Positions 1-38,604 of a DNA stretch of 38,604 nt are shown piece by piece. The stretch lies in NCBI GenBank assembly GCA_002687495.1, contig NZAJ01000083.1, forward strand, positions 1-38,604, written 5' to 3'. The stretch's first letter is position 1. Each line of letters starts with the position of its first letter. This stretch comes from Micavibrio sp. Its GTDB lineage: Bacteria; Pseudomonadota; Alphaproteobacteria; Micavibrionales; Micavibrionaceae. A model generated the notes under the pieces. It ran no database searches and was not told the origin of the DNA. It was given only the letters and a program-made list of their open reading frames with translations. The position numbers and the translations under genes were made by a program.

Positions 1-713
1 GATTTGCGCGCTAAACACGCCATTGATACCGGATAATCATAAAGAATAGTTGGTGCGCCATCACCTAAGAATGGCTCGATTTTCTCTGCCATAACAGCGT
101 AAAAAACATCATCCCAGCCATCTGTTTTCGTCACACGCACACCCGCTTGCTGCGCTGCTAGACCGAATTTAATAGGATCATCCAATAGATCATCTAAATC
201 CATATCAACATATTGCTTAAAGGCTTCATAAACACTAATTTTCTGCCATGGTTTGTTAGGATCGCATTTGACGCCGTTATAGCTATATTCCTTGGCACAC
301 GCTTTAAGAAGCGCTTCACAATCATCCATAAGATCAGTGTAATCTGCACTCGCGCGATACCACTCCAACATCGTAAATTCGACATTATGAAGACGCGTAA
401 CCTCAGCATCTCTGAAAACTTTAGCAAGCTGATACATCTTAGGCACGCCTGCAACTAGCAGCTTCTTCATAGCCAACTCAGGGCTTGTATGGAGATATTG
501 CTCAATAGGCTTGCTGAAAAGGTCCATATCATGGACTTGAACCTTTATGCCATGCACATGGATATCAGCCCCCGGCATAGCTTGAAAAATCGGCGTTTCG
601 ACCTCTTCAAAAGCTAAGTCATCGAAGTAGCGCCTAACCGTTTTTAGAATGCGTTGGCGCTCTAAAAGACGGGATGTTTTTTTGTCAAAATTATGGGATA
701 ACCACCAGCTCAT
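1..713 (-). CDS. epmA: EF-P--(R)-beta-lysine ligase EpmA (GenX/PoxA), 3' end outside window
   Basis: Truncated class II lysyl-tRNA-synthetase-like protein without an anticodon-binding domain. The first 237 residues are visible. It opens directly into the catalytic core: LERQRILKTVRRYFD, then the class II motif 1 region (EEVETP), HTSPELAMKKLLVAG, and motif 2 (VFRDAEVTRLHNVEFTMLEWY). This order and the short N-terminus match EpmA/GenX and not LysS, which carries about 150 N-terminal OB-fold residues. By family knowledge it ligates (R)-beta-lysine to a lysine of elongation factor P, which helps ribosomes through polyproline stretches. efp and epmB are not in the window. The start is the ATG at 713; no better one lies upstream in frame. 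The gene runs divergently from rpmE, so two translation genes share a 168-bp intergenic region. Confidence 0.9.
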   Translation of the reverse strand, partial: MSWWLSHNFDKKTSRLLERQRILKTVRRYFDDLAFEEVETPIFQAMPGADIHVHGIKVQVHDMDLFSKPIEQYLHTSPELAMKKLLVAGVPKMYQLAKVFRDAEVTRLHNVEFTMLEWYRASADYTDLMDDCEALLKACAKEYSYNGVKCDPNKPWQKISVYEAFKQYVDMDLDDLLDDPIKFGLAAQQAGVRVTKTDGWDDVFYAVMAEKIEPFLGDGAPTILYDYPVSMACLARK

Positions 714-822
714 ACATTTTAAATACTTTAATGCTTACTGCATGGCAACACTGAATATCTTTAAGCAAATGCACTATAAACAGTTTATCGCCAATGATTT
801 GGATAAAAGTGCGAAAAAAAGC

Positions 823-851
823 TTGTAATTACTCATTATAATGACTATAAA
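823..851 (+). promoter_or_regulatory. Predicted sigma70 promoter of rpmE
   Basis: TTGTAA (823-828) and TATAAA (846-851) are separated by exactly 17 nt. They lie about 30 nt upstream of the rpmE start, leaving a short leader with the ribosome-binding site AAGGAG just before the ATG. A second TATAAT at about 837 lies too close to this -35 to pair with it. Confidence 0.6.
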
Positions 852-881
852 CCGCTCTACAGAATTCTAAGGAGATTAAAA

Positions 882-1133
882 ATGAAAGCCGATATCCACC
901 CAGATTATCACGATATTAAAATAGTGATGACAGACGGCACAGAATACACAACACGCTCTACATGGGGTAAAGAAGGCGATGTCATGCGTCTTGATATTGA
1001 CCCACTAACACACCCTGCATGGCAAGGTGGTACTGGTAAAGTTGTTGAAAAAGGTCAGCTGTCTAAATTCGAAAAACGTTTCGGAAGCTTTGGCTTGGCC
1101 GGTACGTCTGAGAAAAAAGAAGAGACTAAGTAA
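882..1133 (+). CDS. rpmE: 50S ribosomal protein L31 (bL31), cysteine-free type
   Basis: 83-residue ribosomal protein of the large subunit. It starts [19 protein letters not shown] and contains the typical [18 protein letters not shown] and HPAWQGG segments followed by the FEKRFGSF block. There is no cysteine anywhere, so this is the zinc-independent form usual in alphaproteobacteria. The C-terminus ends in a short charged tail (SEKKEETK). The start is set by AAGGAG 7 nt upstream of the ATG. It is a single-gene unit: promoter at 823-851 and terminator at 1172-1205. Its neighbours are epmA (divergent) and recJ (convergent). Confidence 0.95.
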
Positions 1134-1171
1134 ATACTGGCTTTTTGCCTTTCTACTTATCCACAAAAAAC

Positions 1172-1205
1172 AAACGCCCCGTTTCGTATCGTGGGCGTTT
1201 TTTAT
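1172..1205 (+). terminator. Rho-independent terminator of rpmE, probably bidirectional
   Basis: The stem AAACGCCC / GGGCGTTT encloses a 13-nt loop and is followed by a T-run on the plus strand. On the minus strand the stem is also followed by a T-rich tract, so it can also end recJ transcription arriving from the other side. Confidence 0.8.
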
Positions 1206-1319
1206 ATTCTACAGCCAAATCACACACTCACAGTTCCTTTCCAGATCAACTGGAACTTTAGGCGTAAATTATATACATGAATTTTCCACAGGGTTAAGCT
1301 AGAGCGTACGCATATGTAC

Positions 1320-3125
1320 CTACAGCATAATCGCATCGCGTATGTGCATTTCGACCTTTTCTTGACCGCCCCAATTGTCAATTTTTAGTGTACCTAGCAG
1401 ATTAAATGGTGCACGGCCATTTTTTAGCATAGCTTCACCGAGTGGCGTATCTAAGGCACGAAAAGCCATCGCCTTCATCCGCCCGCCGCCTTCCCAATCG
1501 GATACCATAGCGCGGATATGAGAATCGCCAACAACATCTACACTATTGAGACGGACATTTTGCAGCATGAATAAAGGCTCTTCAAATTCTTGGCCAAATG
1601 GTCCGACCTGGCTGTGAATCATTTTAATAAATTCCGGCCTAGCGCCCCTTACCGAGATAACCGAATCGATATGTGTGAAAATTCGTGTATCGCCGTTTTG
1701 CGCTTGCTGAGCTATATGGTCATATAGAAATTCTTTAAAGGCTTCGAGCTTATCAGGCTCTAACGTAAAACCGCCAGCCATAGCATGGCCACCACCTTTT
1801 AGAATCAGCCCTTCATTTCGTGCGTCTATGAAAGCTTGCGCGATATGTATCCCCGGCACAGAGCGGCCAGACCCTCGCCCCTCTATAACCCCTGCACCAT
1901 TCTCAGCATAGGTCACAACAATGGCTGGCTTTTTGTATTTCTCTTTCAGGCGCCCTGCAACCAGACCACTTAAACCTTGGTGAAAGCTCTCATCTTCAAC
2001 AAAGATAAGCGGCTTCTGATCAAGAGCGAAATCCTCGACTTTATGAATGGCAGTTGCCTCCATGGTGCTTTGGATATCTTTTCGTTTATCGTTACAATCA
2101 CTCAATGTCCATGCAATCTCATTTGCGCGCTGCGGATCATCGATAGATAGTAGCTCAGCACCTAACTCTGATTTGTGAACGCGGCTACCGGCATTAATGC
2201 GTGGCCCAAGCACGAAGCCCGCATGATATGGCGTAATCTCACCACTTATTCGGGAAACCTCAATAAGGTTCCTTAACCCAACATTGTCGCTATTGGCCAT
2301 AATTTTAAAACCATGACGAACAAAAAGACGATTAGCTGAGGTCAGCGGCACCATATCGCATACAGTTCCAAGCGCTACGATATCGAGGAGAGATTTAAGG
2401 TTAGCTGGCGTGCGTCCTTCAAAGAAACCCAGCTCACGAAGCTGTGCATTAATTGCTACACAAGCAAGATAAGTCACACCAACAGCAGCCAGCATATCAA
2501 GGCCACTTTGATCATCTTTACGTTTTGGATTTATGATGTGCCAGCATTCAGGGAGTGTATCTTCTGCTTCATGGTGGTCGACAATGATAATTTTCAGCCC
2601 TAATTCCGTACCCGCTTTCACGGTTTCAAAGGCCGTCGTGCCGCAATCAAGCAGAAAGAGAATATCAGCGCCCTGCTCTTTTAACTGAGTCAGTGCTTCG
2701 ATATTGGGGCCATAGCCTTCTGTAAGGCGCCCAGGAATATAGATGGGTGCATCTATGCCACAACGCTTTAGGAAGCGATGAAGCGTTGCGCTTGAGGTTG
2801 CGCCATCAACGTCAAAGTCTCCAAAAATGGCAAAGTTTTCACCCTTCATAATGGCGCTGGCAACATCCTTCGCCATTGCCTCCATCCCCTGTAGATTTTT
2901 AGGGTTCGGGAAATGCTCTTTTAAAGTTGGATGTAAAAAGCTCTGCACTTGCGGCTCTTTAATTCCGCGAACAACCAAAAGACGCGCTACAATCTCTGGC
3001 ACTTCATGGAGACGAACAATACGCTCAACTTCGGAGATATCAGGATCAGGCAGCACCCAGTGGGCTTTATTCAGGGAAATAGCAGAAGCATTCTCAGCAT
3101 CTATTTGTAAGGCAGAATCAGGCAT
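1320..3125 (-). CDS. recJ: Single-stranded-DNA-specific exonuclease RecJ
   Basis: 601-residue 5'-3' single-strand DNA exonuclease of the DHH phosphoesterase superfamily, acting in recombinational and mismatch repair. Visible motifs in order: motif I DFDVDG (residues 103-108), LLDCGT with D160, motif III DHH (183-185), and the DHHA1-domain GGGHAMAGG block at about residue 445. The C-terminal OB-like domain follows (GPFGQEFEEPLF). Length is normal for the family. It is the last gene of the hom-glpX-recJ series on the minus strand, a common alphaproteobacterial order, but the plus-strand gene at 3249-3581 separates it from glpX, so it probably has its own promoter. Confidence 0.96.
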   Translation of the reverse strand: MPDSALQIDAENASAISLNKAHWVLPDPDISEVERIVRLHEVPEIVARLLVVRGIKEPQVQSFLHPTLKEHFPNPKNLQGMEAMAKDVASAIMKGENFAIFGDFDVDGATSSATLHRFLKRCGIDAPIYIPGRLTEGYGPNIEALTQLKEQGADILFLLDCGTTAFETVKAGTELGLKIIIVDHHEAEDTLPECWHIINPKRKDDQSGLDMLAAVGVTYLACVAINAQLRELGFFEGRTPANLKSLLDIVALGTVCDMVPLTSANRLFVRHGFKIMANSDNVGLRNLIEVSRISGEITPYHAGFVLGPRINAGSRVHKSELGAELLSIDDPQRANEIAWTLSDCNDKRKDIQSTMEATAIHKVEDFALDQKPLIFVEDESFHQGLSGLVAGRLKEKYKKPAIVVTYAENGAGVIEGRGSGRSVPGIHIAQAFIDARNEGLILKGGGHAMAGGFTLEPDKLEAFKEFLYDHIAQQAQNGDTRIFTHIDSVISVRGARPEFIKMIHSQVGPFGQEFEEPLFMLQNVRLNSVDVVGDSHIRAMVSDWEGGGRMKAMAFRALDTPLGEAMLKNGRAPFNLLGTLKIDNWGGQEKVEMHIRDAIML

Positions 3126-3193
3126 AAACTATTTTAAGCATATAAATTAAAAGAATGGTAGTTAGCTCTCTAATATTGTCATCACAATTAAAT

Positions 3194-3220
3194 TTGACAT
3201 TTATGTAAAATATATATAGT
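3194..3220 (+). promoter_or_regulatory. Predicted promoter of the 3249-3581 gene
   Basis: A perfect -35 hexamer TTGACA (3194-3199) is followed after 15 nt by TATAGT (3215-3220), in a very AT-rich stretch just upstream of the gene. The spacer is short, so the exact -10 is uncertain. A ribosome-binding site (GAGGGTAA) follows immediately before the ATG. Confidence 0.45.
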
Positions 3221-3248
3221 TTACTCAAATAATTATGAGGGTAATTTT

Positions 3249-3581
3249 ATGAGTAATGAAAAATTTTATTTAGAAATTGAATTTAAAGATGCAAGTGATG
3301 TTGCCTCAATAGAGAGGGCACAAGCCTATCTCATTGATAAAATGGAACAAGCTGAATATAAAGATGTCGCTGCGATACCTTACAGCAATATCCAAGACAG
3401 GAGTGTCAGCATCCAAGACAGGAGTGTCAGCTTTGCACTTACGGCAACATTACCCGAAGGTGAAATCATTAAGGTATTGAACAAAATTAATCATGACATC
3501 ATAGAAGATAACCCTGCTAATAACGGGATAATTATTAGCAGAGATCAAAATCATTTTTTATCAATGAGCGTGCCCTCATAG
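3249..3581 (+). CDS. Unrecognised 110-residue protein with an in-frame 7-residue tandem duplication
   Basis: I do not recognise this protein. It is small, acidic, without signal peptide or membrane segment, and its pattern suggests alternating strands and helices (KFYLEIEFKDA at the start, FALTATLPEG in the middle, GIIISRDQNHFLSMSV at the end). The peptide IQDRSVS occurs twice back to back at residues 48-61, encoded by a perfect 21-bp tandem repeat. The gene is more AT-rich than recJ and glpX on either side, lies antisense to them, and has its own TTGACA promoter and a GAGGG ribosome-binding site. That looks like a later insertion into the conserved hom-glpX-recJ block. The good RBS, promoter and intact frame across the duplication support it being real. 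Confidence 0.7.
   Translation: MSNEKFYLEIEFKDASDVASIERAQAYLIDKMEQAEYKDVAAIPYSNIQDRSVSIQDRSVSFALTATLPEGEIIKVLNKINHDIIEDNPANNGIIISRDQNHFLSMSVPS
3390..3431 (+). repeat. Perfect 21-bp direct tandem repeat, in frame
   Basis: Two identical, adjacent 21-bp copies (3390-3410 and 3411-3431) begin at a codon boundary, ATC CAA GAC AGG AGT GTC AGC, and encode IQDRSVS twice. The identity at every base, synonymous sites included, suggests a recent slippage duplication. Confidence 0.95.
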
Positions 3582-3603
3582 CAACTCACTCAGAAGATAA
3601 TAC

Positions 3604-4629
3604 CTAAATCGCTTTAATCCAGTCTTTACGCTTGAAGTTGTGCGTTGCTTCTACGCGGCGCACAGTCCCTGATTTTGAGCGCATAATGATAGAGCTCGTT
3701 TTAGCGCCGCCAGCATAACGACGCACACCGCGAAGCATTGTCCCATCTGTTACACCTGTTGCAGCGAACATCACGTTATCACCTTTTGCAAGATCGTCTG
3801 TTGTGTAGATGCGGTTCAGGTCTGTAATGCCCCATTTTTCAGCGCGCGCTTTTTCTGTGTCGTTACGGAAGATCAAACGACCAAGCATTGAGCCACCAAT
3901 ACACTGAAGCGCTGCAGCGCCAAGCACACCTTCTGGCGCACCGCCGGTACCAACATAAAGATCAATACCTGTATCAGGCTCAGCAGTTGCGATCACAGCT
4001 GATACGTCACCATCGCCGATCAGTGTAATACGCGCACCTGCCTCTCGAACACCCGTGATGATATCTTGGTGACGTGGACGATCTAGAATACATACGTTCA
4101 AATCATTGATTGAGCCGCCCTTTTCTTTTGCAAGTTTAGCAAGCACATCACCGATTGGCGCATCGAGATCTAGAATATTTGGATCAAGCCCCGGACCAAT
4201 CGCCATTTTCTGCATGTAAGTATCAGGCGCATTCAAAAAACCGCCTTTATCTGTCATTGCGACAACTGCCAAAGCATTAGGGCCGCCTGCTGCCGTAATG
4301 TCTGTCCCTTCAAGTGGGTCTAACGCGATATCAATTTCAGGACCGTTGCCACTACCGACTTCTTCACCAATGTAAAGCATTGGCGCTTCATCACGCTCGC
4401 CTTCACCAATAACGATGCGGCCTTTGATATGTAGAGAATTTAGTGCGTGACGCATCGCATCCACAGCCACTTGGTCCGCTGCCATTTTATCACCACGCCC
4501 AACAAGTTTAGACGCAGCAAGCGCTGCCGCCTCGGTAACGCGCACAACTTCAAGGGCAAGGTTACGATCCATCATATCTTTCATATCGTTTAGTGACATA
4601 TTTTCTTCTACTTTCTCTGGCTCAGCCAT
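3604..4629 (-). CDS. glpX: Class II fructose-1,6-bisphosphatase GlpX
   Basis: 341-residue metal-dependent phosphatase converting fructose 1,6-bisphosphate to fructose 6-phosphate in gluconeogenesis; related enzymes also hydrolyse sedoheptulose bisphosphate. Diagnostic segments: GRGDKMAADQVAVDAMR, GEGERDEAPMLYIGEEVG with its acidic metal ligands, the DPLEGTD motif, and GTGGAPEGVLGAAALQC. The length matches the family. It lies 52 nt downstream of hom on the same strand, consistent with cotranscription. The start at 4629 leaves an N-terminal extension (MAEPEKVEENMSLNDMKDMM). An internal Met at residue 11 (MSLNDM) is an alternative start. Confidence 0.96.
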   Translation of the reverse strand: MAEPEKVEENMSLNDMKDMMDRNLALEVVRVTEAAALAASKLVGRGDKMAADQVAVDAMRHALNSLHIKGRIVIGEGERDEAPMLYIGEEVGSGNGPEIDIALDPLEGTDITAAGGPNALAVVAMTDKGGFLNAPDTYMQKMAIGPGLDPNILDLDAPIGDVLAKLAKEKGGSINDLNVCILDRPRHQDIITGVREAGARITLIGDGDVSAVIATAEPDTGIDLYVGTGGAPEGVLGAAALQCIGGSMLGRLIFRNDTEKARAEKWGITDLNRIYTTDDLAKGDNVMFAATGVTDGTMLRGVRRYAGGAKTSSIIMRSKSGTVRRVEATHNFKRKDWIKAI

Positions 4630-4681
4630 GTGTGTTAATTCCTGCTATCAATAATTTCTCATTCATTTTTGCTTGCGGTGC

Positions 4682-5980
4682 CTACTCTAACGTCTCAACG
4701 CGCATGAGACAAGGCTCATTCACAACACTCTCAAGAGCTGCGAACATTTCACATGCTTTTACCATGTCGCCATGGCGCGCCTCATGCGTTGTCAGCACAA
4801 TAGAAACTTCTGCACCCGGGTCACGACCATGTTGCGACATGCTTTCGATCGAAATTTGTAAATCACGCAAAATCGTGGAAATCTCAGCCATAACCCCCGC
4901 TTGATCCAATACATTAATACGCAAATAATAATGGCTATGGGTGTCGTTTAGATTCATCCAGTCCGGATCTTTTAGCTGCTCTACTGGCACACCGAATGTT
5001 GGGATATGAATGCCCCATGCAATATCAATCACATCAGCCATAACAGCAGAGGCCGTTGGACCTTCGCCAGCGCCGCGACCGGTCACGAGGACTGTATCGA
5101 CTGAGTCGCCATCAATATAAACAGCATTATAAACATCTTCGATTACACCTACCGGATTCGTCACAGGCACTAAACACGGCTCAAGCAGCTGCATGATGCT
5201 GCCGTCTTTTGTACGCTCAGCTATACCCAGAAGCTTAATCCGATAGCCAAAATCTTGCGCGAATTTAATATCTGTTGGCGTGATTTTTCGAATACCTGTC
5301 ATTTGCAAATTTGCAAAATCAGGCTTTGTACCAAAAGCAATAGCACTTAGAAGGCAGAGCTTATGACCTGCATCAATCCCATCAACATCAAAACTAGGAT
5401 CAGCTTCAGCATAGCCCATTTCTTGCGCTTCTTTGAGGATCACATCAAAATCGCGACCAGTTTCGCGCATATTGGTTAGCATATAATTACATGTGCCATT
5501 CAAAATGCCGTAAACCGCATCAATACGGTTTGCCGCCACCCCTTCTCTCAAAGCTTTAATAGCTGGAATACCGCCAGCCACAGCAGCTTCGTAAGCAAGC
5601 GTTACGCCGTTCTTTTCTGCAATTTGTGCGAGTTCATAGCCATGATGTGCAAGTAGCGCCTTATTCGCAGTCACCACATGTTTTTTATTTTCCAATGCGC
5701 TTTTAACAAGCTCTAATGCGAGACCTTCACTACCACCAATAAGTTCCAACACAACATCAACATTGTCTTTTGAGGCAAGATCACGTGCATCAGCCACCCA
5801 CTCATAGCTCGAGAAATCCACATCACGCTTCTTAGAAGGATCACGCGCACTCACACATGATATCTCTATTGGACGCCCTGCTCTGGCCGTCATTAAATCT
5901 GCGTGATTTTGGATAATTTTCGCAACACCTACACCTACTGTTCCCAGACCTGCGATCCCTAACCTTAATGCTTGTGGCAT
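4682..5980 (-). CDS. hom: Homoserine dehydrogenase
   Basis: 432-residue NAD(P)-dependent enzyme reducing aspartate semialdehyde to homoserine, the branch point towards threonine and methionine. Features in order: Rossmann motif GLGTVGVGV near the N-terminus, VTANKALLAHHG, GGIPAIKALREG, the GILNGTCNYMLT catalytic-domain block, and a C-terminal ACT regulatory domain (YLRINVLDQAGVMAEIS) expected to sense threonine. The ATG at 5980 is chosen over one 21 nt upstream because AAGGAAT lies about 6-7 nt before it, and MPQALRLGIAGLG is the usual beginning. First gene of the hom-glpX-recJ series; metK, elsewhere in the window, uses the methionine end of this pathway. Confidence 0.95.
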   Translation of the reverse strand: MPQALRLGIAGLGTVGVGVAKIIQNHADLMTARAGRPIEISCVSARDPSKKRDVDFSSYEWVADARDLASKDNVDVVLELIGGSEGLALELVKSALENKKHVVTANKALLAHHGYELAQIAEKNGVTLAYEAAVAGGIPAIKALREGVAANRIDAVYGILNGTCNYMLTNMRETGRDFDVILKEAQEMGYAEADPSFDVDGIDAGHKLCLLSAIAFGTKPDFANLQMTGIRKITPTDIKFAQDFGYRIKLLGIAERTKDGSIMQLLEPCLVPVTNPVGVIEDVYNAVYIDGDSVDTVLVTGRGAGEGPTASAVMADVIDIAWGIHIPTFGVPVEQLKDPDWMNLNDTHSHYYLRINVLDQAGVMAEISTILRDLQISIESMSQHGRDPGAEVSIVLTTHEARHGDMVKACEMFAALESVVNEPCLMRVETLE

Positions 5981-6097
5981 GTTATATTCCTTCATAAACA
6001 ATTTAGGTTTGTATTAGTGCAAGGAATGAAGGGAAATTTCAAGCCACACAGCATGAGAAAATCAAGCTATGAGCTAAATTTATCCAAATATTTTCAC

Positions 6098-6706
6098 TTA
6101 TTTAAAGTCAGCGGGTGATTTCAGCTGAATTGGTGCGCCAGTTTGCTGATAGGAAAGCACTTTATCACGCGCAGGCGGCATAATTTCTTGCGCACTGGTC
6201 GCCATATCAGAAACACCGCCATTATTTAGCCTTAGAAGCTCCGTTGCCTTAGGAAGATTACGATCTTGTTCAAAACCATAGACCTCAACGCTCGGGTCTT
6301 TTGTTTGGATTTGTGCGTTATCTTTTCTTGTTGCAGGAAGTTGATAGCCACCAGGACGCGCTGTTTGCGGTGCACCGATTTCTTGAGCACTCATATCTCT
6401 AGGCATCTCTTTAGTACTCGCATAAAGAGGTTGCTGCGCATTTTGCGCCTGCATAGAAACAGAATCCATACTTACCGCAGGCTGATCGAAAGAATAAATT
6501 TGTACGCCACCCTTTGTGGAGTGATAAATCGCACTTTGCACATCATTCATATCATATCCAGATGGTGCAGTATTTACTCTTTGAGAAGCCTGTTGGCTGT
6601 TTTTGCTAGCGCCAGTACTTTGCCATGCAGAAGTATCAAAATACGCGCAGGCATTGAGCGCTATACATGTTGTTACTAACAATGAAAAACGATTAATCAG
6701 CTTCAT
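6098..6706 (-). CDS. Predicted lipoprotein of unknown function
   Basis: 202 residues beginning with a clear lipoprotein signal: a positively charged start, hydrophobic FSLLVTTCIAL, and the lipobox LNAC ending at residue 20. Processing by Lgt, LspA and Lnt (lnt is at 29868) would leave a lipid-modified Cys. The mature part is low-complexity, rich in Gln, Ser, Ala and Pro, with no domain I recognise. Two similar phrases, GGVQIYSFDQPA and PSVEVYGFEQDR, suggest a short imperfect internal repeat (a V-x-V/I-Y-x-F-[DE]-Q pattern). The start has GGAG about 9 nt upstream. It is divergent from phaC across a 205-bp gap, and nothing links it functionally to PHA storage. Confidence 0.75.
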   Translation of the reverse strand: MKLINRFSLLVTTCIALNACAYFDTSAWQSTGASKNSQQASQRVNTAPSGYDMNDVQSAIYHSTKGGVQIYSFDQPAVSMDSVSMQAQNAQQPLYASTKEMPRDMSAQEIGAPQTARPGGYQLPATRKDNAQIQTKDPSVEVYGFEQDRNLPKATELLRLNNGGVSDMATSAQEIMPPARDKVLSYQQTGAPIQLKSPADFK

Positions 6707-6751
6707 ATTTTGGCTCCGCCATTATCACTTAGAAATTTGCTCTGAATAGGC

Positions 6752-6772
6752 AATGTGATTTGTAATTACATT
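6752..6772. promoter_or_regulatory. Imperfect palindrome, possible operator between lipoprotein gene and phaC
   Basis: AATGTGATT, a 3-nt spacer TGT, then AATTACATT: the 9-nt arms pair except at one position. It lies 46 bp upstream of the lipoprotein start and 140 bp upstream of phaC. The size suits a dimeric helix-turn-helix repressor, but no regulator can be assigned. Confidence 0.35.
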
Positions 6773-6911
6773 TCAGTTTATGATTGTCACTCAAAATCTG
6801 GATAGATGCAAGGCTGAGCTTTTTATCCGTTGATTTTTATGCACGGCTTCGGCACTCTGCACATAATCAAAGAGTTTCTCAACCAGATATATTAGATACG
6901 GGGCTTTATAT

Positions 6912-8828
6912 ATGGCACGCCAGAGCAAAAAGACACAAACGAGTACAACTCAAAAAGCTGGCACGGTTGAGGGCAAGAAAATTGACGACATCAAGGCTGA
7001 AGCTATTGAAAAACAGCAATTCCCAGACCCTGTAGCGCTTTCACAGGCGTTATTGAATGCCTATCAGCAATCTCAGCCACTTTTCGTTGAGATGGTTGAG
7101 CAATATAATCAAGATATTAAGCAGCAAGCGCAACTCGCGGCGCAGCAAATCCCTACCCCACCAGTTGATAGCAGCGAATCAACGATTGATTTGCTTAAAT
7201 CCATGGCGACCGATCCTTTAAAATATTGGTCGATGCAGCTTGGCTATGCTCAAAAGCAAGTCGATCTGTTGCAACGCTCTATAAAGAAATTTTCTGGCGA
7301 AGAGGCAGAGCCTATCATCACACCAGACAAAGGCGATCGACGCTTCCGCGCACCAGAGTGGGATGAGAGTGCACTTTTTGATTTCATCAAGCAATATTAC
7401 CTTCTTGCGAGCGAACATGTGCAGCAAACTATTGATAGTGCGCATGATCTACCTAAAGAGAAAAAAGATGAGCTCGCTTTTACCGCAAGGCTGGTTACAG
7501 ATGCGCTCTCGCCATCTAATTTCCTGATGACTAACCCTGAAGTTTTGAATGAGACGATACGTACGGGCGGTGAAAACCTTGTTAATGGGATGAAGAATCT
7601 TTCAAAAGACCTGCATCGCGGCAAAGGCATGCTTAAGATCTCTATGACAGATCGCAACGCCTTCACATTAGGAGAAAATATCGCAACAACTAAGGGCGGT
7701 GTTATATACGAAAATGACCTGATACAGCTTATTCAATATAGCCCAACGACGGAGAAGGTTCACAAAACACCGCTTTTGATCGTGCCGCCTTGGATCAATA
7801 AATACTATATTTTGGATTTACGTGCAGAAAACTCATTTATCAAATGGGCCGTAGATCAGGGACATACCGTTTTTTGTATTTCATGGGTTAACCCTGATAA
7901 AAAACTCGCAAAGAAGAGCTTTGAAGATTACATGCGCGAGGGAGTTTTAGAAGCCCTTGATCGTGTTCAAGAGATTACAGGCGAAAAAAGCTGTAACGCT
8001 GTTGGCTACTGTCTAGGGGGGACATTACTCGCGACGACCTTGGCCTATCTTAAAGCCAAGAAGCAAGATAAGCGTGTAACGAGTGCCACATTCCTCACCA
8101 CTTTGGTTGATTTCGAGCAAGCTGGTGAGCTTAAAATGTTTATGGGCACTTCACAGATGCGCACAGTACAGCGCGTCATGGCTGAGCAAGGTGTGTTCCC
8201 AGGCCATGAGATGCAGCAGACCTTTAATTTACTGCGAGCGAATGATCTTATCTGGTCATTTGTGATTAATAACTACCTTATGGGTAAAGAGCCCTTCCCG
8301 TTTGATCTGCTTTATTGGAATGATGATGCGACAAACATGCCAGCGGTGATGCATAGTTTTTACCTACAAAATATGTATTGCGACAACCTACTCGCACAAC
8401 CTGGCGGTATCTCTATGGGTACTGAGGAGATCGATATCTCAAAGATCAAAACGCCATGCTACTTCCTCTCGACAAAGGAAGATCATATCGCACCTTGGAA
8501 AGCGACATACCAGACTACACAGCTTGTAGGCGGGCCTAAGCAATTCACCCTTGCCGCTTCGGGGCATATTGCAGGTGTTGTTAACCCACCAGCTAAGAAG
8601 AAATATTGCTATTGGGTGGCTAAGGATACGCCTCAAGACCCTGAAAGCTGGTTAGAAAGTGCAAAAGAGCATGAGGGATCATGGTGGCCGCACTGGAATA
8701 AATGGATGGGCGAGTATAAAGGTGAGAAGATCAAAGCGCGTAAAGTTATTGATGCGCTTGAACCTGCGCCTGGGCGCTATGTAAAGATGACGAGCGAAAG
8801 TGCGAGCGAGCCACAAAAAGAATCATAA
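6912..8828 (+). CDS. phaC: Class I poly(3-hydroxyalkanoate) synthase PhaC
   Basis: 638-residue enzyme that polymerises 3-hydroxyacyl-CoA on the surface of PHA granules. The N-terminal about 250 residues form the PhaC N-domain, and an alpha/beta-hydrolase catalytic domain follows. The lipase-like box GYCLGG carries the nucleophile Cys367. Asp524 (TKEDHIAPW) and His552 (ASGHIAGVVNPP) complete the triad. The 28-residue Asp-His spacing is identical to that of the Ralstonia enzyme (D480/H508). The long N-terminus (about 45 more residues than Ralstonia before the active site) is Lys/Gln-rich. The ATG at 6912 follows ACGGGG at a reasonable distance. No phaA, phaB, phasin or phaR is adjacent. Confidence 0.96.
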   Translation: MARQSKKTQTSTTQKAGTVEGKKIDDIKAEAIEKQQFPDPVALSQALLNAYQQSQPLFVEMVEQYNQDIKQQAQLAAQQIPTPPVDSSESTIDLLKSMATDPLKYWSMQLGYAQKQVDLLQRSIKKFSGEEAEPIITPDKGDRRFRAPEWDESALFDFIKQYYLLASEHVQQTIDSAHDLPKEKKDELAFTARLVTDALSPSNFLMTNPEVLNETIRTGGENLVNGMKNLSKDLHRGKGMLKISMTDRNAFTLGENIATTKGGVIYENDLIQLIQYSPTTEKVHKTPLLIVPPWINKYYILDLRAENSFIKWAVDQGHTVFCISWVNPDKKLAKKSFEDYMREGVLEALDRVQEITGEKSCNAVGYCLGGTLLATTLAYLKAKKQDKRVTSATFLTTLVDFEQAGELKMFMGTSQMRTVQRVMAEQGVFPGHEMQQTFNLLRANDLIWSFVINNYLMGKEPFPFDLLYWNDDATNMPAVMHSFYLQNMYCDNLLAQPGGISMGTEEIDISKIKTPCYFLSTKEDHIAPWKATYQTTQLVGGPKQFTLAASGHIAGVVNPPAKKKYCYWVAKDTPQDPESWLESAKEHEGSWWPHWNKWMGEYKGEKIKARKVIDALEPAPGRYVKMTSESASEPQKES

Positions 8829-8872
8829 GCATTTAGCATTTGGCTTTGCCTTAATAGATTTATTTTAAACAT

Positions 8873-9511
8873 CTATTTTACTGGGCAAAAACTTGGCTTT
8901 GACCATAAAGACTCGCATTTACTATAAAGCTTATCAATTTCACTCACCCAGCCCATACCATCACCAGAATCGTATCTCATGATCAACTTGCCATTTGCAT
9001 CTGTAAAGAATGCATCAAGCGTATGGTCGATTACTTTCCTTTGAGAGTTTAGTGCGTAAATATTCTCACCATATTTATTAGCTATAGAAAAAACATGGTC
9101 TTTTTCACCAATTAGCACTCGCACCCCATAGCGCTGCGCTTGGCTTATATTGTTCATATTGTCAAAAAGCTTGGCTTTAGCTAATGCGGATTTAGGTGGA
9201 ACTATCATGATATATTCAATATTCGGGAGATATTGGTTTCCTTTAGCCTTATCTTGCAATTCAAATTTAAGTGTTTCTTTTTCCAAGAATGCAGCATCGC
9301 AGCCTTTATAAATTTGCTGCGCAGTCATAAAAAGGATATAGCGATGTGTATTTGGCGCAGCTTTATAAGCCTTACCTGTTTGCACATCTATAAGCCCAGA
9401 AAGTGGGTCCGTTTCTGTAGCATGGATATCACCTGCAAGTGTAAGCGTAGCGCCAAGGGCACTTACAGCAAACATGCTGGATATTTTCTTTGCAAATTCG
9501 CGTCTATTCAT
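8873..9511 (-). CDS. Tat-exported SCO1/SenC-like protein lacking the CxxxC copper site
   Basis: 212 residues with a twin-arginine signal (NRREFAKK, then a hydrophobic stretch to about residue 27), so export in folded state is likely. The mature part resembles the thioredoxin-like SCO1/SenC family, which delivers copper to cytochrome oxidase or protects against it: HRYILFMTAQQ aligns with the strand leading to the active site, IEYIMIVPP with the next strand, and IDHTLDAFFTDANGKLIMRY with the conserved His and C-terminal hairpin. The usual CxxxC is missing. Only Cys71 lies nearby (YKGCDAAF), with Cys199 and Cys209 near the C-terminus. His163 corresponds to the SCO copper-ligand His. It starts 4 nt after the upstream gene ends, so the two are translationally linked. 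The family call is by eye and moderate. Confidence 0.6.
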   Translation of the reverse strand: MNRREFAKKISSMFAVSALGATLTLAGDIHATETDPLSGLIDVQTGKAYKAAPNTHRYILFMTAQQIYKGCDAAFLEKETLKFELQDKAKGNQYLPNIEYIMIVPPKSALAKAKLFDNMNNISQAQRYGVRVLIGEKDHVFSIANKYGENIYALNSQRKVIDHTLDAFFTDANGKLIMRYDSGDGMGWVSEIDKLYSKCESLWSKPSFCPVK

Positions 9512-9515
9512 TTCA

Positions 9516-9923
9516 TTACCTATTTAAAAGCTCTAGCGCTTCCGCCGATATCTGTGGCTTTGTTGTCGTTTGAAGCGTCGACATCGTACTATGATCATGT
9601 GAAGGGGCGCTTGATACTGCATCTGTTGGAGAATGCGCGGACATATCGCCGCCGCCCATATCATGAGCCGCCATTCCAAATTCGTAATCTAAGCTCAACG
9701 AACTGAGATCAAAATTGCTAACGAAAGTGCCTATCTCGCCTACACCTTTAAACATAGAGAGCGCACTATCTAAAACTGCAGCCGCCGCATTTGGTACATT
9801 TATCGGCATTCCAGCCCCTAAAAGAAGTGGCGTGACACCTATAGCCATACCCGCTAGCATCGCCCAATGAGCGTAGTGAAAATATTTAGTTAAGCCTGAG
9901 CCGTGTGCAGCTTCATCAGCCAT
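9516..9923 (-). CDS. Small membrane protein with His/Met-rich, probably metal-binding tail
   Basis: 135 residues, no known family. The N-terminus has HGSGLTKYFHYAHWAMLAGMAIG leading into one hydrophobic segment (about 20-40), then a small weakly hydrophobic region. From about 84 to 114 there is a segment rich in His, Met and Gly (M84, H87, M89, M94, H97, H109, H111, M114) like copper-binding Met/His motifs of periplasmic copper proteins. The ATG at 9923 is preferred over the one at 9929 because AAGGAG is 7 nt upstream of it but only 1 nt from the other. Its position between a DUF2946-like and a SCO1-like gene supports a copper or metal role; that is inference. Confidence 0.65.
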   Translation of the reverse strand: MADEAAHGSGLTKYFHYAHWAMLAGMAIGVTPLLLGAGMPINVPNAAAAVLDSALSMFKGVGEIGTFVSNFDLSSLSLDYEFGMAAHDMGGGDMSAHSPTDAVSSAPSHDHSTMSTLQTTTKPQISAEALELLNR

Positions 9924-10012
9924 AGCCATACTCCTTATAATGAGATTAAGGCGCTATGCTCAATTAATTATGAGCAACGACAATCTCTAATAACAAATTG
10001 AAATTATTGAAT

Positions 10013-10417
10013 TTAAGAGAGTATATATTGAGGAGGTGCGCGGGCGCTGAACGCTGTTTTACGGTATTGTATTAGTGCTGCGCCTTGATAGCTTATCAAA
10101 GCTTTAGCCTGCGGCAGCATTGAGGCTATATGAACTGGTTTTGCTAAGTCCAAATTCATATGGGCTTGCATAAAACAGAAATCACAGCCTTCAGATGAGT
10201 TTTGCTTTTGGTTTTGATCTTCAGCACTGCCACCAACATCAAGAGCTGCAAGATTAGGGTCTTCAACTTTGATTGTTCTAAGAGTGCCATCTGCACCACA
10301 AATTTCAATCCAATGTCCCTGCTCGCCTGAAATAAATTTACATGCAGGAGAAATGCCAGCTGTTATCACAGCTAACATCAATAAAATGTTCAAGTATTTT
10401 GCAAATGCTCTATGCAT
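10013..10417 (-). CDS. DUF2946-like envelope protein with cysteine motifs
   Basis: 134 residues with an N-terminal signal or anchor (MHRAFAKYLNILLMLAVITAG). The segment GHWIEICGADGTLRTIKV and the later CDFC motif (Cys78, Cys81, followed by MQAHMN with H86 and M87) are the typical pattern of the DUF2946 family, as is the C-terminal ARAPPQ. Four cysteines in all (26, 40, 78, 81). In other proteobacteria DUF2946 genes often sit beside copper-related genes, including TonB receptors; its molecular function is not established. It is the first gene of a three-gene minus-strand set with the His/Met-rich and SCO1-like genes. AGG lies 5 nt before the ATG. Confidence 0.75.
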   Translation of the reverse strand: MHRAFAKYLNILLMLAVITAGISPACKFISGEQGHWIEICGADGTLRTIKVEDPNLAALDVGGSAEDQNQKQNSSEGCDFCFMQAHMNLDLAKPVHIASMLPQAKALISYQGAALIQYRKTAFSARAPPQYILS

Positions 10418-10488
10418 GCTGACCTAAATGCTCAGAAATAAAATCACATTAATTGCTATGATATTTTCGTTTGTAAGTCACGCTTTAT

Positions 10489-11001
10489 CTATAAATATTC
10501 GCGGCTGAGCTTAACGTAGCGTTCGGCGGAAAAAGAGAGAAACTCCAACTCTTTCTCGGTGAGTTTACGCATGAATTTTGCAGGGCTACCCGCCCATAGC
10601 TCGCCTGTTGGTACTGTTTTTCCACTTGTCACGAGCGCTCCGGCTGCGACCATGGCGCGCGGCTCGATGCTCGCATCATCCATGACGCAGGCTTTCATCC
10701 CAATAAAGGCTTGATCACCAATTGTACAAGCATGAAGCAGCGCCATATGCCCGACCGTGACCTCATCACCTACATATGTACCTTGCGTGGTTGAGGAAAC
10801 GTGAATCACCGTGCCGTCTTGAATATTAGTGCGCTTGCCGATTTTAATATCATTCACATCACCGCGCAGCGTGCAGCCATACCAGATAGAGCTTTCCGCT
10901 CCGATTGTGACATCACCAATAATAGCCGCTGTCGGCGCTATAAATGCACTTTCATCATAATTAGGAAGCTTTGTACGGTATGGATAGATTAATTTATTCA
11001 T
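10489..11001 (-). CDS. Gamma-carbonic-anhydrase family protein (left-handed beta-helix)
   Basis: 170 residues made of hexapeptide repeats (IGDVTIGAESSIWYGCTLRGDVNDIKIGKRTNIQDG and so on), the left-handed beta-helix fold of the YrdA/CaiE/gamma-CA group. The three histidine metal ligands are visible: H67 (VIHVS), H85 and H90 (GHMALLH). The C-terminus has the usual WAGSPAKFMRKLTEKE. Family members bind zinc or iron, but many lack measured carbonic anhydrase activity, so the reaction is not assigned. The ATG at 11001 is chosen over an upstream one at 11088. The longer form would translate through the rpsI terminator and overlap rpsI, and MNKLIYPYRTKLP is the usual family start. It lies downstream of rpsI, beyond the terminator. 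Confidence 0.88.
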   Translation of the reverse strand: MNKLIYPYRTKLPNYDESAFIAPTAAIIGDVTIGAESSIWYGCTLRGDVNDIKIGKRTNIQDGTVIHVSSTTQGTYVGDEVTVGHMALLHACTIGDQAFIGMKACVMDDASIEPRAMVAAGALVTSGKTVPTGELWAGSPAKFMRKLTEKELEFLSFSAERYVKLSREYL

Positions 11002-11017
11002 GAGTGAGAGCCTAATA

Positions 11018-11048
11018 AAAAAGCGCCCTGTTGAATAGAGCGCTTTTT
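11018..11048 (-). terminator. Rho-independent terminator after rpsI
   Basis: The perfect stem AAAAAGCGC / GCGCTTTTT with a 13-nt loop is followed by further T residues on the minus strand. It lies 25 nt past the rpsI stop and just upstream of the gamma-CA-like gene, ending the rplM-rpsI unit. The symmetric A/T flanks could act in both directions. Confidence 0.8.
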
Positions 11049-11072
11049 GTAATTTTTTGTAAAACGGTAATT

Positions 11073-11543
11073 TTAGCGTTTCGCCCACTGCTTAGTACGA
11101 CGCGCTTTGTGCTTACCAACTTTCTTACGCTCAACGATACGAGCATCACGAGTAAGCATACCAGCTGCTTTCAAAGCAGGACGGAACTCAGGGTCGAAAC
11201 CTTCAAGAGCACGTGAGATACCATGACGTACCGCACCAGCTTGCCCAGAAAGACCGCCGCCTTTAACTGTACAGATCACATCGAATTTACCAACTTGATT
11301 GATGATCAAGAATGGCTGGTTCAAGATAAGCTGCTGAGTTTGACGTGCGAAGTAAACAGTTTGGTCACGGCCATTCACTGTCACTTTACCGTTACCTGGC
11401 TTAACCCATACACGTGCTACAGCGTCTTTACGACGACCTGTACCATATGAGCGACCATACTCATCAATTTTCTTTTCACGCTTAGGAGCCGCATCTTCTA
11501 CTGCGTCTGCTAAATCTTTAAGTTCTACTTTTGCTTCAGCCAT
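11073..11543 (-). CDS. rpsI: 30S ribosomal protein S9 (uS9)
   Basis: 156-residue small-subunit protein. The core has [25 protein letters not shown], the [19 protein letters not shown] loop and the basic C-terminal tail [17 protein letters not shown], whose last residues reach the P-site tRNA. The N-terminus carries a roughly 30-residue acidic/mixed extension ([21 protein letters not shown]) often seen in alphaproteobacteria. It follows rplM by 5 nt, the conserved rplM-rpsI operon. Confidence 0.97.
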
Positions 11544-11548
11544 AATGA

Positions 11549-12013
11549 TTAGCCTCTCTTATTCTTAGGGTTCATTGCCGCAATGTCTAGAACTTCCGGC
11601 TGTTGTGCTTCATGTGGGTGCTCAGTACCAGCATATACACGAAGGTTTTTAAAGATCTTGTAGCCTAAAGGTCCTTTAGGAAGCATACGCTGCACAGCTT
11701 TTTCAACTACGCGCTCAGGGTATTTACCATCAAGGATTTGACCTTTAGTACGCTGCTTGATACCGCCAGGGTAACCTGTGTGCCAGTAGAAGATGTCCTG
11801 ATCACGTTTTTTACCTGTTAGGCGTACTTTATCAGCGTTAATTACGATTACGTTATCACCATCATCAACATGTGGTGTATAGCTTGGCTTGTGTTTACCG
11901 CGTAAACGTAGAGCAATGATGCTTGCTAGACGACCAAGAACGATGTCTTGTGCATCAACAATAATCCACTTTTTCTCTACTTCCGCTGGTTTTGCAGAAT
12001 ATGTTTGTGACAT
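11549..12013 (-). CDS. rplM: 50S ribosomal protein L13 (uL13)
   Basis: 154-residue large-subunit protein, early in assembly. Conserved blocks: [52 protein letters not shown] and [24 protein letters not shown]. The start has an AGGAT sequence (minus strand) about 6 nt upstream of the ATG. It is the first gene of the rplM-rpsI operon. A strong promoter on the minus strand at 12110-12139 leaves a leader of roughly 90 nt, in which I see no clear repressor-protein target. Confidence 0.97.
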
Positions 12014-12109
12014 TATTTTTATCCTTTTTTATGTTCAAACGCCACTTTAGCTCTGTTTTTAGACAAGCCACAGTCGCGCAATTGAATTCTTTTTTAGAAT
12101 TACGGACGG

Positions 12110-12139
12110 GTTATAGCTTTGTTTTGTGGTTAGTGTCAA
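12110..12139 (-). promoter_or_regulatory. Strong sigma70-type promoter of rplM-rpsI
   Basis: On the minus strand TTGACA (12139-12134) and TATAAC (12115-12110) are 18 nt apart and are followed by a C/G-rich stretch (CCGTCC), a discriminator of the type seen at growth-rate-controlled promoters. It faces away from the plus-strand promoter at 12212-12240. Confidence 0.75.
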
Positions 12140-12211
12140 TAAAAAAGCAATAAAAACAGTGCAATAAAATAGCGGTATTATAACACCATGCAATTCAAGG
12201 CGACTACCTTA

Positions 12212-12240
12212 TTGACATAATGTTAAGCCTGATATATAAC
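12212..12240 (+). promoter_or_regulatory. Strong sigma70-type promoter of the 12267-12848 gene
   Basis: TTGACA (12212-12217), a 17-nt spacer, then TATAAC (12235-12240): near-consensus. Transcription would start about 20 nt before the ATG, and AGGAAG lies 10 nt upstream of it. Confidence 0.75.
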
Positions 12241-12266
12241 ACACAAGATATTAGGAAGCCAATAAT

Positions 12267-12848
12267 ATGAACACCGTAGATACATCAAAAGAAGTCAGTC
12301 TCGAAGACTTCAATGTTATTGCTAATTACATCGCGCAAAATGCAACAGAAACGCATGCCTTAGAGATGCAAGACAGGGCCTATATAATCGTATCTAAAGC
12401 AGACAACCTTCCAGCCAAAAACGCCTCATTTGTTCATATAATGCAAGCGCATGAGGATGGAAAAACAATCATCGAAGAAATCTATACAATCAATAATGAA
12501 GCAGATCCTGCCTATGACATAAACAATATTGATTTACTAGCCTACCGTGACGTTGATGAGAATTTAAAAGTAAAATCATTCCCGTCATTAGATATAGTCA
12601 CATTTCCAGAAAAGCCCTCTTTAGAGGGCAAAACACATCAAGAGTGTAGAGATATTATAAAGCTAGCTTGGGATGAAGCGTGCAGACAAGACAATAACGA
12701 AGGTAAATACGCTTTAGAAGTATTCTCCACGCGCAAAGAAAAACTCATATATAATGTCCAACGCATTGCTAAAAAACTACAAACCGCACAAAAAAGTGAG
12801 GCGCATTTTGACCAACAGCTTTCAGTCTTTGACAAGCCGCCCAGATAA
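12267..12848 (+). CDS. Unrecognised 193-residue protein behind a near-consensus promoter
   Basis: I do not recognise this protein. It has no signal peptide or membrane segment and is acidic in its first two thirds, with an N-terminal helical stretch (EDFNVIANYIAQNAT), a central strand-rich part (AYIIVSKADN, KTIIEEIYTINNE) and a lysine-rich helical C-terminus (KLIYNVQRIAKKLQTAQK). It is AT-rich compared with the ribosomal genes upstream. AGGAAG lies 10 nt before the ATG, and the promoter at 12212-12240 is nearly ideal, so strong expression is expected. It ends 24 nt before the convergent msbA-like gene. It belongs to the set of orphan genes lodged between conserved housekeeping blocks. Confidence 0.75.
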   Translation: MNTVDTSKEVSLEDFNVIANYIAQNATETHALEMQDRAYIIVSKADNLPAKNASFVHIMQAHEDGKTIIEEIYTINNEADPAYDINNIDLLAYRDVDENLKVKSFPSLDIVTFPEKPSLEGKTHQECRDIIKLAWDEACRQDNNEGKYALEVFSTRKEKLIYNVQRIAKKLQTAQKSEAHFDQQLSVFDKPPR

Positions 12849-12872
12849 CCACAAATAGTGTCTTATCGCGTT

Positions 12873-14669
12873 TTAAAACTCGCCCACGTGGTACATATGC
12901 GCATAAGTACCGTTTAGAGCCAGAAGTGCATCATGAGTGCCGCGTTCGATAATTTGGCCTTTATCAATCACTAAGATTTCATCGGCGTTTTGAACAGTTG
13001 ATAGCCTATGAGCAATCACAAGGCTCGTTCTGCCCTGCTCTAATTGCTCTAGAGCTTCTTGGACGAGTTTTTCACTTTCATTATCTAGAGCGCTTGTCGC
13101 CTCATCGAGCAATAATATTGGTGCATCCCTTAATATAGCGCGTGCAATGGCTATACGCTGACGCTGGCCACCTGAAAGAAGCACGCCATCCTCGCCAACT
13201 TGTGTGTTATAGCCTTCTGGGAAATTCTCGATAAAATCATGGGCAGCGGCGGCTTTGGCAGCAAGCCTAATATCTTGCTCGCTTGCATCAAGTTTACCGT
13301 AAGCAATATTAGCCGCAATTGTATCATCGAATATCGTTATATCTTGTGAGACTAGTGCTAATGAGGATCGCAGCGAGCTTAAACTCAGCTCGCGCACATC
13401 GTGACCGCCAACTTTTACTGCGCCTTCCTGCACATCATAAAAACGCGGTATGAGGTTCATAACAGTACTTTTACCGCCGCCCGATGTCCCAACAAGGGCT
13501 ACGCGCTTACCTGCAGGAACTTTAAAGCTTATATTTTCAAGCGCCTTAACCTCTTCATTGCTGTAATGGAAGCTTACATTATCAAATTCAATATCTGCGC
13601 TTACATTATCGAGTATAACTGGCTTATCTTGATCAATGATTGTTGGTTTCGTATCAAGCATTGAAAGCACGCGCATTGCTGCGCCCACGCCCATCTGGAT
13701 AGTATTATTAAGCTTAGCTAACTTTTTCATCGGTTCATAGGCGAGTGTAAAAGCGGCTAAGAATGAGCCGAGTTGTCCAGCTGTAATATTCCCTTTAGCT
13801 GCTTCAAAACCACCATACATGATGATACCTGAGAACACGATTCCGACCAGCACCTCATTAACAGGTGTCGAGAGATTACCAATGCGCACAGATTTATAAT
13901 TCAGATCACGCACACGCTCGACAGCATCCGCAGCGCGCTTAGATTCATAGCTTTCCATACCATAGGCTTTGACTTGGCGGATACCTTGAAAGATTTGCCC
14001 CAAACGATCTGTAAGATTCCCCATTTCACCTTGGATCGAGCCAGATACTTTTCGTAAACGACGCCCTAAACGCGCAACAAACATAGCGGCAAATGGAAAC
14101 ACACAAAAAGCCATAAGCGAGAGCTTCCAGTCCTGGTAAAACATTACAGCAATCAAAAAGATTAGCGTGAGCAAGCTTTTACCAAAGCCCGTCATAACGT
14201 CTGTTACAGCCACACGCATCGCACTTACATCATTCATTACATAACTGATGAGCTGACCGCTTGGGTGCGCATGAAAGAAACTTAAATCTAGAGTGAGGAA
14301 ATGCGTGCTTAAGTCTCGCTGTATGTCTGCAACAACATCTTGAGAGATTTTGCTCATCATTAATGTGTGCATATAGGTCGCAAAACCACGCACGATGAAC
14401 ACAATAAACACAGCTGAGGCCACAGGGACAATCATGTCACGGCGCTGACCACCTAATACATCATCAAGGACTGGCTGCATAAGTTGCGCGATGGCGGCTG
14501 TCATAGCGCCAGCTATCCCCATTAATATCACTGCCAAAATTAACCTTGGAAAATATGGCCGCAAATATGTGGTCAGGAGCCGCTTTAAAACCTGCATACT
14601 CCCGCCTTTATTTTCATCGCCTTTTGCAGGCTGCGGCGATGCAGCGTTATTTAATTTACTTTTTCTCAT
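12873..14669 (-). CDS. msbA: MsbA-type lipid A / lipid ABC exporter (fused membrane and ATPase domains)
   Basis: 598-residue half-transporter: six-helix membrane domain (about 35-340) followed by an ABC ATPase. Walker A is GTSGGGKST at about 394-402, the signature is LLSGGQRQR at about 498, Walker B is ILLLDEATSALD at about 521, and the H-loop is IAHRLST. The family flips lipid A core or related lipids across the inner membrane as a homodimer. The assignment to msbA rather than another type IV exporter is by overall resemblance, and no lipid A biosynthesis gene (kdtA, lpxK) is adjacent. The first 20-24 residues are polar, and a Met at about 25 (MQVLKRLL) is an alternative start. Divergent from the patatin gene. 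Confidence 0.85.
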   Translation of the reverse strand: MRKSKLNNAASPQPAKGDENKGGSMQVLKRLLTTYLRPYFPRLILAVILMGIAGAMTAAIAQLMQPVLDDVLGGQRRDMIVPVASAVFIVFIVRGFATYMHTLMMSKISQDVVADIQRDLSTHFLTLDLSFFHAHPSGQLISYVMNDVSAMRVAVTDVMTGFGKSLLTLIFLIAVMFYQDWKLSLMAFCVFPFAAMFVARLGRRLRKVSGSIQGEMGNLTDRLGQIFQGIRQVKAYGMESYESKRAADAVERVRDLNYKSVRIGNLSTPVNEVLVGIVFSGIIMYGGFEAAKGNITAGQLGSFLAAFTLAYEPMKKLAKLNNTIQMGVGAAMRVLSMLDTKPTIIDQDKPVILDNVSADIEFDNVSFHYSNEEVKALENISFKVPAGKRVALVGTSGGGKSTVMNLIPRFYDVQEGAVKVGGHDVRELSLSSLRSSLALVSQDITIFDDTIAANIAYGKLDASEQDIRLAAKAAAAHDFIENFPEGYNTQVGEDGVLLSGGQRQRIAIARAILRDAPILLLDEATSALDNESEKLVQEALEQLEQGRTSLVIAHRLSTVQNADEILVIDKGQIIERGTHDALLALNGTYAHMYHVGEF

Positions 14670-14680
14670 ATACTCTGTGT

Positions 14681-14686
14681 TATAAT
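14681..14686 (+). promoter_or_regulatory. Possible -10 element of the patatin gene
   Basis: A perfect TATAAT lies 58 nt upstream of the preferred start. The -35 region is poor (TACTTT with an 18-nt spacer), so the promoter is only tentative. Confidence 0.35.
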
Positions 14687-14743
14687 GAAATTATGAATGT
14701 TTCAAGAAGTGAAGCATCTTATAAAAAAAAATGTGGGAAGAAA

Positions 14744-15733
14744 ATGATAGAGATCATCCAAGGAGACCGCGCAGAGTGTGAAGATACAGATATGGCACAT
14801 CCAAGAGGCATAGGATTAGCGCTTGGGGGCGGCGTCGCAAGAGGGCTTGCGCATATTGGTGTCATGAAGGTCTTACAACGTAACAACATCACTCCATCCA
14901 TTATTGCAGGCACATCTATTGGTGCAGTTGTCGGCGGGGCTTATTTAGCTGGCAAACTAGATGCTCTAGAAGATTGGGCACGTGGCCTTACTCGCATGAA
15001 TATCCTATCTTATATGGATTTTAGGGTTCGTGGCTCATCTATGATTGGCGGTACACGCCTTAAGAAATTGCTCGAAGAAAACTTCAAAGACATTATGATT
15101 GAGGATTTACCTCACCCCTTCATCGGTTTGGCAACTGATTTAGGGACTGGACATGAAGTTTGGCTACGTAAGGGGCGCTTAGTTGATGCGATGTTTGCTT
15201 CATTTGCTCTGCCTGGAATATTCCCTCCAGTTCAGCTTAATGATCGCCTCCTTGTAGATGGCGCCCTAGTCAATCCAGTACCAGTAGCCCCGACTCTATC
15301 TTTGGGCGCTCGCATGACAATCGCAGTAGATTTGAATGCTGATATGGTTGGCAAAGCCACACAAGCCGATAGAAATGGCTATAATAATGTAATGGGATTT
15401 GACTTATATCGTAACGAGCATATGCCAAAAGAAATGCAAAAAGAGATGCGTCCTAGCCTCGCACGCAAGCTTTTCAGACGCGAGGATAATAACCCATCAC
15501 TTTTTGGCGTGATGTTCTCTGCCTTAGGCATTATGAATGATCGTATCACACGTTCGCGCTTAGCTGGAGATCCGCCAGACATTCATATAAAGCCTAATAT
15601 CGGCCATATCGGCATGATGGAGTTTGAAAAAGGCGAAGAGCTTATTGCGATAGGTGAAGAAGCAGCAGAAAAAGCGCTTCCAGCAATCATTGATGCGATG
15701 AATGTGTTTCTTCCTCACGATAAGCAAAAATAA
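14744..15733 (+). CDS. Patatin-like phospholipase (RssA/YchK type)
   Basis: 329-residue serine acylhydrolase with a catalytic dyad. The oxyanion loop GGGVARG is at 28-34, the nucleophile Ser58 in GTSIG, and Asp172 in the VDGALVNP motif. These bacterial patatins hydrolyse membrane phospholipids or lysophospholipids, but substrates are rarely known. The start at 14744 (MIEIIQGDRA) has GGGAAG just upstream. The in-frame ATG at 14693 has no ribosome-binding site and would lie at the likely transcription start of the TATAAT promoter. Longer forms reach into the divergent msbA coding region. There is no signal peptide; a peripheral inner-membrane or cytoplasmic location is likely. Confidence 0.88.
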   Translation: MIEIIQGDRAECEDTDMAHPRGIGLALGGGVARGLAHIGVMKVLQRNNITPSIIAGTSIGAVVGGAYLAGKLDALEDWARGLTRMNILSYMDFRVRGSSMIGGTRLKKLLEENFKDIMIEDLPHPFIGLATDLGTGHEVWLRKGRLVDAMFASFALPGIFPPVQLNDRLLVDGALVNPVPVAPTLSLGARMTIAVDLNADMVGKATQADRNGYNNVMGFDLYRNEHMPKEMQKEMRPSLARKLFRREDNNPSLFGVMFSALGIMNDRITRSRLAGDPPDIHIKPNIGHIGMMEFEKGEELIAIGEEAAEKALPAIIDAMNVFLPHDKQK

Positions 15734-15854
15734 GCGCATACATGAATGTATTTTATATAAATTAATATAAACTTCATGCTTATACGCTAATATAAAATAT
15801 AACCACAATAAAATATAAGGCTAATGCGGGCATAACTCAAGCCATGGAGTTAGG

Positions 15855-16310
15855 ATGCCTACGCATAGAATTTTACTTGCTGAAGATGACGTAACAGTTA
15901 GCGGTCTCATCACCAATCTTTTAAACAGGCACGGTTTTTATGTTGTGCATGCTAAAGACGGGGAAGAAGCTCTTGCAATAATAAATGAGCAAAGTTTCGA
16001 CATCTTAATCACCGATATATTCATGCCCAAAGTCGAAGGCATCGAGCTAATAGAAGCGATGTCCATCCTCGCTCCACAAACACGTATATTGGCTATCAGT
16101 TCATCTGGGCGAGCTGGGTTTTGCGACTTTTTGACACTCGCGGAGACTGTAGGTGCCGACTATAAGCTTAAAAAGCCATTCAGCCCTAACGACCTTCTGA
16201 GCACAATCGAAGAAATGCTTAGCATGCCTGTAAAATCCCAATATAATGAAGACAACAGTGAACCTACGCAAGAAGTCTATTATATTGCCGAAATAAAAGA
16301 AAACCTTTAG
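15855..16310 (+). CDS. Single-domain response regulator (CheY-like receiver)
   Basis: 151 residues consisting of one receiver domain plus a short tail, with no output domain. Acidic pocket D11/D12 (AEDD), phosphoacceptor Asp54 (ILITDIFMP), Ser82/83 as the switch residue and Lys107 in LKKPF are all present, so it should be phosphorylated by a histidine kinase or phosphotransferase. No kinase gene is nearby. The 30-residue C-terminal tail (VKSQYNEDNSEPTQEVYYIAE) is polar and unusual. GGAGTTAGG lies directly before the ATG. Its stop codon overlaps the stop of the convergent HAD gene. Confidence 0.9.
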   Translation: MPTHRILLAEDDVTVSGLITNLLNRHGFYVVHAKDGEEALAIINEQSFDILITDIFMPKVEGIELIEAMSILAPQTRILAISSSGRAGFCDFLTLAETVGADYKLKKPFSPNDLLSTIEEMLSMPVKSQYNEDNSEPTQEVYYIAEIKENL

Positions 16311-17245
16311 CGAGAGCTACGTTTTTTATGTTTTCTATCCGGCAGAGGATCACCCCACTTTAGGCTATCCACTAAGTATTTTGGACGCACATTGTTGTAT
16401 TGCGCAGCCAACATACCAAGCGCCTTATCCAAAGACGCAAGGTTCGTCACATTGTGGAAAGCTGCTTCATGAAGACCTGTTCGTACGAGACATGTATCAA
16501 TATTAGCTGTATTACCGCCTAAGATATCATGCGTAATAGAGTCGCCAATCATAATGGTCTGGCCTGGATAGATTTGTTGATCTTGCAAAATCTTGATGCA
16601 ATGCTTGTAAATAGGCTGGTGAGGCTTACCAATATAATGGACAACGCCGCCAAAGTCTTGATAACGACGCGCAAGTGTACCTGGCCCCATTATATTTTGC
16701 TTACCCATCACGCCGCGGCTATCAGGGTTAGCACACAATGCTGTAATTTGCTTACGCACTGCCGCTTTTAAAATCGGTTCATAATCTTCCAAACTTTTTT
16801 CTGGGGAATCTGCACCGCTGATAATGACAAAATCAGCACTCGTTATATCTTCGACGACCTCAACATCCAAGCCATCTACAATGGATGTGTCTCCGCCACG
16901 GCTTATCACGTAAACTTTACGGCCTAGCCCCTTAAAGAACCCTTCTTCTTGCTCATTAATACCCTGCCATGTCATCTCGCCAGAGGTCACAATTTGATCA
17001 TAAAGGCTCGGCCCAATACCGATTTCTTTTAAGCGTTCTTTATTAACATCAGAGCGCTTACCTGAGTTTGAAAGGATAATGATGTATTTTTTACGAGCGC
17101 GGAGCTCTTTCAAACACTCAATCACGCCATCATAAGGCTTATTACCATCATGCAGGACACCCCACTGATCAAGAATAAAACCAGAATAGCTATCTGAAAT
17201 GTCAGAGATGCCTTTACAGAATTGTGTTTTAAGAATTTTGCTCAT
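16307..17245 (-). CDS. HAD superfamily class IIA hydrolase (NagD-like)
   Basis: 312-residue phosphatase-like protein. Motif I is DQWGVLHDG, in which the nucleophile Asp and the second Asp are separated so that Gln-Trp-Gly-Val-Leu-His intervenes as in class IIA proteins. Motif II is ILSNSGKR, a Lys lies further on in YIGKPHQPIY, and motif IV is MIGDSITHDILGG. The class IIA cap sits between motifs II and III. The wording of motif I (DQWGVLHDG) fits the TIGR01459 group common in alphaproteobacteria; the substrate is unknown. Its last codons overlap the end of the response regulator by 4 nt, tail to tail. Confidence 0.88.
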   Translation of the reverse strand: MSKILKTQFCKGISDISDSYSGFILDQWGVLHDGNKPYDGVIECLKELRARKKYIIILSNSGKRSDVNKERLKEIGIGPSLYDQIVTSGEMTWQGINEQEEGFFKGLGRKVYVISRGGDTSIVDGLDVEVVEDITSADFVIISGADSPEKSLEDYEPILKAAVRKQITALCANPDSRGVMGKQNIMGPGTLARRYQDFGGVVHYIGKPHQPIYKHCIKILQDQQIYPGQTIMIGDSITHDILGGNTANIDTCLVRTGLHEAAFHNVTNLASLDKALGMLAAQYNNVRPKYLVDSLKWGDPLPDRKHKKRSSR

Positions 17246-17390
17246 CGCGAAAAACGGTCCTTAAGAATAGGTTTGATTGAACAAGATCGTTCTTTCTTTA
17301 CGCACTAGAATAATATTAAGGCATTGACCTTTTTTATCAACACCCGTTTTTAAGCTTAATGAGGTTTTCTTAATTAAGAGCTAACAAAAA

Positions 17391-17414
17391 CGGGCTTATT
17401 GGAAAATAAGCCCG
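17391..17414 (-). terminator. Rho-independent terminator of the large coiled-coil gene
   Basis: A perfect 10-bp stem CGGGCTTATT / AATAAGCCCG around a 4-nt loop. On the minus strand it is followed by TTTTTG. It lies 35 nt after the stop of the 17449-21237 gene. Confidence 0.88.
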
Positions 17415-17448
17415 CCTTCTTAAATTTATTCGTCTTAGTGCTAATGCT

Positions 17449-20400
17449 TTAAGCAACGGCTCTTGCTGTAACACCGCCATTTGTAATTGCACTACGGCCA
17501 GCAATCTCACAGAGGAATTCATAGAGGCCACCAAGTTCGCTCGAACCGATCGCTGAGCTCAAGATTGAACCATGATCATTTTCAACTGCCTGCTCATACA
17601 TTTCTTCGAACTGACGAAGGAAGCGCTGAACATAGCTACGGAACTCTGTATCACGTGCAAATTTCTCACGTGCCTTCTCTGTCGGCATATTTTCTTTCAT
17701 AGCCATGAGACGACGTGTGAATGCAGACACATCACCTTTTTGGAATGCTCTCCAAGTTTTTTCAGATATTTCACCATCCATCATGCGTGTCATATCCACT
17801 GAGAGTGAATGCAAGCTTTCGATGATAAATTTCGCACTCCCCATAAAGGCGTCACTTTGCGCTCTCGTTGTCTTTTTCTGAATATCAGAAACAATGCGTG
17901 AGGCATCTTGTGAAGCCTTAAAGAGCGAGTCAGCCTGACGAGAGAATGAATTTGTCGCATCCTGAGTAGACTCAAGAGCCGCTGAAGACACACTAATGAG
18001 GCGCTCCGCTTCTGTTGTAAGCTTCTCACGTGCACGCTCGATCTTTACGGTCACATCGCTTGTGATGCCGCCGATATCACCCATGCGTGATTTCAGCAAT
18101 GATACTGAACGATCAATATTTTCTGCACTTTCAGCTGAACTTTCTGCAACAAGCGCTGCTTGCTGGCGAAGTTCACGGCCATAACGCTCAGAAATACCGA
18201 GAGACGCTTTCATTTGCTCAGAAACTTCACGGGCACGGATAGAGAAGCTATCACCCACTTGTTTCAACTCAAGCAATGATTCATTTGTACGTGCAAGCAG
18301 GTTATCACCCTCACCACGCAACTTGGTCACCAAGCTCTCTGTATCAACAACTGATTTATGCATTGCCTCATTGAGAAGTGCTGCTTCATCGCGCGCTTTC
18401 TCACCTGCATAACCGAACTGATCACACGCTTTATCTGCTTCATCCTGCACAATTTCAGATTGCTTGACGAATTGACGGCCAGCATCTTCCATTTGTGATA
18501 CAGCTTGACCAACAGAAGCTGAAAGCTCATGGAATTGCTCATTGAGGGCATTTTGGATACCTTCAATTTTCAGCAATGATTTATCAGTAATCAAGTGAAT
18601 ATCTGAAGCCTGATCTGCAAGTGAGTTAGCAATTTCATGCATTTTATCGCTTGCAGCGGAAGAAGCCGTTTCAATATCCCCTACTCGCTCACGCAAGTGA
18701 TCACTGCTTTCACGTAAGATATTTGCAGCTTCACCAGCACCGCCTTTTAGGGCAGTTAGACGCTCATCAAAGATAATGCCAACTTGTTGAAGTTTCGCAA
18801 GATTGCTCTCAGCAGATGTTTCATAGCCTACTTTAAGGGACGCGAAACGATCATTAACCTGCTCCGCTTGCTCGATAGAACGTAGATATACTGGCTCGAT
18901 CTCTTCTACTGTATCTATGAGGTTTTGCTTCATGAATACGATAGAACGTCCGGCCTCATCCGCGCGGCGCTTAAGTGTTGTGATCTTATCATCCAGTGCA
19001 CCTTCAACGCCTTCCAAACGATCAAATGCTTTCGTTGTGTAGCCTTCGATGTTGTCACATTGTGTTGAGATCGTCTCACTCAGCGTTGTGATATTATCTT
19101 TCGCATTTGATGATAGCATTGTTAGGTGTTGCGCCTGATTATCAAGAGACATACGGGCTGTATCGATCATAGACAGAGCTTCGCGAACCTGCGCTGAGAG
19201 CGCATCTTTCTGCTCACCCATTTGCTCATTGATAATACGGGCACTGCTTGCCACCTGACCAGATAATGTTGAGATTTCCTGAGCCTGACCACGCAATACA
19301 GTACGAATCGTTTCTGCACTTTCCGTAGCTTTTTCAGATGCGTCATTCAAATCTGATACACGGCGACGAAGAACATTCTCGATATTCTCATGGCGCGCAT
19401 CCGCATCTACGATAGCTGTTTGAATTTCTTTCAATGGCCCTGAAAGTGCATCTTTAACGCCGACGATACGATCTGCGAGTGCTGCACCAGATGTTGTAAT
19501 CTGCTCATTCTGTTCAGCGACCGCACGTGCTAGTGCTTCAACATGAGCTTTAGCACCTTCAGAAACATCTTCAATCTGACGACGGCTCTCTTCAAGGATA
19601 CCAACGATATCTTTGATGTGCTCTAGGTTACCCTCACCTGCATCATTGAGCTGGCGAACATGGTTAGCTGTAGTTGCAATCAAGCTTTCCGCCTGCTCTT
19701 TCGCACTTCGTGTTGAATTATCTAGAGATTCAACGGCGCGGCGTACGGCAGAGCTGATGCTTTCAGCACCAGACACGGCTGTAACAAGGGCTTCGTTAAG
19801 TTGGTTAGCCGCACTCTTACCAGCATCTTCGATAGCATTCGCCTCACCAGAGATACCGCGAACAGCTTCTGCCAATTTGATAGTTTTCTCACCAATACGG
19901 TTTTCAAGATCGGCTGTTTTACCTTCAACTTGCTCAACTGTCGTGCCCAATCTTTCGATGCTGCCCATAATCGTATTTGAGATACGATCAGCTTGATCCG
20001 CAACAGATGATGCACCACGATCTAGCGCATTTCTATGGCTTTCAATTGTTTCTGTTGAACGTGACATCGCTTCGATCGTACGATCTGTTACATCTTCAAG
20101 ACCTTCGATTTGATCACGAATAACATCAGAGAGACGCTGCGCTTCTGCTGCCACGTGATCTGTCGCACTTGAAAGACCTTCTGTGTGATCTTCAAAGCGT
20201 GTTGAAACTTCATCTAGACGGCCAGCCACTTTATCGACAGCCTCATTCAAGCTGTCATATGTTGTAGACATACCATCTTCGATTTCTTGTGCGCGATCAC
20301 GCGCTTTATCAGCCGCTTCTATGAGCTTATCGACGCCCTTATCCATAGCTTTTTCAATTTCACCAGCACGCTCAAGGACTGTGAGTGTTGCACGATCCCA

Positions 20401-21237
20401 GCTTTCTGCACCAGCTTGTGTGCGCACTTCAACTTGCGCTGTACGCTCTTCAATCTCGTCAGTCAGCATTTTCAGCTTCTCAACGCGGTCATTTAAGCTT
20501 TCCGCTAGGCGATCAATGTGGAATTCAGCCTTTTTAGAAACGCCGGAAAAATCACGGATTTCAACGCGCAAACCTTGGCGTGCGCGGTGTAGTGATTTCA
20601 AAACGGCTTTTGAGGCTGCTGATACTTCAGCAGCTTGCTCGCAAAGGCGCTTTACATCTTTATTGATGTGCTGCGCATTTTCTTCTGATGGGAATAGCAA
20701 AGATTGCAGCTCCGAGCGCAAGGCGCCCGCATAAAGATTTACTTCTTTTTGGCGGCGCATGGATGAGATCATCATCCATAGCAATGCCGGTGGAGCGCAA
20801 AGACCTGCAAAGAAAGCCCCTAGATATGAAGGCTCAAAATTAATACCGCCATTTTGCATCGCATAGATAAAGTAAAATGCGAACCAAGCCGCTGTGGCGA
20901 TGGCTGCTAAGGTTGAAACAAGTTGCTCAACAACACTTGTCTCAAGCATAGGCATTTCTTCATTGGCCGCATTGAGCATCAATACAGGCTCATCGTCATT
21001 TTGATCTAGAAAGCGAGGAAAGTCGCTGTTTGATGGTGTCTCCTCACCGATATACGGGCTTTCAGTCGCACGAATTTTTAAAGCACCAATTCCTAAACCA
21101 GCTTTTGCACGATCTTTTAAATCTGCGGCACGGTTGGCACGAATATCGTTACCAGTCGCTTGCGGTGTTGATTGTTCATCAGTAGACGCAGAATTTTGTG
21201 TATCGACACTTGGTTTAAGAGCGGAAAGGTCCGTCAT
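17449..21237 (-). CDS. Very large membrane-anchored coiled-coil protein, TipN-like architecture
   Basis: 1262 residues. A polar, probably cytoplasmic N-terminus (about 1-105) is followed by two hydrophobic segments (about 108-126, LVSTLAAIATAAWFAFYFIY, and 138-158, LGAFFAGLCAPPALLWMMI). About 950 residues of heptad-rich, Ala/Glu/Asp/Ser-rich coiled coil follow, with recurrent phrases such as DRVEKL, ADQADRISN and SLLKSRMGDIGG. A compact C-terminal domain (about 1145-1262, from WRAFQKGDVSAFTRRLMAMKE to GLYEFLCEIAGRSA) ends it. Two N-terminal membrane helices plus a giant cytoplasmic coiled coil is the layout of the Caulobacter polarity factor TipN; I infer a scaffold or polarity role but cannot show homology. 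The ATG at 21237 has GGAG 9 nt upstream; in-frame ATG 21252 and TTG 21261 are alternatives. Single-gene unit with its own terminator. Confidence 0.8.
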   Translation of the reverse strand: MTDLSALKPSVDTQNSASTDEQSTPQATGNDIRANRAADLKDRAKAGLGIGALKIRATESPYIGEETPSNSDFPRFLDQNDDEPVLMLNAANEEMPMLETSVVEQLVSTLAAIATAAWFAFYFIYAMQNGGINFEPSYLGAFFAGLCAPPALLWMMISSMRRQKEVNLYAGALRSELQSLLFPSEENAQHINKDVKRLCEQAAEVSAASKAVLKSLHRARQGLRVEIRDFSGVSKKAEFHIDRLAESLNDRVEKLKMLTDEIEERTAQVEVRTQAGAESWDRATLTVLERAGEIEKAMDKGVDKLIEAADKARDRAQEIEDGMSTTYDSLNEAVDKVAGRLDEVSTRFEDHTEGLSSATDHVAAEAQRLSDVIRDQIEGLEDVTDRTIEAMSRSTETIESHRNALDRGASSVADQADRISNTIMGSIERLGTTVEQVEGKTADLENRIGEKTIKLAEAVRGISGEANAIEDAGKSAANQLNEALVTAVSGAESISSAVRRAVESLDNSTRSAKEQAESLIATTANHVRQLNDAGEGNLEHIKDIVGILEESRRQIEDVSEGAKAHVEALARAVAEQNEQITTSGAALADRIVGVKDALSGPLKEIQTAIVDADARHENIENVLRRRVSDLNDASEKATESAETIRTVLRGQAQEISTLSGQVASSARIINEQMGEQKDALSAQVREALSMIDTARMSLDNQAQHLTMLSSNAKDNITTLSETISTQCDNIEGYTTKAFDRLEGVEGALDDKITTLKRRADEAGRSIVFMKQNLIDTVEEIEPVYLRSIEQAEQVNDRFASLKVGYETSAESNLAKLQQVGIIFDERLTALKGGAGEAANILRESSDHLRERVGDIETASSAASDKMHEIANSLADQASDIHLITDKSLLKIEGIQNALNEQFHELSASVGQAVSQMEDAGRQFVKQSEIVQDEADKACDQFGYAGEKARDEAALLNEAMHKSVVDTESLVTKLRGEGDNLLARTNESLLELKQVGDSFSIRAREVSEQMKASLGISERYGRELRQQAALVAESSAESAENIDRSVSLLKSRMGDIGGITSDVTVKIERAREKLTTEAERLISVSSAALESTQDATNSFSRQADSLFKASQDASRIVSDIQKKTTRAQSDAFMGSAKFIIESLHSLSVDMTRMMDGEISEKTWRAFQKGDVSAFTRRLMAMKENMPTEKAREKFARDTEFRSYVQRFLRQFEEMYEQAVENDHGSILSSAIGSSELGGLYEFLCEIAGRSAITNGGVTARAVA

Positions 21238-21256
21238 GATGCATAACTCCATATCC

Positions 21257-21276
21257 CCCAAACGGCTATGTTTGGG
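21257..21276 (-). promoter_or_regulatory. Leader hairpin just upstream of the coiled-coil gene
   Basis: CCCAAAC and GTTTGGG form a perfect 7-bp stem with a 6-nt loop in the mRNA leader, ending directly before the GGGGGATATGGAG ribosome-binding region. It could limit ribosome access or stabilise the message. Confidence 0.4.
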
Positions 21277-21394
21277 TGCGGTTTACTATGTTGAGAGATA
21301 TGCTTAAAAAAACATTGTTAAGCGCTTCATGCAAGGGCGATTTCGGAGTTATTCACAGTCTGATTCTTTTAATTTTTAAGTGACTGTTTAAGCG

Positions 21395-22831
21395 CTATTT
21401 TTTCAATTCGCTAATATACGCCTTAACGTCCTTCTTAATTTCAGGGGCAAAGAAATACAGACCGATAATATTTGGGATTGCCATAGCAAACACAACAGAG
21501 TCCGTAAACAAAATCACACCTGATAGATCTGATGAAGCACCGACGACAATAAAGAGACAGAAAATCAATTTATAGAAATTTTCAGATAGCGCGCTATTGC
21601 CAAACAGATATGTGAAACCTTTAACACCATAATATGACCATGAAATAAGCGTAGAATATGCAAAGAGTGCAACGACTACAAAAAGAACATAAGGAAGCCA
21701 GCTTGCACCATCTGCGAAAGCGCGTGAGGTTAGCTCAACCCCTTCCATACCATCGCCGCTTGAATATGCTCCTGTCACGATAATCACTAATGCGGTAACC
21801 ATACAGACAATTACAGTATCAATGAATGGGCCAAGCATACCGATCATGCCTTGCGTTACAGGCTTTGACGTCTGCGCCGCGGAATGTGCAATCGCTGCTG
21901 TTCCAAGGCCGGCTTCATTTGAGAATGATGCACGCTGAACGCCCATTAATAGGGCGCCAATAATCGCACCTGATCCAGCTGCTGGCGTAAAGGCCTCTCT
22001 AAAGATCGTAACAATTGCATCCGGGATAGCGGCATAATGCATAGCTAACACAAATAGCCCCGCAAAAAGATAAAGCACACCCATAGCCGGAACCAAGCGC
22101 CCCGCGACAGCGCCGATGGACTTAATACCACCAATAATCACAATCCCGACTAGTGCGGCCATAATTAAGCCGATCAGCCAGCCTTTATTCGCGATAATGC
22201 TTTCTGCACCGCCAGTGATTGTCACGGCTTGCTGAAACACCTGGTTGGTTTGAAAGAGGCTTCCAGCACCGAAAGCACCGAAAGCTGCACAAAGTGCAAA
22301 AAAGCCGCCCATAATAGAGCCAAAATATGGCCATTCCTTACGATCAAAAACCTCTTTAAGATAATACATAGGGCCGCCAGAAATACGCTCTGGGTGGGTA
22401 CCATCAGTGTGCTTACGGTATTTAACGCCGAGCATCACTTCGGAGAATTTTGTACTCATGCCAAATAAGCCCATTAGCAGCATCCAAAAGGCTGCCCCTG
22501 GCCCACCCACAGACACAGCAACTGCTACACCTGCGATATTCCCTAGGCCAACAGTGCCAGATAAAGATGTGGCTAAAGCTTGGAACGGTGAGATTTGACC
22601 ATCTTGCTTATCTGCATCGCTTTTTGCACCAAATATAAGCCCCCAGGCATGGGAGAATAATCTAAAATTAATAAAGCCAAGATAAAGCGTGAAGAATATC
22701 GACGCAAAGGCCAACCAGACAAGAATTAACATTATGTCGTGGCCCGCGATACTCACGGAATAAAAGATAACACTGGCCAGCGCCTCAGCAACTGGCTCGA
22801 ACCAATCATTTATAACAGCATCAATTTTCAT
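21395..22831 (-). CDS. Alanine/glycine:cation symporter (AGCS family)
   Basis: 478-residue inner-membrane transporter with about ten hydrophobic segments. Typical AGCS blocks are present: ALATSLSGTVGLGNIAGVAVA (the conserved GTVGLGNIAGVA), GGPMYYLKEVF, and QRASFSNEAGLGTAAIAHSAA. By family knowledge it imports alanine, glycine or D-alanine with Na+ or H+. The start MKIDAVINDWFEPVAEALAS is the usual amphipathic family N-terminus. No catabolic alanine dehydrogenase is adjacent. It shares strand with the 22891 gene, 60 nt downstream of it. Confidence 0.93.
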   Translation of the reverse strand: MKIDAVINDWFEPVAEALASVIFYSVSIAGHDIMLILVWLAFASIFFTLYLGFINFRLFSHAWGLIFGAKSDADKQDGQISPFQALATSLSGTVGLGNIAGVAVAVSVGGPGAAFWMLLMGLFGMSTKFSEVMLGVKYRKHTDGTHPERISGGPMYYLKEVFDRKEWPYFGSIMGGFFALCAAFGAFGAGSLFQTNQVFQQAVTITGGAESIIANKGWLIGLIMAALVGIVIIGGIKSIGAVAGRLVPAMGVLYLFAGLFVLAMHYAAIPDAIVTIFREAFTPAAGSGAIIGALLMGVQRASFSNEAGLGTAAIAHSAAQTSKPVTQGMIGMLGPFIDTVIVCMVTALVIIVTGAYSSGDGMEGVELTSRAFADGASWLPYVLFVVVALFAYSTLISWSYYGVKGFTYLFGNSALSENFYKLIFCLFIVVGASSDLSGVILFTDSVVFAMAIPNIIGLYFFAPEIKKDVKAYISELKK

Positions 22832-22890
22832 AGCCCCAATACTACAGATAAGCCATGATATTTAAAGGGAAAATTTAATTTTGTTATTTT

Positions 22891-23382
22891 TTACCCACTG
22901 CATACTGGCTTAGAAACTGGGTGTTCTGGGTAAATTGTAGCAGCCCATTGACGCAGATCAGTCTTATCCATCGTTGAGGCTTTTATCACGCGTGGAGCGT
23001 ATCTAGAGCAAAATACATCGGGACGCATCGCAGCAACATCATTCGAAATTTTATTACCAAAATCAGTTCTCAAAGTATCAAGCTGACGCTTTGGATTTTC
23101 AATGCCGTTTTGCTTAAAATACTTCATCATAATCTTTTCATAAGTTGAAAAGAGATCTGCATGATCGGCGGTGAATTGACGATATTGCGAATAGAGGTTC
23201 ATGCCTATTCGCGCCCCCATGTGCTGACAATTCAAACCAATCACCATCAGCTCACTGTGGATACGTAGGCCCTGCTCGGCTTCCGCTTCTGCTTTTGAGT
23301 AACATTCCTGTGCTTTTACAGGTTGAATATCCAGCATTAAAACAGATGCCATTACCATCATCAGACTTGTGATTTTTTTCAT
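22891..23382 (-). CDS. Small secreted periplasmic protein, unknown function
   Basis: 163 residues with a Sec signal peptide (KKITSLMMVMASVLMLDIQ, cleavage likely after VKA at about 24). The mature protein is helical and has four cysteines (ECYSK, LNCQH, VFCSR, PVCSG), which could form two disulfides, with a Glu/Ala-rich start and GLRIHSELMVIGLNCQHMGARIG. I do not recognise a named family. Its promoter region (23430-23460, minus strand) has a perfect palindrome just downstream of the -10. It lies divergent from miaB, sharing a 140-bp region. Confidence 0.75.
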   Translation of the reverse strand: MKKITSLMMVMASVLMLDIQPVKAQECYSKAEAEAEQGLRIHSELMVIGLNCQHMGARIGMNLYSQYRQFTADHADLFSTYEKIMMKYFKQNGIENPKRQLDTLRTDFGNKISNDVAAMRPDVFCSRYAPRVIKASTMDKTDLRQWAATIYPEHPVSKPVCSG

Positions 23383-23413
23383 GGGCTACGGTCCTTAGTT
23401 AAATCAGAGGTGC

Positions 23414-23460
23414 GATAGAGACTCTATCTGTTATAAATATAAAATATTCATTCATTTCAA
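23414..23460 (-). promoter_or_regulatory. Promoter with operator-like palindrome for the 22891-23382 gene
   Basis: Minus strand: TTGAAA (23460-23455) and TATAAC (23435-23430), spacer 19 nt (a 16-18 nt alternative exists in the same AT-rich stretch). Directly downstream, at the expected transcription start, is the 15-nt palindrome GATAGAG-A-CTCTATC (23414-23428), well placed for a repressor. Confidence 0.45.
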
Positions 23461-23522
23461 GTCTAGCTTTTTTAGCACATTATCCTTGATTTTCTGGTGA
23501 GTTATATGGTTTATAGCGCGTT

Positions 23523-24932
23523 ATGACTATAGCAACAGAAAAGCCAAAGACTATGCCTACACAAACTGCCAATATGACTAAAAATAAGAAGCTCTACATC
23601 AAAACATGGGGCTGTCAGATGAATGTGTATGATAGTAACCGCATGGTAGATATCCTCTCTTCACTTGGTTACAAACCAAGCGATACGCCTGAGGACGCGG
23701 ATATGATGATTTTGAATACATGTCACATTCGCGAAAAAGCGACTGACAAAGTCTTTTCCGAGCTAGGCCGTCTTAAGCCTCATAAAGAAGCTAAAGAAGC
23801 TAAAGGTGAAAAAATGCTTATTGCCGTAGCTGGCTGTGTTGCACAGGCGGAAGGTGATTTTATTTTAGAGCGTGCACCATATGTCGATCTTGTTTTTGGC
23901 CCGCAAACATATCACGAGCTACCAGAGATGGTTTTAAAGGCTAATGGTGATGATCGCGTTGTGAATACAGAGTTCCCTGAAGTTTCCAAGTTCGATTTCC
24001 TTCCTGAAGAGCACACAATTGAAGGTGCATCAGCCTATCTTTCAATCCAAGAAGGCTGTGATAAGTTCTGTACGTTCTGTGTGGTGCCTTATACGCGTGG
24101 TGCAGAATATTCACGAACAGCGCAAGAAGTTGTTGATGAAGCAAAACGCCTTGTCGATCAGGGTGCGCTTGAAATTATCTTACTCGGTCAGAACGTGAAT
24201 GCCTATCACGGCACAGGCCCTGATGGTAAGACATGGGGCTTAGCAGATTTATGTTACGCGATTAACGAAATCGATGGCTTAGAGCGTATTCGTTATTCAA
24301 CATCTCATCCACGCGATATGGATGATGCATTGATCGAAGCGCATGCCTTACCAAAAATGATGCCATTTTTACACCTGCCTGTGCAAAGTGGTTCAGATCG
24401 TATTTTGAAAGCGATGAACCGTAAGCATAAGGCGGATCTTTATCGCGACATCATCGCTAAACTCAGAAAAGCGCGCCCTGATATAGCGTTCTCTTCTGAC
24501 TTCATTATTGGTTTCCCTGGCGAAACAGAAGAAGATTTCGAACAGACTTTACAGCTGGCAAAAGATGTCGGCTATGCCTCATGTTACTCTTTCAAATATA
24601 GTGCACGCCCAGGCACGCCTGCAGCCAATCTTCAAGCAGCATTAGTGTCTGATCAGATTGCCAGCGAGCGCCTCTCTCGTTTCCAAGCCGTTATTAATGA
24701 AAGCCAAGCCGCTTTTAACAAATCATGCGAAGGGCTTGTTATGCCAATTTTATTTGATCGTAAAGGCAAAAAGCCCGGTCAGCTTAGTGGTCGTAGCCCC
24801 TACTTCCAGTCTGTATATGTAGAAGGTAACGAGCGTCTGATCGGCTCTATTCAGAATGTCAAAATCACAAATGGATTTGATAATTCACTTACAGGACAGC
24901 TAGAACTTCTTGATGGTGTGGTGAATGGATAA
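23523..24932 (+). CDS. miaB: tRNA-2-methylthio-N6-dimethylallyladenosine synthase MiaB
   Basis: 469-residue radical-SAM methylthiotransferase that adds the methylthio group to i6A37 of tRNAs reading UNN codons. The N-terminal UPF0004 domain carries cluster cysteines C31 (WGCQMN), C67 (NTCHIR) and C105 (AGCVAQAEG). The radical-SAM motif CxxxCxxC is C179, C183, C186 (EGCDKFCTFC), followed by LGQNVNAYHG, HLPVQSGSD and a C-terminal TRAM domain (about 400-465). Start choice is uncertain: 23523, 23553 and 23574 are all in-frame ATGs and none has a strong ribosome-binding site; the family usually starts close to KKLYIKTWGCQMN. In related genomes miaB is directly followed by phoH; here a 715-residue gene intervenes. 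Confidence 0.96.
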   Translation: MTIATEKPKTMPTQTANMTKNKKLYIKTWGCQMNVYDSNRMVDILSSLGYKPSDTPEDADMMILNTCHIREKATDKVFSELGRLKPHKEAKEAKGEKMLIAVAGCVAQAEGDFILERAPYVDLVFGPQTYHELPEMVLKANGDDRVVNTEFPEVSKFDFLPEEHTIEGASAYLSIQEGCDKFCTFCVVPYTRGAEYSRTAQEVVDEAKRLVDQGALEIILLGQNVNAYHGTGPDGKTWGLADLCYAINEIDGLERIRYSTSHPRDMDDALIEAHALPKMMPFLHLPVQSGSDRILKAMNRKHKADLYRDIIAKLRKARPDIAFSSDFIIGFPGETEEDFEQTLQLAKDVGYASCYSFKYSARPGTPAANLQAALVSDQIASERLSRFQAVINESQAAFNKSCEGLVMPILFDRKGKKPGQLSGRSPYFQSVYVEGNERLIGSIQNVKITNGFDNSLTGQLELLDGVVNG

Positions 24933-25079
24933 TATCGTTTGCCAGCAAGCAGTATTTTATTTGACATATACATCAAACATCATTAAAAGCTTATGGACAT
25001 AATCACGATAGAGATGCCGAAGCTATTATAGCGCGGCTAAGACATTGAAAATGATGTGCTATAGGGTGTTCTGGGTATA

Positions 25080-27227
25080 ATGAGTGAATTAACACAATAT
25101 CAGATTGAAGAGTCCTCACGTTCCAAAGAAGGGAGCGAAAAGAGCACTACCAAGACTCCTAGCTATACGCTCGATGTTAATGTAGATATACGCTCTCGTG
25201 TGCCAACAAAAAAGAGTCCCCCCATCACAAGCACTCAATTTAGATTTGGAGAACATTTCTCGGGAAACCCTTCATATTTTCAGCATGATCCAAGCTATAC
25301 TGAAAGCGACGCAGCCATGCTCATGGCGACTATTCAGCTCACAGATATCGCTTCTCAAATTAAGCTTCTTCAAAGTGAGCTAAACCTCACCCCTAACATC
25401 CTTATAAAATCTCCAATTAAAGATGCAGAGTATTTAGCTAAATCCGGCGATAAAGAAAACAGCAGTGATATAGCAATTAAGAAAGCGATAGCTGATAACG
25501 AATTAGAAATCGATACTCTTAATCAAGAAGTTGATGCAATAGAACAGGCCTTATTAGATATACCCAACCCACATAAGGGGCGAAGCAAAGTAAATGCCTA
25601 CGAAGCGGCTATAAAACATTACCAAGCCTACAAATTAAAACCACTCGTTACACAAAATTATGGCAGACGCCCCAGCCTAACAAGATTACTTAATCTAGTA
25701 AAACAGCTAGATAACCCGGTGGCAGTCGGAAATCACAAGATATGGGAACGAATTAACACTATAAAACGCACCTCCAAGTCGCCCTACATAAAACAATATT
25801 TAAGTCACAGGGATACTATAGATTCTTTGATAGATACGTTAAGCACAGTTGATTTCTTACAACGCACATGCCAACAAATACGCCGTAAAATTAATTACCT
25901 AAAGAAAGAAAATAAAAAGCACCACGACACGCTCAAAACAAAGCCTGCTTCGACGCTTCTTATGCAACAATTTGCAACAAGCGTTAATTCATTAAGAGAT
26001 ACTGGTGCCGTTTTATGCTTTGAATTCAACAACAAACCGATAGCGCTTAGCCTAATTGCAGCTAATGAGCACGTAAAAATTTTACCGCCTTTAGAGCAAA
26101 TCTTTTGTGAGCAAAATAAAGAAAAACGCGCAGCTACCGACAACAGCACCCCAAACAAACACAATGAAATTAAACAGCAGCAAATTGAAGCTGAGAGAAG
26201 AAAAGTTGAAAAGCGCAAGCGCAAGAACGCCTCAAACAATCATAAGCGCCAAACAATTAATGCGCATATAGAAAAGACAGGCAATCCTGATGTCTCCGCG
26301 CTTTTTCAGCAACAAACATCAAATGACGATCAGAGCACAAACACAGCAAATGCTCAGCAAGAACGCATTGATATCTATGTTGCGGCCCATGCTTTAAGCA
26401 GCGCAGTGTTAGCAACTAAACATACAGCAAACGAGCAACATACATATAAAAGCTTAGCTCAACTCCAGAGTAGCTCTCTATACAATCAGCGCTTAAATGA
26501 GCTAACAAAGACACTCAAAATTAAAAACAAAGACCTTAGCGAGAGAGAACTCATAGATAGAGCCATAAAAATAATACAAGAAGAATTTGAAGCCGAGGAA
26601 AGAAGAAAACAAGAAGCGCAGCATGAAAAGGCTAAAATGGAGCGCCACCCCCACAGAGCAAATCCCGCACAACACAATAATAACGAGATTCACAGTGCGG
26701 TTTGGCAGTCCACATCTGACGGGGAGATGGAAATCAAAGGCAATAAAGAGTTTGCACATGGCAATACTGACATCGCTTATATTGATGCCCTTACGGAAGC
26801 ACTACAGCCTTACCTCTCAGATACGCCTTCAGAAATTTATATTCATACACAAGATGATTTATTTTACGGCCTTCTGAATATTGAAGGTAATACGTATTTT
26901 GATGCTAAAAAATGCGAAAAGTTTTTGCAGGATACCGAGTATAAAACAGAGCTTAGCGCTTTAGAAAATGCCCTCCTCACAATTCAAAGCAAAGCCCAGC
27001 TCAAGCTTATTTACCACCCTCGCGGCGAAATGAAGCTTTTTAAAAATAATGATGCATTACCTGATGATGTATTATCTACTGCAGAGCAAATCGCCAAAAA
27101 TGAAGAAAAAAAACGTGCACAAACCATGGTTCACGTAGGCAGAGAAGCCCTAAATCAAGTTAGGAAATATGCCCGAACTTCACCGGATAAACCTCTTTCA
27201 CAACAACCTAATACTGGCCCAAATTAG
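25080..27227 (+). CDS. Unrecognised 715-residue Lys/Glu/Gln/Asn-rich protein inserted between miaB and phoH
   Basis: I recognise no family. No signal peptide or membrane segment. The N-terminal 60 residues are Ser/Thr/Lys-rich and probably disordered. Helical regions follow (about 80-200 with SQIKLLQSELNLTP and NELEIDTLNQEVDAIEQALL, and about 240-300 ending in basic RRKINYLKKENKK). A short globular part is at about 315-350 (GAVLCFEFNNKPIALSLIAAN), then a strongly basic coiled coil (about 360-400, KQQQIEAERRKVEKRKRK), and a second charged helix (about 490-530). The C-terminal region (about 538-675) alternates strands and helices in an order that faintly recalls RNase HI (see findings). Base composition is more AT-rich than the flanking genes. 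No clear Shine-Dalgarno before the ATG; a TTGACA lies at 24961. Confidence 0.75.
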   Translation: MSELTQYQIEESSRSKEGSEKSTTKTPSYTLDVNVDIRSRVPTKKSPPITSTQFRFGEHFSGNPSYFQHDPSYTESDAAMLMATIQLTDIASQIKLLQSELNLTPNILIKSPIKDAEYLAKSGDKENSSDIAIKKAIADNELEIDTLNQEVDAIEQALLDIPNPHKGRSKVNAYEAAIKHYQAYKLKPLVTQNYGRRPSLTRLLNLVKQLDNPVAVGNHKIWERINTIKRTSKSPYIKQYLSHRDTIDSLIDTLSTVDFLQRTCQQIRRKINYLKKENKKHHDTLKTKPASTLLMQQFATSVNSLRDTGAVLCFEFNNKPIALSLIAANEHVKILPPLEQIFCEQNKEKRAATDNSTPNKHNEIKQQQIEAERRKVEKRKRKNASNNHKRQTINAHIEKTGNPDVSALFQQQTSNDDQSTNTANAQQERIDIYVAAHALSSAVLATKHTANEQHTYKSLAQLQSSSLYNQRLNELTKTLKIKNKDLSERELIDRAIKIIQEEFEAEERRKQEAQHEKAKMERHPHRANPAQHNNNEIHSAVWQSTSDGEMEIKGNKEFAHGNTDIAYIDALTEALQPYLSDTPSEIYIHTQDDLFYGLLNIEGNTYFDAKKCEKFLQDTEYKTELSALENALLTIQSKAQLKLIYHPRGEMKLFKNNDALPDDVLSTAEQIAKNEEKKRAQTMVHVGREALNQVRKYARTSPDKPLSQQPNTGPN

Positions 27228-27278
27228 AGTAGCCCTTAGATTTGCAATGTATATTAACCATTCATGCTGCTAAGCAAC

Positions 27279-27308
27279 TTGGCTTTTACGCATGCTTTCG
27301 AGTATAAT
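27279..27308 (+). promoter_or_regulatory. Predicted promoter of the phoH operon
   Basis: TTGGCT (27279-27284) and a perfect TATAAT (27303-27308), spacer 18 nt, lie 35 nt upstream of the phoH start. They give the phoH-ybeY-corC-lnt run a start of its own after the inserted gene. Confidence 0.55.
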
Positions 27309-27343
27309 TAAAAGTATAGAGATAAATTTTATAAGGATTGCTA

Positions 27344-28318
27344 TTGGCAAACACGCTGACATTAGAATTTAAGAATAATGATATTCTGCCTCTGCTCTTT
27401 GGCGAGCATAACTCTCACCTTAAATATATAGAAGAAAAACTCGGTATCCAGATTGGCGATCGCGGTAATACGCTAACCTTAGTAGGGTCTAAGCGGAATG
27501 TAGCAGATGCCGAGCATATTCTGAATATTTTGCAGACTAAGATTAAAGATAAGCACGAAGTGGGTAAGGCTGAGATTGATGCTGCGATCCGCTTTCTGCA
27601 TAACAAGAGCCAACGAAAAGGTGAAAAAAAGACAAAACGCATGACAGATGACGCTCCTATTATCACAACACAGCGCAAAACCATTGCGCCGCGCTCCCCA
27701 AATCAAGCTGATTACATTCGCTCTATCTATGAGAATGAGATGGTATTCGGCCTTGGCCCTGCTGGTACGGGTAAAACCTATCTGGCTGTCGCGGTTGGGG
27801 TTTCAATGTATTTAGCTGGTGAAGTTGAGCGCCTTATATTCTGCCGCCCTGCGGTGGAAGCTGGCGAGCATTTAGGCTTTTTACCTGGCGATATGAAAGA
27901 AAAGGTCGATCCTTATCTGCGTCCTATTTACGATGCTCTTCACGATATGATGAATAATGAGCTAATCCATAAGAAGATGGAAAGCGGCGATATTGAGGTA
28001 GCTCCCCTCGCCTTTATGCGTGGACGTACACTTAGCAATGCGTTTGTGATTTTGGATGAGGCACAAAACACCACCCCCACACAAATGAAAATGCTGCTAA
28101 CGCGCTTGGGCGAATCCTCACGTATGGTCATTAATGGTGATTTAAGCCAAACGGATTTACCGCCTTCAGTGACTTCAGGCCTTCGTGACGCGGTCAACAC
28201 GCTCAAAGGCGTGAAAGGCATTTACTTTAATCACTTTGACAAAACCGACGTTATCCGTCATCCATTAGTCGGGCGCATTATTCACGCCTATGATAAGAAA
28301 CATAAAGATAAGACATAA
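27344..28318 (+). CDS. phoH: PhoH-like ATPase (PhoH/YbeZ)
   Basis: About 324-residue P-loop protein. It has an N-terminal KH-like part (GEHNSHLKYIEEKLGIQIGDRGNTLTLVG), then Walker A GPAGTGKT at about 137-144, the GFLPGDMKEKVDPYLRPIYD block and Walker B FVILDEAQNTT. It is probably an RNA-associated ATPase or helicase that works with YbeY in ribosome maturation and quality control, as the conserved phoH-ybeY neighbourhood suggests. The start is a TTG: AGGA lies 6 nt before the TTG at 27344 (LANTLTLEF), while the upstream TTG at 27338 is too close to it. First gene of a tight series with ybeY (11 nt), corC and lnt. Confidence 0.94.
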   Translation: MANTLTLEFKNNDILPLLFGEHNSHLKYIEEKLGIQIGDRGNTLTLVGSKRNVADAEHILNILQTKIKDKHEVGKAEIDAAIRFLHNKSQRKGEKKTKRMTDDAPIITTQRKTIAPRSPNQADYIRSIYENEMVFGLGPAGTGKTYLAVAVGVSMYLAGEVERLIFCRPAVEAGEHLGFLPGDMKEKVDPYLRPIYDALHDMMNNELIHKKMESGDIEVAPLAFMRGRTLSNAFVILDEAQNTTPTQMKMLLTRLGESSRMVINGDLSQTDLPPSVTSGLRDAVNTLKGVKGIYFNHFDKTDVIRHPLVGRIIHAYDKKHKDKT

Positions 28319-28329
28319 AAGCTTAAATT

Positions 28330-28821
28330 GTGGATATAGATATTAGATTTGAAGCTGGGAGCTGGGATGAGCGCTCCTATAATGAATTGGCTAATGGCGC
28401 TATAAAAGCAGCTTTAAAAGCCGCCCCCTACCCCTTAAATGAAGGAGAAGTGAGCCTCGTCTTTGCGGATGATGCTTTTGTCCAAGTTTTAAACCGTGAT
28501 TATCGCGGCAAAGATAAGCCAACAAATGTCCTATCCTTCCCTCAGCTAGAACCAGAAGAGATTAAAGCTTTAGAAGCGCAGGATTACGCGCCGCTTGGTG
28601 ACATCATACTGGCTTATGAGACATTAGAGCGTGAAGCTGTTGAGCAAGATAAACCGATAAAAGAGCATTGTACGCACCTCATTATACACGGCCTGCTTCA
28701 TTTATTAGGCTATGATCATATTGAAGATGAGGAAGCCGAGGAAATGGAAGCGCTGGAAATTAAGATTTTAAGCGGTCTAAATATAAAAAACCCCTATGAA
28801 TCGGGCAATTTTATGGCATAA
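28330..28821 (+). CDS. ybeY: Endoribonuclease YbeY (rRNA maturation factor)
   Basis: 163-residue zinc metalloprotein involved in 16S rRNA 3'-end maturation and ribosome quality control. The zinc motif HGLLHLLGYDH is at about 120-130 and preceded by the usual NxxYRGKDKPTNVLSFP segment and GDIILAYETLEREA. It starts with GTG (GTG GAT ATA GAT). It lies 11 nt after phoH, and its 3' end may overlap the start of corC depending on which start that gene uses. A C-terminal extension (LSGLNIKNPYESGNFMA) is normal in length. Confidence 0.95.
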   Translation: MDIDIRFEAGSWDERSYNELANGAIKAALKAAPYPLNEGEVSLVFADDAFVQVLNRDYRGKDKPTNVLSFPQLEPEEIKALEAQDYAPLGDIILAYETLEREAVEQDKPIKEHCTHLIIHGLLHLLGYDHIEDEEAEEMEALEIKILSGLNIKNPYESGNFMA

Positions 28822-28843
28822 TAAGAACTGGACCATGTTAAAG

Positions 28844-29800
28844 ATGAAAAATAATAGCAATTCCGATAAAAGCCGCCCTCCGCCCTCGAATGAGAACAGC
28901 AAAAATACTGTTATCAGCAATACGAGCAGTGGTGGAGAAACGCTATCCTCATCTTCGCAAGATGGCGGTTTATTCTCTGGCCTTAAAGCCCTTATAAAAG
29001 GCGGCAAACCTGACACAGGCCTTAGAGAAGCTATTGAAGAATATATCGAAAAGAGAGACGAAGATACGCTTCTTGACCCTGTGTCAGAGCATGAACGCGT
29101 GCTTTTTGCCAATATCTTGAAATTACGGGATATTACTGTTGATACCGTGATGGTCCCTAGAGCCGATATTATTGCCGTTGATGTAAACACCAGAAAAGAA
29201 GAGCTCTTCAAACTGCTTGCAAGCATTCAATATAGCCGCATTCCAGTATTTGAAAGCACTTTGGATGAAGTTCTGGGCACAGTGCACTTAAAAGATATTA
29301 TTAGAGCACTTGCCAATAATGAAGAGATTACCCTTAAAAATCTACTCACTGAAATCCCTATCGTTTCGCCGTCCCTGCCTGTCTTAGACCTACTCATGAC
29401 GATGCGTGAAAGTCGCCGTCACATGGCTTTAGTCGTTGATGAATATGGTGGAATTGACGGGCTTGTCACTATAGGTGACATCATCGAGACCATCTTTGGC
29501 GAGATTGAAGATGAGCATGATATGGATGATGATCCTCAGATTACAGAAACACAAGATGGCGCTATTTTAGTCGATGCTCGTGTTGAAGTTGATGAGTTTG
29601 AAAATGAATATGGACAGATTTTTGATCAACAAGAGCGTGATGAAAGCGATACGCTAGGCGGTTTAGTATCCACACTCGCCGGACGTGTTCCTGTGCGTGG
29701 TGAAGTCCTTAATCATGATAGCGGTACAATTTTCGAAATCCTCGAAGCTGATCAGCGCCGCGTTAAACGCATCAAAATCTATAACATCCCAACCGAATAG
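28844..29800 (+). CDS. CorC/HlyC family protein with CBS pair
   Basis: About 318 residues. A polar, Ser/Asn-rich N-terminus is followed by a CBS-domain pair (about 75-200: VMVPRADIIAVDVNTRKEEL, FKLLASIQYSRIPVFE, then LVVDEYGGIDGLVTIGDIIE) and a C-terminal CorC_HlyC domain (LVDARVEVDEFENEYG to RRVKRIKI). It has no membrane segment, so it is the soluble CorC type, linked to Mg2+/Co2+ efflux in enterobacteria and encoded next to ybeY and lnt in many proteobacteria. The start is uncertain: ATG at 28796 would overlap ybeY by 26 nt, 28835 has GGA only 2 nt away, and 28844 has GGA 11 nt away. Confidence 0.92.
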   Translation: MKNNSNSDKSRPPPSNENSKNTVISNTSSGGETLSSSSQDGGLFSGLKALIKGGKPDTGLREAIEEYIEKRDEDTLLDPVSEHERVLFANILKLRDITVDTVMVPRADIIAVDVNTRKEELFKLLASIQYSRIPVFESTLDEVLGTVHLKDIIRALANNEEITLKNLLTEIPIVSPSLPVLDLLMTMRESRRHMALVVDEYGGIDGLVTIGDIIETIFGEIEDEHDMDDDPQITETQDGAILVDARVEVDEFENEYGQIFDQQERDESDTLGGLVSTLAGRVPVRGEVLNHDSGTIFEILEADQRRVKRIKIYNIPTE

Positions 29801-29867
29801 GTTCAGTTGAATAGCTTTAACTGAATAGACTTGCGCTCTTTGTTACTTCGCGTATAGTCCAGCCATA

Positions 29868-31340
29868 ATGCTAGAGAAAATATTCAAGCCCTATCTTAGC
29901 CGCCTTTATGTAGCTGCACCACTTTGTTTGGTTGCTGGGCTTATTAGCGCCTTTGCAATGGCGCCGCATAATTTATGTTTTACACTCTTTATTGGCATAG
30001 CCTGCCTTTATACAAGCCTGCATTACGCAAAGAATAAAAGGCGTAAATTTGCGCTTGGCTGGCTTTTTGGCTTTGGCTATTTCGTCATGAGCTTGTCATG
30101 GATTGGGAACGCTCTCCTTGTGGAAGGCAACCCTTACAAATGGGCTTGGCCTCTTGCCGTATCAGGGCTTCCAGCTGCACTGGCGTTATTCATCGGCACC
30201 CTATGCATTTTGACGCATTGGGTAAAGCTTGATAAATTTTTAGGTCTACTTACATTTTGCGGCCTTATGATTGGCTCTGAATTACTTCGAGGTTACCTTT
30301 TCACTGGCTTTCCATGGAATTTATTCGGCTACAGTTGGGCTGACATTCTTAGTATTGCGCAAATAGCTTCTTTAGGTAGCATCTATATATTGAGTGCGAT
30401 CACTATATTCTGGGCAAGCAGCATTGGATTCGCACTCATAGCGAAAAAGCACCTTGCACTCACTGCCCTCACTATTTCTTTAATTAGCTTTCTCGCCTGC
30501 TTCGCATATGGACAATATAGAATTGATAGTACCGAGATCACATATAAAGAAGGCGTTATGGCGCGCCTTGTTCAACCCAACATCAATCAAGCCGATAAGT
30601 GGGATCCGAGAAAAACAGCTGATCATTTTTCAAAATTGCTACAGCTCTCATATTATGATGGTTCAGAACAGGCTGCAGAAAACTTCACCTATATAATATG
30701 GCCAGAGACAGCCATTAAAGGCTGGTACTTACAAGACAGAGGTTCATTAGGCGCCCTAAAAGCTATGCTCAACTCATATCCAAAAGGTGCTGCCATTATT
30801 ACTGGCGCATTGCTATTTGATGAGAGCGATAAAAGCTACAGTAACTCTATCATCATGATTGATAGTGACGGACAAATCTCAAATAGATATAACAAATCTC
30901 ACCTTGTGCCCTTTGGTGAGTATATCCCATTTCAGAAATGGATCCCCTTAGAAACCATTACACAATTTACAGGTTTCAAGCGCGGAAATGGCCCTGAAAT
31001 ATATAATACACAGCAAAATTTATCTTATAGCCCTCTTGTTTGTTACGAAATTTTATTTCCACACAACGCTTTACCCAAAAACAAGAAAGCTGATTTTATT
31101 GTCAATGTCACGAATGATGCTTGGTACGGTATAAGCGCGGGTCCCTATCAGCATTTTACACTTGCTCGCTTTCGTGCGATCGAGACAGGCACAAGCGTTT
31201 TACGCGTGGCCAACACAGGCATTACAGGTGCGATTGATCCGCTTGGACGCGTAATAAGTAGTAGTACATTATTTACACCGAGTTATCTTAATATCAACTT
31301 GCCTAATTCTGTTGATTTTCATGCAATTGGGAATAACTAA
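29868..31340 (+). CDS. lnt: Apolipoprotein N-acyltransferase Lnt
   Basis: 490-residue inner-membrane enzyme adding the third acyl chain to lipoproteins. The N-terminal half (about 1-215) has six or more hydrophobic segments, including SAFAMAPHNLCFTLFIGIACL. The periplasmic nitrilase-like domain carries the catalytic triad Glu280 (IIWPETAIKGW), Lys343 (YNKSHLVPFGEYIPF) and Cys392 (PLVCYEILFP). Also typical are LVQPNINQADKWDP, FIVNVTNDAWYGISAGPYQH and RVANTGITGAIDPLGR. Length is close to the family norm. It ends the phoH-ybeY-corC-lnt series. Substrates in this window include the lipoprotein at 6098. Confidence 0.95.
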   Translation: MLEKIFKPYLSRLYVAAPLCLVAGLISAFAMAPHNLCFTLFIGIACLYTSLHYAKNKRRKFALGWLFGFGYFVMSLSWIGNALLVEGNPYKWAWPLAVSGLPAALALFIGTLCILTHWVKLDKFLGLLTFCGLMIGSELLRGYLFTGFPWNLFGYSWADILSIAQIASLGSIYILSAITIFWASSIGFALIAKKHLALTALTISLISFLACFAYGQYRIDSTEITYKEGVMARLVQPNINQADKWDPRKTADHFSKLLQLSYYDGSEQAAENFTYIIWPETAIKGWYLQDRGSLGALKAMLNSYPKGAAIITGALLFDESDKSYSNSIIMIDSDGQISNRYNKSHLVPFGEYIPFQKWIPLETITQFTGFKRGNGPEIYNTQQNLSYSPLVCYEILFPHNALPKNKKADFIVNVTNDAWYGISAGPYQHFTLARFRAIETGTSVLRVANTGITGAIDPLGRVISSSTLFTPSYLNINLPNSVDFHAIGNN

Positions 31341-31579
31341 AGTTTTTTTCTTGTTTAAACCAAAGTAAATCTCGACAAATTCAAGCATAAATTTTATATA
31401 AGTAATTAATAATACCTAAGGTCAGTTGCATACCTTCGTAATCGACGCTATGTCTTTAGGCATCATAAACAAGAAGCATCACATCTTGTTCTTCACATGT
31501 CTAAAATATTTTTTAATTGACATATGATTGCAAATTATGTGAAATGCTCATTACTCTAAAAGTAGGTCTATTAATTAAT

Positions 31580-32023
31580 ATGGGTACACAAACACAAAGA
31601 AAAACAAAAGGCACCCCCAACCAGGTTGATGTGCATGTTGGACAACGCTTACGCGTCAGACGCTCCCTTCTTGGATACAGCCAAGAAAAACTAGCATCTT
31701 TAATCGGCTTAACATTCCAACAAGTTCAAAAATACGAGCGCGGTACTAACCGTGTAAGTGCCGGACGCCTATATGAGCTCAGCAAAATTCTTGATGTCCC
31801 TGTTTCTTACTTTTTTGATCAAATCTCAGAAGAAACCGACCATATCACACCGGGCATGTCAGATAATGATCAAGATGGCTTTACTGCGGAAAACGAATCA
31901 AACGGCGACCTTATGGCGCGCAAAGAAACCCTTGATTTAGTTCGTATCTATTACAGCATCGAAAATCCTGAAGCGCGTAAAGATATCGTCAAATTCATTA
32001 AATCTATGGCAGAGCGCATGTAA
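31580..32023 (+). CDS. XRE/Cro-family helix-turn-helix regulator
   Basis: 147 residues with an HTH_3 domain at about 18-75: VGQRLRVRRSLLGYSQEKLASLIGLTFQQVQKYERGTNRVSAGRLYELSKILDVPVSYFF, where SQEKLASLIGLT and FQQVQKYERG are the two DNA-binding helices. The C-terminal half has an acidic linker (DNDQDGFTAENESN) and a final helix (LVRIYYSIENPEARKDIVKFIKSM). This regulator is widely conserved in alphaproteobacteria, often between lnt and metK, and resembles the acid-stress protein PhrR of Sinorhizobium. The ATG at 31580 is chosen because the Met-Gly-Thr-Gln start matches relatives; an in-frame start at 31517 would sit in an apparent TTGACA. It is an obvious candidate to bind the metK upstream repeat. 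Confidence 0.9.
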   Translation: MGTQTQRKTKGTPNQVDVHVGQRLRVRRSLLGYSQEKLASLIGLTFQQVQKYERGTNRVSAGRLYELSKILDVPVSYFFDQISEETDHITPGMSDNDQDGFTAENESNGDLMARKETLDLVRIYYSIENPEARKDIVKFIKSMAERM

Positions 32024-32068
32024 TTGTATGTGTGCAATGCGTACAAATAGTTCTTGCAAGCCCTTTAT

Positions 32069-32127
32069 AGTGTGATTACTGTTAGATTTTTAGTGCTGAG
32101 GTTACCCTCAACTTAAGTAATCACACT
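32069..32127 (+). promoter_or_regulatory. 12-bp perfect inverted repeat with nested hairpin in front of metK
   Basis: AGTGTGATTACT (32069-32080) and its exact reverse complement AGTAATCACACT (32116-32127) flank a 35-nt interior. Inside that is a second perfect hairpin, TGAGG-TTAC-CCTCA (32097-32110). The right arm ends 3 nt before the AAAGGCAGAG region preceding the metK ATG at 32147. The left arm also overlaps TATAGT (32066-32071), a possible -10. It could be an RNA element controlling metK translation or a paired DNA operator. It does not look to me like the known SAM-II or SAM/SAH riboswitch cores. Confidence 0.6.
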
Positions 32128-32146
32128 TCAAAGGCAGAGAATTATT

Positions 32147-33376
32147 ATGCAAGCAAACACAGCAACGAAGGTCGCAATGCCACAAGACAATCCAAGCCAA
32201 AACTTAAAAGATTATATTTTCACTAGCGAATCTGTGTCAGAAGGTCACCCAGATAAAGTCTGTGACCGTATCTCCGATACAATCCTAGACCTTTTCTTAA
32301 AAGAAGATCCGTATGCGCGTGTTGCTTGCGAAACACTTGTTACAACAGACACTGTTGTTCTTGCAGGTGAGCTTCGTGGCCCTGAGAGCATTACTAAAGA
32401 TATGATCGAGCAAGCTGCTCGTGAGGCCATTAAAGATATTGGTTATGAGCAAGAAGGTTTCCATCATGCGACAGCTAATGTACAGGTTCTTCTTCACAAA
32501 CAATCTGTAGATATTGCGCAAGGCGTTGATGAAGGAACTGGCGTTGATACAAATGAAGGCGCTGGCGACCAAGGTATTATGTTTGGTTATGCGTGTAATG
32601 AAACAGAAGCGCTGATGCCTGCGGCTATTCATTATTCACATGAAATCCTTCGCGGCTTAGCGGACGCACGTAAAAACGGCGATCTTAAAGGCAAGATTGA
32701 GCCTGATGCAAAATCACAGGTTACTCTTGAATATAAAGACGATAAGCCAGTGCGTGCGACATCTGTTGTTGTCTCAACACAGCATGCTGAAGGCCTATCG
32801 CAGGATGAAGTGCGCGCTATGGTTATGCCATATATTGAGCGTGTACTTCCTGAAGGCTTTATGCCCCCTGAAGAAGAAATCTATGTTAACCCAACTGGCC
32901 GTTTTGTAATTGGTGGCCCTGTTGGCGATGCGGGTCTTACAGGCCGTAAGATTATTGTTGATACATATGGTGGTGCTGCGCCTCATGGTGGCGGTGCGTT
33001 TTCTGGTAAGGATCCGACAAAAGTTGACCGTTCAGCGGCCTATATCTCGCGTTATCTTGCTAAAAATGTTGTTGCAGCAGGTTATGCGAAAGGCTGTACA
33101 ATTCAGCTCGCTTATGCGATCGGTGTTTCTAAGCCACTTGGCGTATATGTTAACACACATGGTACAGGCACAGCGCCAGAGGGCGAAATCATCAAAGCGC
33201 TTACAAGTCTTGTTGATTTGTCTCCACGCGGTATCCGTGAGCACCTACAGATGAACCGTCCAATCTATGCACGCACAGCGGCTTATGGCCACTTCGGCCG
33301 TACACCAGATGCTGATGGTGGTTTCTCATGGGAGAAAACAGACCTCGTAGCAGATCTACAGCGCATCCTTGGCTAA
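32147..33376 (+). CDS. metK: S-adenosylmethionine synthetase MetK
   Basis: 409-residue enzyme making SAM from methionine and ATP. Conserved segments: [20 protein letters not shown], the [12 protein letters not shown] signature, [30 protein letters not shown] and [19 protein letters not shown], the phosphate-binding signature. The first about 22 residues ([22 protein letters not shown]) are an extra polar extension; a later Met at residue 11 is possible. It is preceded by the 12-bp inverted repeat at 32069-32127 and followed by a strong terminator (33407-33436), so it is probably a single-gene unit. Product used by MiaB and TrmB in this window. Confidence 0.97.
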
Positions 33377-33387
33377 TTCGTGCCTTA

Positions 33388-33810
33388 CTATTTTACAAGT
33401 TTGAGGAAAGCTCCGCGATGCGGGGCTTTTTCTTTAACGGGCAAATCATTTGATGGCTGTTGATCGGTATTAGAAACGCCTTTGTTGTTCAATATCAACA
33501 CTGCTACATCCACCACCTTTTTCGCCGCCGCAATACCATCCACGCCCGTTTCAGCACTTTGCACAAATGATTTTGCAAGCGCTACCTTACCCTTAACTTG
33601 AGAGAGCGGCGCATCTTTTGCACACAGATTCTCTTCAAAATATCTATAGGCATCACGCAGCTTAGCTTCTGCAGTATCAAAAGCTTCATCAAATGCGGAA
33701 TAGTCGTTGATATCAACCTCTACAGCCATTTGAAGAAAATCGTCTTTAAGCGCTTGTAGATTAAATAAGATTTCTAGAGCATGTTTGTCTTCATTACTTG
33801 TCATGTTCAT
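33388..33810 (-). CDS. Unrecognised small helical protein, convergent with metK
   Basis: About 140 residues, family not recognised. No signal peptide or membrane segment. Mostly helical and acidic (FNLQALKDDFLQMAVEVDIND, DEAFDTAEAKLRDAYRYFEENL, then VKGKVALAKSFVQSAETGVDGI and AAKKVVDVAVLIL), with a polar C-terminus ending KEKAPHRGAFLKLVK. Several starts cluster here (GTG 33813, ATG 33810, ATG 33804) with no clear ribosome-binding site. Its last 20 or so codons include the terminator of metK on the opposite strand. It is divergent from trmB with only about 47 bp between starts. The coding status is likely but not certain. Confidence 0.6.
   Translation of the reverse strand: MNMTSNEDKHALEILFNLQALKDDFLQMAVEVDINDYSAFDEAFDTAEAKLRDAYRYFEENLCAKDAPLSQVKGKVALAKSFVQSAETGVDGIAAAKKVVDVAVLILNNKGVSNTDQQPSNDLPVKEKAPHRGAFLKLVK
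33407..33436 (+). terminator. Rho-independent terminator of metK, inside the convergent gene
   Basis: AAAGCTCCGC (33407-33416), loop GAT, GCGGGGCTTT (33420-33429): a 10-bp stem with one G-T wobble, followed by TTCTTT. It lies 30 nt past the metK stop, within the last codons of the minus-strand gene at 33388-33810, where it encodes part of its C-terminus. Confidence 0.85.
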
Positions 33811-33857
33811 CACTATTATTTAAAGGTTGTACAGGAATACAACAAAGAATTAACATA

Positions 33858-34562
33858 ATGCAAGATCAATCTACAAATAAAGAAAAAAGATTTTACGGGC
33901 GGCGGCAAAGTCGTCCTTTAAAAGGGGCGCGTGCGGATGCCGTTGAAAAACTTCTTCCCGCTTTAAGCATCCCTAAAGAGCTTCTCACAGAAGACGCTTC
34001 GATAGTGCCAAGTGCCCTCTTCCCAAAAAACTATAAAGAATTGTGGCTAGAGATTGGTTTTGGAAATGGTGAGCATTTGGTTGAGCTCATGCGCCGTCAT
34101 CCAGAGCATGCCTTCTTAGGGGCAGAACCATATATTAATGGCATGGCTAATTTTTTAAAAGAGATTGCCGCAGAGCCTCATGAGCATGTCCGCGTGCACA
34201 TGGATGATGCGTTAATGCTGGTAAATTCTCTGCCCGATCAGTGCTTAGACGGTCTGTATATCCTTAACCCCGATCCGTGGCACAAAACACGCCACCATAA
34301 ACGCCGCATCGTGCGCCGCGAGACTTTGACGGCCTATCACCGTGTTTTAAAGCCTGGGGCGCAGCTTATATGTTCAACCGATGTGCCATATTTAGCGGAT
34401 TGGATGATTACAGAAGTGATGCTTCATGGCGGCTTTGAATGGAGCGCCAAATGCGCTGATGATTGGCGCACACCGCCTGAAGACTGGATCACAACCGCTT
34501 ATGAGGTTAAGGGCGCGAAAGGCGCTAAAATCATGAGCTATATGATTTTTGAGAGAGTTTAG
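33858..34562 (+). CDS. trmB: tRNA (guanine-N7-)-methyltransferase TrmB
   Basis: 234-residue SAM-dependent enzyme methylating G46 in the variable loop of tRNAs. The SAM-binding motif LEIGFGNGEHLVELMRRHPEHAFLGAEPY, the DDALM segment and the family signature LYILNPDPWHKTRHHKRRIV are clear, and the C-terminus ends with SYMIFERV. The ATG at 33858 (MQDQSTNKEKRFYGRRQSRPLK) is chosen over an upstream one at 33798 because this is where the family's basic N-terminus begins and the upstream part overlaps the divergent gene; AAAGAA lies 7 nt before it. Its stop abuts the stop of the convergent 34563 gene with no gap. It uses SAM made by the neighbouring metK. Confidence 0.95.
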   Translation: MQDQSTNKEKRFYGRRQSRPLKGARADAVEKLLPALSIPKELLTEDASIVPSALFPKNYKELWLEIGFGNGEHLVELMRRHPEHAFLGAEPYINGMANFLKEIAAEPHEHVRVHMDDALMLVNSLPDQCLDGLYILNPDPWHKTRHHKRRIVRRETLTAYHRVLKPGAQLICSTDVPYLADWMITEVMLHGGFEWSAKCADDWRTPPEDWITTAYEVKGAKGAKIMSYMIFERV

Positions 34563-34889
34563 TTAGCCCATAATCGTAAATTCGATATGACTACCTTCTT
34601 CTTCATATTCCGTGACCTTATACTTACTCTTGATCAGAGCAATATTTGCCTGCATTTGTGTCTGTAGATGCTCCGAAGCATACTTAGCCGTTGCGTCATA
34701 ACTTACCAATAACGATTTAGGGTGATCAGGACGCGCGCCATCTGTCGCCGTCACTTTAAACTCAACATTTTCATTTGGCTTCAGAAGAGCGCTGACGCCG
34801 CCAAAGATTCGGCTACATTCTTTTCTCACCCTAGCGATTTCATTGTTTGAGCCACTAGCCGTATTAAAGTTTACTTTTATTTGGTTCAT
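34563..34889 (-). CDS. Unrecognised 108-residue protein between trmB and rimP
   Basis: Small alpha/beta protein, no signal peptide or membrane segment, no family recognised. It begins with a strand-like segment (NQIKVNFNTASG), then a helix with one Cys (ARVRKECSRIFGG), strands (ENVEFKVTATDG, KSLLVSYDAT), a helix (LQTQMQANIALIKSKY) and a final strand (HIEFTIMG). GGAGATACA lies just before the ATG on the minus strand (8 nt). It converges on trmB end to end, and its start is 68 nt from the rimP promoter -35. It interrupts the trmB/rimP neighbourhood. Confidence 0.7.
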   Translation of the reverse strand: MNQIKVNFNTASGSNNEIARVRKECSRIFGGVSALLKPNENVEFKVTATDGARPDHPKSLLVSYDATAKYASEHLQTQMQANIALIKSKYKVTEYEEEGSHIEFTIMG

Positions 34890-34956
34890 TGTATCTCCAT
34901 GATTTTAGTGGCGGCTTTTTTAACAGCACGCTAGAATAAGTCAATAAATTTATTAC

Positions 34957-34985
34957 TTGCTTTATGAGGAACTGCGCGTTATATC
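34957..34985 (+). promoter_or_regulatory. Predicted promoter of the rimP-nusA operon
   Basis: TTGCTT (34957-34962), a 17-nt spacer and TATATC (34980-34985). Transcription would start near 34992, giving an about 80-nt leader before rimP that contains the terminator-like element at 35014-35043. Confidence 0.6.
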
Positions 34986-34997
34986 TACTCACACATT

Positions 34998-35043
34998 CCG
35001 ATCTTAAAAAGACGGTGGGCTCATTAAGAGACCCGCCTTTTTT
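34998..35043 (+). promoter_or_regulatory. rimP leader: intrinsic terminator with overlapping upstream hairpin (attenuator candidate)
   Basis: A GC-rich hairpin (GGTGGG/CCCGCC plus CTC/GAG, 35014-35037) followed by six T residues (35038-35043) sits between the promoter and rimP, so it would stop transcription before the operon unless read through. An alternative hairpin, CCG-A-TCTT / AAGACGG (34998-35015), shares the two G residues at 35014-35015 with the terminator stem. Terminator-containing leaders in front of rimP-nusA have been described in alphaproteobacteria; this looks like a member. It might instead terminate some upstream transcript, but none reads in this direction nearby. Confidence 0.6.
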
Positions 35044-35073
35044 ATTGCCCGGATGAATAACAAAGAGGATTTT

Positions 35074-35568
35074 ATGAAACAATCACCATTGGAAAAGAAG
35101 CTTTGCAATATTAGCGCGCCAGTTATTGAAGACCTTGGCTTTGCGCTGGTGCACGTTAAGCATCTCTCAGATAATGGCGGAACAGTGCAAGTCATGGCAG
35201 AGGACCCAAAGACGGGGCGCCTTGGCGTTGATGATGCCGCGAAAATTAGCCGCGCTTTATCGGCTGTCTTTGATGTGGAAGACCCTATCAATGGCGCATA
35301 TCGCTTAGAAGTTAGCAGCCCTGGCATTGATCGCCCTCTTACGCGTTTAAGCGATTTTGAGAAATATAAAGAATTTGAAGTGAAGCTGGAGAGCGATATT
35401 CCAGCAGAAAATGGCCAGCGTAAATTCCGCGGCTTTATTAAAGAGGTAAACGGCGAAAGCATCGTGATTGCTACAGATCAAGGCGATACTGAGCTGGATT
35501 ATAATTCAATTGTTAAAGCCAAGCTGGTTTTGACAGATGATCTGATTAAACGAACAGCAAACTTATAA
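35074..35568 (+). CDS. rimP: Ribosome maturation factor RimP
   Basis: 164-residue factor for 30S subunit assembly. N-terminal alpha/beta domain: EKKLCNISAPVIEDLGFALVHVKHLSDNGGTVQVMAEDP, then VDDAAKISRALSAVFDVEDPI. The conserved YRLEVSSPGIDRPL motif and an SH3-like C-terminal domain (about 85-155, FRGFIKEVNGESIVIATDQGDTELDYNSI) follow. The ATG at 35074 has GAGG 6 nt upstream; the in-frame ATG at 35053 has none and lies in the leader. First gene of rimP-nusA, 11 nt before nusA. Confidence 0.94.
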   Translation: MKQSPLEKKLCNISAPVIEDLGFALVHVKHLSDNGGTVQVMAEDPKTGRLGVDDAAKISRALSAVFDVEDPINGAYRLEVSSPGIDRPLTRLSDFEKYKEFEVKLESDIPAENGQRKFRGFIKEVNGESIVIATDQGDTELDYNSIVKAKLVLTDDLIKRTANL

Positions 35569-35579
35569 GGAGATAGACC

Positions 35580-37169
35580 ATGGAATTGCTGCAAGTTGCC
35601 GATAATGTGGCGAGAGAGAAAAATATTGACCGTGACATCGTGTTAGAAGCGATGGAAGAAGCGATCCAAAAAGCTGGTCGTTCTAAATATGGTCATGATC
35701 ATGATATCCGCGCGAAGATTGATCGCAAGAGCGGTGAGATCACAATGAAGCGTTATCGTGAAGTGATGGCGGATGATGCTGAAATTGAAAATGAAGTTGC
35801 ACAGCTTACACAAAGCCAAGCTAAGCGCATTAAACCTGATGCGGAAGTTGGTGAGTTTTTGGTTGATGAGCTACCACCACTTGATTTTGGCCGTATTGCT
35901 GCACAGACTGCAAAGCAAGTTATCATGCAAAAAGTGCGTGAAGCTGAGCGTTCACGTCAATATGGTGAGTTTAAAGACAAGGTTGGCGAGATCGTTAATG
36001 GTGTTGTTAAACGTGTTGAGTATGGTAATGCAACGATTGATATTCAAGGCCGTGCAGAAGCGCTTCTTCGTCGTGATGAGAGTATTCCTCGCGAGCACCT
36101 AAACACAGGTGACCGCGTGCGTGCGATCATCTATGAAGTCCGCGAAGAAACACGTGGTCCACAAATCTTCCTTTCACGTACTCACCCAGAGTTCATGGCG
36201 AAGCTTTTCACTCAAGAAGTGCCTGAAATTTATGATGGTGCTATTGAGATTAAAGGCGTTGCGCGTGATCCAGGTAGCCGCGCAAAAATCACTGTTGCGT
36301 CTGCAGATGGCTCAATCGATCCGGTTGGCGCTTGTGTGGGTATGCGCGGTAGCCGTGTTCAAGCGGTTGTTAACGAGCTAGGCGGCGAGAAAATCGACAT
36401 CGTGCCTTGGTCTGAAGACATTGCGAGCTTTATCGTGAATGCGCTTCAGCCTGCTGCTGTTGCTAAAGTTATTCTTGATGATGATAAAAAGCGTATGGAT
36501 GTGGTTGTTCCTGAAGAGCAGCTATCTCTTGCGATTGGTCGTCGTGGTCAGAATGTGCGTCTAGCCTCTATTCTTTCTGGCTGGGATATCGACATCATGA
36601 CAGAAGAAGAAGAATCAGCACGTAGAGCAGAAGAATTCAAAGTTCGCTCTGAACTCTTCATGACTGCTATGGATGTTGATGAAGTTATTGCTCACCTTCT
36701 TGTTGCAGAAGGCTTCTCTACAATCGAAGAGATTGTTGAAACACCTGTTGACGAGCTCACACAGATTGAAGGCTTTGAAGAAGAGATTGCGATCGAGCTT
36801 CAAAACCGTGCTGCAAACTGGCTTGAAGCACAAGCAAAAGAGCTTGAAGAAAAGCGTAGCTCTCTTGGTATTGCAGATGACCTTATGAGCTTAGAAGGCT
36901 TGCTTCCTGCTCAGATCATCAAGCTTGGCGAGAATGAAGTGAAAACACGTGATGACTTGGCTGATTTGGCTGCTGATGAGCTTATCGAAATGCTTGGTGA
37001 AGGTTCACTCACATTCAAACAAGCAAATGAAGTCATTATGGCTGCACGTGCACATTGGTTTGAAGAAGAAGATGCTAAAGCTGCGGAAGCAGAAGCAGAG
37101 GCCGAAGTTGCTGCTGCAGATGCGGGCGAAGCTGAAAGCGCAGAAGAAAAAGACGCTTCTGCGGCTTAA
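35580..37169 (+). CDS. nusA: Transcription termination/antitermination factor NusA
   Basis: 529-residue RNA-polymerase-binding factor. N-terminal domain (1-about 130), S1 domain (about 135-200, GEIVNGVVKRVEYGNATIDIQGRAEALL), KH1 and KH2 (about 230-345, KITVASADGSIDPVGACVGMRGSRV with GMRG, and LSLAIGRRGQNVRLAS). Helix-hairpin-helix-like acidic repeats follow (about 365-500, VDEVIAHLLVAEGFSTIEEI and LEGLLPAQIIKLGENEV). It ends in a low-complexity Ala/Glu tail. AAGGAG lies 7 nt before the ATG. It may autoregulate through the rimP leader. Usually followed by ylxR, absent here. Confidence 0.97.
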   Translation: MELLQVADNVAREKNIDRDIVLEAMEEAIQKAGRSKYGHDHDIRAKIDRKSGEITMKRYREVMADDAEIENEVAQLTQSQAKRIKPDAEVGEFLVDELPPLDFGRIAAQTAKQVIMQKVREAERSRQYGEFKDKVGEIVNGVVKRVEYGNATIDIQGRAEALLRRDESIPREHLNTGDRVRAIIYEVREETRGPQIFLSRTHPEFMAKLFTQEVPEIYDGAIEIKGVARDPGSRAKITVASADGSIDPVGACVGMRGSRVQAVVNELGGEKIDIVPWSEDIASFIVNALQPAAVAKVILDDDKKRMDVVVPEEQLSLAIGRRGQNVRLASILSGWDIDIMTEEEESARRAEEFKVRSELFMTAMDVDEVIAHLLVAEGFSTIEEIVETPVDELTQIEGFEEEIAIELQNRAANWLEAQAKELEEKRSSLGIADDLMSLEGLLPAQIIKLGENEVKTRDDLADLAADELIEMLGEGSLTFKQANEVIMAARAHWFEEEDAKAAEAEAEAEVAAADAGEAESAEEKDASAA

Positions 37170-37185
37170 TTAAAGATTGATACAT

Positions 37186-37232
37186 TGCGGCGGGGCTATA
37201 AAAGCCAAGGGTTTTGAGATTTCCCTGCCGCA
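37186..37232 (+). promoter_or_regulatory. Stable hairpin in the nusA-infB gap
   Basis: TGCGGCGGGG (37186-37195) pairs over all 10 positions with CCCTGCCGCA (37223-37232), one being G-T, enclosing a 27-nt loop that itself has weak AAAA/TTTT pairing. No T-run follows, so it is not a classic intrinsic terminator. It could protect or process the nusA mRNA end. It occupies the position where ylxR is normally found. Confidence 0.5.
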
Positions 37233-37262
37233 CGTATCGCCCTATATATTATAATAAAGCTT

Positions 37263-37291
37263 TTGCATGCCAAGCGTATGGCGTGTATAAC
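37263..37291 (+). promoter_or_regulatory. Predicted internal promoter for infB
   Basis: TTGCAT (37263-37268), a 17-nt spacer and TATAAC (37286-37291) lie 31 nt upstream of the infB ATG. Together with the hairpin at 37186-37232 it suggests infB can be transcribed separately from rimP-nusA. Confidence 0.5.
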
Positions 37292-37322
37292 CTGACTGAA
37301 TTGAAAATAATTGGCGAAATTA

Positions 37323-38604
37323 ATGAGCGAAACAACGGACAAGAAAAACGATAATAACAAAGACGGCAAAGGCTCTGGCGGTAAGAAGACGCTAAGCTTA
37401 GGCGGTACTTTAAGCCTTAAAGGTGGCGCTCCAGCAGCGCCTCGCCCAAGCGGTGGTGTGGCTGTTGAAGTTAGACGCAAGCGCGCTCCTGCGCAAACAA
37501 AGCCTACAGGTGGCGCACCAAGTGCAGCCCCTAGTGAAGATCCACATCTTACAAATAGTGAACGCGCGGCACGTGCTGAAGCGCTCAAGCGCGCTATGGC
37601 GGATGGAAACAAGCCTAAAAGCTCACTTCCTGAGCGTAAACGCGTTACTTTGGAAGATAAGAAAAAAGAAGAAGCTGCTGCTAAAGATGCTGAGAAAACA
37701 GCACGCGAAAAAGAGATGGAAGAGCTTCGCGCGATTGAAGAAGAAGAGCGCAAGAAAGCTGAAGAAATTCAAAGAAATGCACCAGCTGCGCCATCAAGCG
37801 ATGACACACCAAGCACGCGCCGCAATAAATTTGCGGATGCACCAGCACATGTTCCTCACAATCCACGTAAAGATAGCGACAATGAAGAAAGCTATCGCGA
37901 TAAGCTAAAGCGTAATGCGCCGAAGGCCCCTCCTCGCACGAGCGATAATCGTCGTGGCGGCCGCATGACCGTTACACAAGCGCTTAACCGTGACTATGAC
38001 CGCGATCGCGGCATGTCTATGGCAGCTCAAAAGCGCGCGCGTGAAAAAGCGCGATTAGCCGCGCAAGGCCCTAAAGAGCCTGCAAAGAAAGTTATTCGTG
38101 ATGTTATTGTTCCTGAAGCTATTACTGTAGGTGAGCTTGCTAACCGTATGGCAGAACCTGCAGGTGAAGTTGTAAAATCACTCATGAAAATGGGTGTGAT
38201 GGCTACAATCACACAGTCTATTGATGCGGATACTGCTGAGCTAGTTATCGAAGAATTTGGCCACACAATCAAACGTGTTACAGATGCTGATGTTGAAGTT
38301 GGCTTGGGCGGTATCGATGATAAGCCTGAAGACCTCATCACACGTCCACCGGTTGTTACTATTATGGGTCACGTTGACCACGGTAAAACCTCGCTACTAG
38401 ACGCTCTGCGCGAAACTAATGTTGTTTCCGGTGAGGCTGGCGGCATTACGCAACATATCGGTGCGTATCAGATTGAGGTTAATGATCAGAAAGTGACATT
38501 CCTTGACACACCAGGTCACGCAGCCTTTACTGAAATGCGTGCACGTGGTGCGACAGTAACTGATATTTGTATTATCGTTGTGTCTGCTGAAGATAGTGTT
38601 ATGC
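37323..38604 (+). CDS. infB: Translation initiation factor IF-2, 3' end outside window
   Basis: First 427 residues. The N-terminus (1-about 250) is lysine/arginine/alanine-rich and low in complexity, with the IF2 assoc-like [12 protein letters not shown] motif, a charged helix ([26 protein letters not shown]) and the IF2_N domain ([32 protein letters not shown]). The GTPase domain begins at about 340 with G1 GHVDHGKT, then G2 [12 protein letters not shown] and G3 [10 protein letters not shown]-2 places initiator tRNA on the 30S subunit. The rest of the G domain and the C-terminal domains lie beyond the window. The start ATG at 37323 has no strong Shine-Dalgarno (GGCGAAATTA). Confidence 0.97.

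Follow-up and report, generated by a model that had tools for sequence, protein, structure and literature searches.

A DUF2946 leader gene and two envelope proteins of Micavibrio sp. that look like a copper-sensing "stop-start" unit acting on ribosome binding to the gene that follows

Three minus-strand ORFs lie in a row at positions 8873-10417 of the window, by which we mean the whole 38,604-nucleotide stretch of Micavibrio sp. DNA analysed here, and they raise the question whether all three products handle copper in the envelope or whether the first is there to control the other two. The original prediction was a periplasmic copper relay built from all three proteins. Its copper theme is retained here; the membership of gene 1 in such a relay is not, since gene 1 matches CruR of Bordetella pertussis and the pairing of its mRNA fits a cis-acting switch. 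The unit looks like a "stop-start" leader gene that senses copper and, by hiding or exposing the site where ribosomes load on the following gene, governs two envelope proteins of copper handling.

The leader gene and its neighbours

All three ORFs were verified (10013-10417, 9516-9929 and 8873-9511), and the gaps of about 90 and 4 nt described earlier are accurate: 83 nt separate gene 1 from gene 2 and 4 nt separate gene 2 from gene 3. The listed ORF of gene 2 starts at 9929; an ATG at 9923 is correctly spaced from the Shine-Dalgarno sequence AAGGAG and, as the start, would make the first gap 89 nt. The neighbouring gene on the same strand ends at 10489, 71 nt upstream of gene 1. The genes and the motifs of gene 1 are as follows.

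10013-10417, minus strand: gene 1, a CruR-type (DUF2946) upstream ORF (uORF) of 134 aa with an N-terminal segment resembling an export signal (PF11162 match; signal by eye)
10175-10186, minus strand: CxxC codons of gene 1 (CDFC, residues 78-81), the copper-sensing motif in CruR (PMC9426467)
10031-10042, minus strand: RAPP arrest-motif codons of gene 1 (residues 126-129), 44 residues past CxxC (sequence motif)
9516-9923, minus strand: gene 2, a small membrane protein of 135 aa with an N-terminal His/Met helix and a His/Met-rich tail (membrane segment by eye)
8873-9511, minus strand: gene 3, a Sco-fold protein of 212 aa with an RREF Tat-like signal (profile and predicted fold; signal by eye)

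Gene 1 was described before as a DUF2946-like protein with four Cys, and it does carry four Cys and matches the Pfam DUF2946 profile (PF11162) with an E value of 5.4e-7 and 30.8 bits, above the cut-off of 23.7. Its layout is CDFC, 44 residues, RAPP, five residues and stop. CruR (BP2923, DUF2946), the first gene of the copper operon cruR-crtA(bfrG)-crpH, likewise has an export signal, CxxC and RAPP near its C-terminus, with a spacing of 45 that tolerates 1-2 residues (PMC9426467). In this upstream ORF copper is sensed by the nascent chain, and proteomics did not detect the product (PMC9426467); arrest at RAPP has been reported (PMC10951233, PMC12992588), and both ribosome arrest and copper control have been demonstrated for CruR of B. 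pertussis (PMC12992588, PMC9426467). Gene 1 is most likely a cis-acting regulator and no copper carrier; by analogy with CruR it would sense copper, and with the same sign. The two operons differ downstream, where that of Bordetella encodes a TonB receptor and a PepSY_TM protein and the present unit a small membrane protein with His and Met and a variant of Sco, and the intergenic region of the unit is shorter.

The original prediction proposed to judge the unit by its gene order in relatives, and the order gene 1-2-3 recurs in 11 of 142 searched genomes of the order, window included, although a barrel gene separates gene 1 from gene 2 in one of them (G030) and the reading frame of gene 1 is interrupted in another (G075). 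A lack of co-occurrence in relatives, which that prediction had named as refuting it, did not arise. The ORFs are genuine and their grouping is conserved, with gene 1 standing ahead of gene 2 and the Sco homologue gene 3 in the window and in relatives. The leader itself is most constrained, as judged by eye, at CxxC, at RxPP and in the spacing between them. R[AGD]PP stands 2-5 residues ahead of the stop in all 24 DUF2946 ORFs found by HMM, window included, one of which (G002) has an in-frame stop further upstream. All 18 genomes with the gene 2 family at E<=1e-8 carry a CxxC/RxPP leader ahead of it; ten of these leaders score above the DUF2946 cut-off, five below, two (G030 and G073) have no DUF2946 match at E<=0.1 in the Pfam scan and one is interrupted. 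That scan, of 13 leaders that had not been compared with Pfam before, put six above the cut-off and five below and left two unmatched; those below the cut-off or unmatched were called from CxxC and RxPP (TGPP in G012).

CxxC at a spacing of 43-46 is present in 25 of 31 uORFs; the other six lack CxxC at the CruR spacing, so that not all leaders need sense copper. Copper sensing by every DUF2946 leader of this set was rejected on that count; three leaders (L035, L044 and L046) moreover precede ZnuA/ZnuB-like genes, Pfam confirming ZnuA at L035 alone.

Predicted pairing of the leader's end with the next Shine-Dalgarno sequence

In the window, the end of gene 1 and the region before gene 2 are predicted to pair as follows.

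10014-10025, minus strand: 5' arm of the stem, made up of the final codons of gene 1 and its stop; its complement is the Shine-Dalgarno region of gene 2 (MFE fold and duplex computation)
9941-9987, minus strand: inner hairpin of the intergenic region, GAGAUU...AAUCUC, ends approximate (MFE and centroid)
9927-9937, minus strand: 3' arm of the stem, which includes the gene 2 Shine-Dalgarno sequence AAGGAG at 9931-9936 (MFE fold and duplex computation)

The complementarity of the codons after RAPP to the Shine-Dalgarno sequence of gene 2 is new here; for cruR, such pairing is not reported in the accessible part of the published account. Across 31 uORF loci of the order, chosen for their RxPP ending, cognate pairing averages -12.3 kcal/mol versus -6.7 kcal/mol for mismatched pairs (0 of 20,000 permutations), while ordinary gene pairs (n=56) are without signal (-7.2 both cognate and shuffled). 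Synonymous recoding of the order set brings the mean to -7.3, none of 400 recoded sets being equally strong. The complementarity is highest for the codons that directly follow RxPP: the best-pairing segment begins right after the motif in 17 of 31 loci and overlaps the Pro codons in seven, so that pairing falls mostly after the Pro codons and not on them, and pairing by the RAPP Pro codons, a candidate taken from the centroid, was rejected. The stem is poor in two of the 31 loci (L038, where the gene 2 start was placed by hand, and L083) and weak in four (L031, L041, L088 and L092). The frame-interrupted uORF of G075 was excluded from the pairing tests, and that of G012, with TGPP, entered one analysis only and not the main test.

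Class and phylum samples gave a weaker but significant signal in 45 usable loci (-12.2 versus -8.5, 0 of 20,000). These samples comprised the 60 best-scoring loci returned and are not random, one of them (L120) belonging to the same family as the window; 15 of the 60 were dropped from the pairing test because they lacked either a gene 2 that could be read or the RxPP/CxxC pattern, and in part of the analyses loci with intergenic regions longer than 200 nt were excluded, which kept 38 of the 45.

The locus in the window is a moderate member of the set. Its stem reaches -10.2 kcal/mol, which 5% of synonymous recodings equal, and its MFE structure accounts for 4% of the ensemble; in the centroid, unlike the MFE structure, the same Shine-Dalgarno sequence is paired to CUCCU in the Pro codons. 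When an arrested ribosome with its leading edge at +22 was modelled, exposure of the Shine-Dalgarno sequence rose from 0.34 to 0.52; with the edge at +18 it dropped from 0.34 to 0.19, and an increase appeared only at +22 or +25. The arrangement of SecM/CutF-type attenuators, a stem over the Shine-Dalgarno sequence that overlaps the footprint of the arrest site, is thus strong across the set and, in the window, moderate and footprint-dependent.

Proposed mechanism and its alternatives

It is proposed, as the probable reading, that the unit is a post-transcriptionally controlled copper operon with a CruR-type arrest-peptide uORF. What was computed here for this proposal comprises the sequence motifs, the conservation of gene order, the stem complementarity with its conservation, and the Sco fold; the copper response and function of the unit are putative and assigned by analogy. 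When copper is scarce, the nascent gene 1 chain without bound copper would arrest the ribosome at RAPP, and the arrested ribosome would cover the last codons of gene 1, which otherwise pair with the Shine-Dalgarno sequence of gene 2. With those codons covered the Shine-Dalgarno sequence would be freed, so that genes 2 and 3 would be translated. In the presence of copper, its binding to CxxC should release the arrest, the ribosome would depart, and the stem would re-form and switch genes 2 and 3 off; Rho may then terminate the transcript, as it does in Bordetella. Gene 2, probably a small inner-membrane protein with its His/Met tail in the periplasm, and gene 3, probably an exported, modified Sco, would together hold or transfer envelope copper, probably for cytochrome oxidase.

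The published mechanism of CruR, described in 2022, is Rho termination, translational coupling having been deemed incompatible with the long intergenic distances (PMC9426467). Rho-dependent termination alone, with the Shine-Dalgarno pairing as tuning or a by-product, would be in keeping with the DUF2946/CruR-type identity of gene 1. The stretch of C over G near the end of gene 1 (C 31% and G 18%, then 29/10) is similar to the C>G bubble described for cruR in Bordetella (PMC9426467) and may leave room for Rho. However, each of the 31 loci tested in the order has an intergenic region of 38-97 nt, shorter than the 162 nt of Bordetella. The stem is moreover locus-specific, position-specific and maintained by codon choice, none of which Rho alone would need. 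We therefore regard termination alone as unlikely. The conserved anti-Shine-Dalgarno sequence offers a second, directly testable mechanism beside Rho, seen across the order and less strongly in the samples from the class and phylum.

A leader with the opposite sign is also conceivable, since CutF of Rhodobacter capsulatus shows that a related leader may respond to copper in the reverse sense (PMC9973294). In cutF-cutO-cutG a copper-sensing exported leader with a Pro-rich end and a stem hiding the Shine-Dalgarno sequence turns the operon on with copper (PMC9973294), and the stem logic of the present unit is identical; copper would then prolong the arrest and genes 2 and 3 would form a copper-tolerance unit. 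Compared by motifs and downstream genes, CutF nevertheless has CxxxC, a different Pro-rich end and other genes behind it, whereas gene 1 is a DUF2946 protein with the CxxC and RAPP of CruR at the CruR spacing, and the genes downstream in the window and in scanned relatives belong to assembly or uptake (Sco, TonB receptor, ZnuA), not to oxidases or efflux. This sign is quite improbable for the unit.

The relay of three mature envelope proteins, gene 1 included, could draw on the co-occurrence of the three genes in those 11 genomes and on their Cys, His and Met content, but we hold it to be very improbable: the parts of gene 1 most constrained by eye are those of an arrest leader, its 3' end is under constraint at the RNA level, DUF2946 leaders also precede unrelated genes (barrel, TonB receptor, ZnuA/ZnuB-like), and CruR, undetected in proteomes, does not act in trans (PMC9426467). 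Still less credible is a leader that senses the Sec/YidC export state in place of copper, for although SecM-secA and the other RAPP/RGPP Sec monitors share an arrest at the C-terminal end that opens a stem over the next Shine-Dalgarno sequence (PMC10987492), the unit has no recognised sec gene and has a metal motif, the next gene is never SecA, SecDF or YidC in the loci inspected by eye, and CxxC keeps its fixed spacing in 25 of 31 uORFs.

The two proteins proposed to be under control

Gene 2, earlier called His/Met-rich, has seven His and ten Met. Neither Pfam nor NCBIfam gave a match for it at E<=10, and on sequence grounds it is a member of a family of small His/Met-rich membrane proteins without a Pfam match. 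Profiles were required to find relatives of genes 2 and 3, single-sequence searches having returned no further genome for gene 2 and one for gene 3; the gene 3 protein alone found no direct relative in the genome contigs, and a two-sequence alignment found two.

Gene 3 likewise had no Pfam (SCO1-SenC included) or NCBIfam match at E<=10 and only weak matches in a PDB sequence search (E 0.5 and 1.1). Aligned with Sco by hhalign, it scored an E value of 2.5e-6 with a probability of 88.8. In a predicted model with a mean pLDDT of 59.6, SCO1 was the top Foldseek match (E 2.3e-6, with TM-scores of only 0.43-0.54) and the best structure at Z 11.8, which agrees with the thioredoxin-type fold expected of the third protein; a viral fold library returned thioredoxin-fold matches only, such as glutathione peroxidases. 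A fold from the single sequence was discarded (pLDDT 39.5). The gene 3 homologues of the unit in G077, G075 and G011 match SCO1-SenC, that of G119 does not. Gene 3 is hence a homologue of Sco on the evidence of the profile comparison, of these SCO1-SenC-matching relatives and of the predicted fold, and the following residues bear on its site.

9299-9301, minus strand: Cys71 codon, aligned to the second Cys of the Sco CxxxC, the first Cys being absent (alignment)
9023-9025, minus strand: His163 codon, aligned to the metal-ligand His of Sco (alignment)
8885-8917, minus strand: codons of the C-terminal Cys199 and Cys209, kept in the two closest homologues (homologue comparison)

The SCO1-type fold and the conserved His predicted for gene 3 stand. 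Its CxxxC region, with a single Cys, leaves the usual copper site of Sco proteins incomplete. Compared with the Sco1/SenC chaperones (SCO1, BsSco and ScoI), gene 3 shares the fold, the second Cys of CxxxC and the metal-ligand His, and differs by loss of the first Cys, by an RR-x-F Tat-like signal (by eye) and by two extra C-terminal Cys. Retaining only C71 and H163 of the CxxxC and His site, it is Sco-derived and no classical Sco. Copper binding by genes 2 and 3, and the client they would serve, are suggested by their families.

The earlier statement that no such system had been described was too strong, as copper operons headed by DUF2946 genes and including ScoC are known (PMC9426467), although the pair of gene 2 and gene 3 was not found among those described in the accessible part of that source. 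Among matches to Micavibrio and copper in the literature, judged from the titles of part of them, none concerned these genes. A wider generalization, which we offer tentatively as a possibility, is that CruR-type leaders are translational attenuators throughout, the codons after RxPP serving as an anti-Shine-Dalgarno sequence for the next gene that is rewritten in each species, with arrest itself opening translation and Rho secondary. In Micavibrionales they would control a new copper-starvation module, in which a small membrane protein with His and Met would stand beside a Sco exported by Tat, its copper site rebuilt with C-terminal cysteines that replace the first Cys of CxxxC. The host genome encodes COX1, PCuAC and a canonical Sco, which favours the main proposal, whereas the failure to find CtaG/Cox11 in this genome, 90.5% complete, speaks against it. 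Two groups of proteins appear tied to the proposed switch in relatives of the predatory Micavibrio: a family of small membrane proteins for which Pfam has no model, and a Sco branch with a rearranged Cys pattern.

Locus layout and the leader gene

The three-gene minus-strand unit originally predicted, with gaps of about 90 and 4 nt, was confirmed:

10417-10013, minus strand: gene 1, DUF2946 upstream ORF (leader), 134 aa
9929-9516 as the listed ORF, likely start 9923, minus strand: gene 2, His/Met-rich small membrane protein
9511-8873, minus strand: gene 3, Sco homologue, 212 aa

Translation of gene 2 most likely starts at the second ATG (9923), since the AAGGAG Shine-Dalgarno lies 7 bases from it and 1 base from the upstream ATG; with this start the gaps are 89 nt (genes 1-2) and 4 nt (genes 2-3). 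A same-strand gene, which we take to be gamma-carbonic-anhydrase-like, ends 71 nt upstream of gene 1 and is preceded by what are presumably two ribosomal protein genes; a presumed PHA-synthase-like gene lies downstream of gene 3, convergent with it. The genome assembly comprises 1.97 Mb in 94 contigs (90.5% complete), and the named relatives among the matches are Micavibrio sp. UBA6929 and UBA2638.

As described in PMC9426467, CruR of Bordetella pertussis is a DUF2946 uORF that senses copper via CxxC and acts via RAPP, the two motifs being 45 residues apart with a tolerance of one or two residues; it gave no complementation in trans and was undetected by proteomics. The structure of the RAPP arrest has been solved (PMC10951233), and CruR itself arrests in vitro, the two Pro codons occupying the P and A sites (PMC12992588). 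Gene 1 scores above the Pfam DUF2946 cut-off and reads CDFC, 44 residues (45 in CruR), RAPP, 5 residues and stop. DUF2946 is present in 23/57 genomes of the sample, and R[AGD]PP stands 2-5 residues ahead of the stop in all 24 DUF2946 ORFs read, the window's and those of 23 other loci; the one in G002 carries an earlier in-frame stop. Because it carries CruR-type motifs and CruR is neither trans-acting nor seen by proteomics, the likeliest role of gene 1 is that of a cis-acting switch. The original reading of the unit as a copper relay was half right: the Sco homology of gene 3 stands, but gene 1 as a relay protein was not borne out, its DUF2946, CxxC and RAPP features fitting a CruR-type cis-acting leader.

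A predicted stem over the gene 2 Shine-Dalgarno

In the MFE fold of the gene 1-2 junction (z -2.75; 0/200 shuffles equally stable; 4% of the ensemble), UAUACUC-U-CUUA, which lies 3' of the RAPP codons and runs into the gene 1 stop, pairs with the stretch containing the gene 2 Shine-Dalgarno; in the centroid fold the same Shine-Dalgarno is masked by CUCCU of the Pro codons instead. Pairing was compared between cognate (own) and mismatched (swapped) loci for 31 leaders of the order Micavibrionales (24 plus 7 reached via genes 2 and 3), all chosen for an RxPP ending. The cognate mean was -12.3 vs -6.7 kcal/mol for mismatched loci, 0/20,000 permutations reaching the cognate mean, with -10.2 kcal/mol for the window itself. 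Among these leaders, no good stem was found at L038 (-1.3) and L083 (-5.3 kcal/mol), and stems were weak at L031, L041, L088 and L092 (-6.6 to -7.8 kcal/mol). The control, 56 ordinary codirectional gene pairs, gave -7.2 kcal/mol both as cognates and shuffled; by its definition the leaders gave -13.3 kcal/mol, 28/31 lying at -10 or better vs 18% of controls. Along the 3'-terminal 150 nt of gene 1, complementarity to the Shine-Dalgarno region peaked just after RxPP (-11.8 vs about -4 to -6 elsewhere), the best-pairing segment falling on the codons after RxPP or their edge in 24/31 loci. Random synonymous recoding lowered the mean to -7.3 kcal/mol, and 0/400 sets reached the observed one; recodings as strong as the native sequence made up 5% or less in 22/31 loci (5% in the window). 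Of six leaders found later, L174 pairs at -7.8 kcal/mol and the remaining five reach at least -9.1.

DUF2946 occurs in 71/289 class and 75/299 phylum genomes, and the 60 best-scoring loci returned yielded 45 usable ones (21 class, 24 phylum), in which gene 2 starts were assigned by rule, with added noise. Cognates again paired better, at -12.2 vs -8.5 kcal/mol (0/20,000 permutations; class -11.1 vs -8.5, phylum -13.2 vs -8.8), so the stem is not private to Micavibrionales, yet it is weaker outside: the positional peak was shallower (-11.2 vs about -8.2, with the best-pairing segment there in 19/45), and recoding gave -9.8 (0/400 sets as strong; 10/45 loci at 5%).

We propose that a ribosome stalled on RAPP would free the gene 2 Shine-Dalgarno from the stem. 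With the leading edge set at +22 nt relative to the motif start, mean modelled exposure of the Shine-Dalgarno region rose from 0.34 to 0.52 in the 31 loci (a gain above 0.1 in 20, a drop in 2) and from 0.33 to 0.45 in 38 wider loci (up in 22, down in 4). In the window it is 0.34 in the free state, then 0.19 for a leading edge at 18, 0.59 at 22 and 0.50 at 25, so the outcome there would hinge on the precise footprint. For CruR, the model published in PMC9426467 is Rho termination with ribosome shielding, and translational coupling is judged incompatible with the distance between the genes. Given the C>G stretch near the end of gene 1, Rho is a possible partner of the stem-based control. For CutF of Rhodobacter, a stem over the Shine-Dalgarno is described, and copper lengthens the arrest and switches the operon on (PMC9973294). 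Arrest means operon ON for CutF and CruR alike. For the window unit we infer the sign of the copper response from CruR family membership. In the passages of open-licence papers covered, neither pairing of a DUF2946 ORF end with the next Shine-Dalgarno nor this gene 2-gene 3 pair is described; the word 'Shine' is absent from the main text of PMC9426467 and PMC12992588, and Fig. S3 of the former, an mRNA folding of cruR, may bear on the pairing. Our hypothesis is that the stem is a general mechanism for these leaders.

The gene 2 family and a modified Sco

The window gene 2 protein has no match in Pfam or NCBIfam. A 12-sequence profile run on 142 genomes of the order found the family in 20 at E<=0.01 and in 18 when the limit was set to E<=1e-8; in 18/18 of the latter a leader of CxxC and RxPP type precedes gene 2, with exceptions of detail: an intervening barrel gene (G030), a frame-interrupted leader (G075) and a TGPP motif (G012). 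Six of the 18 (G100, G108, G073, G120, G121 and G012) were absent from profile building and so form an independent check. Among the 17 uninterrupted leaders, compared with Pfam, 10 score above the DUF2946 cut-off, 5 below it, and those of G030 and G073 have no match at E<=0.1. The gene 2 family is tied to the leader. Its near-invariant positions include two His, one where the N-terminal hydrophobic segment begins and the other in the tail; we infer an N-in topology with a periplasmic tail, and the protein putatively binds copper.

Gene 3 follows gene 2 in 11/18 genomes (G000, the window's own, G010, G011, G030, G072, G074, G075, G077, G105, G107 and G119). Of five unit Scos scanned, Pfam SCO1-SenC matches those of G077 (7e-31), G075 (7.5e-20) and G011 (2.4e-14) and neither that of G119 nor the window's. 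The prediction of a SCO1-like protein with a conserved His was upheld in three ways: by comparing the profile of the window subfamily with that of canonical Scos (probability 88.8, E 2.5e-6), by a model and by alignment. The model, built from three sequences (mean pLDDT 59.6, pTM 0.64), best fits Sco structures (human SCO1, Z 11.8, rmsd 4.1 A over 135 residues; Foldseek E 2.3e-6, TM 0.43-0.54). In an alignment with the canonical Sco from the same genome, C71 of the window protein occupies the position of the second CxxxC Cys and H163 that of the metal-ligand His, and the first Cys is missing. By reading of the sequences, the second-Cys equivalent and the His are kept in 11/11 unit Scos and CxxxC in 2/11 (G075 and G077). 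A Cys lies within the last ~20 residues in 7/9 unit Scos lacking CxxxC (not G011 and G072) and in neither that keeps it, which suggests that the C-terminal Cys took over the role of the lost one; the model, with pLDDT <50 from residue 184, is too weak there to judge this role. An RR-x-F Tat-like signal, seen by eye, stands at the N-terminus of 6/11 (window, G030, G077, G105, G107 and G119). Gene 3 is a modified Sco.

Genome context and other leaders

The unit is an addition to ordinary Sco and not its replacement, because the same genome encodes a canonical Sco with CxxxC (G000:C44), besides one COX1 and one PCuAC; CtaG/Cox11 was not found in this 90.5% complete genome. An oxidase is the proposed client, in support of which PMC12914433 and PMC13038864 connect the CruR operon of Bordetella with heme-copper oxidases.

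Other DUF2946 leaders in the order precede an outer-membrane-barrel-like gene, a gene for a TonB receptor, or a porin-like gene accompanied by ZnuA/ZnuB-like ones. Five loci (L035, L043, L044, L046 and L120, in G031, G012, G006, G009 and G060) have DUF2946-type leaders with CxxC/RxPP and, where read, His-rich N-terminal halves. The next gene (~350-455 aa) is porin-like (at L120 length alone was seen), followed by ZnuA- and ZnuB-like genes at L035, L044 and L046, L043 stopping at the contig edge; these leaders are perhaps zinc-sensing family members. At nine loci (L030, L032, L034, L036, L039, L042, L047, L049 and L051) the gene after the leader encodes an exported protein of ~365 aa that carries a Met/His-rich 'APIxxMGxHxHxxGxxM' stretch (the L032 member was assigned from its C-terminus) and resembles an outer-membrane barrel for copper or another metal; the L047 member matches Phenol_MetA_deg. 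The L039 leader (G002), despite its in-frame stop, keeps the RGPP end and the stem. L033, L037 and L048 (G042, G036 and G041, other families) have leaders without CxxC at CruR spacing, before a different small Cys/His membrane-like protein of 111-151 aa.

The leader at L091 (G075:C47, locus positions ~3731-4161) has its N-terminal part in one frame and the CxxC and RAPP parts in another, perhaps through sequencing error or loss of control; the Sco of this unit keeps CxxxC. L176 (G021; 165-827 of the reversed locus) encodes a gene-2-like protein with two tandem His/Met membrane-segment repeats (weak match, E 0.004). At L038 (G034) gene 2 is followed not by Sco but by a gene (4536-4844 of the reversed locus) for an exported protein of 102 aa that bears a CCGG motif.
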